Shown here: positions 1 through 64,000 of the stretch, in pieces
Layout: each line of letters starts with the position of its first letter
Numbering within the stretch: position 1 is the first letter of the stretch
Assembly (NCBI GenBank): GCA_002189035.1
Contig: NEEC01000009.1
Span: 2,914,001-2,978,000 of the forward strand
Direction: 5' to 3'
Length of the DNA stretch: 64,000 bases
Origin: Utricularia gibba
Lineage: Eukaryota > Streptophyta > Magnoliopsida > Lamiales > Lentibulariaceae
Notes under the pieces: generated by a model
Told to the model about the DNA's origin: nothing
Databases searched by the model: none
Seen by the model: only the letters and a program-made list of their open reading frames with translations
Program-made: the position numbers and the translations under genes

Positions 1-323
1 CCTTCAGGTAGACCTTTGTCTGTAAACAAAGAATGGAATATGACATTTGGCAGGTGCTAATGCATCTAAAGAAGGCATCAACCATCAAGATACGTAAACT
101 CCCAATTGCAAAGAAGAAGCACAGTAGAATTTTTCAACAGTAGCATCCAATACCGAACATGATGCCTTTCTGTCCCTACCTCAAAAAGTGCCATTTCTAT
201 GGTGAAGAGAGGAAATACTCTAGGAAGCATAGTCACTGGGAAAATATTTTACATGACAAAGGTTGAAACTGAAATGCAGTTGAAAATGGGAACAGAAGCC
301 GCCGTTCAAATAGTGGCCTTCAG
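1..323. other. 3' flank of bHLH gene, no gene seen
   Basis: This stretch lies downstream of the stop codon of the minus-strand bHLH gene and is likely its 3' untranslated region and flank. I see no coding exon or RNA gene in it. Confidence 0.5.
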
Positions 324-2144
324 TTATGTGGACGTTTCAGATGCGAAGTTGAGGTTGAGGGAGATGGGCATGAGGCAGAGGCCTTTGCCCTGAAGGTACT
401 GCATCGCCGCACCCATATCCTCCTCCATCAGCTTCGCCACCTCCGCCTCGTGCGCCGCCGTCGCTTCCCTGTCATCACCCTGACATCAAGAAAGCGACCA
501 GTCAAGAAAAGCGGCCAACCCCAGTAGAGGAATCTTGGATAAAGAAAGAGGGCGCATGCTGTGGATGGCATCTTTCCCGCTTTGGGCGGAACGCTGCAAC
601 ACATCCTCCTCAGCTGAGAAAAACAAAGCTCTTTATGCATGAAAGCCACCTAAAGCTATCCAACAGTGAGACTCTTTATCTTCCATGTGCCCACGCATTG
701 ACAACAACGATGGTTTTTGTACGGTGTGTCAAACAGGTGCAGTTTACACAGAGAGGATAAAAAAATGTACCCGCTGAGACTTGCCATTAGCTGCTACTGA
801 AGAAGAAACACCATTAGCAGGGGGACAACATCCTAATCTGCTCATACTCAGAACCTATATATATATTTCACAGTTGAGTGAAGAGATGATGCGAACTGAG
901 ACATACAGCAGTTGCAGTAAAGACATACCTTGACTTGAAGCTGGAGGAACTTGACATAGTCGATGATCTCTTCGAGCATCAAAGCCTTGTCTGCCTGTTG
1001 TTTGAAGTACATCAGTAACACTGATCCTGAATTCAACACGACTAGCACGAGAATTCAGGAGTAAAGAAGAAGCTTTTTCTACTTGGAAGCAACAAACCAG
1101 CGCGTTTTCCTAGGAACACTGCTACGTAACTGAAAAAAGTGGCATAAAGCAGAGTGAGTGGAAAGTAGGGGATTTGGGGAGAGCGACCTTGTTGGCGTTA
1201 GGTAGAAGCTCTTGCAGTGCCTTCATTCTCTCTGCAATTCTCTCTCGTCGTAACTGCCCATGTTTCAGATTAATCCGCAGCATTGAACTCCCCAAGCAAA
1301 AAAGTGAACAAGCATGTAAGAAAAATAAGAAGGGTTGGTGATAAAGCTTTCGTACTCTCTCGGCGATGCTGTGGGGTCGGTAGCCTGTCCTCTTCTAGCC
1401 CTCACCCTCTGACGTGACTGGGTCATGGTGTTTCTCCTGCAAGATCCGATTGCCGTGGCAGTTGGACTCCCGGAATTCTGGGTCTGTGGCTGAGCTACTG
1501 CCTGGAAAACGGTGAAACAGTTATAATAGGCTCTGATTTGATGCTCAATGGGAAGCGATTGTTCAAGGAAACCGGAGGGTGGTTGAAGGAATTGAGTTTC
1601 GGGCAAGAGACCCTTGGAGCAGATCTGTGGAGCCAACGCCGTTCGTCGGTGCGTAAACCTCGAACGCTAGTCAAGAACTCAAATTCCGGGTTTGATTTTT
1701 ACTCAAGGAAGATTAAAAATTAAAACGGCGGAGCAGAATCGGAGAACGGAGAGATACCCTTTCAGTGACGTCGTTCTGATCAGCACTAGACGTCGGTCCA
1801 TTGCCGGCGGTGAGTCCCCTTGGTTGCGCCAACTGCTGTTGAAGAATCCGCGAGCTCGCCTCTAAATGTTTAATTTCCTGGTGCACAACCACCGTCGGCA
1901 GGTGGTCACCCGAATTCCCCAGCGCGGCAAGCGGCTGCTGATCTTCCCCCCACGGGAACGCGGAAGCCGGAACGGATGAAAGCATTTTCTCGAGAAAATC
2001 ATCATGGGTTGATGCGGGATCAAACTCCAACGGTGCCAGAACCTCGGTCTGAATTTGGGGCGTGGATGGGTACTGTTGAAGGTTCAACAACAGGTTGACT
2101 GAATCCATGTCCGGAAGCTCCCTCTCTCCATCGAGTCTAACCAT
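324..2144 (-). CDS. LRL-type bHLH transcription factor (bHLH66/69/82-like), frameshifted
   Basis: Exons in gene order: 1758-2144, 1356-1624 (upstream edge uncertain), 1188-1253, 929-994, 771-854, 324-479. The product would be about 342 residues. The N-terminal half carries [18 protein letters not shown], typical of the LRL/UNE12 group. The basic region reads [12 protein letters not shown], then HSIAER joined over an intron to [20 protein letters not shown], then the second helix with [13 protein letters not shown] and VLSMSRLG, then [20 protein letters not shown]. Family members bind DNA as dimers in the nucleus and regulate root-hair and related growth. Between the DP and HS of the basic region one base is missing in the G run 1373-1376, and exon 2 is one base short of a codon multiple. 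The segment after SRLG and the C-terminus are also unlike the family. Start chosen at the ATG at 2144, the first in frame. The family call is firm; whether the gene is intact is not. Confidence 0.85.
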
Positions 2145-2797
2145 CGGAAACCACAAGCGGAAGCAAGAACTAAGTATCCGCCGCTACGAAATAAGAGCGG
2201 AGCAGGACTGGAATGAGTGACGGGAAGATGAACTGGAGTTCCCGCTCTCGCGTCCGTTGGAGAATGCTTGTGAAAGCCGCAAGGCGGCGTATGTAAGAGC
2301 GGGCAAAATAGCCGATGTCACACGTCTTTTCTTTTTTGAGTTTCGTTTTTTAATAAAACGAATATTCGATTACCTGTTCCGTCATATCACGCCGGGTAAT
2401 GAAGCGACCCCCGACGCACGGCCCATCGGCCACAAGGGTTTCCAGCGTGACCAGCTTAGCTCCACAAGGGTTTATCCCCCATTTTGTGAGCCCAGGATCA
2501 TTCACAAATTTACTCATAATCATTTTTTATCTTACATATTAACATAAAAAATTAATATTAACAAAAATCAATTTTTTCAAACACATAATATATCAATGAG
2601 ATTTCTAAATCATACCCTGTGAAGTTGGTCAGATGGATAGGCGAATGCACTAAGGACAAGTACACAGTCAAGTTGCAGAAACAGCGTGTTCTTCTGCTGC
2701 AATCGCTCGTCTCACACTACCACATTGCAATATCTTTACATGCATAGGAGCAAGGGTTTAAGGTTACCATGAATGATTCAGCAGCCCCCAAAAACAT
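2145..2797. other. Spacer between bHLH and YKT61
   Basis: It holds the promoter side of the bHLH gene (high coordinates are upstream for minus-strand genes) and the 3' flank of YKT61. The middle is AT-rich. I see no gene. Confidence 0.5.
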
Positions 2798-4225
2798 TTA
2801 CAGAATTGTGCAGCACTGGTTCGTCTTCTTCGCTTGTTTGTAGAACATCTGTGTTTTAAAAATGATCATATGGGAAAAGTGTAACACGACAAAAGGGTGA
2901 AGATATGATCCATTGGGAACTTGTAACTTACTTGTGAAGCGGCACTGAGATCCGAGCTTTTTTCAACCAATGTGTCCAGCTTCACGCCTCGTTCTAGTAC
3001 ACTGTCAATGGTCTCGTGCTGAAAAGAGAGTAGTAGTTGTTACTAAAGCCACTAAGAACATAACGAAGTGATCCAAACAACTGGTTTCGATGCGAGCCTT
3101 CATTCCCAAAATCTGTATGCTGCCACAGTTTTCATTCTCTCTACTTGCTAGATGCAATATTTGTGCAAGGATAATACATTACAATAAATTCTTCAGAATG
3201 CAGATTTCACAGCAGTAACAGGGAGGGGCATGGTGTTGGAGAAGGTGCTTACAAGTATAATCTTGGTTTCATCCAACTCCCTCTGAATTTTCAGTAACTT
3301 GTCAGCTTCAGCTGGATCCTTAAAACGTTCAAACAAGAAGATGGTACTCAAGCATACATTGTCATGTGAGAGACTTAAAAATACTTGGAGAAAATTATGT
3401 ACCTGGAACCTCGTCAAAGCTTCAGTTAGATAAGGCCATTGTTGTGTGGTATCGGTCTGAACGGTTTTCCATGTATCCCCGAAGTTCTTCTGATACTCAT
3501 CTAAGACCTTCCAATAGATGTTTTGCTTTGGTATAGTTACTTGCAGGCATTTAAAAGGAATAGCTACAAAGGTATACCAACCTGGTTTAGCAATGAGAAA
3601 GCACTTCTTACAGGATAATGATCATCCATGAACCCCAAAGCGCACAAACCATTCCTGTTGTACGAGTGTACCTTGTACACTGATTTAGAAAGGATCCAAA
3701 GAGCATATCAGTTACAAGTTTGTCTGATACTATTCACTAGACAATCATGGAACAACAGCTTTGCAGCAAGAAAATGATAATCTGAACGATGAAGACAACG
3801 GGACACATGTTGGCTTAGAGTTGGTTTCCAAAAAGACTACCACAGTTTCAAACATAGTTTCAAGAGTAATTCTCCATGATACTCGTAGCAACACCTAAAA
3901 TTCTTGCACCGAGATCCCGTCACCACAACAGAATCTGATTTCATAAAAAACTAACAAGGTAGCCCTAAAATCAAGTTACGAATTAGCCGGAAACAACAAG
4001 AAACTGAACAATCGGAATCCAAATCGCACCTTCATGCTGCACGGACTGCCGTTGGCTTGGCGGCGTGCGCTTAGCTACCGTCCGGCCGACGAAAACAATG
4101 AACTCCTTCGCACTCGGACGTTGAAAGAAACCAAAACTGGTGAGATCTGATGCGTTCGCCAAGATGATCGGATCCCCTTCCTCCGGAATACATTTCACCA
4201 ACAGCAACGCCGTAATCTTCACCAT
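2798..4225 (-). CDS. YKT61: SNARE protein YKT61-like (longin R-SNARE)
   Basis: Six exons: 4030-4225, 3582-3679, 3403-3507, 3253-3318, 2932-3018, 2798-2848. All phases agree, giving 200 residues, the normal YKT6 length. The protein starts [12 protein letters not shown] and has the longin domain (about 1-130) with [20 protein letters not shown], then the SNARE motif with [19 protein letters not shown] and the heptad region ending SDLSAASQ. It ends QCCTIL, a paired-cysteine prenylation box, so it is expected to be farnesylated or geranylgeranylated and possibly palmitoylated instead of carrying a transmembrane anchor. YKT6 proteins act as R-SNAREs in fusion at ER, Golgi, endosome and vacuole membranes. 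No oddity seen. Confidence 0.96.
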
Positions 4226-4610
4226 CTTCTACACGATTTCTTCCTATTTGGCTTTACAAACGAGGAAATCGAATCGCAAAGCTTCTCAACGAAACCTGAC
4301 CTTTTCCCGTGCTCCACTTTGCCCCAGTTCCACAAACAAAATTCATTTGAAACGGAAAACAGACCACCAAATACTTATATATATTTCTCGCTCATCCGCG
4401 TTTTACCTTCTTTCGTACGCAAGACACCAAATGACACATATACCCTCCATTACCGCACTCTTCCGTTTGGAGGGAAAGTAATTCTTCTATTTTAAATAAA
4501 ATTAATCAAATGTTTTAAATGTACTTAATTTTAAAAATTAATATATAAAAATAAATAAAAAACAACCATACATTGAAAACAAAGAGAAACGTGCTTGTCT
4601 GCATCTCGTC
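4226..4610. other. Spacer, YKT61 promoter side
   Basis: This 385-base gap lies upstream of YKT61 and downstream of the metallophosphoesterase. It is AT-rich toward 4500-4570. I see no gene. Confidence 0.5.
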
Positions 4611-6839
4611 TTAAGCGACGGCGAGTCGAGCGAAGGAGGGAACCGTGTCGGACTCTGCCTTGCTAAACAACACCACTTCCTCGTGGATTTCGACGTCTCC
4701 GGCAACTGAAACCCATGTTTCGGCGATCTTCTCAACATTCCCATCCAACATGTCAACCATGGTGAAGGCCCGGGCGGTGCCTGACGGCTGGGTGGTATGG
4801 CCGGAAGTCGAGATTCCATCATTCTGTGCAAGGGCTTTGACCCTTGGAACGATGGCTCCGTTGAGGTGTATGATCTCATCGTCTCCGACGACCACCATGC
4901 GACGGTGGCCATTTTGATAGGCCAGCTCTTTGTGCATGTGCCCGAACACCACTAGCTTGATCGGCGACTCAATTGTCTCCTTCACTCGGGCTATGGCTTT
5001 TGCTAAATCTGCAGATGGTACTGAAATGTCGCCGGAGCTGCAAGTGAAACCTTGTGCTTGGTTAAGATTGAGAACTTACCGGGATCACCATGATCACCAC
5101 CTCGAGAAACCCAGTCCTTCCCACATATATCATCCACTCTGGAGCCAAGGCCTGCAAGGAAACACATTTCTACCAATGCAACACTAAAACAGGAAGAAAA
5201 GATGGTTCTTGCATCACAAACTAGATAACCTTTTGGCCCGTTGTGAGCAAGAAAAATGAGGGAGTGGTCCAAAGGAGTTCCCACAGCAGCTTCATAGATC
5301 CTCTTCGCACTTTCGTTCATATCACGCACGTTGTATCTACAATCCAAGAGCTCAGGAGATCATTAAAGTTTGCAGGGCTTGCAAAGTATGGTTCAGCGTG
5401 AGTATGATTTCACAGTGCCATTTGAGCTCAAAAGGAAATGAAATACCGATCACGAAGAAGTGCACGCTTGTATAAATAATCTCCACCACAAGAAAACGGC
5501 CGACCCCCAACTACACTCAGAGTAAAAGTGGGAAGGCCCATTCGTCGATAGCCAACATGCTCATCTCCAAGTCTGTTGGGAAGAAAGTTTGAATCAATTC
5601 CATGTGGTTTAGACAGTTATGTGGTACTATGAAGATGCTTGTTTTAATCATATTACTACAAGCTCCAGGGTCACATAGACTTACAATTTCAGTTGCATTT
5701 GAACAGGATCCTTCCCACTGCATTATAAGCTACGCCAGTCAGAATAAGCAGCTTGCAAAAAATGGAGCAGTAGTTATGATCATTCTACTCATGTTCCCAA
5801 GTAACATTGACAACCTCGTTGAAGGAAAAAAGAGTACTGAAAGTGAATTCAAGATAACTGCGATATTCGGAGTAACCTCATGCATTGTTTTGAAAACTAA
5901 CTTGAAGTAGAGAGGCATCGCACGTGGTTAGGAAAACAACAACCTATGGTTTTTGTTCCTAGGCAGTGACTTACTCTGAAGAAAACGTATGAGTATTCCA
6001 GGCATCGTGGTTCCCCAGGATGATTGCTTTAGGAAAATCAAGTTTTGAAACACTTGAAACGATATCAACATTCTCATTGCCAAAATCACCTGCAGAAAAA
6101 CTCCGACATGTTAAAAGCAATCCTACTTGTTGGTTCTTCAACAATGACGAGACCAGCAACGAGAACACCTGCCTGTGAAAAGTACCAGGTCTGGCTGCAC
6201 AACCAAAAAAACATACGTTTTTAAGAGAAAATACACATATCGTCATTACCAGCACAAAGAGAGCATACTTCAATCTCACCAATGAAAAGAATAAGGTGGA
6301 ATTTAGAGGTATATGACCTAATTTACACGATGATGCAGGGTGAATAAGTTCTTGGAGAAACACAAAAAACAAAAATCATGGTGACAGGTAAACCCAACTC
6401 CGCAAATTAAAACCATACAGTAAGGAAGAAAAACCAATTCATGGTTCCTCAAGGATGGTGCTTTCTCAAATCATACAATGGCAGATCCTCCGTCTTTAGA
6501 TAATATGGGACCAAAACTCTATTAATATGCATAGCGCACACATCCAAAAGAAACAAGAGAACGAGGAAGCACCTTCAAAAATTGCAGAGCCTTAGTATCT
6601 TCCTCGAGATCCCAACAGTCGTGCTTCAAAGTGAAAACAAAAATTACGACAACAAGGCATTGATCTTCCAAGTAAGAAGGATTAAAGAGGGCAGAGCAAT
6701 AACTTACGACGTCCCCGATTACGGCAATCCTCAAACACTTGGCCATAGGAAAACCACCACAGCGCCACCGCCTGAAACTCAATGGACGAGAAAATGCACG
6801 AAGCCACGAAGGGCGCAGCGACGCGCTACTACTAAGCAT
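4611..6839 (-). CDS. Calcineurin-like metallophosphoesterase, predicted plastid-targeted
   Basis: Nine exons: 6708-6839, 6573-6623, 6173-6194, 5975-6089, 5685-5717, 5447-5572, 5230-5336, 5080-5151, 4611-5008. All phases agree, giving 351 residues. Residues 1-35 are rich in Ser and Arg, like a plastid transit peptide, ahead of MAKCLRIAVIGDV. Metallophosphoesterase motifs follow in order: GDVHDCWD, GDFGNEN, GNHDAW, the AHNGPKG/GDHGDPDL block and VVFGHMH. These are the usual ligands of a dinuclear metal centre that cleaves phosphomonoesters or diesters. The whole resembles the TIGR04168-type family shared with cyanobacteria, whose substrate is not known to me. The first motif has Asp where Gly is usual (GDxHG). 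Exon 3 is only 22 nt and is followed by a GC donor. Start is the first in-frame ATG, which alone supplies the transit peptide. Confidence 0.88.
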
Positions 6840-7192
6840 ACAACAAGTCAAGTCTCCAGATTGTTGATACTTCTCTGAGTGAAATTTCTACGCCTCTTCG
6901 TTTTCCTCATCGCATCAAATAAAAAAAAAAAAATCCTGTGTTTGCGAAGCTTCAAGCTTTCTAAAATTCACAATTCCAGCCACAAAAATTCTAAAATTAA
7001 CAATTTCAGTCACCAAAAATTTTAAAATTAATAATTTGCATAAAAGGTATGGTTTGGTTTGTAATTTCAAATTCAATGGGGGAGAAAAATGAAATTGGAA
7101 AATATACCAGGCACCTCTTTCGACATAAATATACCAGGCATCCCTGAGCCATTACAAAGACAAAAACTTGACATGATCCCTGAGTTCTTTGG
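6840..7192. other. Spacer, no gene seen
   Basis: AT-rich gap between the metallophosphoesterase start and the oxidoreductase stop. An imperfect repeat of the words aaaattctaaaattaacaa occurs near 6960-7030. I see no gene. Confidence 0.5.
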
Positions 7193-9691
7193 TCACCGTA
7201 TGCTATGCTTCCATGAGGTTAATTCACTTGGGAGCATGTTTTCGTCCTGGGCGATCACTGCCTCAGCCAGAAGCTTTCCAAGCCAACCATGGAAGAAGAG
7301 TCCCCTTGCGCCAAGGCCTGTGAACAACCAGTACTTGCAGCTGTCCTTCCTGTCGAGGAGTTTATCGACACATCCGAGAAGAGGAAGCGATCCGTCTCCC
7401 TGGAGTGGAGGCATTGCCCTCAACCCTCCAACTGCTCCGGTGATGTTCCATCTTTTGATGATGGGATAGATGGAAGATGCCTTTGGAAGTAGTACTTCCA
7501 TGGCCTTGGAAGCTTCATGGGGTGTAACGCATCTTGAGTGGTTTGTTGAATTCCATTCCCAGGTTGATCCCAAGTCCATGAGGTGAGATCCACGCACCGC
7601 AAGCCAGGCATCTGATAAGATTGAGGGACTGTGTGCTGGATACCCATCTCTGAAGACAAAAAGATGGGGATGATAGGCAGCTAACACATTCATACCAGAG
7701 TTGAAAAAAGAATAAACATAGCACAGATCCAGTAAGGTCAAAATTCTGTGATAAAAAGAGGGAGAAGCATTAATCACCCCATGGTGTTATCAAGTTGCAT
7801 CTGTGCAATGACACCTCTACATGCCCTGAGGGGAAGTTTTTTGTTTATCTCTGGGAGAAAAGAAATCTGAGCTCCAAAACAAATAACCACTGCATCATAG
7901 TCATCTGCAGTTAAACGATAAGAATTCAGTAGGGTAGAGCACCATAATTTGACGTGCAAGTGAGATTTTTTAGATTCAAATATGAAAACCGGCATGCAAC
8001 CTATGAAACGACCCGTCATCTAAGCTTGTGCCCTTTCACAGTGGCAATGGAGTTCACCTGGAAGTTCATTCAGACTGTGAAGAGATTTCTTATGCAACCT
8101 GAACTCTCTGCACATCGAACCTGATCGGGCACTGTTGCTTGCAAAACTTTTGCATGCTAAGAACAGTCCCTGTACGAAAAGATACAAGAATGTCAGAAAC
8201 ACTGGACACATCATGCAAGCAATTCCATACGCTTCAAACCTGAAGGTAGGTTTGGGCATTAACATTCAAGGCTTCGGGCATATAGAATGCTATGTTTGAG
8301 GGTAGCGATAAACTTGGGACCAGGTCTCGAGCAGCATCTGCATCTATGGTCTCTATCCTGCAATTGGCAAGACAATTCTGAGCATTCTGCTCATAGAAAC
8401 GGAATAAAAGCACATCAGTCAGAACAGCGATTCTCCGTAAACAGTGCAGCAAATACTTTCTTACTTCTGTCATTGTATCCTTGTTCTTCAGATTGACCAA
8501 AGGTCTTAAGATCCCCCTGAAAAAACATACCCCGACACCATAACTCAATGAAAATATTGCATCCATTCGGCATTACACATCAAACAAAGAGAACAGTACA
8601 TCTCCCACCAGGAAGATCATAACTGCATGGTCAATGCAAATACGTATATATAATTCACACTTATCAGTCTAATGACAAGCGTATGGTTTAAAGCCACTTT
8701 TCAGATGACATCTATAATAGAATTCATACCTGTTTCTGATAATGGCACAGTGGCCGATTTCAGGATTTTCAAGAATTCCATGCTGCGATGCCTCATGAAG
8801 TGCACCTTCTGCAACAGCCAAGAGATTCAAGCTTTCTTTCCAGCATTCATCGCCATGCCACAGAAGCTTAACTGCATAGCAAAAGAAAAATAACTGATTC
8901 TAAAACCATTAAAGATGTTTCTTCGATCCTATACAGCACTGAATTCACGAGAAAGCAACTATACATAAGTGCAAGGAAGCTAGAGTCAAGACGCAGACCT
9001 TTGGGACTGTACGGATGGAGTAGCCCACCAGCAACTCCAGATGCTCCTCCACCAACACCAACTTCATCATAAACGTCAACACTAATATGTGATTCCTTTG
9101 AACTGTGCTGTAAAAGGCATTATCTGAAAATTAACAAAATAAAGAGAAACTAAATTCGAAGGGCGCATAATTTTTCCCAATGCTCAAAAGCAAATTGTTT
9201 GGAATTTACGAAGATGTCATATTGGAGCAGTGAATTACATCTATACTATCCTACAACTCAAGCTTGACTAAATGAACGGCTATTCTTTCCGTAGAAAGAT
9301 TTAAAGAACGCTTTTTTTTTTTTTTTCCACAGATGGCTGTGCAGTATCAGTATCAACCCATTACAGTACACAACAAATTAAGTGGAGGGCAAAGAAGAAA
9401 GGGAGAGTACACTCAGTAAATTCCAAGCCACGGATAATCCAGCAAAGCCAGCACCAAGAACGGCGTATCTACAAGAAAGAAGCAACGTTCAGAGCACCCA
9501 TTAAAGAAATTATCAAAAACCATAAAGCAGAAACTCAAATTTCAAAGAAATGACGAAGCGTTTTTCAATTAAAACCTCAGAGGCCGTCCGGAAGAAGACG
9601 AGCAGCGAACGGAGAAGCAAGAAGACGGGGAGCAAGTTTCAGATATGGGTGTCACTTGCCGCCATTTCCAAGGGCAAGAACTTACACTCAT
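7193..9691 (-). CDS. FAD-dependent oxidoreductase of the DAO superfamily, predicted plastid-targeted
   Basis: Nine exons: 9576-9691, 9411-9468, 8999-9107, 8730-8871, 8465-8516, 8240-8386, 8058-8169, 7778-7904, 7193-7649. Phases agree throughout, giving 439 residues. The first 39 residues are Ser/Cys/Arg-rich and acid-poor, consistent with a transit peptide. The FAD-binding Rossmann start is YAVLGAGFAGLSVAWNLL, followed by VYDEVGVGGGASGVAGGLLH as in DAO enzymes. DYDAVVICFGA and the C-terminal GGLRAMPPL and YWLFTGLGARGLFFHGWLGK blocks complete the fold. The C-terminal half resembles the oxidoreductase domain of bacterial MnmC, but no methyltransferase half is present. DAO enzymes oxidise amines or amino acids; the substrate of this plant family is not known to me. 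Start is the first in-frame ATG. Confidence 0.88.
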
Positions 9692-10181
9692 CGTCGTCCC
9701 TGGACGAGAGGGACTACCGCAAGATTTGTTAACGCCTCTCACACCTCCAGGCTCCAATTATAACTCATAACAAACAGAATCAACACTTAATTGGAAATAA
9801 AATTAACACCCCGGAAGTTACCGCCGTACCCCGCGACACGGCGGCGGCGTTTCCGATCCCCACTTGCGCACACTCCCTATCCACAGTTTTAAAAACAGTA
9901 TACATTTAGTTTTTGTCAATTGGATTCTTGGTGGGGTTCATGTTATTATATTTTTATATACGCAAAAATTTATATGGGTTAAAAATCGAATTTATTAAAC
10001 TTGCACCGCATGCGGCCAAAAAAAAAAGGAGTTACTTTTTATCGAGTTCCATTCCAATTCCACGTGTCGAAAAACAAGCAAACAGACAGAGGAAAAGAAG
10101 AGATCCGTTGAGCAGCGCCGGAGCTCCGAGCACGCAGATGGCTGGTTTCGAACGCAGAATCAAGAGCTAGCTGAAGGGCGA
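9692..10181. other. Spacer, no gene seen
   Basis: Between the oxidoreductase start and the TMN stop. It probably holds the oxidoreductase promoter (near 9700-9900) and the TMN 3' untranslated region (near 10030-10180). Confidence 0.5.
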
Positions 10182-12170
10182 TCAGTCGAGCTTGACGGAG
10201 GAGAACAAGTAATGCACGAACCAGAAGGAGGAGAGGAAGCCGACGGCGCCCGTCGCCAGCATGATCGCCAGCGCCATGAACAGAGAGTACCCGATGTACA
10301 GCATCGCCGACGCCGGCCCGCTCAGGCTCTTCAGATCGAAGATCAAGTAGTTGATCGAGTAGAAGAAGATGTAGATGGCCACTGATCCCGAGGCGAAGAA
10401 CGATTTCCACCACCATTTCCAATCCTCGACGCACAGATGCATATAGGTCAGAACCAGAGAAACCTCGGCGCACACCGCTACCAGTAGCGCCAGAACGATG
10501 AGGAGGAACCCGAAGACATAGTACACCCGCCCCATCCATAAGCTTGACATGATGAAGAAAAGCTCGATGAAGAGAGTTCCGAAGGGGAGAGTGCCGGCGC
10601 CGAGGACGAGTAGCCAGGATGGGTACTTTTGCTGCGGGATTTCTCTTGGGATTTGGTTGGTTCGAACTGGGTATTCGATGACCGGAGCTTTAGAACCCAG
10701 GTAACCGCCGAGGAGGGTGAGGGGGACAGAAACGCAGAACCAGAGTGAGATCAGGGCGAGGAAGGAGGAGAAGGGGATGGCTCCGGTGCTGCCACTGCTC
10801 CATAGCAAGAAATTCAGGATTGTCAGTATGAGGAAGGCGATTCCAGGGAAAAACCAGGAGACTTTCCAGGAGATTGAGATCCAATCATTGTATTCACCGC
10901 ACCACATGGTTCTCCACAATCGGACTCCGACATAGCCGGCAGCGAATCCCAGGATCATGTAGAAGAAGAGCATTCCTGTTAGAAGTGCTCCCCTTGAAGC
11001 TGGAGACATGAATCCCAAAGCTGCGAATAGAATAGTGACTAATCCCATTCCAAGAATCTGAATCCCATCTCCGACCATGACACACAGAAGGGATGGATCA
11101 TTGGGAGCACGGAAAACATCGCCGACGACAAGCTTCCATCCTGTTAACTCCTCGGTCATTTGGGCTTGCGCTTCTTTGTCAAGCTCTTCATACTTGGCCA
11201 GATCACGACGAACAGTTCTCATGAAGATCACGAGAACGATGCCAGCCAAGAAAGCAATGACAGTTAAAGAATTCAGAATTGAAAACCAGTGGACTTTGGC
11301 TCCTTCCATTTTCAGATAAGCATCCCATCTTGATGGCCACTTGATATCACTCTCCACAAAGGAGACCTCGTAGGAGAATGTGATCGGCTGGTTTACCCTG
11401 ATGGGGGCGGCAACAGCATTAGGGATGCAGTTGATTTTCGATGGGTACTTGTCGTACATTTTCAAGTTCTTTACAGATTCAAGATCGTGCTGGAAATTAC
11501 AAGGGACGACCTCAAAACCCACAACCATGTACTCAGGTGGAGCTTCTGATCCCTGATCCTTCTTGACATTGGAAACCATTGAAGTTGCATCACCAGATCC
11601 CATCACTCGAGTAGCAGCATCACTCTCCTCTTTCTTATGAACAAGAACATTGAATTTCAGGTGATTAAACACATAATAGTTCCTACCCACCTTAGCACCA
11701 ACAGGGTAACCAGTCCAACGTAACACAAATTTCTCTTTGTAAGTATACCGGATGGCGGGCAAGTTATCCAGAATCACATTCACCTGATACATCTCATCAA
11801 TCCTGGTTTTGAGAAGATTGAATTCATCAGATGATAAAGGCTTCGTCTGACAAAGAAACAACTCAGTCTCATTCTTGAACATCCTAAATCTGTATGGAGA
11901 ACTCTCAATCCTATCACCCATTAGCAGCTCACCAAGATTTTCAGCACTGTCCTTAATACCCGTTTCAGGCTGACAGAACGGCAAACTGTAGTATCCAAAA
12001 GGTAACTCTGTATCAATTGAGGTCAAGGAATTCACCTTCATATTCAAGAAATCCCCAACCCCATACTTATGAGGATAACTTCCTGGGAGATAAAACCCAT
12101 TTACAAGTTGACTACAAGTCAACACAACAAACAACACACAGATCTTCAACTTGCTAACGCAGCTCTCCAT
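10182..12170 (-). CDS. Transmembrane nine superfamily member, TMN11/12 type
   Basis: A single uninterrupted frame of 662 residues from the ATG at 12170. An N-terminal signal peptide ends near NGFYLPGSYPHKYGVGD. A lumenal domain of about 250 residues follows, with AENLGELLMGDRIESSPYRF, then nine predicted membrane segments starting near VHWFSILNSLTVIAFLAGIV. It ends SSVKLD, a KxD/E-type cytosolic signal used for COPI-dependent Golgi retention. Nonaspanins work in the endomembrane system and are linked to sorting of membrane proteins. The lack of coding introns fits the TMN7-12 type clades. The sequence just before the ATG looks like a splice acceptor (ag at 12183-12184), so a 5' leader intron is likely. 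A paralogue from another clade sits at 59.2-61.9 kb. Confidence 0.95.
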   Translation of the reverse strand: MESCVSKLKICVLFVVLTCSQLVNGFYLPGSYPHKYGVGDFLNMKVNSLTSIDTELPFGYYSLPFCQPETGIKDSAENLGELLMGDRIESSPYRFRMFKNETELFLCQTKPLSSDEFNLLKTRIDEMYQVNVILDNLPAIRYTYKEKFVLRWTGYPVGAKVGRNYYVFNHLKFNVLVHKKEESDAATRVMGSGDATSMVSNVKKDQGSEAPPEYMVVGFEVVPCNFQHDLESVKNLKMYDKYPSKINCIPNAVAAPIRVNQPITFSYEVSFVESDIKWPSRWDAYLKMEGAKVHWFSILNSLTVIAFLAGIVLVIFMRTVRRDLAKYEELDKEAQAQMTEELTGWKLVVGDVFRAPNDPSLLCVMVGDGIQILGMGLVTILFAALGFMSPASRGALLTGMLFFYMILGFAAGYVGVRLWRTMWCGEYNDWISISWKVSWFFPGIAFLILTILNFLLWSSGSTGAIPFSSFLALISLWFCVSVPLTLLGGYLGSKAPVIEYPVRTNQIPREIPQQKYPSWLLVLGAGTLPFGTLFIELFFIMSSLWMGRVYYVFGFLLIVLALLVAVCAEVSLVLTYMHLCVEDWKWWWKSFFASGSVAIYIFFYSINYLIFDLKSLSGPASAMLYIGYSLFMALAIMLATGAVGFLSSFWFVHYLFSSVKLD

Positions 12171-14359
12171 TTTCAGAGTCACCTACAGAGAAAACAACGA
12201 ATCAGTTTCTCACCAGCATGATGCTGAACTCATAAACAACTCCTGTAAGATTCTTGAATGACGACTGATGAAATAAATAGAGTAGAGAAGGACGTGCACA
12301 GATCAGGCTAAACAGTTCGTTGACATTTTTTGGGGTATGCAAGTATAAGTAGCACAGCGCATGCAATTGATTCTTCACTAATTCAATGAATTAATGCGCC
12401 CACTTAACTCACACCATTGTTTGGCCGGCTGCCTAATGCCTAAGGCAAAGATTCATTAATACTTAACACGGTCAACCACGAATATTAAAGTTGACTAAAT
12501 GGATATTTAAACCAATTATGTAAAACAAGTTGGGCACAAAGAATCTTCAACATGACTTACGTTGCATTTTTTCAACATATGACTTCACATTTAGTATCAT
12601 CCAAAAAAAACTAGAAAGAAAAAATTACTCGAAAGGTTAAAAAACAGTGGCATTCAACTTCTCCTCCATCCTGGATCAATAGCACTTAGGTCAATCACTC
12701 ACCTTTTAGCCTAGATATATTGGCAGCATACGAAATTGGGCGCTGCCCGAATATAGCTGTGGAGATGGATTTCGAGACATGATGTCGAGATTCGCTACCC
12801 ATTGGTTTGGACAGTTGAGTATGACGTAAAAAGTCAGCCATTTCTGCGGAGAATGCTTTGGGGCTAAGCTTACACCAGCCACCACATTTTATACGATCTC
12901 AACTGGACCTCCGCTGTCACATGCAATCATCAGCTTGTGTACATCCATTGCTTCGTCTGGAACTACCAAAATGGTCATCCAGATTTCACGTTCAAATCTA
13001 CACGAGGTTAGCACATTCATATTTTGAAGACAATTTGAGTTTTGCACAGACTGACCATAGGAACGTACACCACACAGAGAAACTGAGAAAGAAGATTGTT
13101 TCTATGTTCTGTAGAGCATAACGTGATGAATCAGACACGACGTGACATACCTTCTTTCTCTTAATGCCCATATACTTTCATGGGGGAAGAATAGGCCAGT
13201 TTCTCATGCTCAAATCGCGTAGAGAGGAGATGCAATTACCAGCAACTATCAATTGGATCCATGATCCTAAAACAAACAGATTTTGGTCAGCCTTAAACCC
13301 GTTGCTGCAATTTCAAATCTTGTCTAAAGAAAGGACTTCCCACTCCTCAATGAAGGTTTAAATCGAACATGCCAAAAATCATGATTACAGAAAGGGGAAA
13401 ATAATTAACAGCAACAATATTTCATCATCAACAACAGTTTCATTTTATTTTATTAAACCGGCATCATTATCAGCACTGAATCCAGAAGACTCCAGTTCTA
13501 AAATGAAACGACCTAAAAGAATGTGAATCACACCGACACCGCAATCAGTCTCCTACTCTAAGAATTAGAGCTTACCTATTCCGAGCCCATGACGAATAAT
13601 TGCTACATTCAACATGGGAGCCCCTTCGGTTTCCATAAGTCTCAATTGTTCTTGAATAACACCCCAGATCCAGAATCTACATAAAAAGAACCAAAACACC
13701 ATGCTTTTTCCCCAAATCATCATTGACGCCATCAATTTCAAAGCTTATAGGTCAAACATAATTCCACACACCCGATTCACAAATAACTTGCCTAATTTTG
13801 GGACAATTTGGTAGTTCACCAACAGAAACAAGAAACGGCCATTTCCTGGCTAAACAAAAAGGAACCCTTCCAGTTTCCAGTCACCAGCCGGCGTTGCCAA
13901 ATAAATTATAAGGTCCAAAATGCCCATATAATGGGCTGAGCCCAAATCCATTCGGGCTCAGCAACCGAGTATGGAGGTAGCCGTTGGATCGTGCAGTTAA
14001 AAACTAATTTTACACTCATACCAAATCCATGTTGGTCAATGCATCTTACTTCTTTTAATTAAAATTCATATTAATACAAAATACATCTTAACTCAATGCA
14101 TCTTTTTTTCTTAACCAAAATTGAAATCAATATGAAATTTATCTTGTTGGTGACATAAAACAAGCATTTCAATGTCATATTTAAATTACGAATTCAATAA
14201 GTCGAACGAGTATACTTAAAATTCAAATTAGATGAGTAGATATTCTTACAAGCATGTGTACACAACTGTGGACAAATTGCAATGAAATGAGGTACAACGC
14301 ATTCGGGACAAGCCGCTAGAACAGACCGTACAATAGGTACACAGCACAGCGGGCAGTCA
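12171..14359. other. 2.2-kb spacer with possible non-coding first exon of the TMN gene
   Basis: No coding exon is convincing here. The region upstream of the TMN gene contains a possible 5' leader exon (listed separately) and AT-rich DNA. Near 14000-14200 lies the 3' flank of the pectate lyase gene. Confidence 0.5.
13576..13900 (-). other. Possible non-coding first exon of the TMN11/12 gene
   Basis: On the minus strand the sequence reads ggaatag|gtaagctct at 13576, a strong 5' splice site, preceded by a GC-richer stretch with no long frame. The TMN start codon is preceded by a pyrimidine-rich tract and an acceptor at 12183-12185. Joining the two would give a leader exon and a 1.4-kb leader intron. 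The upper edge is a guess. This is inference from splice-site sequence only. Confidence 0.3.
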
Positions 14360-15691
14360 TCAGCAAGGAAGGCCTTCCCGGCAATGGAGCGCACCGGCGT
14401 CAGCGGTGATCGCCGCCACGGAGTAAGCTGGCTGAGCCTCGAGGCTCGAGGCCTTGCTGTAGCTGATGGTCGCATTGTCTCCCGAGGGAACGAAGTAGGC
14501 GCCGTTCATGAAGAGATCGCCATTTGATCTCCAGTTCCATCTCCTCCATCCCTCACTGTCACCCGGACTCAGTATCCTCTTTGTCACCTGTCGACAAGCA
14601 AAGAAAGTTCAGAGTCATCGGAGCTATGGTCTGATAAAAGGAAAAAGAAAGAGGATATCGAACCTCCTTTGTGGAAGTATTGTCTGCAGCCAGAAACCTG
14701 TTGCCCTGGCTGTAGATGGTCGGACTCGCGCTTCCTCCGATGGCGTACATTTTCCAAGACGTGTAGTCATTGTTAACTATGTGAAAGATCCCATGTCTAC
14801 ACCTTGGCATTCTCTGGGTGAGACCTTCTCCGAAACGGTTGTACGCCACGGTGACCCGCATGGCGGCGTCCCCTGCATAGGAATCGTTGTGCCCCAACAG
14901 CATCACCTCGTCGTGATGGGAGAAGTAGTTGTTGGAGATGGTGATGCCGGTGGAAGCCATGATCGCATCTATGAGGCCATCGGCGCAGCTAGAGAGCGAG
15001 TTGTGGTCGATCCAGACGTCTCTGGCGCCGGAGATCGAGATCCCGTCTCCGTCGGCGAGCCCTCTCCAGCCGTAGTGAGACGGGGAGCTTCTCACCATGG
15101 CGTTCCCCGTGGGCTTGCAGTCGTGGATGTGTATTCCGTGGATGATCACATTGCTCACGTTCTGGATGGTGATGCAGCCGCCGTTGGCGATGTGCACGTC
15201 GGCGCCTCGGCCGTCGATGGTCTTGAAGCTGTTGACGATCAGTTCTTGCTTCAGGGTGATCACCATGTCGCGCTCGAAGATGATCCACAGCGACCTTGAT
15301 TGCACGGCGGCGTGCCTGAGAGTCCCCGCCTTAGGGTTCACTGCGTCGTCGTCGCTTGGGTCTGTCACCACGTAATACTCGCCATCCCTACCCCCGACGG
15401 CGCTCCGGCCGAACCCGATAGCGCAGTCAGCCAGACGGCGACGATTGTTGCTCCAGTCCGGGTCGCACCGCCAGCAGTCGTCGATCTGGTTTCCCGTGCC
15501 ACCGCAGGAGAAGAAGCTCAGACTTCGTCTCTCGGCACCCCTTCTGCCAAGATAAACTCTTGTTAATATACACTTCCAGAAACCAAACCACAAATTCAAC
15601 CCCACAAGAAAACTTACCGGGGTTCGACCGGTGCCACCAGAACCCCCGTGAGCAAGATTGCATGAAGAACGGCGGCGAGTCTAGTAGACAT
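14360..15691 (-). CDS. Pectate lyase (polysaccharide lyase family 1)
   Basis: Three exons, 15618-15691, 14664-15543 and 14360-14587, all in phase, giving 393 residues. A short signal peptide ([20 protein letters not shown]) directs it to the cell wall. Next come [18 protein letters not shown], the calcium-site region with [20 protein letters not shown], and [30 protein letters not shown] carries the catalytic and substrate-binding arginines. All landmarks of plant pectate lyases are present. The enzyme cleaves de-esterified homogalacturonan by beta-elimination, needing calcium, in wall loosening, pollen or fruit tissue. A good TATA box lies 59 bases above the ATG. No damage seen. Confidence 0.96.
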
Positions 15692-16266
15692 GGTTGTGGG
15701 TCGTCTCCGATTCTCAACTTCTTTGAATGTGCAGAGGAATAAGGTCTCCCTTTTATAGAGGAAGAGGGTACAGTGTGTGGGATTTGGCCAACTCGGTTGG
15801 ACTTGGAAATACCGTTATATTCGCTCTTGTTTTCAGTCTCCTCAACATTTTCAACCTAAATTGGGGCTACTTTCAACTCCTTTCTTTCCATTTTCCTAAA
15901 ACTTAGAACTTTCAATGACTTCCAACCAAATACACAATCTAATATGATTCCAATTTCGATAGCGTCATCATAAATTTTTACACAAGAAATGTTACAGAAA
16001 AAATTAAAATAAGCATAAAGATCTTAGTATATGGTATTTTGTATTATTTAAGATGCGAATTGGAGTCAGAAGTCCAAGTTGCGGCATGCCAAGCAGTTAG
16101 CTTAGCCTCCACTAAGGCAATGATCTCCAAGAAGGTCAGCAGGCCCTGTGGGTTATCAGCAGAGAAACAGGAATGGGGCTCCATAAAGAATTCATTGGAA
16201 AGGAGGAGCATATGGTGAGTATTGGAGATTTCAAATGGAATACAGAAAGAACACATGGGATACAGT
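15692..16266. other. Spacer, pectate lyase promoter
   Basis: Contains the TATA box at 15750-15757 and upstream promoter DNA of the pectate lyase gene, then the 3' flank of NBP35. I see no gene. Confidence 0.5.
15750..15757 (-). promoter_or_regulatory. TATA box of the pectate lyase gene
   Basis: Minus strand reads TATAAAAG, 59 bases upstream of the start codon at 15691, a normal spacing for a plant core promoter. Confidence 0.7.
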
Positions 16267-18007
16267 TTACTTGGGTTCATCATCCGCCCCGACTGCCTTC
16301 AACAGCTTTTCGATGATGGCCTTCAAGGCCGCTGCTGCTGGCCGGAACTCAGCATCATCAAGGAAAGATCTTCCTTCTTCTGCGGCTTTGCAGAGCCGGG
16401 GATCCAATGGGACTTTCCCGAGGAACTCAATGCCCATGTCTAGGCACATCTTAGCCCCACCCCCACCGCTACTGTCGAATACCTCTTTGAAAGCCATCAA
16501 ACTCAACACCTCAGGAACCTTCTCCCTCAGACGCTCCATAACCCATGGGGTCATGTCCGTCTCCTCACCTGAATCTGTGAATCTCAAGAACCTGAGTTCT
16601 GGGATTGGTTGGTACAAGCCACTCATATTCTCGACCACTCCAAGAATCTTCACCCCCACCTTGTTGCAGAAGCTAACTTCTTTTCTCACGTCTATTAGGG
16701 ACACTTGTTGTGGGGTTGTGACGATTATAGCCCCATCGCTTCCAGTAGCTTGGAGGAGTTGGACGATTGTAATGTGCTCGTCTGATGTTCCGGGGGAGCA
16801 TCGATGATGAGAAAGTCGAGCTCACCCCAGTACACGTCCTTCAGGAACTGTTTGATCATTGCAGTTTTCCGGGGTCCTCTCCATATGACAGCTTCATCTG
16901 GATGAGGAAGCATGAAACCGATAGACATCACACCAATGGAACCACTGTTGGACTCTGTGTAGACAGGAGACCATCCAAGGCCACTCCGATAAATATCCTG
17001 CCCTTCGAGACCAAGCATTTTGGGGATGCTTGGGCCGCATATATCAATATCCAGAAGGCCAACCTGGAAATCCATAGCCGCTAGTGCAAATGAAAGTTGA
17101 GCTGCAAATGTACTCTTGCCAACACCACCCTTTCCAGATAACACAAGTATTTTGTGTTTCACAGTTGACATTCTTTCAACAATAGAGACCAGATCTGTTA
17201 GGAAAATCAAATGATTATAAGATCAATGCAATATGGATGTAGCCCAAGACATAATTAAAATGTCTTGCTGAACCATTAAAATGTAACTGGAATACAAGGT
17301 TTCTTGGTAAAACAGAAAACTAAGGAGAATTTGACACCAAATTATCAAAATCCTATAATTTCCAGGTTTATTGCCATTTGGACCTCCCCTAATACCAGAA
17401 ACATGCACTAATTCGTATCATGCAATTCACATCTCCTTTTTTACTATACCCCATTTTAAGGTAAACCCAACCCTGAGAATGGAAAAAAGTTCTATTATTT
17501 TGATGCAGGATTCAAATGATCAAAGATTCAAAGCTCCTCTCTCGACACTCAAAATCAGGATTCGAAAATCGTCACAAAATGAAGGATACAGGATTGACAA
17601 AATTAAATCTTATTAGTTCAAGCTTAAATATGGAACATCTTCATCAAGCAAATAAATAGTTCAGAGATGGTTATAACAGTTTAAGATGACAATATCATTA
17701 ATTTTCACAGCCATAAACAACAGAAAATTTGGCGGAGGAGAAAAAAGACGCAGAACAAACCAGGATCAGGCCCTTTAGGAGCAGTAGAACAAGCCTCCTG
17801 ATTGGGGCATCCTGCACAAGCATCTGATTTTCCAGCAGATTCAGATTGTGGTCCAGGGCAGTCTGAGAAAAAAAAAACCCAACTTAAACAACACAAAACA
17901 CAGCGACAAGCCGGCCAATAGTAAAAATAATAAAACAACATACGTTCATTCGCGTTATCCGGTATCTCGTAGTCTTTATTTCCCATCTTCGCTTGTGCTA
18001 CAGACAT
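16267..18007 (-). CDS. NBP35: Cytosolic Fe-S cluster assembly scaffold NBP35, frameshifted in this sequence
   Basis: Three exons: 17944-18007, 17761-17862, 16267-17194. The intended product is about 364 residues. The N-terminal cysteine cluster reads [20 protein letters not shown] and then [11 protein letters not shown], the 4Fe-4S site that distinguishes NBP35 from CFD1. The deviant Walker A is [20 protein letters not shown], followed by [14 protein letters not shown] and [19 protein letters not shown]. It is a P-loop ATPase scaffold of the cytosolic iron-sulfur pathway and feeds clusters to nuclear and cytosolic enzymes. At the conserved DAPPGTSDEH block the run at 16792-16796 has five G where six are needed, so the frame breaks after DAPP and the last exon is one base short. 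The rest ([31 protein letters not shown]) continues in the next frame. NBP35 is essential, so sequence error is likely. Confidence 0.92.
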
Positions 18008-18659
18008 TGGAAAGAAGGCTTTTTTCTGGACCCTCTACCTCTTTCTTCTGCAACAGCAAAAGATGAAAATTTCAGCGATGTCCGAGCCTAAAAATAAAGA
18101 AACCCTTTTTCGCTTAGCAGACGAGGAGAACGACTTAACATATTACGGTAAATGACTTTGGAAGTTTAATTTCTAGCAAAATCATTCACAAAAACGAATG
18201 AGGGCACACCCACCTGCGAAACCTTCGGAAAAAACAGATTCTCGAGGAGACGAAGCCGTTGCGGGATACCGAGGCGATGATCCTTCGATGTGATCAACAC
18301 GAGGGGATGAAGATGGATTTAGTAAGTGGGCTTTACCTAGGGTTTTATTACCAGAAGCCCGCTTTCAAAACCGGGTCGGGTTTGAATTTTTATTTAGTAG
18401 CCCATTTTAGGAACAATTCAATTTAATATTTTTTTTAAAAAACTGAAATTTTAAATAATTATTTTTTGGAATATATTTATAATAAATTTACAACTTATTT
18501 AAAAAAATTCATTACCTTAATTGTTGTAATTGGGAAAATACTTGAGTGCATCCATACTTCTAGTGGAAAAGGAAAAAGTTCTGGAACCATCCAACAAATA
18601 CAAAACTCCCTCCAAGTAAAACAGAAGCAGCAGCAGCAGCAGTCACTGTGCATGAACTC
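18008..18659. other. Spacer with CAG repeat
   Basis: NBP35 leader and promoter lie at 18008-18360. A gttgcag acceptor just above the NBP35 ATG hints at a leader intron. The 3' untranslated region of HPPD follows, with a (CAG)5 run at 18628-18642. No gene seen. Confidence 0.5.
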
Positions 18660-20426
18660 TCATGAGGCTGCTGCAGCCTCTAGCATCTTCTCATACTCTT
18701 CAATAGACTTGAAGAGTTCAGAGAAGTTCCCCTTCCCAAATCCTCCACACCCACCCTTCTGATAAACATTGCCTCCCTCATCTTTCATCAGGCACCCTAC
18801 TCTCTGAATAATCTCTATGAACAGCGTTGGCCTGCAAAATGAAGAAGATGATGATGATGGAGTTGCCATGAAGTGCAGACATGGCTTTTGCATATGCTTT
18901 ATGCAAGTTTTGGGAGAAAGAGCAGAAGAAGTAATAATCACTGAACATGATGATGGCTGTCTGTAACAAAACAATGGACACTACCGCAGGAAGCTGTAAA
19001 AGCAAGAACTACTCTCCTTGTCCTAGGTGTGAAGAAATGATGATCATCATCATGAATAAGCAACACTCTGATGTAAAAAATCAAGTTCTGAAGCAGCGCT
19101 CTCCTGTATGGAATTATAAACAACTGCCGCTGAAACATACCTGTCACCAACAGGCTTGGTGAAAATTTGAAGTAATGTTCCCTGGTCATCTCTGTCTACC
19201 AGGATTCCCAACTTCCTGCATTCTTCTATCTGTGTGTCATTTAGAACATCCCCGGCTCTAGCTTTCAAATTGTTGTAGTAAGTAGGCGGAGGAGAAGGCA
19301 TGAACTCAAACCCCCAAACTGCATTCTTCCTCATCTCCCTCAGGGTGGTGAAAATGTCTTCACTTGCCAATGCCAGATGCTGTACTCCAGGCCCTTCATT
19401 GTGCTCTAGATAAGTCTGTATTTGGCTCTTCCTCTTCGTCCCCAGAACTGGCTCATTCATAGGCAACAACACATTCTCCTCATTATTGGCAAGAACAATG
19501 GAGTTTAACCCACTCTCCAAAGTTCCAACGTCTTCAGCAGTGAATTCTGCAAACTCATGAAACCCTGTGAACTTCTTCACGTAATCAACTGCGGATCCAA
19601 GTTGATGTACATTTCCTACGGCATGATCAAGCCTCCTCAGACCGAAGTCCAGTTTGGACAATGGACTTTCACTGTTGATCGGCTCAAAACCAGGCAAGAA
19701 ACCATCATTGGAAGCTTGTGCGTCATCAGCATAGCTTACAAAACGCAATACAGAATCCCCATATAAATGCACTTCAGCAATTGTTGTTTTATTGTCGGAC
19801 AAAAGAATCGGGGAAGCTACCGGTATAGCGCCATGGGAAACAGACTCGGAGAAGGCGGAGTGAGCGGAATCGACCAGAATAGCTATCGCCCGAACGCCGA
19901 GGCCATGGGAGGAAGTGAAGGAGCGGTGGGCAGAGACAGAAAAGGTTGGAATTGAAGCCGAGGAGGAAGCCGCGAGGGTGGAGGAGTAGGGAGCAGTAAA
20001 CAGGAAATGAAGTTGACCGGAGCGTAGCAAATAGGAGGCATGGACGGAGTTTCCTGTGGAAAGATCGGATTTTAGGACGAGGGGCATTCCTAGGCCCAGG
20101 GAAAATCGGCGAGCAACATTGGTGGCGTCGCTGCACCAAAATTCAACGTGATGGAAGCCAAGGACACGAAAAAGATCGGTCTTGGGGTTTGGTCGTGTGA
20201 AATTGGAGAAACCTAGCAGCGCCGGCTCCGATTGAATAGAGGGCGGCTGTTCCGATTGAATAGAGGATTCATCCATTTTTATCGGGGAGTAGGAGCAGCA
20301 GCGGAAGGAAGTCTTGGTCGAACGTGTAAGCTTGGTGCGGCGACATCGGTAACCTAACGGCGACAAACATGGGGAGGAAGCGGAGTGATGCAGGTGCAGC
20401 AGAGGGTTAACGGAGGTAAGCAACAT
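18660..20426 (-). CDS. HPPD: 4-hydroxyphenylpyruvate dioxygenase
   Basis: Two exons, 19141-20426 and 18660-18831, in phase, giving 485 residues. The enzyme turns 4-hydroxyphenylpyruvate into homogentisate, precursor of plastoquinone and tocopherol and also part of tyrosine breakdown. The N-terminal vicinal-oxygen-chelate half has FHHVEFWCSDATNVARRFSL. The metal ligands are the His of RRLDHAVGNV, the His of GVQHLALASEDIF and the Glu of LFIEIIQRVG in exon 2. The C-terminal YQKGGCGGFGKGNFSELFKS helix region is complete. Relative to the usual start there is an extra 50-residue Ser/Arg-rich leader before an internal ATG at 20276 (MDESSIQSEQ), which looks like a plastid transit peptide. Two starts could give plastid and cytosolic forms. 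I recognise the enzyme with high confidence; the dual start is inference. Confidence 0.96.
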
Positions 20427-21139
20427 GAATCTGGTTTCTTCGAGTGAACACGATATTCAGAGCTATCCAGTTGCAGATGAAGCTGAATCAACCTTGCACA
20501 CAAAATATTCTGCAATGGAGCAACAACACAAGAAAACCACAGAACAGCTGCTTGATAAACCCTTCCGTCCGGATTCCTCTCCTCCTCTATTCCTTCACCG
20601 CCGTGTGAAGCTTCCCTACCCAAAAAAACCCCTTTTTCACTGAGCAGAGGTGAATGAACCAAACTGCAGAACGTGATCCAAAAATTCAATCTTCTACCAA
20701 AACCAGTTACTAAAACGATGGGGTCAAAGGGATGCGGAGGAAAACTGACGGCGACAACAGTTTCTGGGAAATATTCTATTTCATCATCTTTCTTTACGTG
20801 GCGGCTTGGATATGGAGATGGTGGTGATCTAATCCATTGCAACTAGAAACTCATCTCTGAACCGTAAACCGTAGAGAGCTGAACCTCATTTACTGTAGAA
20901 AAATTAATCACCATCCAGAATACGACTATATGCATCTGAGACTAGCTCATCTAGCTGAAACTGGATTGGGGCTGCTGACGAAAAAGGAACTAAGGACTGT
21001 AAGGAGACGTGCTCAGAAACTGTGGGTGTGATAATCAAACCATACAATATAACATCCCGAAAAGAAAAAAAGAAAAAGAAAAACGCATGTACATCAACCA
21101 CACGAAGATGGGATGGGATGCTGCATCCTATAAACAGCT
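20427..21139. other. Spacer between HPPD and synaptotagmin genes
   Basis: Upstream region of HPPD and 3' untranslated region of the synaptotagmin-like gene. No gene seen. Confidence 0.5.
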
Positions 21140-24100
21140 CTACGAGTCTCTGAAAATTGGTTGATGAGTCCATTTGAGATGCAGGTTCAGTTTTCCAGAT
21201 TTGGCACCATCCACAGCCAGTGAATCTTTGTATTCCCCTTCCATCAACACCCTCGTCAAAGTTAAGATGCATCTTCCCATTAAATCCTGCAAGGTTAACA
21301 CTTCATCAAGTCGAAAAAAAAAAACCTCAATAGATCACTTGCCCCATACTTCGAACATATAAAGATCCTACCTTTCCGAATGTGTCATGATCCCATATTT
21401 CTAGAATCAGCATGTCGTGCAGTCCATCTTCGACTAAAAAATCAAATGTCTGATTCCAGACAGGATTCAAACTGTCATTGACAACCTATAAGAGAGAACA
21501 TGTGATAGAGTTATGAGCAGCCCCTGCTAGCTTGCGAACTATCACTGAATATCCAGACATGTAGGGAAAAAAAACAGCAAGCAAAGCATACTCTAGTCTT
21601 GTTTTTTGCTCCACACTTCTTTAAAGAGAGCACAACGAAAGGGTCGGCCTTCCCCATCAGATCTGCTGGTGGCAACTCTTCAGCAGATATGATTGTAACA
21701 GAAAGTACGCCTCTTACAATGATGTCTCTTTTCTTTGGCCCATCACTTTCAATGGCACCGTTCCCGTTTGCCCCGGTTTTAAAGACCTTCTCCAGTGAGG
21801 TCATGGAATAGTTCTGGGAGAATGGATTGACGAACCCGTTTTGCTTACCACTGGGGACGTAAAGAAGTTCCAAATGCACCTAGAATAGGTAGATAGAAAA
21901 GCTTAACTAGCCATATCGAAAGTGCAAATCTTGAGAAACTTTTTCTTTTTGCCACCCAAAGGGAATACTTGTATGGTGGGCTTAAGACCATTTCTAGAAA
22001 ACCAAAAGAAAGTAGAAAGCTCACTTACCTCTCCCCTATTTTTAGTGTCTCTCTGAATCTCCAAGTCCTTCACCAATTTTAACCATACATCCTTCACCTT
22101 TCCTGGTTCTAGCTCTGAAAGCTGAAATTGAGCGCATCCTATCAGCTCAGACGCTTGAATTCCTTCATCATCATAGATTTTCACAAATAGATGCTGTGTT
22201 GAGACATCTTCAATTACAAACTCAAAATGTTCATTCCAGATAGGATTCAGCTGGTTGTTCTGGGTACAAAAGGGGAAGAAGGTAAATCAAGTTGTCTTAA
22301 AGAAAACAGAAAGCTCGTGCGAAAAGAAGGTGAACATTACAATCGTTTTGCTTTGCTTCATTCTGTCTCGCAATGGCCGAACATACAAAACTGCATATGG
22401 ATCAGACTTCCCAATAAGATCTTTATTTGTCAACTCTTTAGCTTGCACAAGTTTCACTTCCAAAGTTCCTACGGGCTTCAGTTCAAGATCACTGATAACA
22501 AGAAATAGGGAATGAGAGGAAAACAAATGGTCACATCAAATGGGCTTAGGATTTTCTATCACCTTCTTTATGAGGGGACTTCTTCTTAACATTACAATGG
22601 TAAACAAGTGGAATAAGATGAATATTGTTACACATCAATACCTATAATCTCCAGGCAATATGGGAATGATTTTGCGAACTGGCCATGTTATAGAGTCTTC
22701 AACAGCATCCCTTATAGTGCTCTGTAGATCATGAAAAGTTCCCAGCAGAAAGCATAAATTTTAAGGAAACAATATGAGCGGAGCTGTCAGAATATGAATT
22801 CATATAAAGTTCACGAGCAAATGCACAGTACCTCAATGGCATCGGAAAGACCAGGTACAGAAGAAATGTCTCCACCAACGACCTTGAGAGTAAAATCTAG
22901 TTTTTTCTGAATAGGAAATACAGAAATTTAGGTACATGCTTGGCAGTTGACAGAAGCACAAGGGGGACAAACTTGTGAACAAAAGCAACAGCAGATACTC
23001 GACTTTTTTCAAGCATTCTAATCGATTTCTAACCTTGTTTTGTCCAAGGACATACATTTTGGATAAAAAAATGAAGAAATTCTAAATGATGGGCAAAGTG
23101 AAGTGTCTGAAAATACTGTACTTTGTGACGCAGTGAAAAGCAAACAGCACCGAAGCAAGGGAACTCTGCAACAAGTGGTCTGAAAATCAACCTGAAGACA
23201 CCAGTAAATCCAATATTTTTCACCTGCATCAAAGATGAAATTATTAACCCTTCACTCTCTTGGTTACTGATGAATCATAAGGCAGATGGTAACAGATTTT
23301 ATTTTCGGTTCCACTCCAACAAACTTAGTACACTTATCCAACTGACAGTTGTTGGTAAGGTTCTTATGCATAATGAAAACAAATATCGGAAAGAATACAT
23401 CAAATGCAAGTAACTCACTGCAGAGAATGAAGTAAAAAGAAACGATTTACCTGCACTGGAAGAGAAACACCAAGATAAGTCTTGATGTCCAGAATTATAC
23501 TGGGGTTCCCATCCCACTGCATTTCCAATTCCATCGTGATTCCTTCTTTACCATCATCAATAATTGAAACCCCTAGAGAACATAGTGACATACATATTCA
23601 TGAGTATCCTGTAAACTATATTTTATTCACCTATCGCTTATGAGTTTGAAGTAACTAAATTTTTTTAGTCAGCACAACAATAACACCTCATATCAATATG
23701 GCCCATAAAAACAAACTTTGCAACCTTCTTCATAATGAAAGGTATAAAAAAACAGAACCTGTGAATTGGGGGGCCACAGTGCCGAGAGTGAGCTTGGAGA
23801 AAGACAGAGAAGCCAAAATGACAGGCCTATACTGCTCCAAAATTGGTTCTACACTTGCCTTTATCAACTCAGAAGCAGCCTTTACCAATCAAAAAACACA
23901 AAATTGATGCAACAACTTATGATCAATAAAATCTAGAGAAAAGGGGACACAAAACCACACGTCGTTCACGAAAGGCCAGATCTTCTCCAGTTGAACATTA
24001 AGCCAAGCCAACTGAAATAAGTCAACACCCGCAACTAATCAGCCCTCGCATTTCAAAACAAGAATCTGTATACGAAAGATACAAAACCACCGATCATAGA

Positions 24101-24394
24101 GACCTTTTGCCTCTGTGAAAACACCACCCAAGGGGGATAATACTCCGGGGAGAGCAATTTCCTTGAATCCTCCACCGTCATCCTAGCTAGAGCCGCAACA
24201 GTCGCAGCCTTTGGCAAAATGTTAAAAAAAAAAAATCAACCCCTCTTACCCATAAACCATATCATGAAAATACAGTAAATCAAACTCACCAGGTCAGTGC
24301 GTTTCTTGGATCGGGCATTCTCAGAGCGCACGAACAGAACAATCAGTGCAAGACCCACAATCAGTCCGAGTACTAAACCCACGACAAAACCCAT
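21140..24394 (-). CDS. Synaptotagmin-like protein with SMP and two C2 domains (SYT4/NTMC2 type 2)
   Basis: Thirteen exons: 24290-24394, 24104-24208, 23961-24011, 23759-23879, 23451-23572, 23122-23223, 22832-22906, 22642-22721, 22341-22491, 22029-22259, 21592-21879, 21372-21485, 21140-21286. All phases agree, giving 563 residues. One N-terminal membrane helix (MGFVVGLVLGLIVGLALIVL) anchors it, probably in the ER. An SMP lipid-binding domain spans about residues 70-250. The first C2 domain begins GTLEVKLVQAKELTNKDLIG and holds the Asp pairs of KSDPYAV and YDDEGIQ. The second begins RGVLSVTIISAEELPPADLM and includes KADPFVV and WDHDTFGK. Such proteins tether ER to plasma membrane, bind phospholipids with calcium and move lipids. 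It ends HQPIFRDS. No damage seen. Confidence 0.95.
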
Positions 24395-25635
24395 TTCGCG
24401 GTTCAGTTTCCAAGAAATTCAGAGTTTTTGCAGATAGGCAGGTAACCCCAGATCAGCACACCAGTACACACTAAAGCAGAAACTACTGCAGGAGGCGAAT
24501 AACGTGGGTGGTGACGAAATCCGATACCGATGGCACGGAGTTCAGCGGGTCAAGTAGTGAAATGAATGCCAAAGAGGCAGGGACCGGAGAAGCCGCGACC
24601 GCTGTAATTATGATTCAACCCCACGCCACTAACAGTAAAAGTTTGTCAACCAAAGGTCTCCAAAATCTCCCCCCAACTCCACACCGAATACACCACCTCC
24701 CATTTCTCACCAAGCTTTTAAAAGCGCGCTCCGGCCCGTCGTCAAGTGGACCTCCCCAAGCTTCACTCCCCAAATCTAACCATTCTCTTTCATGTCTTCC
24801 AACCGACATCCCTCCGAAAAATGCTTGGCAATAATATTATATTCATTTAGTTTTTGAATTGCGAATTAAATTTAAAAATAAATCTATTCGTAATTTATGT
24901 GTGTATTCATTCTTACCACATTTGGGTAAACCTAGTTTGTTAAGGATCCATACAAAAGAAGAAACAAACCATCACCCCCACGTGATGATTAGCAAATGGA
25001 GAGGAACTTATTTGAAACACGTTAGTTTTAGAAATAGTTTTATTCTAAAAAATAAAATTATTAATTTTAATAAATCGTATAAATTCGATTTATAATTTAT
25101 CAGAATCTATTCAAAAAAATTGTTTTTCTGCTATAGGAGCACGATCACACCTGTTATTTATTATCCCGAATATTTAATAAACGACGCGACACACGCGTCG
25201 CGGAGTTGTCTGCCGACACTGCATCCGTGTCGCCAAAAAAAATAAAAAATTTAATTGTCGCATAACGATTGGAAGTAATCCATTTTTGACATGAAAGGAT
25301 ATTGTAATTAAAATAATTAGACTAGATTATCCGATCTTTTTATTTTATTTTTAGTAGACTGTGATATAGTATTTATGTAACCTAAATACCGGATATTTAT
25401 AATCTACCAATTAGTGGATAAAGTGTGATTTTTTCTTACTGATCATATTCTTATAGATTTTCGTGTTTGTTTGAAGATTTAATCTTTATTAAATTAATAT
25501 ATAATAATAATAAAATAATTTAGGAAAAATAGGTTTTTTACCAATTCCTGTATTGAGAAATCGATTTGTAGCGGACATAAACCATGGAAATTAATAAATA
25601 ATAAATGTGGGGGTAGGGCCCACGTAACTATGTTA
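24395..25635. other. Spacer with GC-rich palindrome
   Basis: The first 150 bases are the promoter and leader of the synaptotagmin gene. The rest is AT-rich except for a CpG-dense palindromic patch at about 25180-25235. No gene seen. Confidence 0.5.
25182..25200. repeat. GC-rich perfect inverted repeat
   Basis: Seven-base arms cgacgcg and cgcgtcg flank a five-base loop (acaca). The next 30 bases stay CpG-rich inside DNA that is otherwise mostly A and T. It may be the relic of a transposon end, but I cannot name a family. Confidence 0.5.
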
Positions 25636-27533
25636 TTAAGCAGATTCTCCTCCTGTTCCCAAGTTGTTATGAACACGTTGATGGCGGTTTTGGTCTGGTT
25701 GAGAGTGGGAGTCGTAGTGCTCCCTGAAGCCGGCGGTCGTCCCGAGCTCCTCCACCTGCTGAATCACAAGCTCGAGCTGGGCCACCGCCTCCACCAGCAG
25801 GGACGCGAACGCTGCGAACGGCAGCGCCTCTGAGAACTCGATCGCCAGCTTGCTCACCGCCGGCCGCAGCATGGCGTCTCTCTTCTTCCATTCTAGCAAC
25901 GCTGATGAGTCGGTTTTGAAGCTGGCTAGAGACACTTCACGGGCGCGGTCTCGGGATGGGTTCGTGGCAATGGGGCCGAGAAAGAGGCGGGGCTGCGATT
26001 TGAGGGCGGCGTCGAGGTCGTGGAGGGCTTGGTGGAGAGGATCCGAGAGAATCTCCGGCGAGGAATGTCGCCGATTTTTTATGCTGCCGGCGAGTTCGAT
26101 TAGTGCTTTTGAAACCTCTCCCGCAAGTCTTGCGCATGGATCTTTGAAAAGGCCTCGTACGGATCTCGGAGTCTGCGTGATAGAGGAGTTTTGGGAATCC
26201 AGCAACCATCATCGGGCTTTAAAATCTAACAATGTAGATCTAGCAAACCGGCATACCTGAATCTCGGTATTAATGCATCCATGTAGAGCGACGACGGTGT
26301 ACCCGAAACGGCGAAGAACATCTCCGAGCCTGATGTACTGTCGCCACGACGATCTTCGAAAGCATCGACAATAGCGAGGCTCCCAGCTCGCGTACACTGC
26401 CTGATAGTTAAATCTTAAATTCTTCTTCTTTGTTGCAAGGAGATGTTTAGAGAGGCCAACAAACCAGCGTTTCGTCGGTAGTTTTGGAATCCAGCACAGA
26501 CTGATAGCCCATGTAGATCGATTCCTGAGACAAGGACGACGACGGTGTTTCAGGGTCGTGGTTTCCTTCTTCATCCCTGAAGTATGCTTTAACGCAGGCT
26601 GCAGAATTCAACCTCATTCTTTTATTTTGACTGCTGTTGCATCAAGTGTTCTGCGAGATCAGAAGTTCTCGGTTATGGAGTTCTGTACCTTGTATGGAAC
26701 TGGCCAAGCCTTCAAGCTTGTAAACCATCGAGTTATGAAGTTCTTGCCCTGACCAATTGGGAAGAACCAGCAAACTCATCACTAGACAGATACCACTGCC
26801 GATGCCGATAGCCACCACACGCCCATCGGCGATCTTCAGCACATTTTCGACCCGGAAACTCGACACCGTGATCAAGTTGTACGTCACGAGGAATATCACC
26901 ACCCCGTAGTCATAGTTTCTCTTGATGAAGGGGAAGAACCTTACATATGTAGCCAATGTTCCTGCAAGAAACGAAAGCTACGCCCTAATGAAGAATCAAA
27001 AACAGATATCAACGATTCCCAAAATCTTCAACATTTACCCGTAAAGAAGACCGTGGTAGCGATGAATACACCTCTCCAAACTGTGCCTGATTTTTCAGAA
27101 GTGTATTGTATCAGAAAAGCTAGTGATCCAGCCAGCATTGTGCCAAGGCCTCTATTCAACCCTTTGCAGAGTGTTGCTCCTGTTGAAAATTGAAAGAATC
27201 AACTAATCAAAGCAACTCCAGGAAATGCCTCTATTCTGGGAACCGCACAACATGACAAGCAAGCCCGGCACGGTGACAGGGCTCACCGGCGGTGAATTCT
27301 AAGACGACGACGACGGTGATGACGGCCCATATGGCGTTGCTGCCGATCCCTCTGAACAACGGCTCCAACAAGTACAACATGGAGACTAATGTCAATGAAA
27401 CCCCAACTTTGAAAGAGTGGAAAACTGTTCTTCTATCTTCTCTACCAACGCTGATGATTTTTGTACATACTGATTCTGCACTCTCCCTGGAGCTCCTTAG
27501 GAGAACGATTGCATGCTTCTTTATGCAGTTCAT
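25636..27533 (-). CDS. Aluminium-activated malate transporter family anion channel
   Basis: Six exons: 27287-27533, 27039-27179, 26689-26961, 26465-26598, 26257-26400, 25636-26172. All phases agree, giving 491 residues. The N-terminal half has about six membrane helices with FKVGVSLTLVSMLYLLEPLF, AIWAVITVVVVLEFTAG, ATLCKGLNRGLGTMLAGSLA and RNYDYGVVIFLVTYNLITV. The cytosolic half includes the family WEP signature (ASWEPRY) and FGYTVVALHGCI. ALMT proteins form chloride, nitrate or malate channels in the plasma membrane or tonoplast and act in aluminium tolerance, guard cells or mineral balance. I cannot place it in a subclade. It starts at the first ATG after an in-frame stop (27533). Confidence 0.94.
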
Positions 27534-29455
27534 CGCTCCTAGAACACAATGCTCCGATTCCTCTGTTATTTAAAGGGGTGAAAGGCCCAAATGGAAGAAG
27601 AAAACATTCTCATTTTCCTCGCGAACTCCAAACTCATTGGAAATCAGTAGAATATCAACCAAACACAGACTGACAACTAGGGCAAAAAGTGAGTTCTTTT
27701 TTAAGGCGCTTTCTTGTGAGGGCGAGTTCACGTGCAATCTGTGTTGTCCTACGTAAGACAAATTATTATTATTTTATCACTAAATATTCATTTTTATTTT
27801 TTAAATACAAAATATAGATATATCTATCTATTGTCACAAAATTTGAATAATACCTATTTTATTAGTCAATATATGATAATATTATTAAATTCAGGATGAT
27901 TTCACAAATTTTAACAATGAGGTAGAGTATGTAATAATCTTGATGAATCTTACATCAATTACAAATGGAATAGTTGATTTTTTTTTAATTTTGCATAAAT
28001 ACTTTTTATCGAGATAATGTAAAATTGTAAATATTGAATATTATGAAGTTAGGGATTTTTTGTCTTTACTCTTTTTTAAAATCATTTACAATTTATTTAA
28101 TTCTTTTTTGAATAAAAAAAATTAAACAACAAAAAACGTCTGGTCCATTTACATCGATGGGCTGTTTTGGGCCGGACGGCTCAGAATATTTTTCCAAAAT
28201 TCCGAATCCGCCCACAATTTTCCAAATTATTTCATTTAAAAATTATTTTTTTCGAGAATCTCAAAATTTTGATCTTTTTATTATCATTTAAAAAACAATA
28301 AAAATAGAAACATGCATTTAATGCTTAGCCGATGAGGACAAAAAGGAAATCGGGGTTGGGATTGGAAAACGTATGGTGTGCATACTTTTGGAGATGATTA
28401 TGGGATTGAATGGAAAATATGAAATAATATGAGGACAAGATTTTGAAACAGAAGTATACTTATCTTATCCCTAATATTTCACGTTTCCCGATTTCGAAAT
28501 CAACCCCGACTTTACTAAATATTGCAATTACGCCCCTAGAAGTAGAACCCCACGTCAATTCATTAAAAATATCAAATATTAATTTCTTTTTCATACTATT
28601 TCAATATTATATTTCATAGATATATTATATTTATTCAATTTGATTAAAAGTATACATTTGGTAGAGGGTTTTAAAAGTAAAAGTTCTGTTTAAAACAGAT
28701 TTTTTTTTATAGAAATATTTCAAAAATAATTTCGTTATCAAACATGAAATATTTATACTCAAAAAAATTAGAAACGTTTATCATTTTTAGTAAGTTTTAT
28801 ATCTCTAACATTTAACTTTTGAAAAGTTACATCAAATAAAGTAGGAAAATTATGAATAAATAATACAAAATATCAATTATATTATAATTGTAATTACTAA
28901 TTTACGTTAATATCCTTGAGATTGTTTATTCAATGTGCAAATCAAATCACTCCTAAGCATAGAATTTATCGTGCCTTTATGAAAATCAGAATAAAGAAAT
29001 TGTTTTGAAGCTATGACATCAACACACACTTGTGATATTTGGAATTTTTAGATTTTTTGAATAATATTATGAAAATTTAGAATTCCAATTGATTTGATAA
29101 ATCCACCTTATAGTCCTTTTTTGTAAATTCACATTTATGTGATTTTGATGAATTTTTATAAACTTGTGTTTAAAAAAGCATGTATCAAATTTCATTTTAT
29201 ATTTATTCTATAGTTTAATATTATAAAATAATTTACCAAATGAAAAATATTTCTTTATATTGTGATTGAGAATAAAAATTACAATTTTTTTATACAAAAC
29301 ATAATCATTCTAATTCTGAATAATGAATATAATATTTTTAAAATAATGGCAAAAATAAAACTCCATGGAATTCTTTTTTTGTTTTGCGAAAGTTTGTTTT
29401 ACTAAATGCACAGTGAGTTTTTTAGAAATTGCTAGCGGGCGCCTGGAAAAGGGCT

Positions 29456-29461
29456 CACGTG
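29456..29461 (+). promoter_or_regulatory. G-box CACGTG upstream of SPS
   Basis: CACGTG, 550 bases above the SPS start. It is a candidate bZIP or bHLH site; a single hexamer is weak evidence. Confidence 0.3.
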
Positions 29462-29893
29462 CAATTTCCCATAAAAGCAAGGTGCGGTTTGGAGTTTTGG
29501 GGAAATGATGATTCGACTGTCGTGGAAGTGCCACTGTGAAAAATGCACATTCGATCTGATTTGTTGCCATTCATCTCTTATAAAACTCGTCAAGAATCAT
29601 ATTTCAACGACGGAATGACCGGAGGGTTATGTTGATTTTTTTATTCCAGACAAGTGCGAGATCAGGTAAGGTGGATAGCGGAGGCGGAGACACATGGTCC
29701 GTGTTCGCCGCATTAAACATTACGATTGTAATATTCCCGGAATCTCTCTCCATCTCTGGTTGTGTGCTGTTATAATGGTATTGTATAGAAAGGATGAATC
29801 GTGGTTTCGGGGCCGCCCAAATATATGTGTCCGTGATTGCTTTCCCCACCCGGAACCGGACGGAACCCATCTCTTCTTTCTTTCTGGTGATTC

Positions 29894-29902
29894 TATATAT
29901 AT
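29894..29902 (+). promoter_or_regulatory. Probable TATA box of the SPS gene
   Basis: TATATATAT, about 110 bases upstream of the SPS start codon at 30011. Confidence 0.5.
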
Positions 29903-30010
29903 GCGTGGCATAGCATCAACATTCGGGTGCCCCGTTCCTGCCATAGACTTTGCTACTCCACTTCACTGACTGTGAGAGAGCCGTTCGGGAACTGGGCTTG
30001 AGGAGCTTTC

Positions 30011-33000
30011 ATGGCGGGAAATGATTGGATAAACAGCTATTTAGAGGCGATTCTTGACGTGGGTCCTGGGATAGATGAGGCAAAATCATCGCTTTTGCTG
30101 CGGGAAAGGGGAGGTTCAGCCCCACGAGGTACTTCGTCGAGGAGGTCATCACTGGCTACGATGAGACGGATCTTCACCGCTCGTGGGTTCGAGTATGTGT
30201 TTTCCGATTCATCGGCCACCCTTCCTTTGCTGTATGTTTTTTTTGTTTTCTCATCTGCGTGGGTGTGTGAATCTGCAGGCGCAGGCGACGCGGAGTCCGC
30301 AGGAGAGGAACACCAGGCTGGAGAATATGTGCTGGAGAATATGGAATTTGGCAAGGCTGAAAAAGCAGGTAAGAGCAATCTGCGGTATGTGTTGTTAAAT
30401 TTTCAAGTTGTACCATCTCAAGCGCCGGCTTTCTTTGCTGTAGGTTTTGAAGTTTATTTGTAATTCTTACTGGTAGTGATCCGTGAAGTTTTTCTCATCC
30501 AAGTTGTAGAAAAACCGTTAGAGGGTGAAAGAAGGCTCATTTCAGTACTTCCGTCATAAGCCATTTAGGGGTGGTCATTTATGCATGTAGACATCGGGGA
30601 AATGTTTTAAAGTAAATGTCTTGATCTTGTAAGCCGGGCGCTGTGCATTATTCATGCATAGCGTTTTCTCTAGCCACCAGTGTCCTCAAGCCTTCTTATC
30701 ATGTTTTTCTGATTGTTCTGAATAACTTGTATATAGCATGAGGAAAAAGAGATGCAAAGGATGGCAAAACGCCGTATGGAGCGTGAAAGAGGTCGCAGAG
30801 AAGCAGTTGCTGACATGTCAGAAGACCTATCGGAGGGAGAAAAAGGAGATGCAAGTGAACTTTCAACTCATGGTGAAAGTGTTAGAGGCCGATTACCACG
30901 GATCAGTTCAGTTGAGACAATGGATTCTTGGGCTAGTCAGCAGAGGGGGAAAAATATGTATATCGTACTGATCAGGTAATCCTTTTTGAAGTTTTATGTT
31001 TTGGAGACTCAGATGTTCGTAGTTCCAACTAAGGATTACTTGTATCAACTTCCTACAATTGTTTTCCATGCAAGGGTCGAATGTTCGAAGTTAAAACTGA
31101 AGGGTTTTGTTTGTTCAATAAAAGTGTCACCTTTATGATTATGATTGTTGCAGCCTTCATGGTCTGATACGTGGTGAGAACATGGAGCTTGGCCGTGATT
31201 CGGATACAGGAGGCCAGGTACATCAAGATTTTAAGTGCCCTTGTCTTGCATCTATTTTAAAAAAATACTAACCCGTTGATCTATACCATTCTCTGATGAT
31301 ATCACTGACATAGATTTCTAGTTTTTTATTCTGGGTCACAATGATGCACACTTCTTTTTTGTTTTGACCAGGTGAAGTATGTTGTTGAACTGGCTAGAGC
31401 TTTGGGTTCAATGCCAGGTGTGTACAGAGTTGATCTCCTTACAAGACAAATATCATCTCCAGAAGTAGACTGGAGCTATGCAGAACCCCAAGAAATGCTG
31501 CCCCCAAGAAACACTGAAGGATTTATGGATGATAAGGGAGAGAGCAGTGGTGCTTATATAATTCGCATTCCGTTTGGTCCTAAAGATAAGTATATTACGA
31601 AAGAACTGCTGTGGCCTCACATCCCTGAATTTGTTGATGGTGCCCTTAGCCACATAGTACAAATATCTAAAGTCCTTGGTGAGCAAATTGGTAATGGACG
31701 TCCAGTCTGGCCTGCTGCTATCCATGGGCATTATGCTGATGCAGGAAATGCTGCTGCTCTTCTATCTGGGGCATTAAATATCCCCATGGTAGTTACTGGT
31801 CATTCATTGGGGCGTGATAAGCTAGAACAGCTTTTAAAGCAAGGAAGATTGTCAAGAGATGAAATCAACAAAACTTACAAAATAATGCGAAGAATTGAGG
31901 GAGAAGAGTTATCACTTGATGCCTCAGAGTTTGTGATTACCAGCACAAGACAGGAAATAGAAGAGCAGTGGCGCTTGTATGATGGATTTGATCCAATTCT
32001 GGAGCGTAAATTACGTGCTAGGATTAGGCGTAATGTGAGCTGCTACGGAAGGTTCATGCCTCGCACGGCTGTAAGTATTTTATGTTTTGGTATCCATGTT
32101 ATGATTTCAAAAGCTCTAGCATTGAACTGATGAAAAAAAAGGGGTAAGCTTCTCTGTTTGAAGTAAAAGATGACTTTGGGGTGTATACCATTCTGGTAGC
32201 CCAATTGATCATCATTGTACTTTCCTCCATAGGTTATTCCACCTGGGATGGAGTTTCATCACATTGCTCCATATGATGGAGACATGGAGCCTGAAGGTGA
32301 AGCAAGCGAAGATGGCAAGCCAATTCCAGCGATTTGGACAGAGGTTAATGATCTGCATATGCTTATATTTCCATTTTGCGTGAAAAATATGGCTCTTCTT
32401 TTCATTATCAAACATTTGCAGTTTTGTTTGGATCATTATTATATAATGCTGATGACCATTATAACTCTAATTGAACAGATAATGCGATTCTTTTCAAATC
32501 CAAGGAAGCCTATGATTCTTGCACTCGCCAGACCTGATCCAAAGAAAAACCTGGCCACACTGGTCAAAGCATTTGGGGAATGTCGACCACTGCGGGAGCT
32601 GGCAAATCTAGTTTGTGTTCTCTCATTCTTTTTGGTTTTGCAATCAAACTTGTTTTGACTGTTTACTTGTGTTCTCTGTCTTTTTGCAGACCTTAATAAT
32701 GGGAAATCGTGATAATATTGATGAAATGTCAGGAACGAATGCTTCTGTTCTTCTTTCAATTCTCAAGTTGATTGATAAGCATGATCTGTATGGTTATGTG
32801 GCATATCCTAAACATCACAAGCAAGCTGATGTCCCTGAGATCTATCGACTTGCTGCAAAAACCAAGGTACCCTCATATGATTCTGCAAAGACTAAGTTAT
32901 CAAGTTAACTGAATTCATTTGTTTTGATTACTGAGAAATTGCGTTGTTTACATATGTTTCTGGAATTACTTAGAAAAATACTTCAGTAGTTCACTCTCCT

Positions 33001-35048
33001 TGGCTGAGAGTGGAGTGGCTTGTATAAGGTTGCAGGATTCTTATGATTCGTGAGTTTCCTATATATCACATGTGTACTGGATATGCAATATGAATGCTCT
33101 CATCAACAAGTTTTATCCATCACCTACCCATGCAACCCAAGTTCTTCATATATCTAGAAATTGGTTGTTGCTTCATAGCTCGCTGGTATTGAATTGGAAG
33201 TTTAATTCCTTGGACTTGGTTGATACTTGAATATTACTTGGACATCGTCTTATGAATTTTGGTTGATTTTTTTATAGGGAGTTTTCATAAATCCAGCATT
33301 CATTGAGCCTTTTGGGCTCACTCTCATCGAGGTAAATGCCTTAGATTTTTTGACTGTTGACTTGATACACGTTAATTATTCTTTGTCCCCATTTCAATAC
33401 TTTTCACCACAACAGGCTGCAGCTTATGGCTTGCCAATGGTTGCCACAAAAAATGGTGGGCCTGTTGATATACACAGGGTACTTCTACATTCTTTCAATT
33501 CAGAGTTTCAAGTGTTTCCTCTGAGATTTCATTGCATGATGAGATCAAATATGTAGGCACTAGACAATGGGGTCCTTGTTGATCCACATGATCAGCAGTC
33601 TATCGCTGATGCTCTTCTGAAGTTAGTTGCTGACAGACAGCTGTGGGCAAAATGCAGATCCAATGGGTTGAAAAATATTCATTTGTTCTCGTGGCCTGAA
33701 CACTGTAAAACTTATCTCTCTAAAATAGAAAGCTGCAAACCAAGGCAGCCACGTTGGTTGAGGGTTGCAGATGATGATGATGATTACAACTCTGAATCAG
33801 ACTCTCCGAGTGACTCTCTCAGGGACATTCATGATCTTTCACTAAACTTGAAGTTCTCCTTTGATGCTGATAAGAATGACAATCAAGAAAGTGGGGATGG
33901 CTCTGAGGATCAGAAAAGTAAGCTAGAAAGTGCTCTACTCTCATGGTCCAAGGGTCTTACCAAATCCAGGTCTATTAATGACAAAGGAGAGCAGAACGCC
34001 AATGCTGTTAAGTTCCCATCTGTGAGGAGGAGGAAATACATATTTGTTATCTCTGTGGATTCTGAAAGCAGTGCTAATCTTTCTGAAGTTGTCAGAACGA
34101 TCTTTGAGGCTGCTTCAAAGGAGAGGAATGAGGGCTCAGTTGGATTTGTTTTGTCAACATCCATGAACATCAGTGAAATACGATCGTTTCTTGTATCCGA
34201 AGGATTTGCACATACAGACTTTGATGCTTTCATTTGCAATAGCGGGGCTGACCTCTACTATTCCGCCCTCCAGTCAGAAGGCAACCCATTTGTGGGGGAC
34301 CTCTATTATCACTCGCAGATTGAGTTTCGATGGGGAGGTGAAGGGCTGAGAAAGACTTTTGTGAGGTGGGCTGGTTCCATAGTGCACAGGGACGGAGACA
34401 AAGAAGATCATGTCATTGTTGAAGACGAAGAGGCATCAGCTGAATACTGTTATTCCTTCAAAGTGTATCGTCCTGGAACAGTAAGTTCATTCCATATGAA
34501 TTATGCATTTCCTACTGTCCTCTGCCATATGAGAATTTGGGATCAAGTTGCAGTGATGATTCTGTGTTTCAGATTCCTCCTCCAAGGGAAGCAAGGAAGT
34601 TGATGAGGATGCAAGCACTCCGGTGTCATATCATATACTGTCAAAATGGAAGAAAGATCAATGTAATTCCAGTTCTGGCATCCCGGTCACAGGCTCTCAG
34701 GTATCATCAAACTTGTTATCTTCGTCAAAGAGCAGAATTGATCATAAGAACAACTGCATCCTCAGGTACCTCTACCTCCGGTGGGGCATCGACTTGTCGA
34801 AGGTGGTGGTTTTCGTCGGCGAAACCGGAGATTCCGACTACGAAACCTTATTCGGTGGCATCCACAAGACTGTGGTGCTGGGAGGAGTTTGCACTGCTGC
34901 AAACAGCCTCATCCATGCTAACCAAAGCTACCCCCTCACCGATGTCATAGACTACACAAGCCCCAACATCGTCAAGGCGTCAGATGGGTGCAGCAGCGCC
35001 GAAGTGAGGGTCTCTCTCGACAAACTGGGAGTCCTCCTCAAGGGCTGA
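30011..35048 (+). CDS. SPS: Sucrose-phosphate synthase, family A, frameshifted in exon 1
   Basis: Thirteen exons: 30011-30192, 30279-30368, 30737-30975, 31154-31217, 31372-32070, 32233-32343, 32479-32610, 32690-32866, 33278-33331, 33416-33478, 33557-34480, 34573-34700, 34766-35048. The intended product is about 1048 residues, standard for family A. It makes sucrose 6-phosphate from UDP-glucose and fructose 6-phosphate in the cytosol. The glycosyltransferase part has [46 protein letters not shown] and [16 protein letters not shown]. The C-terminal part is the inactive HAD-like phosphatase domain. [13 protein letters not shown] matches the light/dark-regulated serine site (Ser158 of spinach). 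In exon 1 the G run 30108-30111 is one short, so RERG is followed by the wrong frame instead of [12 protein letters not shown]. Adding one base makes exon 1 exactly 61 codons. Confidence 0.95.
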
Positions 35049-35669
35049 ACAAGCCAAAACAAGCAAGAGCCTTGTTGGGTATCAGGATCATATGATCTAC
35101 AACATCCTGTAAAGTTATCGGTCAGCATGCTGCTCCTGCAGGTCTTATTACTACCTCCTCTATGTGAAGCTCATGTGTTGGATTACCAAACAGCAGAAAC
35201 ACTTATATGAAGCTGTTGTGCCATTGTGTTCTGTTGCTCCATTCACATCACCGATTTGTGTCTCAGCTGATCCTCTGCAGCTCATTCACCATATTTTTAC
35301 TATTACAAAAGATGCACTCAGATAGCAATATACCCTCGTGTTGAACTCATTGATGTGCTTTTCTATGACCTACCCGTTTTTTGACTGGGTACCGGGTTGA
35401 CTTGATAGTTAATTTTAAATAGAGCTGGGTTACGGGTCAAACCTGTCAAGTCAAGAATAAATTTTGTGACTCGGTAGATATGGATTAATGTGCTTGATCT
35501 ATTCTGAATCATTCTAATATTTTTTATTTTAAATTAGTTAAATCATTATAATATTATATTTATTTTTAAAAAATATCCTCAATATCTTGAAATACACACT
35601 TTTCACATATAATTACACATATTGCATCCATGCACGACACACTCTAAACCCTCTTGAATTCGTGGTGAA

Positions 35670-35780
35670 TTGGGCTTAATTTGGGTTGTGCTACCCAACG
35701 GTTGAGTTGCCCAACCCATTTGATAAACAATATAGTTTTGTTGTTGGGCTTAATTTGGGTTGTGCTACCCATCGGTTGAG
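35670..35780. repeat. 37-bp direct repeat, two copies
   Basis: 35670-35706 and 35744-35780 differ at one base (acccaacgg versus acccatcgg). They lie 74 bases apart in gene-poor DNA. Origin unknown, probably a transposon relic. Confidence 0.7.
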
Positions 35781-38700
35781 TTTTTTTGTTGTTGAGATGT
35801 ACTGCAAATCCATCTCATTTCAAGCAACAAATTATTTTAATTAGTTCCATACTCCAAATAATTTTGAATAAACACCCAATAAACAGAAAATTAATAATAA
35901 AGAAGATAATAGGACCAAAGATCCAAACCCGATTTTGGTCCGGGCAGTGGGTTACCTAGTCCGCCCGATCATGTTTGGGCCGGGCTATAAACATACGTTA
36001 TGATCTGTCCCTTTAGAGCACAGGTTTATTACAGTTATATAATATTTAGATTCCGTTTTATTTTATTTTTATTATAATAAAATAAAAAGTACTTTTATAT
36101 TTTTTTAAAAAATAGAATTATTTTATATATATTTTGAGGAAGTTTTTTTTTTGTGTTTTGTTGTATATCGCACATGCAATAGCCTTGGGATCACCTGCAC
36201 ATGCTCCGCCTTGAACTTTAGTGAATGCGTACGGTTGATGTAAGTGCGTTGGATTGAAAATAGACCCGCTCATTGTTTTTTTCTTTGTTCTTAGCCTTGA
36301 TTGAATCGATCCCTTTTCTTTGTCGGGATCATCGTAATGCTTTGTTTTAATTAACAATCAGATTCACATCTTTGCGACGCTTAGAGAAAACTACTCCTTA
36401 CTTCATTAGCATGGGCTAATACCATTCTTATATGGGAACACATCTTCTAGGTCGTCTAATAATAGAGTATTAATATATTCAAGTATAATATAATTGAGTA
36501 TATATATACTGATATAATATTTGATATTTGAGAATAGAAGATTGAGTATATTAATGTTATACATATAATTATCTCATTCTTTTATTCCTGTATGCTATCC
36601 ATACATTCAAAAAATGGATATATAATTAATATAATCACAAAACATGCGGCCCGATTCCCCAAAGCCCATATACAAACGGCCCAGGCCTGCCTAGCAAAAG
36701 GCGTGACACGAGTAGACCCCACCGACCATGACTCGTCATGCGATACGTAAATCCCCATTCCATTTTTTATTTCTTGTATTTTGGATTCGAACACCATTTT
36801 AGAAAATTGTTTTTGAAAAAAGCATTATTTTTAAAAAAAAAAAAAAAAGAAGATGAAATTATGTGCATGATGGGCAGCAATCGGACCTCGGACCGAACCG
36901 TAAAGTTGTCTACTCACGGACTTCAAATAGCTACAAAGTAACATGTTTTATTCTCATGTTCCAATGTTCATTGTGGTCCAAAGTGTTCCTCAATTATTTT
37001 CTCCAAAACAAAGAAAAAAATACTTCAAAAGTGTTGCTGCTTTTTTGTGTGTTTGGAATTGAATGTTGATACTGCGTCTATATTCATTAAACCACTTTTA
37101 TAACAAAATTTATATACATATATATATTTCCAAGTTTCGATTATTAAAATATTTCTTTTAACCAAGAACCACGTGAACCGGAGCCAATGAATCTTGGCTG
37201 GATCGTTAACCGGGCTTGGACCGTAGGGCCACGTCACTATCCCAAGTTTCTTGATTCTAAACCACCGTTACATAACCCAGGTCTCAAGTCAATGGTTTCA
37301 GGTCATATCTAGGGGTGATTATTAAGGTTAACCTAACCAATAACTGAATAAGTGTATAAATGAATAAACAAAATCGAAACGAATTAAATCAGTTCACTTT
37401 CAAATTATCTGAATTAATCGATTAAAATTGAACTAACCGATTTCTAGAAACTGAATAAGTGTGTAAATTGATAATTAAAATCGAGTTGAAAATAAAAATA
37501 CATCAAATTTCTCCAATTATCCAAAGAAAAACGAACTAAACTAACCGATAACCAAAGTTTATTCGGTTACTAACATAATTTGCACAGGTTGTATCCGGTC
37601 GATAACTAAATTTCAATGAAGCTTGTAAACGCTCGCCTTCACCATTATAAGATTATTTTAATTCTAACTTTAGTGTTTATACGAAATAATTTCTGATTCT
37701 AAAAATTATTATTATTAAATAAAAACGACTAAATGATAAAGAATTGAAATTTAAAAACTACACACCTAATTTCTATTTTATTAAAATTATTTTAAAAAAT
37801 ACTTTTCAAATATATAAACAAACAAAATTTTAAAAGAGCTTTTTTTTTTCAGATTATGGCTTGCTATTGTGGAACTAATTATGATTATGTTCAATTCTAA
37901 TGTATTAAAAAATATTTTATTCATAATCTTGAATTATGAAAAGAAATTTTTTTTTTATCAAATAACGAAAATATCTTCATAAAGGGTAGCATGGGAAAAG
38001 TGTACCGCGGGGCCCATTATGAACGCAGGGTGGCCGGCAACCAACTATAAAACTACCTACGGTTATATAAGGTTGGGTGGTAGTAAAAGGATTAAATTTT
38101 TTACATTTCAATAAAATTAATTTAAAATAAATTATTTTGTTATGTAATATTTAATTAATAAATTTAGGCAAAATAAATCAAATGTAGGCTCTAATCTCAT
38201 TTCATATGTTTTTTTAAAAAAAAAAAACAAATTCATTTCAGAGTTATTTTAATCCCTGAAACAATAATTTTATAATTTATTACTGTTATAAAATTAATTT
38301 ATTTTAGGAACTAAACATTCTATTAACGTAAGCCTACTTTAAAAAATAAAAAAATGGATTAAAATAATTACATACTCTTTAAGCTTATAGCTCTGTGTAT
38401 AATCATATTATGTAATTAATTTTATTATAAAATATGATTGAATAGAATACAAATCTAGAAGAGTTTTTTTAAAAAAATTTTAAAAAGATGAAGAGACTCA
38501 ATTTTTATTTTATTGGAAATAATTTTTGAAAAGTATATTTTGAGAAAAAAAAAACATTGTAATTTTTGTAATTTGATGATGCTTAGGAGGGTGTGGCATC
38601 TTGCTTGTGCTTAAACTAGGGGATGATGCAGTGTGTGGTTACCAAATCAAGTATGATATTATTCGTTTTAAATATTTCAAATTTTATTATTTTGTATTTT

Positions 38701-38874
38701 TTTCATTTGAAGTAAAAAATATCGTACAAGAATGGAATGGTTATTCTATTTAAATATACCACACCTTTGGTTGAATTGTGTGGGGGAAGAAAAGGAGAAT
38801 CTAAAGGCGTTGATGATAGCATGAGGGTGGGGGCGGATGACAACTAGCAGAATTTGGCATCTCCTTGGAGCATT

Positions 38875-38880
38875 CACGTG
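38875..38880 (+). promoter_or_regulatory. G-box in promoter of the repeat-protein gene
   Basis: CACGTG, 83 bases above the start codon and 32 bases above the TATA box. It is directly followed by catggg, so the overlap reads gtgcatgg, close to an RY element. This is a candidate ABA or seed-type promoter site. Confidence 0.4.
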
Positions 38881-38911
38881 CATGGGTTACTAGGGTTTCC
38901 TTCGCTCTTTC

Positions 38912-38917
38912 TATATA
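38912..38917 (+). promoter_or_regulatory. TATA box of the repeat-protein gene
   Basis: TATATA 46 bases upstream of the ATG at 38963, as expected for a plant core promoter with a short leader. Confidence 0.6.
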
Positions 38918-38962
38918 GACCTCTCCATCTGCATCTCCAACACAAACCCAAGCTCCATCTCA

Positions 38963-40601
38963 ATGGCGTTCTCTCTGAACAACAGGGTTGTTCTCTTGTC
39001 TCTCTTCCTCTCTCTCATTGTGGCGGTGGTCGCGACGGACGTCGAGACCGACTGTGGTACTTGCCCCAAGTACACGCCGCCTGCAACCACCATTCCCAAG
39101 CTCCCACTTCCGCCTGTAACCGGGATTATTCCCAAAGTTGGAGGTATAATTCCTAAAGTGGGAGTTGGGTATCCTAAGATCGGTGTGGGGCATGGACCGC
39201 TCATTGGCGGTAAGGGTGGCGTGGGAGTTGGAGTAGGAGTGGGAGTCGGCATTCCGAAGATCGGAGTGGGACATACGCCTGTCGTCGGTGGTAAGGGTGG
39301 CGTGGGAGTTGGAGTTGGAGTAGGAGTCGGCACTCCCAAGATTGGAGTGGGATATGGGCCTGTCATCGGCGGTCCAAAGGGCGGCGTGGGAGTGGGAGTT
39401 GGAGTTGGCATTCCGAAGATCGGAGTGGGACATACGCCAGTCATCGGCGGTAAGGGTGGCGTGGGAGTCGGAGTTGGAGTGGGAGTTGGCATTCCCAAGA
39501 TCGGAGTGGGACATGGGCCTCTCATCGTCCAAAGGGTGGCGTGGGAGTTGGAGTTGGAGTAGGAATCGGCACTCCCAAGATTGGAGTGGGATATGGGCCT
39601 GTCATCGGCGGTCCAAAGGGCGGCGTGGGAGTGGGAGTTGGAGTGGGAGTTGGCATTCCGAAGATCGGAGTGGGACATACGCCAGTCATCGGCGGTAAGG
39701 GTGGCGTGGGAGTCGGAGTTGGAGTGGGAGTTGGCATTCCAAGATCGGAGTGGGACATGGGCCTCTCATCGGCGGTCCAAAGGGTGGCGTGGGAGTTGGA
39801 GTTGGAGTAGGAATCGGCACTCCCAAGATTGGAGTGGGATATGGGCCTGTCATCGGCGGTCCAAAGGGCGGCGTGGGAGTGGGAGTTGGAGTGGGAGTTG
39901 GCATTCCGAAGATCGGAGTGGGACATACGCCAGTCATCGGCGGTAAGGGTGGCGTGGGAGTCGGAGTTGGAGTGGGAGTTGGCATTCCCAAGATCGGAGT
40001 GGGACATGGGCCTCTCATCGGCGGTCCAAAGGGTGGCGTGGGAGTCGGCATTGGAGTAGGAATTGGCACTCCCAAGATCGGCGTAGGACTTCCACCAGTC
40101 ACCGGCTCTCCAAAGGGTGGAATCGGAGTTGGAATTGGAGTAGGAATCGGCACTCCCAAGATCGGCGTAGGACTTCCCCCCGTCACCGGCTCTCCAAAGG
40201 GTGGAATCGGAGTTGGAATTGGAGTAGGAATTGGGATTCCCAAGATCGGAGTCGGACTTCCACCGGTCGTCGGCACTCCCGAAATTCCCCTCCCACCTAA
40301 AAGTGCCGCCTGCCCACCCCCGCCCGGGAAGGCCAGCCACGCCACATGCCCCGTCGACACCCTGAAGCTCGGCGCTTGTGTCGACGTCCTCGGTGGGCTG
40401 CTCCACATAGGGCTCGGCGATCCCGCCGTAAACACTTGCTGCCCCGTCATCTCCGGTCTCCTGGACCTCGAGGCCGCCGCCTGCCTCTGCACCTCCCTGA
40501 AAATCAAGGCCTTGAGCCTCAACATCTATCTACCGGTCGCACTGGAGCTCCTCATCACCTGTGGGAAAACTCCTCCTGCAGGCTTCACCTGCACGCTCTA
40601 A
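38963..40601 (+). CDS. Secreted hybrid protein: Val-Gly (elastin-like) repeat domain plus eight-cysteine (8CM) domain
   Basis: The gene is intronless; with two indels repaired it would be 547 residues. A signal peptide (VVLLSLFLSLIVAVVA) is followed by DCGTCPKY and a short Pro-rich linker (PPATTIPKLPLPPVTG). About thirteen units of 26-28 residues come next, each close to GVGVGVGIPKIGVGHTPVIG. The last 85 residues are an 8CM domain, C-X9-C-X19-CC-X13-C-X-C-X23-C-X9-C, as in hybrid proline-rich proteins (DC2.15/EARLI1 type). Those proteins sit in the wall or at membranes and act in wall structure, lipid-linked defence or cold response. Here Val-Gly repeats replace the usual proline domain. Two indels break the frame: four bases missing at 39526-39527 and one C missing at 39739-39740. 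Together they return the 8CM to the frame expected from 548 codons. Function of the repeat is unknown. Confidence 0.85.
39251..40260 (+). repeat. Tandem repeat of 78-84 bp units with a 249-bp higher-order repeat
   Basis: Unit starts (the codons before Pro-Lys-Ile-Gly) fall at 39251, 39332, 39410, 39491, 39571, 39655, 39736, 39819, 39903, 39984, 40068, 40152 and 40236. Three unit types, marked HTPVI, HGPLI and YGPVI, recur in fixed order, giving a three-unit repeat. The copies starting at 39410 and 39655 look identical apart from the two indels, and the copy at 39903 matches for its first 138 bases. The coding strand is strongly G-rich. Confidence 0.95.
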
Positions 40602-41783
40602 ACCAGTTGAGCACCTGCCATCCATTACCTTTGTGATAAAGATCATGTGTGTTGATGCATTTTGGCCCCCCTTTTTTTGTTGTTTTCTGCAGATTTGTAC
40701 GTAGAAGAAGCAAGAATCCAAATGGGGTTTCAATTTGTGGCTCTCTCATGCATTTGTTCATTAGTCTTCTTCATGTGTTTTTCCCTCTCTTCTTTTAGTG
40801 TGGAACTCATCTGATCATGCATCTCCCTCATTTGTATTGTTTGTTCGGCAAGCAGAAATAAACAAGTTCTCGTTGTTTCATTCAACTCCATCTTCAAATC
40901 TATTACGAATTTGATCATCGAGATCTTTAAACCTCTAATGTTATCATCCCACAAATGTAAGTTTACTGTAATGTATAGTGATTACCATTATCATTCCAAC
41001 AAGATTAGAACACTTCAAATATCAAAATAGAGATGCAACATGGGTTGATCTTCAAACAAAATTTTTAAAGACTTGGTGTGTGAAGGGCATTTTTGACCTT
41101 TGAAGCAAAAAAAATTGCCAAATAATTTATGATAATTTTGCATCACAATCACAATATACTAAAAGAACCCAAATAATATTTAAAAAATTCAAATGATTGA
41201 GCATAATCAGTTTGAATTTTTTAATCAAATAATTGGACAACAAATGAGTACAAACCCCAGAGGAGAAGGATGGGCAAATTACGGTTTTGTCCCGGGGAAA
41301 GCTGGAAAAGGTCAAGGACAGGTACATGTTTGTTGTGACATGTCACATGAAATTTGTCTTTTCACTACTCCAGAGTGTGTGGTGCCCCGGTGCACAACAT
41401 CCACCGTCCATTCGCATGTGCGCTCATCAGTAGAAAAGAACTTGAACCCGGTTTATTATGGGTTTAAATTAGGTTTAATTATTTAGAAAAATAAATATTA
41501 TTATTTTAACAAATGAAAAACAGAATGAACGTGGTTCAAATACCCGTCCAGGTTCAAAGGAAATTGCAGTAAAATAATAATGGTTAATGATTTTATAGTT
41601 ACCTTTAATTATGTAATATTTATTTACATTTATTATTCTCAGGCATTGGCTAATTCGAAGAAGCCTCTGTGGGCTGTGGGCCGGAATTGTCGGCTCAGGC
41701 CCTTTAGCGAGCGGAGTATGGAGTGCGGCCCAACAGTTAACAACGGCGAGCTACTTGGGCTCGACCGGTTCGAACTCAAACCG
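40602..41783. other. Spacer between convergent genes
   Basis: Holds the 3' untranslated regions of the repeat-protein gene and of the PPR-DYW gene. A short minus-strand frame (40730-40918) could form a coiled coil but has no support as a gene. Otherwise AT-rich. Confidence 0.5.
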
Positions 41784-43649
41784 CTACCAAAAATCTTTGC
41801 AGGAACAAACTCCATTGCAGAAATGGTGGAACCTGTGTCTGTCTCTGAGGACTATTTCTCGATCATAAACTTTTGAGATCAGCTTGCTTGCCTCATGACA
41901 ATCTCTGCATACCCTCAAGTTTTTGGTCACGCGGATCGTTTCACCTGCTTTGGTTTTCAATAGTCCATAAGCAATAGCAAGCTTCTCACTGTGATGGTTC
42001 AATGGATTCTCTGTTTCCTCATCGCTGATATAATGTAGCAATTCACTGGAGTCCGGAAGGTATCCGTGGTATCTGATCCGGGAGAGCATTTCTTCCACTT
42101 TTGCATAGATAGCCTGCGCCTCTGGATGAGTTCTTTCGCCTGCAATGAAATCGCTGATCTTACCATTGACTTCGATTGAGGACAAACCGGGTAGCTTCTT
42201 GACACCCCTGTCATTCATCAGCTTCCTGATGTTGGCAACTTCGTCCCATTTACCGGCTTTGGCATACAGATTTGCTAACAAAGTGTAGCGCCCGCTGTTA
42301 AGCGGCTCTAGTTCTATGACTTGCCACCCGATTTCCTCCGCAATGGCGATGTTGCCATGAATCAGGGAAGCTCCAAGGAGAGCACCAAGGACAGTAACAT
42401 CAGTCTTGTTTGGCATTTCTGCGATGACTTGTCTTGCATCCTCCAGCAAGCCAACCCTCCCAAGCAAATCGACCAAACATCCATAATGCTGCATTCCGGG
42501 TTTGATCCCATGAACTCTTGGCATGTAAGAGAAGTAACGCTTCCCTTCTTCAACCAACCCAGAGTGAGCGCATGCAGCAAGAATGTTGAGAAAAGTCACA
42601 TGATCTGGTTTTACTCTGCAGTCTGATTCCATTCTCTTGAGAAGGTCAATGGCAGCCTTGCCTTTACCATGCATAGCAAATCCTCCAATCAAGCAATTCC
42701 AAGAGGAAACACTTTTTGATGGCAGTTCTTCAAAAACCTGCGATGCCTTGTCCAGTCGACCGCATTTACAGTACATGTTAATCACTGCAGTTGCCAACTT
42801 GGGATCCATTTTTATCCTGTGACTCTTGATCTTCTCGTAAATCCACTCTCCTTGTTCTAGGGCACCAACAGCTGAACATGCAGTCAGCATACTCGTTGCA
42901 ACAAAGTTATCCATAACAACGTTTCCTCTATTCATCTCCTCAAACAGATTAAATGCTTGCTGATACCTGTTATTCTGCACGCATGCAGAAATCACAGCAT
43001 TCCATGCTGCTGAGCTTTTCTCAGGCATTGACACGAACAGATAAATGGCATCATCAACGTATCCCTTTTGTGCCAAACCACAGATAATCGTTGTCCAAGA
43101 AACATCATTCCTGTTGGTAAGTTGATCAAACACCTTAAGTGCACCATCCAAGGAACCAAATATCACATACAAATGCATCAAATTATTCTGACAAAATGAA
43201 TCCTGGGCAAACCCAAATTTTATAACGTGTGCATGGACCTGCTTTGCTTTTTCCAGACCACCACAAGCTCGAATTACAGGAGGAAAAGAGAACTTATTCG
43301 GCAACACAAAACTTCCCAGCATCCCTATATACAAAATAATGCATTCATCGTACATCTCTGCTTCAACAAATCCCCTGAACAAGATGTTGTACATAAAAAC
43401 ATCTGGACGGGGCAAAGACTCGAACACCCTGATGGCATAACTGAAATCCCGTTGTGCAGACAGGGCACAAAATTTAACGACACGGCCCATGGCGTCGTTG
43501 TCGAACGAAAGACCGAGCTTTATGATTTGCGCGTGGTTCTGCTTAAGCACCGCCATGGCTGAGCAAGATTCAAGATTCTTATATACAACAGCCCTCGATG
43601 TTGATACGGGCTGGGCATTTGTCCCCGGAGAAAGATTCACCACATACAT
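41784..43649 (-). CDS. PLS-class PPR protein with E and DYW domains (organelle RNA editing factor)
   Basis: A single frame of 621 residues from the ATG at 43649. Tandem P, L and S pentatricopeptide repeats cover about residues 60-420, for example DVFMYNILFRGFVEAEMYDE and SSAAWNAVISACVQNNRYQQ. E/E+ motifs follow, then the DYW domain. The cytidine-deaminase-like zinc signature is present: HSEKLAIAYGL (HxE), CRDCHEASK (CxxCH), and the C-terminal HHFCNGVCSCKDFW. The terminal tripeptide is DFW, a common variant of DYW. Such proteins bind one or a few organellar transcripts and convert specific C to U. The N-terminus has no obvious long targeting peptide, so mitochondrion versus plastid is open. 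No damage seen. Confidence 0.95.
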   Translation of the reverse strand: MYVVNLSPGTNAQPVSTSRAVVYKNLESCSAMAVLKQNHAQIIKLGLSFDNDAMGRVVKFCALSAQRDFSYAIRVFESLPRPDVFMYNILFRGFVEAEMYDECIILYIGMLGSFVLPNKFSFPPVIRACGGLEKAKQVHAHVIKFGFAQDSFCQNNLMHLYVIFGSLDGALKVFDQLTNRNDVSWTTIICGLAQKGYVDDAIYLFVSMPEKSSAAWNAVISACVQNNRYQQAFNLFEEMNRGNVVMDNFVATSMLTACSAVGALEQGEWIYEKIKSHRIKMDPKLATAVINMYCKCGRLDKASQVFEELPSKSVSSWNCLIGGFAMHGKGKAAIDLLKRMESDCRVKPDHVTFLNILAACAHSGLVEEGKRYFSYMPRVHGIKPGMQHYGCLVDLLGRVGLLEDARQVIAEMPNKTDVTVLGALLGASLIHGNIAIAEEIGWQVIELEPLNSGRYTLLANLYAKAGKWDEVANIRKLMNDRGVKKLPGLSSIEVNGKISDFIAGERTHPEAQAIYAKVEEMLSRIRYHGYLPDSSELLHYISDEETENPLNHHSEKLAIAYGLLKTKAGETIRVTKNLRVCRDCHEASKLISKVYDREIVLRDRHRFHHFCNGVCSCKDFW

Positions 43650-44590
43650 CGGTGCATCTCAAAAACCCAAAACCCGAACCCTAACACTTAGAAACAATAG
43701 TTCTACATCCCTTCCAAAATCCTTTTGCGATCTCAGTAGTTACACATCTTTTGGATTCGCCGGAAATCTCAGTAAAAACCCGAAAACCGCACTCAGTAGT
43801 CAATTTTTCCGGAAAGTACATTGTTTTCTTGAGGGTGTCAATCCAGAAATCAAGCGCGTTTTCCCGTCATCAAGCAACTCACCCCATGAATTTCAACTGC
43901 AGACACGCCGATCTTAAGTCAAGAATCATAAAACCCGATCCCGAGATTCCAAAGAATGACAACCGAAATCAAAGAGTAGAGTTGTCGCTAACCTGGAGAT
44001 CCCTAACGAGGAACAGAAATCGCTTTTCTCCATCTGCTATCTTCCATCGTCCATCGTCGAGTACGCTCTCCAAGTATCTCCCAGACTCGTCCATCCAAAT
44101 ATGTATAAAAAGGATTTTTAAGTTATTAGGATAAACATGATTAAATAAGTTGAATTTAAATAAAATTAAATATTAATTAATTAATTAATTAACATAATTT
44201 ATAATCTTATGTTAAACCTGCTTAACTCCATAGATTAAATGATGTTTTTAAGCTATAATTTTTAGATTAAAATAAAATAAAATTGACGTCGATATTGCAC
44301 ATGGCTGTATTATATAGTTACCTCATGAAGTTAAAATATGATTGCCTTGGAAAAAAAACATACGCTTTCCTGGTACAATATTCAATCAAGATAGACTGGG
44401 AGATCGATGACGCTGGTATTGCAGCATATTTGCGGCAAGATGGATTTGAGAAAGCAAGGCACCGCGTTCTGCTTCTATCCTTTTCAAGTACAAGAAGAGT
44501 TTTACAACACAATTCAGACACAGCAAGGGCCAGAAAACGAGTGCGAATATGAATTAAAATCACATTCTACCTGTTCACTGTGGGCTGGAA
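43650..44590. other. Spacer, no gene seen
   Basis: Upstream DNA of the PPR-DYW gene (43650-44100), then AT-rich sequence with taattaat runs near 44165-44200 and the 3' flank of IF-3. No coding exon is convincing. Confidence 0.5.
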
Positions 44591-46462
44591 TCATACTGAT
44601 GATGAGACTTGGGTCTCTGCAGGAGGACCATCCTTCTTCTTCGTCTGGTCTTGCGATTTTTGTGCAGCAGCCTTGTTTGGTACCAGGATGAGGAAGATGT
44701 TTCGATCCCGGAAATTTTTTGATTCTTCAACAGCCAGCTGAGAGAGCATGGAAACAGGGCGTGGGAGATGAGCAGATGAGGGATTTAACAGTGAGTTCGA
44801 TCTTTTTACCTCTCCAAGATCAGTCTGAAAGCGTCGTAGGAGCTCGATGGCGTTATTCCGAAACTCGTTCTCGCGCCCCTTTAAATTTACAATCACCTTG
44901 ACCTGCATGAGTGTCACACCAATAATCCATGAATTAGAGAAAGAAATTTTTTTTCTCTTGCATTGGTGAGTATCAAGAGAAGAAACCAAGCAACCTTATC
45001 ACCGTCTTTTAAAAACTTCTGTGCCGCTTTCAAACGAACGGAATAATCATGCACATCGATGTTATATCTGCCATGAAATGACAGAAACAGGTTAACATCT
45101 TAGAATTATTAAGCTTTAAAATGTTCAAGAAACTTTTAGTTTTGATCCGCCATGATGACAAAAAGCACAAGAATGCAACCAAGTACTCACCCCATCTTCA
45201 GTTCCTTCAAATCCATTCGAGATGCTATGAATCAACACAAAATAATGATCCTGTAAGATACTATATCCAAGAAAGAAGGATGGAAATGAAAAGTATACAG
45301 ACATGGAACTCACCGGCACTTTTCTTCTGCTGATCTCGCTTCTTCTTTTGCTGCTCGTACTTGTATTTACTGTATAATTCATGAGGCACAAGATTATCAC
45401 ACATGGGATACATTTTAAATATGGAATGGCTTCTGTGATGGTTTAGCCTCCCTGTCTAAAACACGTCCTACTTTTCTAAGCACGAGTCAGGGACTTCTAA
45501 ATACTACAGTGATCCGAATTCTAGTTCAACCAACATGAACTTAAGCAGACAATCTAACGAGTCATAAGAGCGTCATTTAGGCCAGACCTCGGTGATTGAG
45601 AGAAGTAGGAAACTTGTTTCTCAGAAAAAACTCATACCCAAAAATAGTTGTGAGGATTGTTATATCACAACGGATTGAACAATTTCTTGGTCTTGGACAA
45701 CATAAACAAGGACTAAGGAGGTAACCTTACTTGTAATCCATAATTCTAACAACTGGAGGATCCGCATCTGGAGATAATATCACCTATAATAGGTAAACAA
45801 TCCCAAGAGAAAATAAGCTAAGAATCTCAACCTTGACACGAGGGGTTATAAATAAGTCTATCTGGAACAGCATAAATGGGGAATTTGGTGCACGGTATAG
45901 TCTTGCCATAAGCAAAAACATACTGAACAAAATAAAGCATTTTGGGGAACGTGAAAACGAAGAAGAAGAAATGTGATATACCAGGTCAAGCTGTGCCTCC
46001 TCAGCCATTTGAAAGGCCTGAGCTTGTGAAACTATCCCAACCTAAATCATAAAAATCATGAGACACCGCGAGATGTTCCACCCATTCAAAAATTAGAAAT
46101 TTACAACATTCACGGACCATCTTCTGTTGCTGGTCAATGAGTCTCACGGAAGCCGACCTATTTCAAACCCAATAAATCCATAATCAGTGCCGAAAAGATA
46201 AACAGGCGCAAGCCTTATCCGAAAGAACAACTGACGTAATAGAGGAGAAGTCCAGTGCTTCATCATCATCAACAGGCTTGGGCTTCCGAGACGGCGCTCC
46301 TACACTGCCTCCTCCGCCGTAACGGGCGGAGATGGTGGAGGGGACGGTTGTAATCGAAGGGTACCGAAGTGAAAAGATTCTAAAGTGAAATTTCAAAGGT
46401 TTGAGAGGTTTCTCGAGGTGTATTTTATAAGGTTGTTGGAAAGTGGCGGCCAGACCGGCCAT
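44591..46462 (-). CDS. Organellar translation initiation factor IF-3
   Basis: Nine exons: 46236-46462, 46118-46157, 45982-46041, 45731-45783, 45314-45369, 45191-45224, 44995-45067, 44810-44902, 44591-44737. All phases agree, giving 260 residues. Residues 1-60 lack acids and are rich in Arg, Ser and Thr, like a transit peptide. The IF-3 N-domain reads SVRLIDQQQKMVGIVSQAQA, with ILSPDADPPVVRIMDY, linker KYKYEQQKKKRDQQKK, and C-domain RMDLKELKMGYNIDVHDYSV and VKVIVNLKGRENEFRNNAIE. IF-3 binds the small organellar ribosomal subunit and checks start-codon pairing. Plastid location is most likely by analogy. The last intron is 72 bases and open in frame, so a retained-intron form with 24 extra residues is possible. 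Confidence 0.93.
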
Positions 46463-46740
46463 TGCTGCCGCGGAAGAGGTGCGCTGCGGGCACCGGCGGG
46501 AGACGGAATTTCAAGGCCAACAGATCGCGCTCATCCCCTTATCCATAGAATTTTGAAGCGTAATTTCTTCTTTTCTTTTTTTTTTTTTAAGAAAATTCGC
46601 ATGATTATTATTAAAAAACTAATTTTGAATTATAATTTGAGTAAAACTAATTATATACACACGTGGAAATTCATATTACAAAAGCATTAAATAGCAATAT
46701 TGTGTAACCGTAATATTAAATAGTCGATGGGAGGTAAATG

Positions 46741-47276
46741 TCAATATGGTCTCTCCCCGACGTAATTCCCGGGAGGGTAATAATTACACGTAATGAACAC
46801 ATCGCCGCCGTCGCAAACCACCCTCGCGCACCCGATCCTCTGCGTCGTCTTCCACACGATCTGCGTGTAGTGCCCGCACTCCTGCCCTTGGACGCAGCTA
46901 TTGTACGCGTAATTGTAGTACCTCTCCTCCTCCGCCCACGCCGCCACCGCGTCCGCGGGAGTCCAGGCGGAGCCGCCGCCCCAGAAGATATTCTCCCCCA
47001 AAGTGAACTCCCCGTCCCGAAAGGAATGGATCAGGTTGCAGTCGTGGCGCCGCTGCGAAGCCCACCATTCGGCGTACCTCTGGAGACGGGAGTCCCAGGA
47101 GAGCGGCTGCTCCGACTTCCGCGCCCGGACGAGATTGTGGGCGTACACGAACTGCTCCCAGGTCCCCATGCACTCCCAGCACACTCCCCCCATCTGCGGC
47201 TGCACCCCGACGCCCCACCCCGCCGCGCCGGCCGTTGAAGCCGCCAGAAGAAGCAGAGTGATGATGGGGGTCTCAT
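46741..47276 (-). CDS. PR-1-like secreted CAP protein, probably one base short at the 5' end
   Basis: The CAP domain is complete: TWEQFVYAHNLVRARKSEQP, LSWDSRLQRYAEWWASQR, the GENIFWGGGSAW block, CGHYTQIVWKTTQRIGCARV and the C-terminal ITCNYYPPGNYVGERPY. All CAP histidines and glutamates and the disulfide cysteines are present. PR-1 proteins are apoplastic, induced by salicylate signalling and bind sterols. An open frame extends up to an ATG at 47382 but gives an unusual charged leader. If the G run 47266-47270 held six bases instead of five, the ATG at 47276 would give a classic signal peptide (MRPP then IITLLLLAASTAGAAG) and 178 residues, the family norm. A TTTAAA box at about 47382-47388 fits the shorter start. 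I list that start as an inference. Confidence 0.85.
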
Positions 47277-48191
47277 TCAGGAACAGAAAATAGTATTCTT
47301 TCCCGGAGTTCAGTTGCAGATGATGTGAGGCTGAGGCAGGGAGGGAGGGGGGCCTGGCTGCCCCTTCTACGCTCCCAAGCATTTAAACACACAACCATCT
47401 GGATCTATGCCCTTCTTTTTCCACTGATAAATTCTACCACATTCTGCATCCCAATAATGATCATGTGGCGAATATCCTAACGAAAATTAAAAACAAATAG
47501 ATAAATAAATAAGATCATTTCTCATCCGAAGTAGTGAATAATTGTTCTCCTTCACGGAAACCTAGGGTTCGTGATATGAACAGAAGGGTTGTAGCGTAAT
47601 TTTGCAAGAAATGGGGGACTGAAAGTCTCACGTGGTGAGTAAGGGCTTATCCGTAAATTTAATAAATAACGGCGCTTAAAGGAATTGACGAGATGGGAAA
47701 GGCGCATGTTACCTGGGCCCACACAACCAATCAATGTCCGGAGCCACTACATATTCTTTTATTCCCGCACCAACCGTGGCCGCTAATTCTGTTGAACAAG
47801 AAATTCGAGGAATTAAATTAAAAAACAAAAATTATTACAAGATAAATCATCCTATTTTTTATTTATTTTTACTGCACTTTGCACGAACCCTTACCAGTTG
47901 CAAAACTATGTATTGAAATGAACATAAATAGATAATTATCGTATTTATGTTGCGATGACATGTAAAATTTAAATAAATAAAAAAAATTAAATCACTTTCA
48001 AAAGATTAAATTCAATTTATTATTAATAATTTTATAATTTATTATATATTTAATTATTTTAATTTTAAACTCAGTTATTTATTCTAATAATTATTATTAT
48101 ATATTATCTATATGTAAAAATTTTCAATTTTCATTCAAAAAAGTTTTGGAACATAAAATGGGAAAATTGACACAAGAGACACCGTGCCGCG
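47277..48191. other. Spacer, PR-1 promoter side
   Basis: Upstream DNA of the PR-1-like gene, including the alternative longer reading frame to 47382, then AT-rich DNA up to the BAHD stop codon. No other gene seen. Confidence 0.5.
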
Positions 48192-49508
48192 CTATTCAAG
48201 TGAGTAACAAACGTTTTTGAAGATCTTCATGTCGTCACTTAGTAGTGGAACAAAAACTTCGACGCCTCCATCTCCTGCGAACGACGGCATGAGGTATACA
48301 TCGCCCTCCATCGGAGAAAAGCACGGCGAGAAGGCGTACGGTGCTCCGAACCCGAAATCGAGATCATTGAACGGCAGCCGCAGCCAGCTGGCGGTGTCCA
48401 TGTCGGGGCAAAGTATCATCCTATCGGTTTCACACCCGATGGTCGGAATAAGGTCCTCCGCCTTGGCGCGGTGGTGCGCGAAATCGATGAACGATTTGAT
48501 GTACTTGTCGTCCACCGACATAACCGCATTGTGCAAGAGCTTTGCAGCATACCCTAGAGGCTCATATAAGAGTTCATCAACTCTCGCAGTAGCATAAGCC
48601 CACAAGACCAAATTGCCTAGATAACAGTTAGGGACTTTAAGGTTTTTTATACGGTTGCGGCAGTCGACGGAGATTCTAACGCGGGTGATTTCCGAGCAGT
48701 CCAGACGGCGAGCCTTGGTGATCGCCCGCCACAGATGAGCGATTACCGCTTCGAAGGTGGTGAATGGCTTACTGCTGGTGGTCATTGAACTGGCTTTGGA
48801 TTTGATCCTGGAGATGAAGTCTGCAGTGAAAAGAAACTTCTCGGCTTTAATGTCCTTGACGCGATCATCCCCTGGGGAATCGAAGATGTTCTTCATGTTC
48901 TTGGGCAAGAACTCCATCCCCTTGTGATCAAACTCGAATACAGGAGGATCACGAGGGGTAAATATGGTGCGATCACGAAACGGTAACACTGAAATCTGGA
49001 GATTTCGACATAGTCTACTCCATGCAACGAGAAAACCGCTCGTTGCATTTGCGTCCGCCACCATGTGGTGGGAGGTGAAGGCCAACGCCATCGACCCACA
49101 CGAGAATCTCGTTATCTGAACTTGAGCGAGCTCCTCTATGCCATTGAGAGGAGGGTGGAGGCTCTTCACTGCCGGCTCTGACGGCATGAAGGAAAACGTC
49201 TCATCGAGAACCCGATCGGCGAACGCCTCTACGAATCGAACTCCAGCATCATTGCACAGTATCACCATCTCCCCAGTGTCGTCCGTACCCATCCGGCCCG
49301 CCATTTCTGGGTACAGGGCCAGGACCTTCCTCAGCCCCAATTCTATCCCGGCGATCGGTGGAGCCGGAGGACGGAAAGCGTAGACAACCGCGACGTGCAT
49401 TTCCCAGGTTACCTTGTCGAAGACAGAGAGAGGGATGACGTCGAACGGAGGCGGAGCGCTGCCATAGAAAGGCTTTACTAGCTTCGAGCTTTGGATTGTC
49501 ACCTTCAT
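48192..49508 (-). CDS. BAHD acyltransferase, agmatine/amine hydroxycinnamoyltransferase-like
   Basis: A single frame of 438 residues from the ATG at 49508 (MKVTIQSSKLVKPFYG). The catalytic motif HHxxxD reads SHHMVADANATSG near residue 150. The structural DFGWG motif is DFGFG, inside FNDLDFGFGAPYAFSP near the C-terminus. The N-terminus and PLSVFDKVTWEMHVAVVYAF resemble agmatine coumaroyltransferases and tryptamine hydroxycinnamoyltransferases, which join hydroxycinnamoyl-CoA to amines in the cytosol to make defence amides. Substrate cannot be fixed from sequence. The start is supported by a TATA box 54-61 bases above it. A frame runs further upstream, but it would place coding sequence over that box. 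Confidence 0.92.
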   Translation of the reverse strand: MKVTIQSSKLVKPFYGSAPPPFDVIPLSVFDKVTWEMHVAVVYAFRPPAPPIAGIELGLRKVLALYPEMAGRMGTDDTGEMVILCNDAGVRFVEAFADRVLDETFSFMPSEPAVKSLHPPLNGIEELAQVQITRFSCGSMALAFTSHHMVADANATSGFLVAWSRLCRNLQISVLPFRDRTIFTPRDPPVFEFDHKGMEFLPKNMKNIFDSPGDDRVKDIKAEKFLFTADFISRIKSKASSMTTSSKPFTTFEAVIAHLWRAITKARRLDCSEITRVRISVDCRNRIKNLKVPNCYLGNLVLWAYATARVDELLYEPLGYAAKLLHNAVMSVDDKYIKSFIDFAHHRAKAEDLIPTIGCETDRMILCPDMDTASWLRLPFNDLDFGFGAPYAFSPCFSPMEGDVYLMPSFAGDGGVEVFVPLLSDDMKIFKNVCYSLE

Positions 49509-51762
49509 GGCTGCAGGAGATTCGTTTCGTCGATGGCGAGCTCCTGCTCCTCCGGGGAATATATTTATAATAATGACAATAATAAAAAAATAAATAAACA
49601 TTCGGCAGTTGCCATTTTCTTTTTTCAAACGTTGTCGGTTCACATCCAAGCCGACATAGTTGGTAGTGGTGGCACCTAAAGCGTCATTGTTAACTTACGA
49701 TTTTTAGTATTATTTTATATAAAATATACTAATTAATTAAAAATTATTTATTCTAGTAATTCTTATTTATTATGAAGAATATTGTGGTATTCACTACAAA
49801 ATTATCTTATTACCATTTGTTGAATAAATGTAGGATTCATACAATAGCATGTTAAGTATAAATCATTATTAATATGATTTAAAAAAATATAGTTTTTATA
49901 AAAAACATTAAATAGAAAAATTAAATACGAGGCATTTTCCTATAAAAATTGACAGAAAGGAAAGGGCAAACTTTTTCTCTTATAAAAATTGACACAAATA
50001 TGAATTATTTATTTTGTTCTAATAGTAGAAATAGTTGACCTGGTCAACTGCCACCGGCAAGTAAGTCAGCTTTTGAACACCTCACCCGACGAAAGTATGA
50101 TTTGTTTCCCCTTCCTATTAAATGTACCTGTAGACTTCTTTTTTAGTACAACAAATTATTACCTACTTATTTGATTTCTAACAACTTATTTTTTAGAAAA
50201 TAGAGTAGCAACATATAATTAATTAAAATAGGAAATAAAATGTTTTTTTAAATTTGAACGAATATTTATTAAAAATATAATTGTAAACCTTTATTAAAAA
50301 ATAAAATTTATATGTTCAAGTGAACTCTAATTTGGTGCCCGTGGGAATAGGGATGCCCTAAGGTTTCGTGGTTTTCCCCTCGGTTGGTAGGACGCCCAAT
50401 GAGCAAATTTCACATTCAAATTTAAATTATTTATACTAAGGATTTATTAAAACAATGTTTGGAAAAAAATCTATGCAGATACAATTATATTATAATTGAA
50501 AATTCTGATAGAATTAAAATTTATTTATGTTTAAAATTGTTTTAAAAATAATAATTATTGATTTATATTTAGATTTAATAAATGAGAAATAAATTTTATA
50601 AATAAATAATATATTTATTTAATAAATATATTTTATAAATGTTAAAAATAAAATTTATATTGTATAAATTTAGAATGGCGTATTTAAAAAAAAGGCTAAT
50701 ACGACATATCATACACTTAATTTATATTAAGTGTAAATATTATTACAATTATATCAATTTTATTTGCGTTAAAATTGTATTTTAAAAATTAAAATAATTA
50801 AATCATTTAAATAGTATTTATTGTAATTATTTATAATATTACTTTTCAAAATTAATTCTAATTTGATATACGTTTATAAATGGTCATTTGCCGTTTGAAA
50901 TTCCAAGGGGTAATGGAGGGGCAGGATTGTCAATTTGCAGGCAGTCTCAGATTGGACGGGTAAGATTGTCAATATTTCAATGCGTTAAAGATGGGCCAGG
51001 CTAGACGGGTGGCCCAGTGAATTGAGCCGATTAGTCGAAGTCCAAGGCCCATTTCTCTGTGACGACTCAACTCAAGTCAAAATTGAAATTGAAATTTGAA
51101 CGGATGCTGCTGACTGGACTGAGTCCGATTTTTCATGCGGATCCTGCGTTTTCATTGGCAAAAGGAGGACATTTTCTTGTGTGTGTGTTGATTGTCTTCA
51201 TTCTGTTCTCCATTTTCTTCTTTCGGGATGGAGTAAATTGAACCGAATGAGAACAAACAGTCCCATTTGGAGATTTAACCGGAGGAACTTTTTGTGTTTG
51301 AGTTGATCATTTTCGTTATTTTATTGTTCTGGGATTTTTTTTTCTATGCCAAATCCTGTTTCTTTCGGCTTGTGGAGGATTTGAAGCAAGTGGGTTTTGT
51401 AGAATTTTGTAAGAAATTGCAAGCGTTCTTTTCAGACGAAAGATAAGCTGTAGCCGTGATCATGGCGTTATGCACCAGGAGAAATTTCTTTTATTTATGA
51501 AAGTTGTATGACTTCTGATTGATCTGGGTGATGGTTCCCGGCTATGCATAAGATTTCGTGAATTTTCAACTGCCCTAATGAAGTTAGGCATCAGTTTAAT
51601 TCCTGGCAGAGATTTTTGATTCATTCACATTCCAACAGGGGCTCTCATTTGGTATTTTTAAGTGAAGAAGGTGGGAAAAACAGGATTTTCCATTTCCTCT
51701 GGTTGAATTGGTGATTGTGATTCGGAACTTTCGTTACTCCATGAGCATGGATTTTTAGAAAT
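49509..51762. other. 2.25-kb AT-rich spacer, divergent promoters
   Basis: Between the divergent BAHD and XBAT genes. The BAHD TATA box is at 49562-49569. The region 49680-50880 is extremely AT-rich. A GC-richer patch at 50335-50400 looks repetitive but carries no frame. About 51230-51760 is probably the XBAT leader. No other gene seen. Confidence 0.5.
49562..49569 (-). promoter_or_regulatory. TATA box of the BAHD gene
   Basis: Minus strand reads TATAAATA, 54-61 bases upstream of the ATG at 49508. Confidence 0.6.
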
Positions 51763-54198
51763 ATGGCGAATATGAGGTTCCTAAGTGTTGTGGGTAACTC
51801 TTTGGGATGTTCAGCATCTGGGGAACGTCTAGTGTCTGCAGCAAGAGATGGGGATTTATTAGAAGCTAAAGCTTTATTGGAATATAATCCTCGGCTTGCA
51901 CGATATTCAACCTTCGGTGTTCGTAATTCACCTTTACATTATTCTGCGGCGCAAGGCCATCATGAGGTATCTCAGATTCTAGCCTATGCATTTTCAATGA
52001 TTTTAGATGATCCTTATGTGATCATGTTCTCTATGCTCTCTGTTGTGCTCTAGATCGTTTCTCTCCTAATCGAGTCTGGTGTTGATATCAATCTTCGGAA
52101 TTACCGTGGCCAGGTGGACACATGGTCTTTGTCTTTCTTAGAAATCTAGTTTTAGAAGGATGCAAAAAGTAATTTCTTTAACATGTTTTCTCAGACTGCT
52201 CTCATGCAAGCTTGCCAGTATGGCCGATGGGAGGTTGTTCAGATACTGATTCTCTTGAAAGCCAATGTATGTTTATTTTTCATTTGCATCTTCCTTTTAG
52301 ACCATCAAACTCGGTTGCTTGAATGAAAAATCACCTTAAAAGTTTGTATGGTTTCTTGGCTTAGATCCATAGAGCAGATTGTCTGAACGGAGGAACAGCA
52401 CTTCATTATGCTTCTTTGAACGGCCATCCTCAGTGCATACGTCTTCTTCTTGCCGATTACACTCCTAGAATGCCTAATATTTGCAATGCATCCAGCGAAA
52501 GATCAGAAAGTTGGGAATCCGATTCATTCGGTGACAGAAGGTATTGTAAGAAGTTTATCTTGTACATACAGGGAGATTCTAGCAGCTCAATGCATCTGAC
52601 GCTCTTTTCTTTTTGTTAGCACACTCTTTGAGATAGTCAATAGATGTGCTGATGGTGGTGTTACTGCTCTTCATATGGCCGCACTGAATGGACATGTTGA
52701 CACAGTTCATCTTCTTCTTGACCTTGGGGCTTCTGTATCCACTAAAACACATGAAGATGGGGCAAATATCGATTTAGTTGGTGAGAGACTTTATTTTTTT
52801 TCCTTGGGATGGAAAGACTTTTTTTTTGTTTTTGTTTTGCAGAAGCTTTATTCGTTGTTTAACTAGAACAACATTCTGATGAGGTTCTCATGTAGGTGTG
52901 GGAAGCACTCCACTCCATTATGCGGCTTGTGGTGGAAATATACGGTGTTGCCAGGTCAGTCTGTCTCATTACTTCTTTATATGAGCTTGATGATCTTCAA
53001 GATTATGCTGAATTATTATTTTATTCTGTTGTGCAGCTTTTGATATCTCGGGGAGCCAGCTTGTCCACTGAAAATGGAAAAGGGTGTGAAAGATTTTTAT
53101 CTCCTCCTTCCTCACCTTAATTGTTGCCTTTACTCGAAACATGAACATCACATTCATCTCCATTCGTGTGGCTTTTGTTGCACTATTTTCCCCTCAAAAT
53201 AGATTTTGAATCAATTTATAAATGGCCTTCAGATTCTCCATTACCATGTTTTTCATGCTGTTTGAACTTGTTGGCTGGCTTCCTTGATGTTTTTTTAACT
53301 GTGTGTGTAGATGGACTCCACTGATGGTTGCTCGATCATGGCATCGGGATTGGCTCGAGGAGATTCTCAGCCCAAACTCAGGCAATATACAAACCACTGG
53401 CCCTTCGCCATATATCTGTCTTCCTCTTAGAAGCATCATAGTGATAGCCAGGTGTGTGAAAGCACATTCTTGAGTCATGTGATTATACCATACTGTATCT
53501 GATTGATTCCTTGCCTTTGCTTTCTGCTATGTTTAGAGAGTGTGGATGGAGAAGTGATGATGCATCGATGTACACATGTTCGGATCCCTGTGTCGTATGC
53601 TTGGAAAGGAAGTGCTCTGTTGCTGCTGAAGGTTCACATTTTACTTCCAGCTTTTCTACTGGTTGGTTTCCAAGCATAACACAAATCTGCATAAAATGCA
53701 GGGTGCTCCCATGAGTTCTGCACTCAATGTGCCTTATCTCTATGCTCCACAAGCACCACAACTCATGTTGCAAATGGACCGCCCGGCTCGATCGCTTGCC
53801 CTCTTTGCCGCAACGGCATTGTCTCCTTCATCAAGCTCCCCGGTGCAAAACCTCTGGTGAAAGAAATTGCGAGAACCCGGTCACTATCCTGCTGCAGAAG
53901 CTGGTATACCGAACCTCCTGAACAAATACCAGCTTGTCGGTATACCAGAAGCTGCAGAAGCTGCACATCCAACTCAGGCTACACATGTCTGGGGCTCGGC
54001 TGCCACGGCCTCCCACCAGCAAAAGGCAGGCACAGTGTGTCCCTGGAGCCCGCCATTGCTGACACAGAGAGTGTTTCCGGCTCTGACAGTTCTGGGAAAC
54101 GGCTGGTTCGATGCTTGAAATCAGGCCATCGGCGATCGAGTTCTCAAGATGACGGCAGGAAATGGCTTTGCTCCTTCTCAAACTCCATTGAAGATTGA
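51763..54198 (+). CDS. Ankyrin-repeat RING E3 ubiquitin ligase, XBAT32/XB3-like
   Basis: Ten exons: 51763-51966, 52054-52113, 52195-52266, 52365-52540, 52620-52780, 52896-52954, 53037-53083, 53311-53451, 53537-53631, 53702-54198. All phases agree, giving 503 residues. Ankyrin repeats fill about residues 15-260, such as [33 protein letters not shown] and [20 protein letters not shown]. The C3HC4 RING follows: CVVCLERKC, then CSHEFCTQC, then CPLC. The tail is Cys- and Ser-rich. Members add ubiquitin to substrates; XBAT32 controls ACC synthase turnover and lateral roots, and rice XB3 acts in immunity. The N-terminus [20 protein letters not shown] lacks a Gly at position 2 but begins with an upstream ATG; the second Met gives the conserved MRFL start. 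Confidence 0.94.
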
Positions 54199-54858
54199 TG
54201 GGTCTGATCTATCCGGGAGTCACTACCCATACATGCAGTCTTCCTTGAATGCTGATTGCCATTATTTGAAACTCCTCCGCAGTGGCGTTGATTTTTTTGG
54301 GTGCTAAATAGCATGCAAATTTCTCTGTTTCTTACCAACGACAGTTGAGAATATCTGACTCTGGCATTGGGAAAGGTGAAGCAACGATGCAGAGTATGTG
54401 TCAAAAAATTGTCATCCTCCCTTGAGTTTGTTAAAAAAGTGATTATACTGTATGTAAAATATTGATGATAATGTGTGGATGTTCAATTTGGTCATTCTTG
54501 ATGAAATATGTGAAAAAAATAATCATTCTTAATTAAAATTTTTTATCTGAATATGTATGAGAAAGTAGAAGAATGACTATTTTTGGGTTGCAGGTAATTA
54601 GATTGATTCTTAATGTTGAACGCGTAATGTTAATCTAATTGCAGATTAAATGGATTAATAAAAACTGTCTTAACCGACTAGTTAATGACTTGATCCAACG
54701 GTTATTAAATTTATTAACTGTTACTGGGGGATTATGAGGAATGATTCGTAATACTGGTGTTGGAGAGCACCTGAAGAAGGTTGTTTGGAGGAGGCGCTGT
54801 CTCAAGCCCTGGAGCTTGAGAACCGCCGCAAGAGAACAGCCCTCCTCTCTTTATTCTA
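54199..54858. other. Spacer, no gene seen
   Basis: XBAT 3' untranslated region (to about 54500), then AT-rich DNA and the promoter of the NT5DC gene. No TATA box is clear. Confidence 0.5.
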
Positions 54859-57800
54859 ATGGCGTCCGCGCGCTCGCTCATTTTCCGGACGCGTTGCCAG
54901 GTCTTTCTGTTGATACTGAAAGCCGTTCTTTTCTAGTTACAAGTCGAGCATTGGTTTTTCTTGATGTAAATTTGAACGGAATTTTGGGATTGCGTTTAGT
55001 TTCTTGAATTTATTTCCGTTTGACATTTGCAGTATGGAGGCAGGGGCGGGCTACGGCACGCGGCGAAGGTGGAAGGTAGTTGCTATTTTTTTTCCCTATA
55101 GTTAAGCTTTACAGGTTCTAAGAACTCCGACCGTTGGGGAAGTTTGTCTGTCGAATCTGCATTTTCTAATGATTGGAAGAAATGTGGCGGTCTGTTCTTG
55201 TTTTCTTTGGCAAAGACATGAACGATTGTGTACTTGCTCCGTCAAATCTTGTTTTATAAAAGTTCATTCAGTGCACAGCGTTATTGGCGAAGAGTGGCGT
55301 GATTGATGTTGAACCCATTCTGGATGGTTTCAGGCTTTGGAGGAGCTTTTCTTCGAGAATTTCGCTCGGTTACAGGAAATATAAGTCCACAAAAAGTGGA
55401 CGACGGAGACAGGGTGTTGGATGATGTAATTGCTTACGTAAGAGATGCTTTTGCTTCTGTGAAACGGAGGTTTCTGGAAATGCCAGATACATTGAGGCAA
55501 ATTCCTATGAAAAACCCGGAAGGTCATTATATTTTCCGTTGTTTGGTTCATATTGTTCTATAAACTTTATGGCATTGTGTTGGTCTTCAACGGTAACGTG
55601 TATGTGTATTTGATGTTGATGTATATTTACTCTTGTCAAGACATATATCTTATTTGATACAAGACTTAGCTTCTGAGATGCTCAAGTTATTTTGGCATTC
55701 TAGGTGTATATGTCAATAAAAACTTGAAATTGGATGATATATGGGTTTATGGGTTTGACTATGACTACACCTTGGCGCACTACTCCGCCAAAGTACAGAA
55801 CTTGTTATATGATATTGCCAAAGAATATTTGGTTAATGAGGTTTGTTCAGAGCATTCCTAGTTGATAATTTCTTAGCCGTGTCATGTACTCTTGTCATAA
55901 TACTAGGGAGAATAAACAGACCTCCATTACCTGCTTCCTTTCTCAGCTTAAATATCCTGATAGTGTCATGGAATCCAAATATGATAACAACTTTCCTATA
56001 AGGGGTCTCTGCTATGATAAGTTCAAAGGATGCCTTCTGAAGCTTGACTTCTTTGCATCGATTGAGCCAGATGGATGCTACTTTGGTAGGCGTAAGGTAT
56101 AAAAATTGGTTACTGTCTCCTGATGCTTCTTGTGTTGTTTATTTGAATTTTGAGTATCAAGTTTGCTTAGATTTAAGGTGAAAAAGACTTCATTACATCA
56201 ATCATGAACATGCAGCTTAGCCGAGCAGAAATTGAACAGCTATATGGCTCACGCCATATTGGTCATGATCAAGCTCAGGGGTTAGTGCGCTTGATGGACT
56301 TCTTCTGCTTCAGTGAGGTTAGTGTCCTGCCCATAAATCCAGGTGTCTCTGTTTTCCCTGATGCATCATTTGATTTGTTACAAGCTTGAAATTATTTGTC
56401 TTAGTTTACAAACATGTGTAGTTTAAACTATAATGCAGTCATCTAAAATTTTTTTGCAGTGGAAAGTGATGCTTCCAAATCTTATGTTGCGGGTGTTTTT
56501 CAAAGCCATGCTGGTCTATTCATTATTTCATCAATGCTATTTTGCAGGCCTGCCTCATCGCTGATGTTGTTCAGCACTTTGTGGATGGGAATTTGGAATT
56601 TGATGCTTCTTATGTCTATGATGATGTGAAGAAAGCCATCACACATGCACATGAGAGCGGTTTAGCACATCATCAAATTCTCTCCAATCCTGGGAAGTAC
56701 CTCAAGAAAAATGTATGCTTACCGGTTAAAAAAATGCTACTTTCAATTATATTGCCAGTGGAAACTCTTTTTCAGTCATTTCACATTAATTCACATATAT
56801 TCAGGAACCTCTTTTGCATTTTTTGAGGGCTCTCAGGGATAACGGAAAGAAACTTTTTTTGTTGACAAACTCTCCCTACTTTTTTGTTGATGGGGGAATG
56901 CGCTTCATGTTTGAGGTAATTTTCTTCCAGTTGATACGCATGGTTGTCTTACTTGTGCCATGAGATTTGTGCTTTTGGGGCCTTTTAGTTTTATCAGCAT
57001 TACTTGCTTCCTGTCTTATGATTACCCCTATTAGGGATTCTGGTTCAAAGCATTTTATTCTTCCTTATACTAGGACTCATTAGACTACCAAGAAACCTGG
57101 AGAGAGCTTTTTGATGTTGTTATAGCTGGAGCTCACAAACCTGAGTTCTATACATCTGAGCATCCATTTCGGTAATCATTCCCTACTTTCTATCCAGTGC
57201 CACTTTGATTTTGAATCTGAAAATAGCCTTATAATAGGAAATTAGATGATTGTTTCATTTCCAATGAAGTAGAGTATATTGCAAGCTATTGTTTTATTTT
57301 GCTGATAAGCTTGTTTCCTATATTTCAATTCTTGATTGACGAAGCTCCATGGAAGAAGTTTCTTGTGTCTCGCCCTCTGTAACTTAGCAAACTCTCTGTG
57401 ACTTCCCTGTAGCTGTTACGATATTGAGAAAGACACCTTGGCTTTCTCTAGAGTTGATTCTTTCCTTCCAAACAAAATTTACTATCAGGGTTGCCTGAAG
57501 AAGTTCGTGGAAATAACTAACTGGAAGGGTCCGGAGGTATTACCAGCATGCAGAGCTCTTATTTATTGATCAGTCGCATATTTGAACCTTCCAGGCTGAA
57601 GCTTTTTTTACATTTCAGATGTGCCCTTCTCTGTTTTCCTTTCTGTTGACGATTTTAGTGTTCCCCCAGGTGATATACTTCGGTGATCATGTTTTTACGG
57701 ATCTTAGGGGACCATCTAAAGCAGGTTGGCGCACAGCTGCCATCATTCATGAACTGGAGGTCCGGATTGAATCAGTTGCTTTTAGAAACGCATATTGTTA

Positions 57801-58412
57801 TTCCTCCCATGATCTCTGTCTAAGCTCAGGTTCTCTCTCTTTTTCCCAACTGCTGTTCCTTTTCAGAATGAAATATGGATACAGAACGGGGATGCATATC
57901 GCTGTGAACAGGTGACCAATTTTGAAAAACCTGCACTGTACCTCATGAATGAGACAAACATTATTCCTCTATAATCAACTTGTTCTTCTTCGACAGGCCA
58001 AGCTTCATTACATTCATGACCTTCTAACCAGACTGCTTGCAGCTGTTGGAACCACTCACACGAGGAGTGATTACCATTCTCTCGTGAATGATCTCAACAA
58101 CGAAAGGCAGATCATTCGTCATACCATGCGGGCCATGTTCAACGAGTCCTTCGGAGCAACATTCATGACAGACACCTGCCAAGAATCCGCATTCGCTCAC
58201 CACATCCATCGCTATGCTGATGTCTACACAAGCAAGCCCGAAAACTTCTTGCTCTATCCGCCCAAGGCATGGCTGCACGTCCCCCACGATGTAAAGATTT
58301 TGCCTCACCAAGTCAAGGTAAACACAAGCCCCTCATCTCTTCTTAATTAGAAAAAAACTAAATTACACTGCATATTTCTTTGTAGGTGCCATCTTGCTTG
58401 CTTAGGATGTGA
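54859..58412 (+). CDS. HAD-superfamily 5'-nucleotidase domain protein (NT5DC/cN-II-like), predicted mitochondrial
   Basis: Fourteen exons: 54859-54900, 55033-55075, 55334-55522, 55704-55840, 55947-56096, 56216-56317, 56548-56712, 56805-56915, 57074-57171, 57413-57536, 57670-57759, 57867-57911, 57997-58317, 58386-58412. All phases agree, giving 547 residues. The N-terminus (MASARSLIFRTRCQYGGRGG) is basic and acid-free, like a mitochondrial presequence. HAD motif I is WVYGFDYDYTLAHY (DxDxT nucleophile), motif II is KLFLLTNSP, and the late block is VIYFGDHVFTDLRGPSKAGW (motif IV Asp pair). This is the plant form of the cytosolic 5'-nucleotidase II/NT5DC family; the in vivo substrate is not established. 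The start is the first ATG of the only frame that joins in phase. Confidence 0.92.
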
Positions 58413-59197
58413 TGGGCGTGGGGTTTTCGCGCATTGGACTGATTCACTTCTGAAAGAGAGGAAGCACACAACTCCACTTGCCGAGTTTTTGCTGCCGATA
58501 CAGTGTATTTGAGGGCCTTGGCATTGATCTTCATAAACATGCCCTCTGGTAGCCAACATTCCCTCGATGTGCTTCTCCCCGAATCCAATAAGCCGAAGTT
58601 GCAACTACTCTCATCCTTGGTTGATTCTTCCAGCCATAAAATATGTCGAAGTTGCTCCTCAAAGCTCAATCATCCAACACCCTGAACCCTAAATACCATC
58701 AAGCGCTAAAAACATACACCCCAGGTCCCCAACCCCAAGTACCAAAAACCCTAAACCACGAATTCAACACATCCCATCTTTTTTTAAAAAGTTTTCAACA
58801 GTCATCATCACTTGAGTGATGGAAGCCAACAATACGCCTTGCAGATCAATCACATAAATGAAAAAACACGTTGGCACGAAGAAAGATTTCAAATCCAAGC
58901 AACGTACCACAACTGTGCATGGATGTGTGAAACGTATTGAATGATAGCTAATACAAGGCAAGGGGGCGAACAAGATAGAGTGTTGTGAAGGACAAGTACA
59001 TAAAGCCAAACATCAAATAGTTCCCTAGTCGTCTTCAACGATCGTCGTAGAGCAACGACGGCTGCAATGTAAAGCTCGGGAGAAATAAAGGTACAAGATG
59101 CTAAGATGGAAACCAAAACATAGAACAGGGGGTTTCAGATTTAGTAATGATACAAACATCAAGATCCACTTCCCTTGGGTTGAAGGGTTCATTCCTT
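58413..59197. other. Spacer between convergent genes
   Basis: 3' untranslated regions of the NT5DC gene and the TMN8/9-type gene, which converge here. No gene seen. Confidence 0.5.
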
Positions 59198-61885
59198 TTA
59201 GTCGATCTTCACGGAAGAGTATATGAGCCGCGTGAACAGGAAACAGGCTAAGAAGCCGATTGTGCCGGTGAGCACAAAGAACGCATAGGAACCGATCAGC
59301 ATATACCCAAAGTACAGGATACCTGATACCGGTTTTGTGATGTTGAGCTTGGTGAAGAAGTAGAATGCTGCGTAGAGGAACAAGTACAATGCTGAAGACC
59401 CGGATGTAAGATAGGACCTCCACCACCACAAGTAGTCCTCACTGCACAGTTGGAAATAGCACAGCACGATGGTGATCTCCGCACACGTCACGAGCAAAAT
59501 GATGAATACCAGGAAGAGGAAACCAAAGAGGTAGTAGAACTGATTCAGCCATATTGACGTCAGGATGAAAAACAGCTCAATGAATACTGCACCAAAAGGG
59601 AGGATTCCGCCAATCAATATGGAAAATATGGGGTTCATGTACCATGCTTGCTCTGGTATTTGCCTGGGAATTTTATTGGTTTTTACAGGATGCTCAATAG
59701 CAGGCTTCTTGAAACCCACATAACTGCCAACGAAGACCAGTGGAACTGAAATACCAAACCACAGGAGGACAAGCACGAACATGGTTCCGAAGGGAACTGC
59801 ACCAGAAGATTCTTGTCCCCAAATCAAAGCATTCAAAATGAAGAACACAGCAAAGATTGTTCCAGGAAACACAAAAGCCGTTTGAAGTGTAATTTTCTTC
59901 CATTCTGTTCCTTTGAACATCTTATAGAGGCGGGATGAGGAATAACCAGCAAAAATGCCCATGAAGACCCAGAGAAACAGCATTGCTGTGGTTAAGCCTC
60001 CTCGGTTGGAAGGCGACAAGAAACCAAGAGCAGCAAAAACCATTGTTACCAGAACCATTCCAAAGAACTGAACTCCTGTTCCAACATAGACACACAGCCA
60101 ATCTGAATGAGAAGGCGGCCTGAAAACATCGCCGTGGACCAATTTCCAACCAGTTTCCTCTTGAGCTTCTTCTTGGGTTTCTAACTGGTTGTACTTGGAG
60201 ATATCACGGTAAAGAGTCCGCAACATGATCATAGCAACCATTCCTGATAGGAAAAGGACAATCATTACGGAATTAACAATTGAGAACCAATGTATTTGAT
60301 CATCAGCCATGTATAGATAGGCGTCCCATCTTGAGGCCCACTTGACGTCGCTCTCCTACCAAGCACACACAATGGAGGCGTCAATTAACAACTCCAATCA
60401 ACTAATATCTTTGAACCATTGCGCATAAAAATAAAAGATATTACCTGAAAGTCCACATCATATGTAAATATAATATCATTCTTATCTTCAACCTCCTGGG
60501 GTGAATCAGAACTAGTCACAGTGCGTTTTGTATTGGGATCGCATGTTGTCAACTGCTTCTTCTCATCCCACTGTCCTTCATATTCATGCTTAACACTGGA
60601 CTCGGAGAAAGATACAATACAATTAAAAAAAGTGGAATTTTTAAATTGAAGCTGTGGATAAAACAATCAAAATATCATAAAATCGGGTCTCAGCATCAAA
60701 ACTACCTGAATGGTTTTACTTCGAATCCAACAATTCTTGCCGCATCAGTATCATCATGCTTATGATATTTTATGACAAATGTCAAGTGATTATGGATAAA
60801 ATACTTCTGCTCTGTTTTCTGATAATTCAGAGGAAGGTGATTTAGGGTCAAAAAATAACCAGAAGGTAATTTAAACTCCAAACATCAAATCCTATGCTTA
60901 CTCCTGCATATTGTCCCTTCAAACCAACAGGAAATCCGTGCTCATAAATGGTTGCATCTATATCAGCTCGTTTAAAAGGCATGACTAGAGGAAGGTTGTC
61001 CAAGATCCTGTAAAAAAAAAAAGCGAAAAGTGGTGAAGGTGTTGAAGACTTGGCATGAATGGAATGCAAATTCTTTAAGGGTGCAACTTACATGTTCACT
61101 CGATATTCATCGTCAATCTTTTCCTTCAGATTCTTTGCCGCCTTGGCATCAAGTGTCACACGGCAGACAACCTTGCAGATCTGGGGTTCTCGCATGTTAA
61201 ACTGCACCAATACATTCATGCTCATTAATTTCTTTTCAAGAGCCAAGTATTAATCGCACCAGATGCCAACTCCATGCATTGCCCAAACATACTAGAAATC
61301 AATGGCATCAACAGGAAACGCAATAGGAAATAGAGAACGGACCGTATAGGGAGAATTTTCAATACGATCACCGCGAAGAACTTCCCCGAGATTCTCAGCA
61401 CTGTCCACAATTTTATCTGGCGTGCAGTAAGGAAGTGAATAGTATGAATATGGAAGTTGGGTTTTGACAGACGTGACTTTGTTGACTTTCACTTTCATCA
61501 CATCGCCCTGAAGCAGAACATTAGAAGATTATCACACATACTGCTTCACAAATCTACACAAAAAAATTGAACTTCAAGCACCCCCATGCGAAGCTAAACA
61601 AAACCGAATTCTACAACAAAAGCAAAGCTCTTCATCCAGATCAGATCACCAAACACCACAATCTTAAATCCATCACCAACCCCCAAGTCCAAATGCTCAG
61701 AATATCACGAGATCCGCAGATTCCAGTTCAATAGCAAAGGTGAAGCGCATACAATGCGAGTACCTTTCCGAAGTCTTGAGGAGCAACCCCAGGAAGGTAG
61801 AAGGAGCGAGCGCCGCCGACGAACAGAAGCAGGGTCAGGCATACAAACAACCCAATCGCATTAGGCCTACTCCCACGAACCCCAT
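59198..61885 (-). CDS. Transmembrane nine superfamily member, TMN8/9 type, start codon out of frame by one base
   Basis: Seven exons: 61764-61885, 61343-61507, 61092-61201, 60902-61007, 60706-60818, 60445-60595, 59198-60355. The intended product is 641 residues. A signal peptide ([20 protein letters not shown]) is followed by the lumenal domain with [20 protein letters not shown] and [14 protein letters not shown], then nine membrane segments beginning [20 protein letters not shown]. The tail SSVKID is the KxD/E Golgi-retention signal. The frame through exon 1 has no ATG. If the C run 61880-61883 had five bases, the ATG at 61885 would lead into the signal peptide and exon 1 would be exactly 41 codons, in phase. 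I therefore take 61885 as the start and suspect a base-calling error. Function is endomembrane sorting, as for the other member here. Confidence 0.92.
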
Positions 61886-62359
61886 CTCCCCGGAGGCTCG
61901 GCAATCGCAAGATCGAGAAATGGAAAACCTAGATCTGCGATTCCACACAAAATCCCCAAAGTTTTCTCGCTCACTGCACCACTGTCTACGCACAAACCAT
62001 GCAAGGACCGAAGATTAAGAGTGAGGAAAACGAAAACAGAAGCCGCAGAATAAAAATACCAGAAGGGATGAGTGCATTGTAATGCCCTTTCAAGTGCACT
62101 GGCTTCCATCCTGACCGTACGATACTGGTCCAAGTGAATCTGACGGCTACACGTTTTCCTCTTTTTTATCCCAGTTTCCACATTTCGCAGGCCATGGCTT
62201 GTTCTTACAGCTGGGCCGCCACCGACAGCTGTGCAGCCGCTACGGCAATCACCGTTCGGGATCTTCAACTTCAACTCGACTTAACTCAAACCCCTCCTTG
62301 TTCTGCTTGGTTTCAGTGTTTCGGAAGAAAAATTGGATTTTTTTTTCAATCATTCTGCA
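61886..62359. other. Divergent promoter region TMN8/9 and PPR
   Basis: 474 bases separate the two divergent start codons and must hold both promoters and leaders. I see no clear TATA box, which suits broadly expressed genes. Confidence 0.5.
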
Positions 62360-63910
62360 ATGCTTCGCACTAAATCCCATCTCAGAAACTGGATGGGGTT
62401 TTCATTGAAGAACAAATCCATTTTTCTACCTCACAGGACAATGCCGCCGGCTAAAGGTCAGGACTTGGATTTTGTCAATGTGGTCAGCAGTTATATAATT
62501 CATGCCGAATGGGATAAGCTAGACAAATTGGTGAATTTCTTCACACCCTTTAGAATCAAGCACATTCTGCTGAAAACCCAGAAGGATTACGTTGTGGTGT
62601 TTGAGTTTTTCAACTGGGTTGAGGTTAGGAAACCTGAATTGAACACCCTCGATGTGGCATGCATTGTTCTTCACGTTTTAACTAAATACAAGAAGTTTAG
62701 ATCAGCAAATGTTATTCTAAGGAGAATTCTTGCACATGGATCCTCTGAGTTGGATCATCCACGGAAGGTTTTTGATGCACTGGTTTATTCTTACAGAATG
62801 TGTGAGTCTTCTTCGTTTGTGTTCGATGCTTTGTTTAAAACTTATGCACATATGAAGAAGTTAAGGAATGCTTCTGATTGCTTTTGTTGGATGAAGGATT
62901 ATGGTTTTTATCCTACAGTTGTATCTTGTAATGCATATTTGAGTGCACTGAACAGTTTGAAACGCTGGGATATCACATTGGCGTTTTACAAGGAAATTCA
63001 TCGGTGTCGGATTTCACCGAATGTTTATGCCATCAACATGGCTATGGAGGCTTATTGTAAACTGGGAAAATTGGAGCTTGCTGCTGATTTGTTCAATGAA
63101 ATGGAGGGAATGGGGATACCCCGCAATGTTGTTTCATATAATACATTGATTGCAAGCTATTGCAGCAAGGGCCTAATCAGCAAAGGCTTAAAGCTGAAGA
63201 CCATGATGGAGAAAAACGGGATGCAGGCAAACTGTGTTACATATAACACGCTGATGAATGGCTTTTGCAAAGAGGGGAAGCCTCATGAAGCAAGCAGATT
63301 GATGGGAGAGATGAAAAGCAAGGGCCTTTCTGCTGCTGTTATAACTTACAACACATTGATCAGCGGATATACCGCAATGGGATACACTGCAAAAGCCACG
63401 CAGTTGTTTGAGGCAATGTCGGCCAACGGTGTTAAAGCTGACATTTTGACTTATAATGCTTTGATATCAGGGCTGTGCAAGGAGGGTAAGACAAAGAAGT
63501 CTGCATACCTGGTGAAAGAGCTTGATAAGAAAAATTTGGTACCCAATTCTTCGACTTTCGCAGCTCTTATTCAAGGGCAATGTGTGAGAAACAACGCTGA
63601 TCGTGCATTTCAGCTATACAGAAGCATGGTGAAGAGTGGGTGTCACCCGAATGAATCAACTTTCGAGATACTTATATCTGCTTTTCTTCAGAATGAAGAT
63701 TATGATGGGGCTGTTACGGTGCTGAAAGAAATGATTGACAGAGCTGTAGCTCCTTCACAGGGCACAGTGTTGAATCTGATCAGGGGACTGAACCGATGCG
63801 GAGATGTCAAACAAGCCACTGACTTGTGCAGAGAGCTGGAAAATAGGCGCCTCATCTCCAAAGAATGCCTTGAAATCCTTTGTACAGAAGATGCCAAAAA
63901 GGACACCTGA
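62360..63910 (+). CDS. P-class pentatricopeptide repeat protein (At4g26680-like)
   Basis: A single frame of 516 residues from the ATG at 62360. Residues 1-40 are basic with Ser/Thr and no acids (MLRTKSHLRNWMGFSLKNKS), a likely organelle presequence. About ten 35-residue P-type repeats follow from roughly residue 130, for example VVSYNTLIASYCSKGLISKG, CVTYNTLMNGFCKEGKPHEA and ILTYNALISGLCKEGKTKKS. No E, DYW or SMR domain is present. P-class proteins bind organellar RNA and act in stabilising, splicing or translating it. Similarity to Arabidopsis At4g26680 (mitochondrial) is from memory of the family. A frame runs slightly upstream but has no earlier ATG. Confidence 0.93.
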   Translation: MLRTKSHLRNWMGFSLKNKSIFLPHRTMPPAKGQDLDFVNVVSSYIIHAEWDKLDKLVNFFTPFRIKHILLKTQKDYVVVFEFFNWVEVRKPELNTLDVACIVLHVLTKYKKFRSANVILRRILAHGSSELDHPRKVFDALVYSYRMCESSSFVFDALFKTYAHMKKLRNASDCFCWMKDYGFYPTVVSCNAYLSALNSLKRWDITLAFYKEIHRCRISPNVYAINMAMEAYCKLGKLELAADLFNEMEGMGIPRNVVSYNTLIASYCSKGLISKGLKLKTMMEKNGMQANCVTYNTLMNGFCKEGKPHEASRLMGEMKSKGLSAAVITYNTLISGYTAMGYTAKATQLFEAMSANGVKADILTYNALISGLCKEGKTKKSAYLVKELDKKNLVPNSSTFAALIQGQCVRNNADRAFQLYRSMVKSGCHPNESTFEILISAFLQNEDYDGAVTVLKEMIDRAVAPSQGTVLNLIRGLNRCGDVKQATDLCRELENRRLISKECLEILCTEDAKKDT

Positions 63911-64000
63911 AACGACCATAGTTCTTTTCTTTGAACAATATGCAGACAGCTTCACAGAATCCTTGGTGCTATACATTCTCAAGGTATGAAGAAATGTAAA

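Follow-up and report, generated by a model that had tools for sequence, protein, structure and literature searches.

Does the gene at positions 38963 to 40601 encode a single secreted wall protein in which an elastin-like Val-Gly spacer stands in place of a proline-rich domain, as the initial annotation held? The gene lies in a window of 64,000 nucleotides from the Utricularia gibba contig NEEC01000009.1, and all positions given below refer to this window.

Gene layout and family placement

The gene and its surroundings comprise the following features:

38963-40601 (+): the gene, from leader to stop codon
38875-38884 (+): CACGTGCATG, overlapping G-box and RY element, a candidate seed/ABA cis element (motif scan)
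38912-38917 (+): TATA box, about 50 bp 5' of the ATG (motif scan)
38963-39034 (+): hydrophobic leader MAFSLNNRVVLLSLFLSLIVAVVA, likely signal peptide (translation, by inspection)
39035-39175 (+): mature N-terminus and proline-rich bridge TDVETDCGTCPKYTPPATTIPKLPLPPVTGIIPKVGGIIPKVGVGYP (translation; 39096-39175 matches the arm of the paralog L003)
39176-40241 (+): thirteen Val-Gly units of 78-84 bp each (Tandem Repeats Finder, translation, block alignment)
39526-39528 (+): first frame break, loss of 4 bases, ATCGTCC in place of ATCGGCGGTCC (block alignment, ORFs)
39736-39741 (+): second frame break, loss of 1 base with CC for CCC, ATTCCAAG in place of ATTCCCAAG (block alignment, ORFs)
40242-40325 (+): partial fourteenth unit, running into the proline-rich linker KIGVGLPPVVGTPEIPLPPKSAACPPPP (translation; peptide alignment to the paralog)
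40344-40598 (+): eight-cysteine domain (8CM; Hydrophob_seed, PF14547; profile matches of 99.5 and 96.2 bits)
40599-40601 (+): stop codon TAA (ORFs)
40857-40862 (+): AATAAA polyadenylation signal (motif scan)

The TATA box (38912) and the AATAAA signal (40857) flank the gene at plausible places. The G-box/RY composite occurs only once in the 64-kb window, 28 bp 5' of the TATA box, and weakly suggests seed or ABA control. An intact PPR protein of 621 residues with E, E+ and DYW deaminase domains lies tail to tail with the gene (41784-43649, minus strand).

The C-terminus had been described as a standard eight-cysteine domain and this was borne out. The match to PF14547 reached 99.5 bits at about 40344-40592, and the ORF of the window scored 96.2 bits against a cut-off of 23.4. 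By reading, the cysteines follow the order C..C..CC..CxC..C..C. The nearest solved relative of the domain by sequence is the soybean hydrophobic protein 1HYP (phmmer E 3.1e-7), which has the 8CM in common with our gene but is a chain of 80 residues without a repetitive arm.

On its sequence the gene is a relative of the hybrid proline-rich proteins (HyPRPs) with a glycine-rich arm, i.e. of the HyGRP type. The PF14547 match supplies the eight-cysteine domain of the HyPRP/HyGRP family at the C-terminus and the arm, subject to the broken frame, is glycine-rich: over the units of intact length it consists of 41.1% Gly, 21.5% Val, 11.6% Ile, 10.3% Pro and 7.3% Lys. With this composition the units do not form the proline-rich N-terminal domain of a strict HyPRP, and the single continuous coding frame expected of either type is interrupted by two breaks as assembled.

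We found 12 PF14547 loci in the plant's own genome. Among these the closest 8CM is that of L003 (G000:C413:549202-549447) with 85% identity, and in the tree the domain clusters with L003, L006 and L007 (support 91/90). The arm of L003, which is itself broken by one frameshift, is built of classic PKVPVHPPVTE and PKVPVPPPVT units and looks C-type; the clustering with L003 comes from a tree of own-genome sequences. Three other loci (L009, L010 and L011, on G000:C2 and C451) form a separate 8CM group with 100/99 support and carry VYNPPPVYTPPPVVKPPP-type arms.

The Val-Gly array and its physical character

The arm opens with a short proline-rich stretch, TDVETDCGTCPKYTPPATTIPKLPLPPVTG. The count of about thirteen units of Val-Gly and PKIGVG given in the initial annotation agrees with ours, as we found 13 full units and a partial fourteenth. 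The consensus of the unit is KIGVG-[H/Y/L][G/T/P]P[V/L]-[I/V/T]G[G/S]-(P)KGG[V/I]GVG[V/I]GVG[V/I]G[I/T]P. Tandem Repeats Finder reported periods of 84 bp (13.4 copies) and 248 bp (4.5 copies) with scores of 1306-1608, far above chance. The 248-bp period arises because three blocks of three units each, which start at 39338, 39577 and 39825, are nearly identical (block alignment). In a whole-genome search, and within the limits of that search, this was the sole locus of its kind in the plant's own genome. The repeats do take the place of a proline-rich domain over most of the arm, but the short N-terminal bridge and the linker, the only proline-rich parts, still retain that character. Similarly, the regular Lys and His/Tyr attributed to every unit held for Lys, which occurs about twice per unit, whereas the His/Tyr position varies, with Tyr in three units and Leu in the last three.

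The description of the arm as elastin-like found little support, and the label is a weak one for this sequence. As a rule of thumb, chains with a value of 2P+G above 0.6 stay disordered and amyloid-prone chains mostly fall below it (PMC4455251; see also PMC5703643). For the eleven intact-length units the overall value was 0.616, with a range of 0.556-0.654 by unit. Four of the eleven lay under the line at 0.556-0.593, as did the Val-Gly core at 0.583. The longest run of residues without proline is PVIGGKGGVGVGVGVGVGIP, with 18 residues. VPG is absent from every unit, so that the VPGXG motif of elastin-like proteins does not occur, and Lys/Ala cross-linking blocks are absent from the arm. A true elastin-like elastomer would be a disordered, reversibly coacervating wall rubber that is cross-linked via Lys or Tyr. 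The high Gly and Val content with regular Pro, the two Lys per unit and the overall 2P+G just over 0.6 are in its favour. However, since VPGXG is lacking, 2P+G lies near or below 0.6 (in the core and in four units below it) and proline-free runs are long, a purely elastin-like arm is not favoured; the presence of Tyr in only three units and the missing cross-linking blocks argue against it as well. We therefore consider such an elastomer unlikely. More likely than a pure rubber of the elastin type is an arm that combines silk-like and elastomeric features.

At the opposite extreme the arm could fold as an ordered beta-solenoid, as AlphaFold places two strands in each unit with a pLDDT of about 80. 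However, a non-coding antisense frame of the array, which has the same periodicity, also yields a beta model (mean pLDDT 74, pTM 0.74). The AlphaFold model is thus uninformative and we discarded it as evidence. Neither Foldseek nor VIA searches gave a convincing fold match, and we regard the solenoid as very improbable.

The broken reading frame

As assembled, frame A runs from 38963 to 39526 and continues to a stop at 39562, frame B extends over about 39527-39740 and frame C covers 39741-40601 (ORFs, translation). The leader, the middle units and the 8CM lie in these three different frames, the leader is out of frame with the 8CM, and the loss of 4 bases is not offset by that of 1. The claim of a single secreted protein can therefore be upheld only in part: leader, repeats and 8CM are all present, but two frameshifts leave no single open frame across them. 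Introns as the cause of the breaks were ruled out by reading, because the 4 bases and the 1 base missing by comparison with sister units do not constitute introns.

Several observations bear on whether the breaks are real. Blocks 1 and 2 (~248 bp) differ by no substitution at all; their sole differences are the two indels that break the frame and a further, in-frame indel of 6 bp. Seven other PF14547 loci of the same genome are also frame-broken (L003, L004, L007, L008, L009, L010 and L012). All nine breaks that we located in these seven paralogs show a frame offset of 2, equivalent to one base lost on balance; the DNA around them is C-rich, and most fall within or close to C runs. Histone H4, on the other hand, was intact in 7 of 7 copies. 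A generally poor assembly was ruled out on this ground, and any errors would be confined to certain contexts. The intact copies are compatible with an error that depends on C-rich DNA, because in the one H4 gene that we inspected no run of G or C is longer than four.

The breaks in the gene are probably assembly errors, given that the blocks differ by indels only and that the nine paralog breaks are without exception net losses of one base in C-rich DNA; we consider this explanation fairly likely, and likelier than a pseudogene. A common sign and a common context are not what one would expect of real mutations, which favours a systematic error, and the seven broken 8CM loci are probably the product of a context-specific error of this kind in the assembly. 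The case is weaker for the break of 4 bases, which lies outside any homopolymer, than for the break of 1 base. If instead both breaks were real, the locus would be a recent pseudogene and the plant would make a leader-plus-repeat fragment of ~199 residues or nothing. The two uncompensated frameshifts in the assembly and the intact, unrelated H4 genes are consistent with this reading, and the seven broken paralogs could in principle reflect real decay too. It is opposed by the systematic signature of the paralog breaks, by the lack of substitutions between blocks 1 and 2, and by an 8CM and a leader that are otherwise well kept, and we judge it possible but clearly the less probable of the two. 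Differences among the eleven intact-length units fall at codon positions 1, 2 and 3 in 179, 112 and 380 cases, and pN/pS among them is 0.34, although tandem units homogenise and are not independent. This bias towards the third position together with the pN/pS value suggests past translation in frame. For low-complexity, C-rich genes of this assembly in general, neither a pseudogene nor an intact gene can be called without reads.

Origin of the arm and relation to known proteins

To place the arm we made ten DNA comparisons with the arm of L003, each scored against codon shuffles, of which those for the bridge and for unit 12 are the results that we trust. The bridge (39096-39175) matched the proline-rich arm of L003 on the sense strand with a score of 31 (shuffles: 18.9, SD 3.3; 0 of 300 at or above), and unit 12 did so with a score of 27 (shuffles: 17.0, SD 2.9; 1 of 300). 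For units 9 and 10, and for the stretch of units 13-14, the sense match to that arm was not significant, nor did the Val-Gly core match L003 significantly in the DNA alignment. Alignment of units to the paralog at the peptide level was too weak to be used, with 61, 67, 507 and 18 of 1000 shuffles scoring at least as high. A comparison of the window with 40 kb around L003 revealed no synteny beyond the gene itself. A proline-rich HyPRP unit in the same orientation thus appears to be the ancestor of the array's edges, and the Val-Gly core may have expanded from GGNGTN hexanucleotides.

Glycine-rich HyPRP arms have been suggested to arise by inversion of proline-rich ones (Dvorakova et al., PMC2216038). 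If this applied here, the array would stem from an inverted proline-rich coding stretch. In addition to the published precedent in other HyPRPs, the antisense frame reads PTPTPTPTPPLPPMTG, and units 9 and 10 scored slightly better against the L003 arm in antisense (scores equalled or exceeded by 30 and 58 of 300 shuffles). However, none of the antisense scores was convincing or significant, the best being the one reached by 30 of 300 shuffles, and Gly codons necessarily have a Pro-rich complement. As the edges of the array match the proline-rich unit of the paralog on the sense strand, inversion is not needed to explain them; it may still apply to the core, although we hold it to be improbable for this arm as a whole.

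Several known proteins resemble the gene in part. C-type HyPRPs (PMC2216038) and L003 likewise combine a leader, a long repetitive aliphatic arm and an 8CM, but their arms consist of PKVPVPPPVT repeats, whereas the arm here has 41% Gly and 10% Pro. All angiosperm C-type arms have been described as proline-rich (PMC2216038), and the gene would depart from this pattern if it is C-type. The HyGRPs of rice, qLTG3-1/OsHyPRP05 and OsHyPRP21 (PMC4174136), share leader, glycine-rich arm and 8CM with it. As described, however, they measure 124-184 residues and OsHyPRP21 has Gly repeats with Ser, in contrast to the long Val-Gly/PKIGVG units. The C-type HyPRPs of pine (PMC2216038) carry an 8CM and an arm in which Gly and Pro are both abundant, as here, but are by description shorter and a Val-Gly repeat is not mentioned. 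Elastin and elastin-like polypeptides also show low-complexity repeats rich in Val and Gly with spaced Pro and 2P+G near 0.6, but elastin is an unrelated protein, from which the arm differs by the absence of VPGXG and of cross-linking blocks and by its long proline-free runs.

Since glycine-rich arms on 8CM proteins have already been published (PMC2216038, PMC4174136), the fact that the proline-rich domain has been replaced is no novelty as such. Of the unusual spacer that had been claimed, it is the Val-Gly sequence that is unusual. In a search of a collection of open-access papers, we found no report of a Val-Gly/PKIGVG HyPRP or of a plant elastin-like wall protein. Judged by its letters, the Val-Gly arm is an unusual and so far single-copy variant of a documented HyPRP-family architecture.

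We lean towards the following explanation, albeit by no means firmly: the locus is a probably working gene for a secreted wall protein of the HyPRP/HyGRP family, of proline-rich ancestry and with a hydrophobic, self-associating arm, and its frame is interrupted in the assembly where bases have dropped out of near-identical repeats. It shares its ancestry with a paralog bearing a long, aliphatic proline-rich arm, whose PKVPV-PPVT unit is retained in sense orientation at the array's edges. Expansion of GGNGTN hexanucleotides probably gave rise to the Val-Gly blocks, followed by duplication of ~249-bp segments. The leader would export the protein, and at the wall face the compact, hydrophobic 8CM presumably makes contact with lipid or membrane, as membrane association through the 8CM has been suggested for AZI1 (PMC4730328). 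Some 360 residues long and with roughly two lysines in each unit, the arm may act as a hydrophobic, self-associating spacer; its composition sits on the line between elastomeric and beta-aggregating chains. A bolder reading, namely a genuine Val-Gly elastomer or silk that arose from a proline-rich wall protein without inversion, is anchored by a lipid-binding 8CM and is convergent with animal elastic proteins, strikes us as doubtful.

For the family, these results bear on how glycine-rich HyPRPs arise, as the published inversion is unnecessary for the edges of this array. For the plant, such a protein, if produced, would amount to a natural polymer of Val-Gly on a wall protein and would allow a test of the effect of such an arm on wall mechanics.
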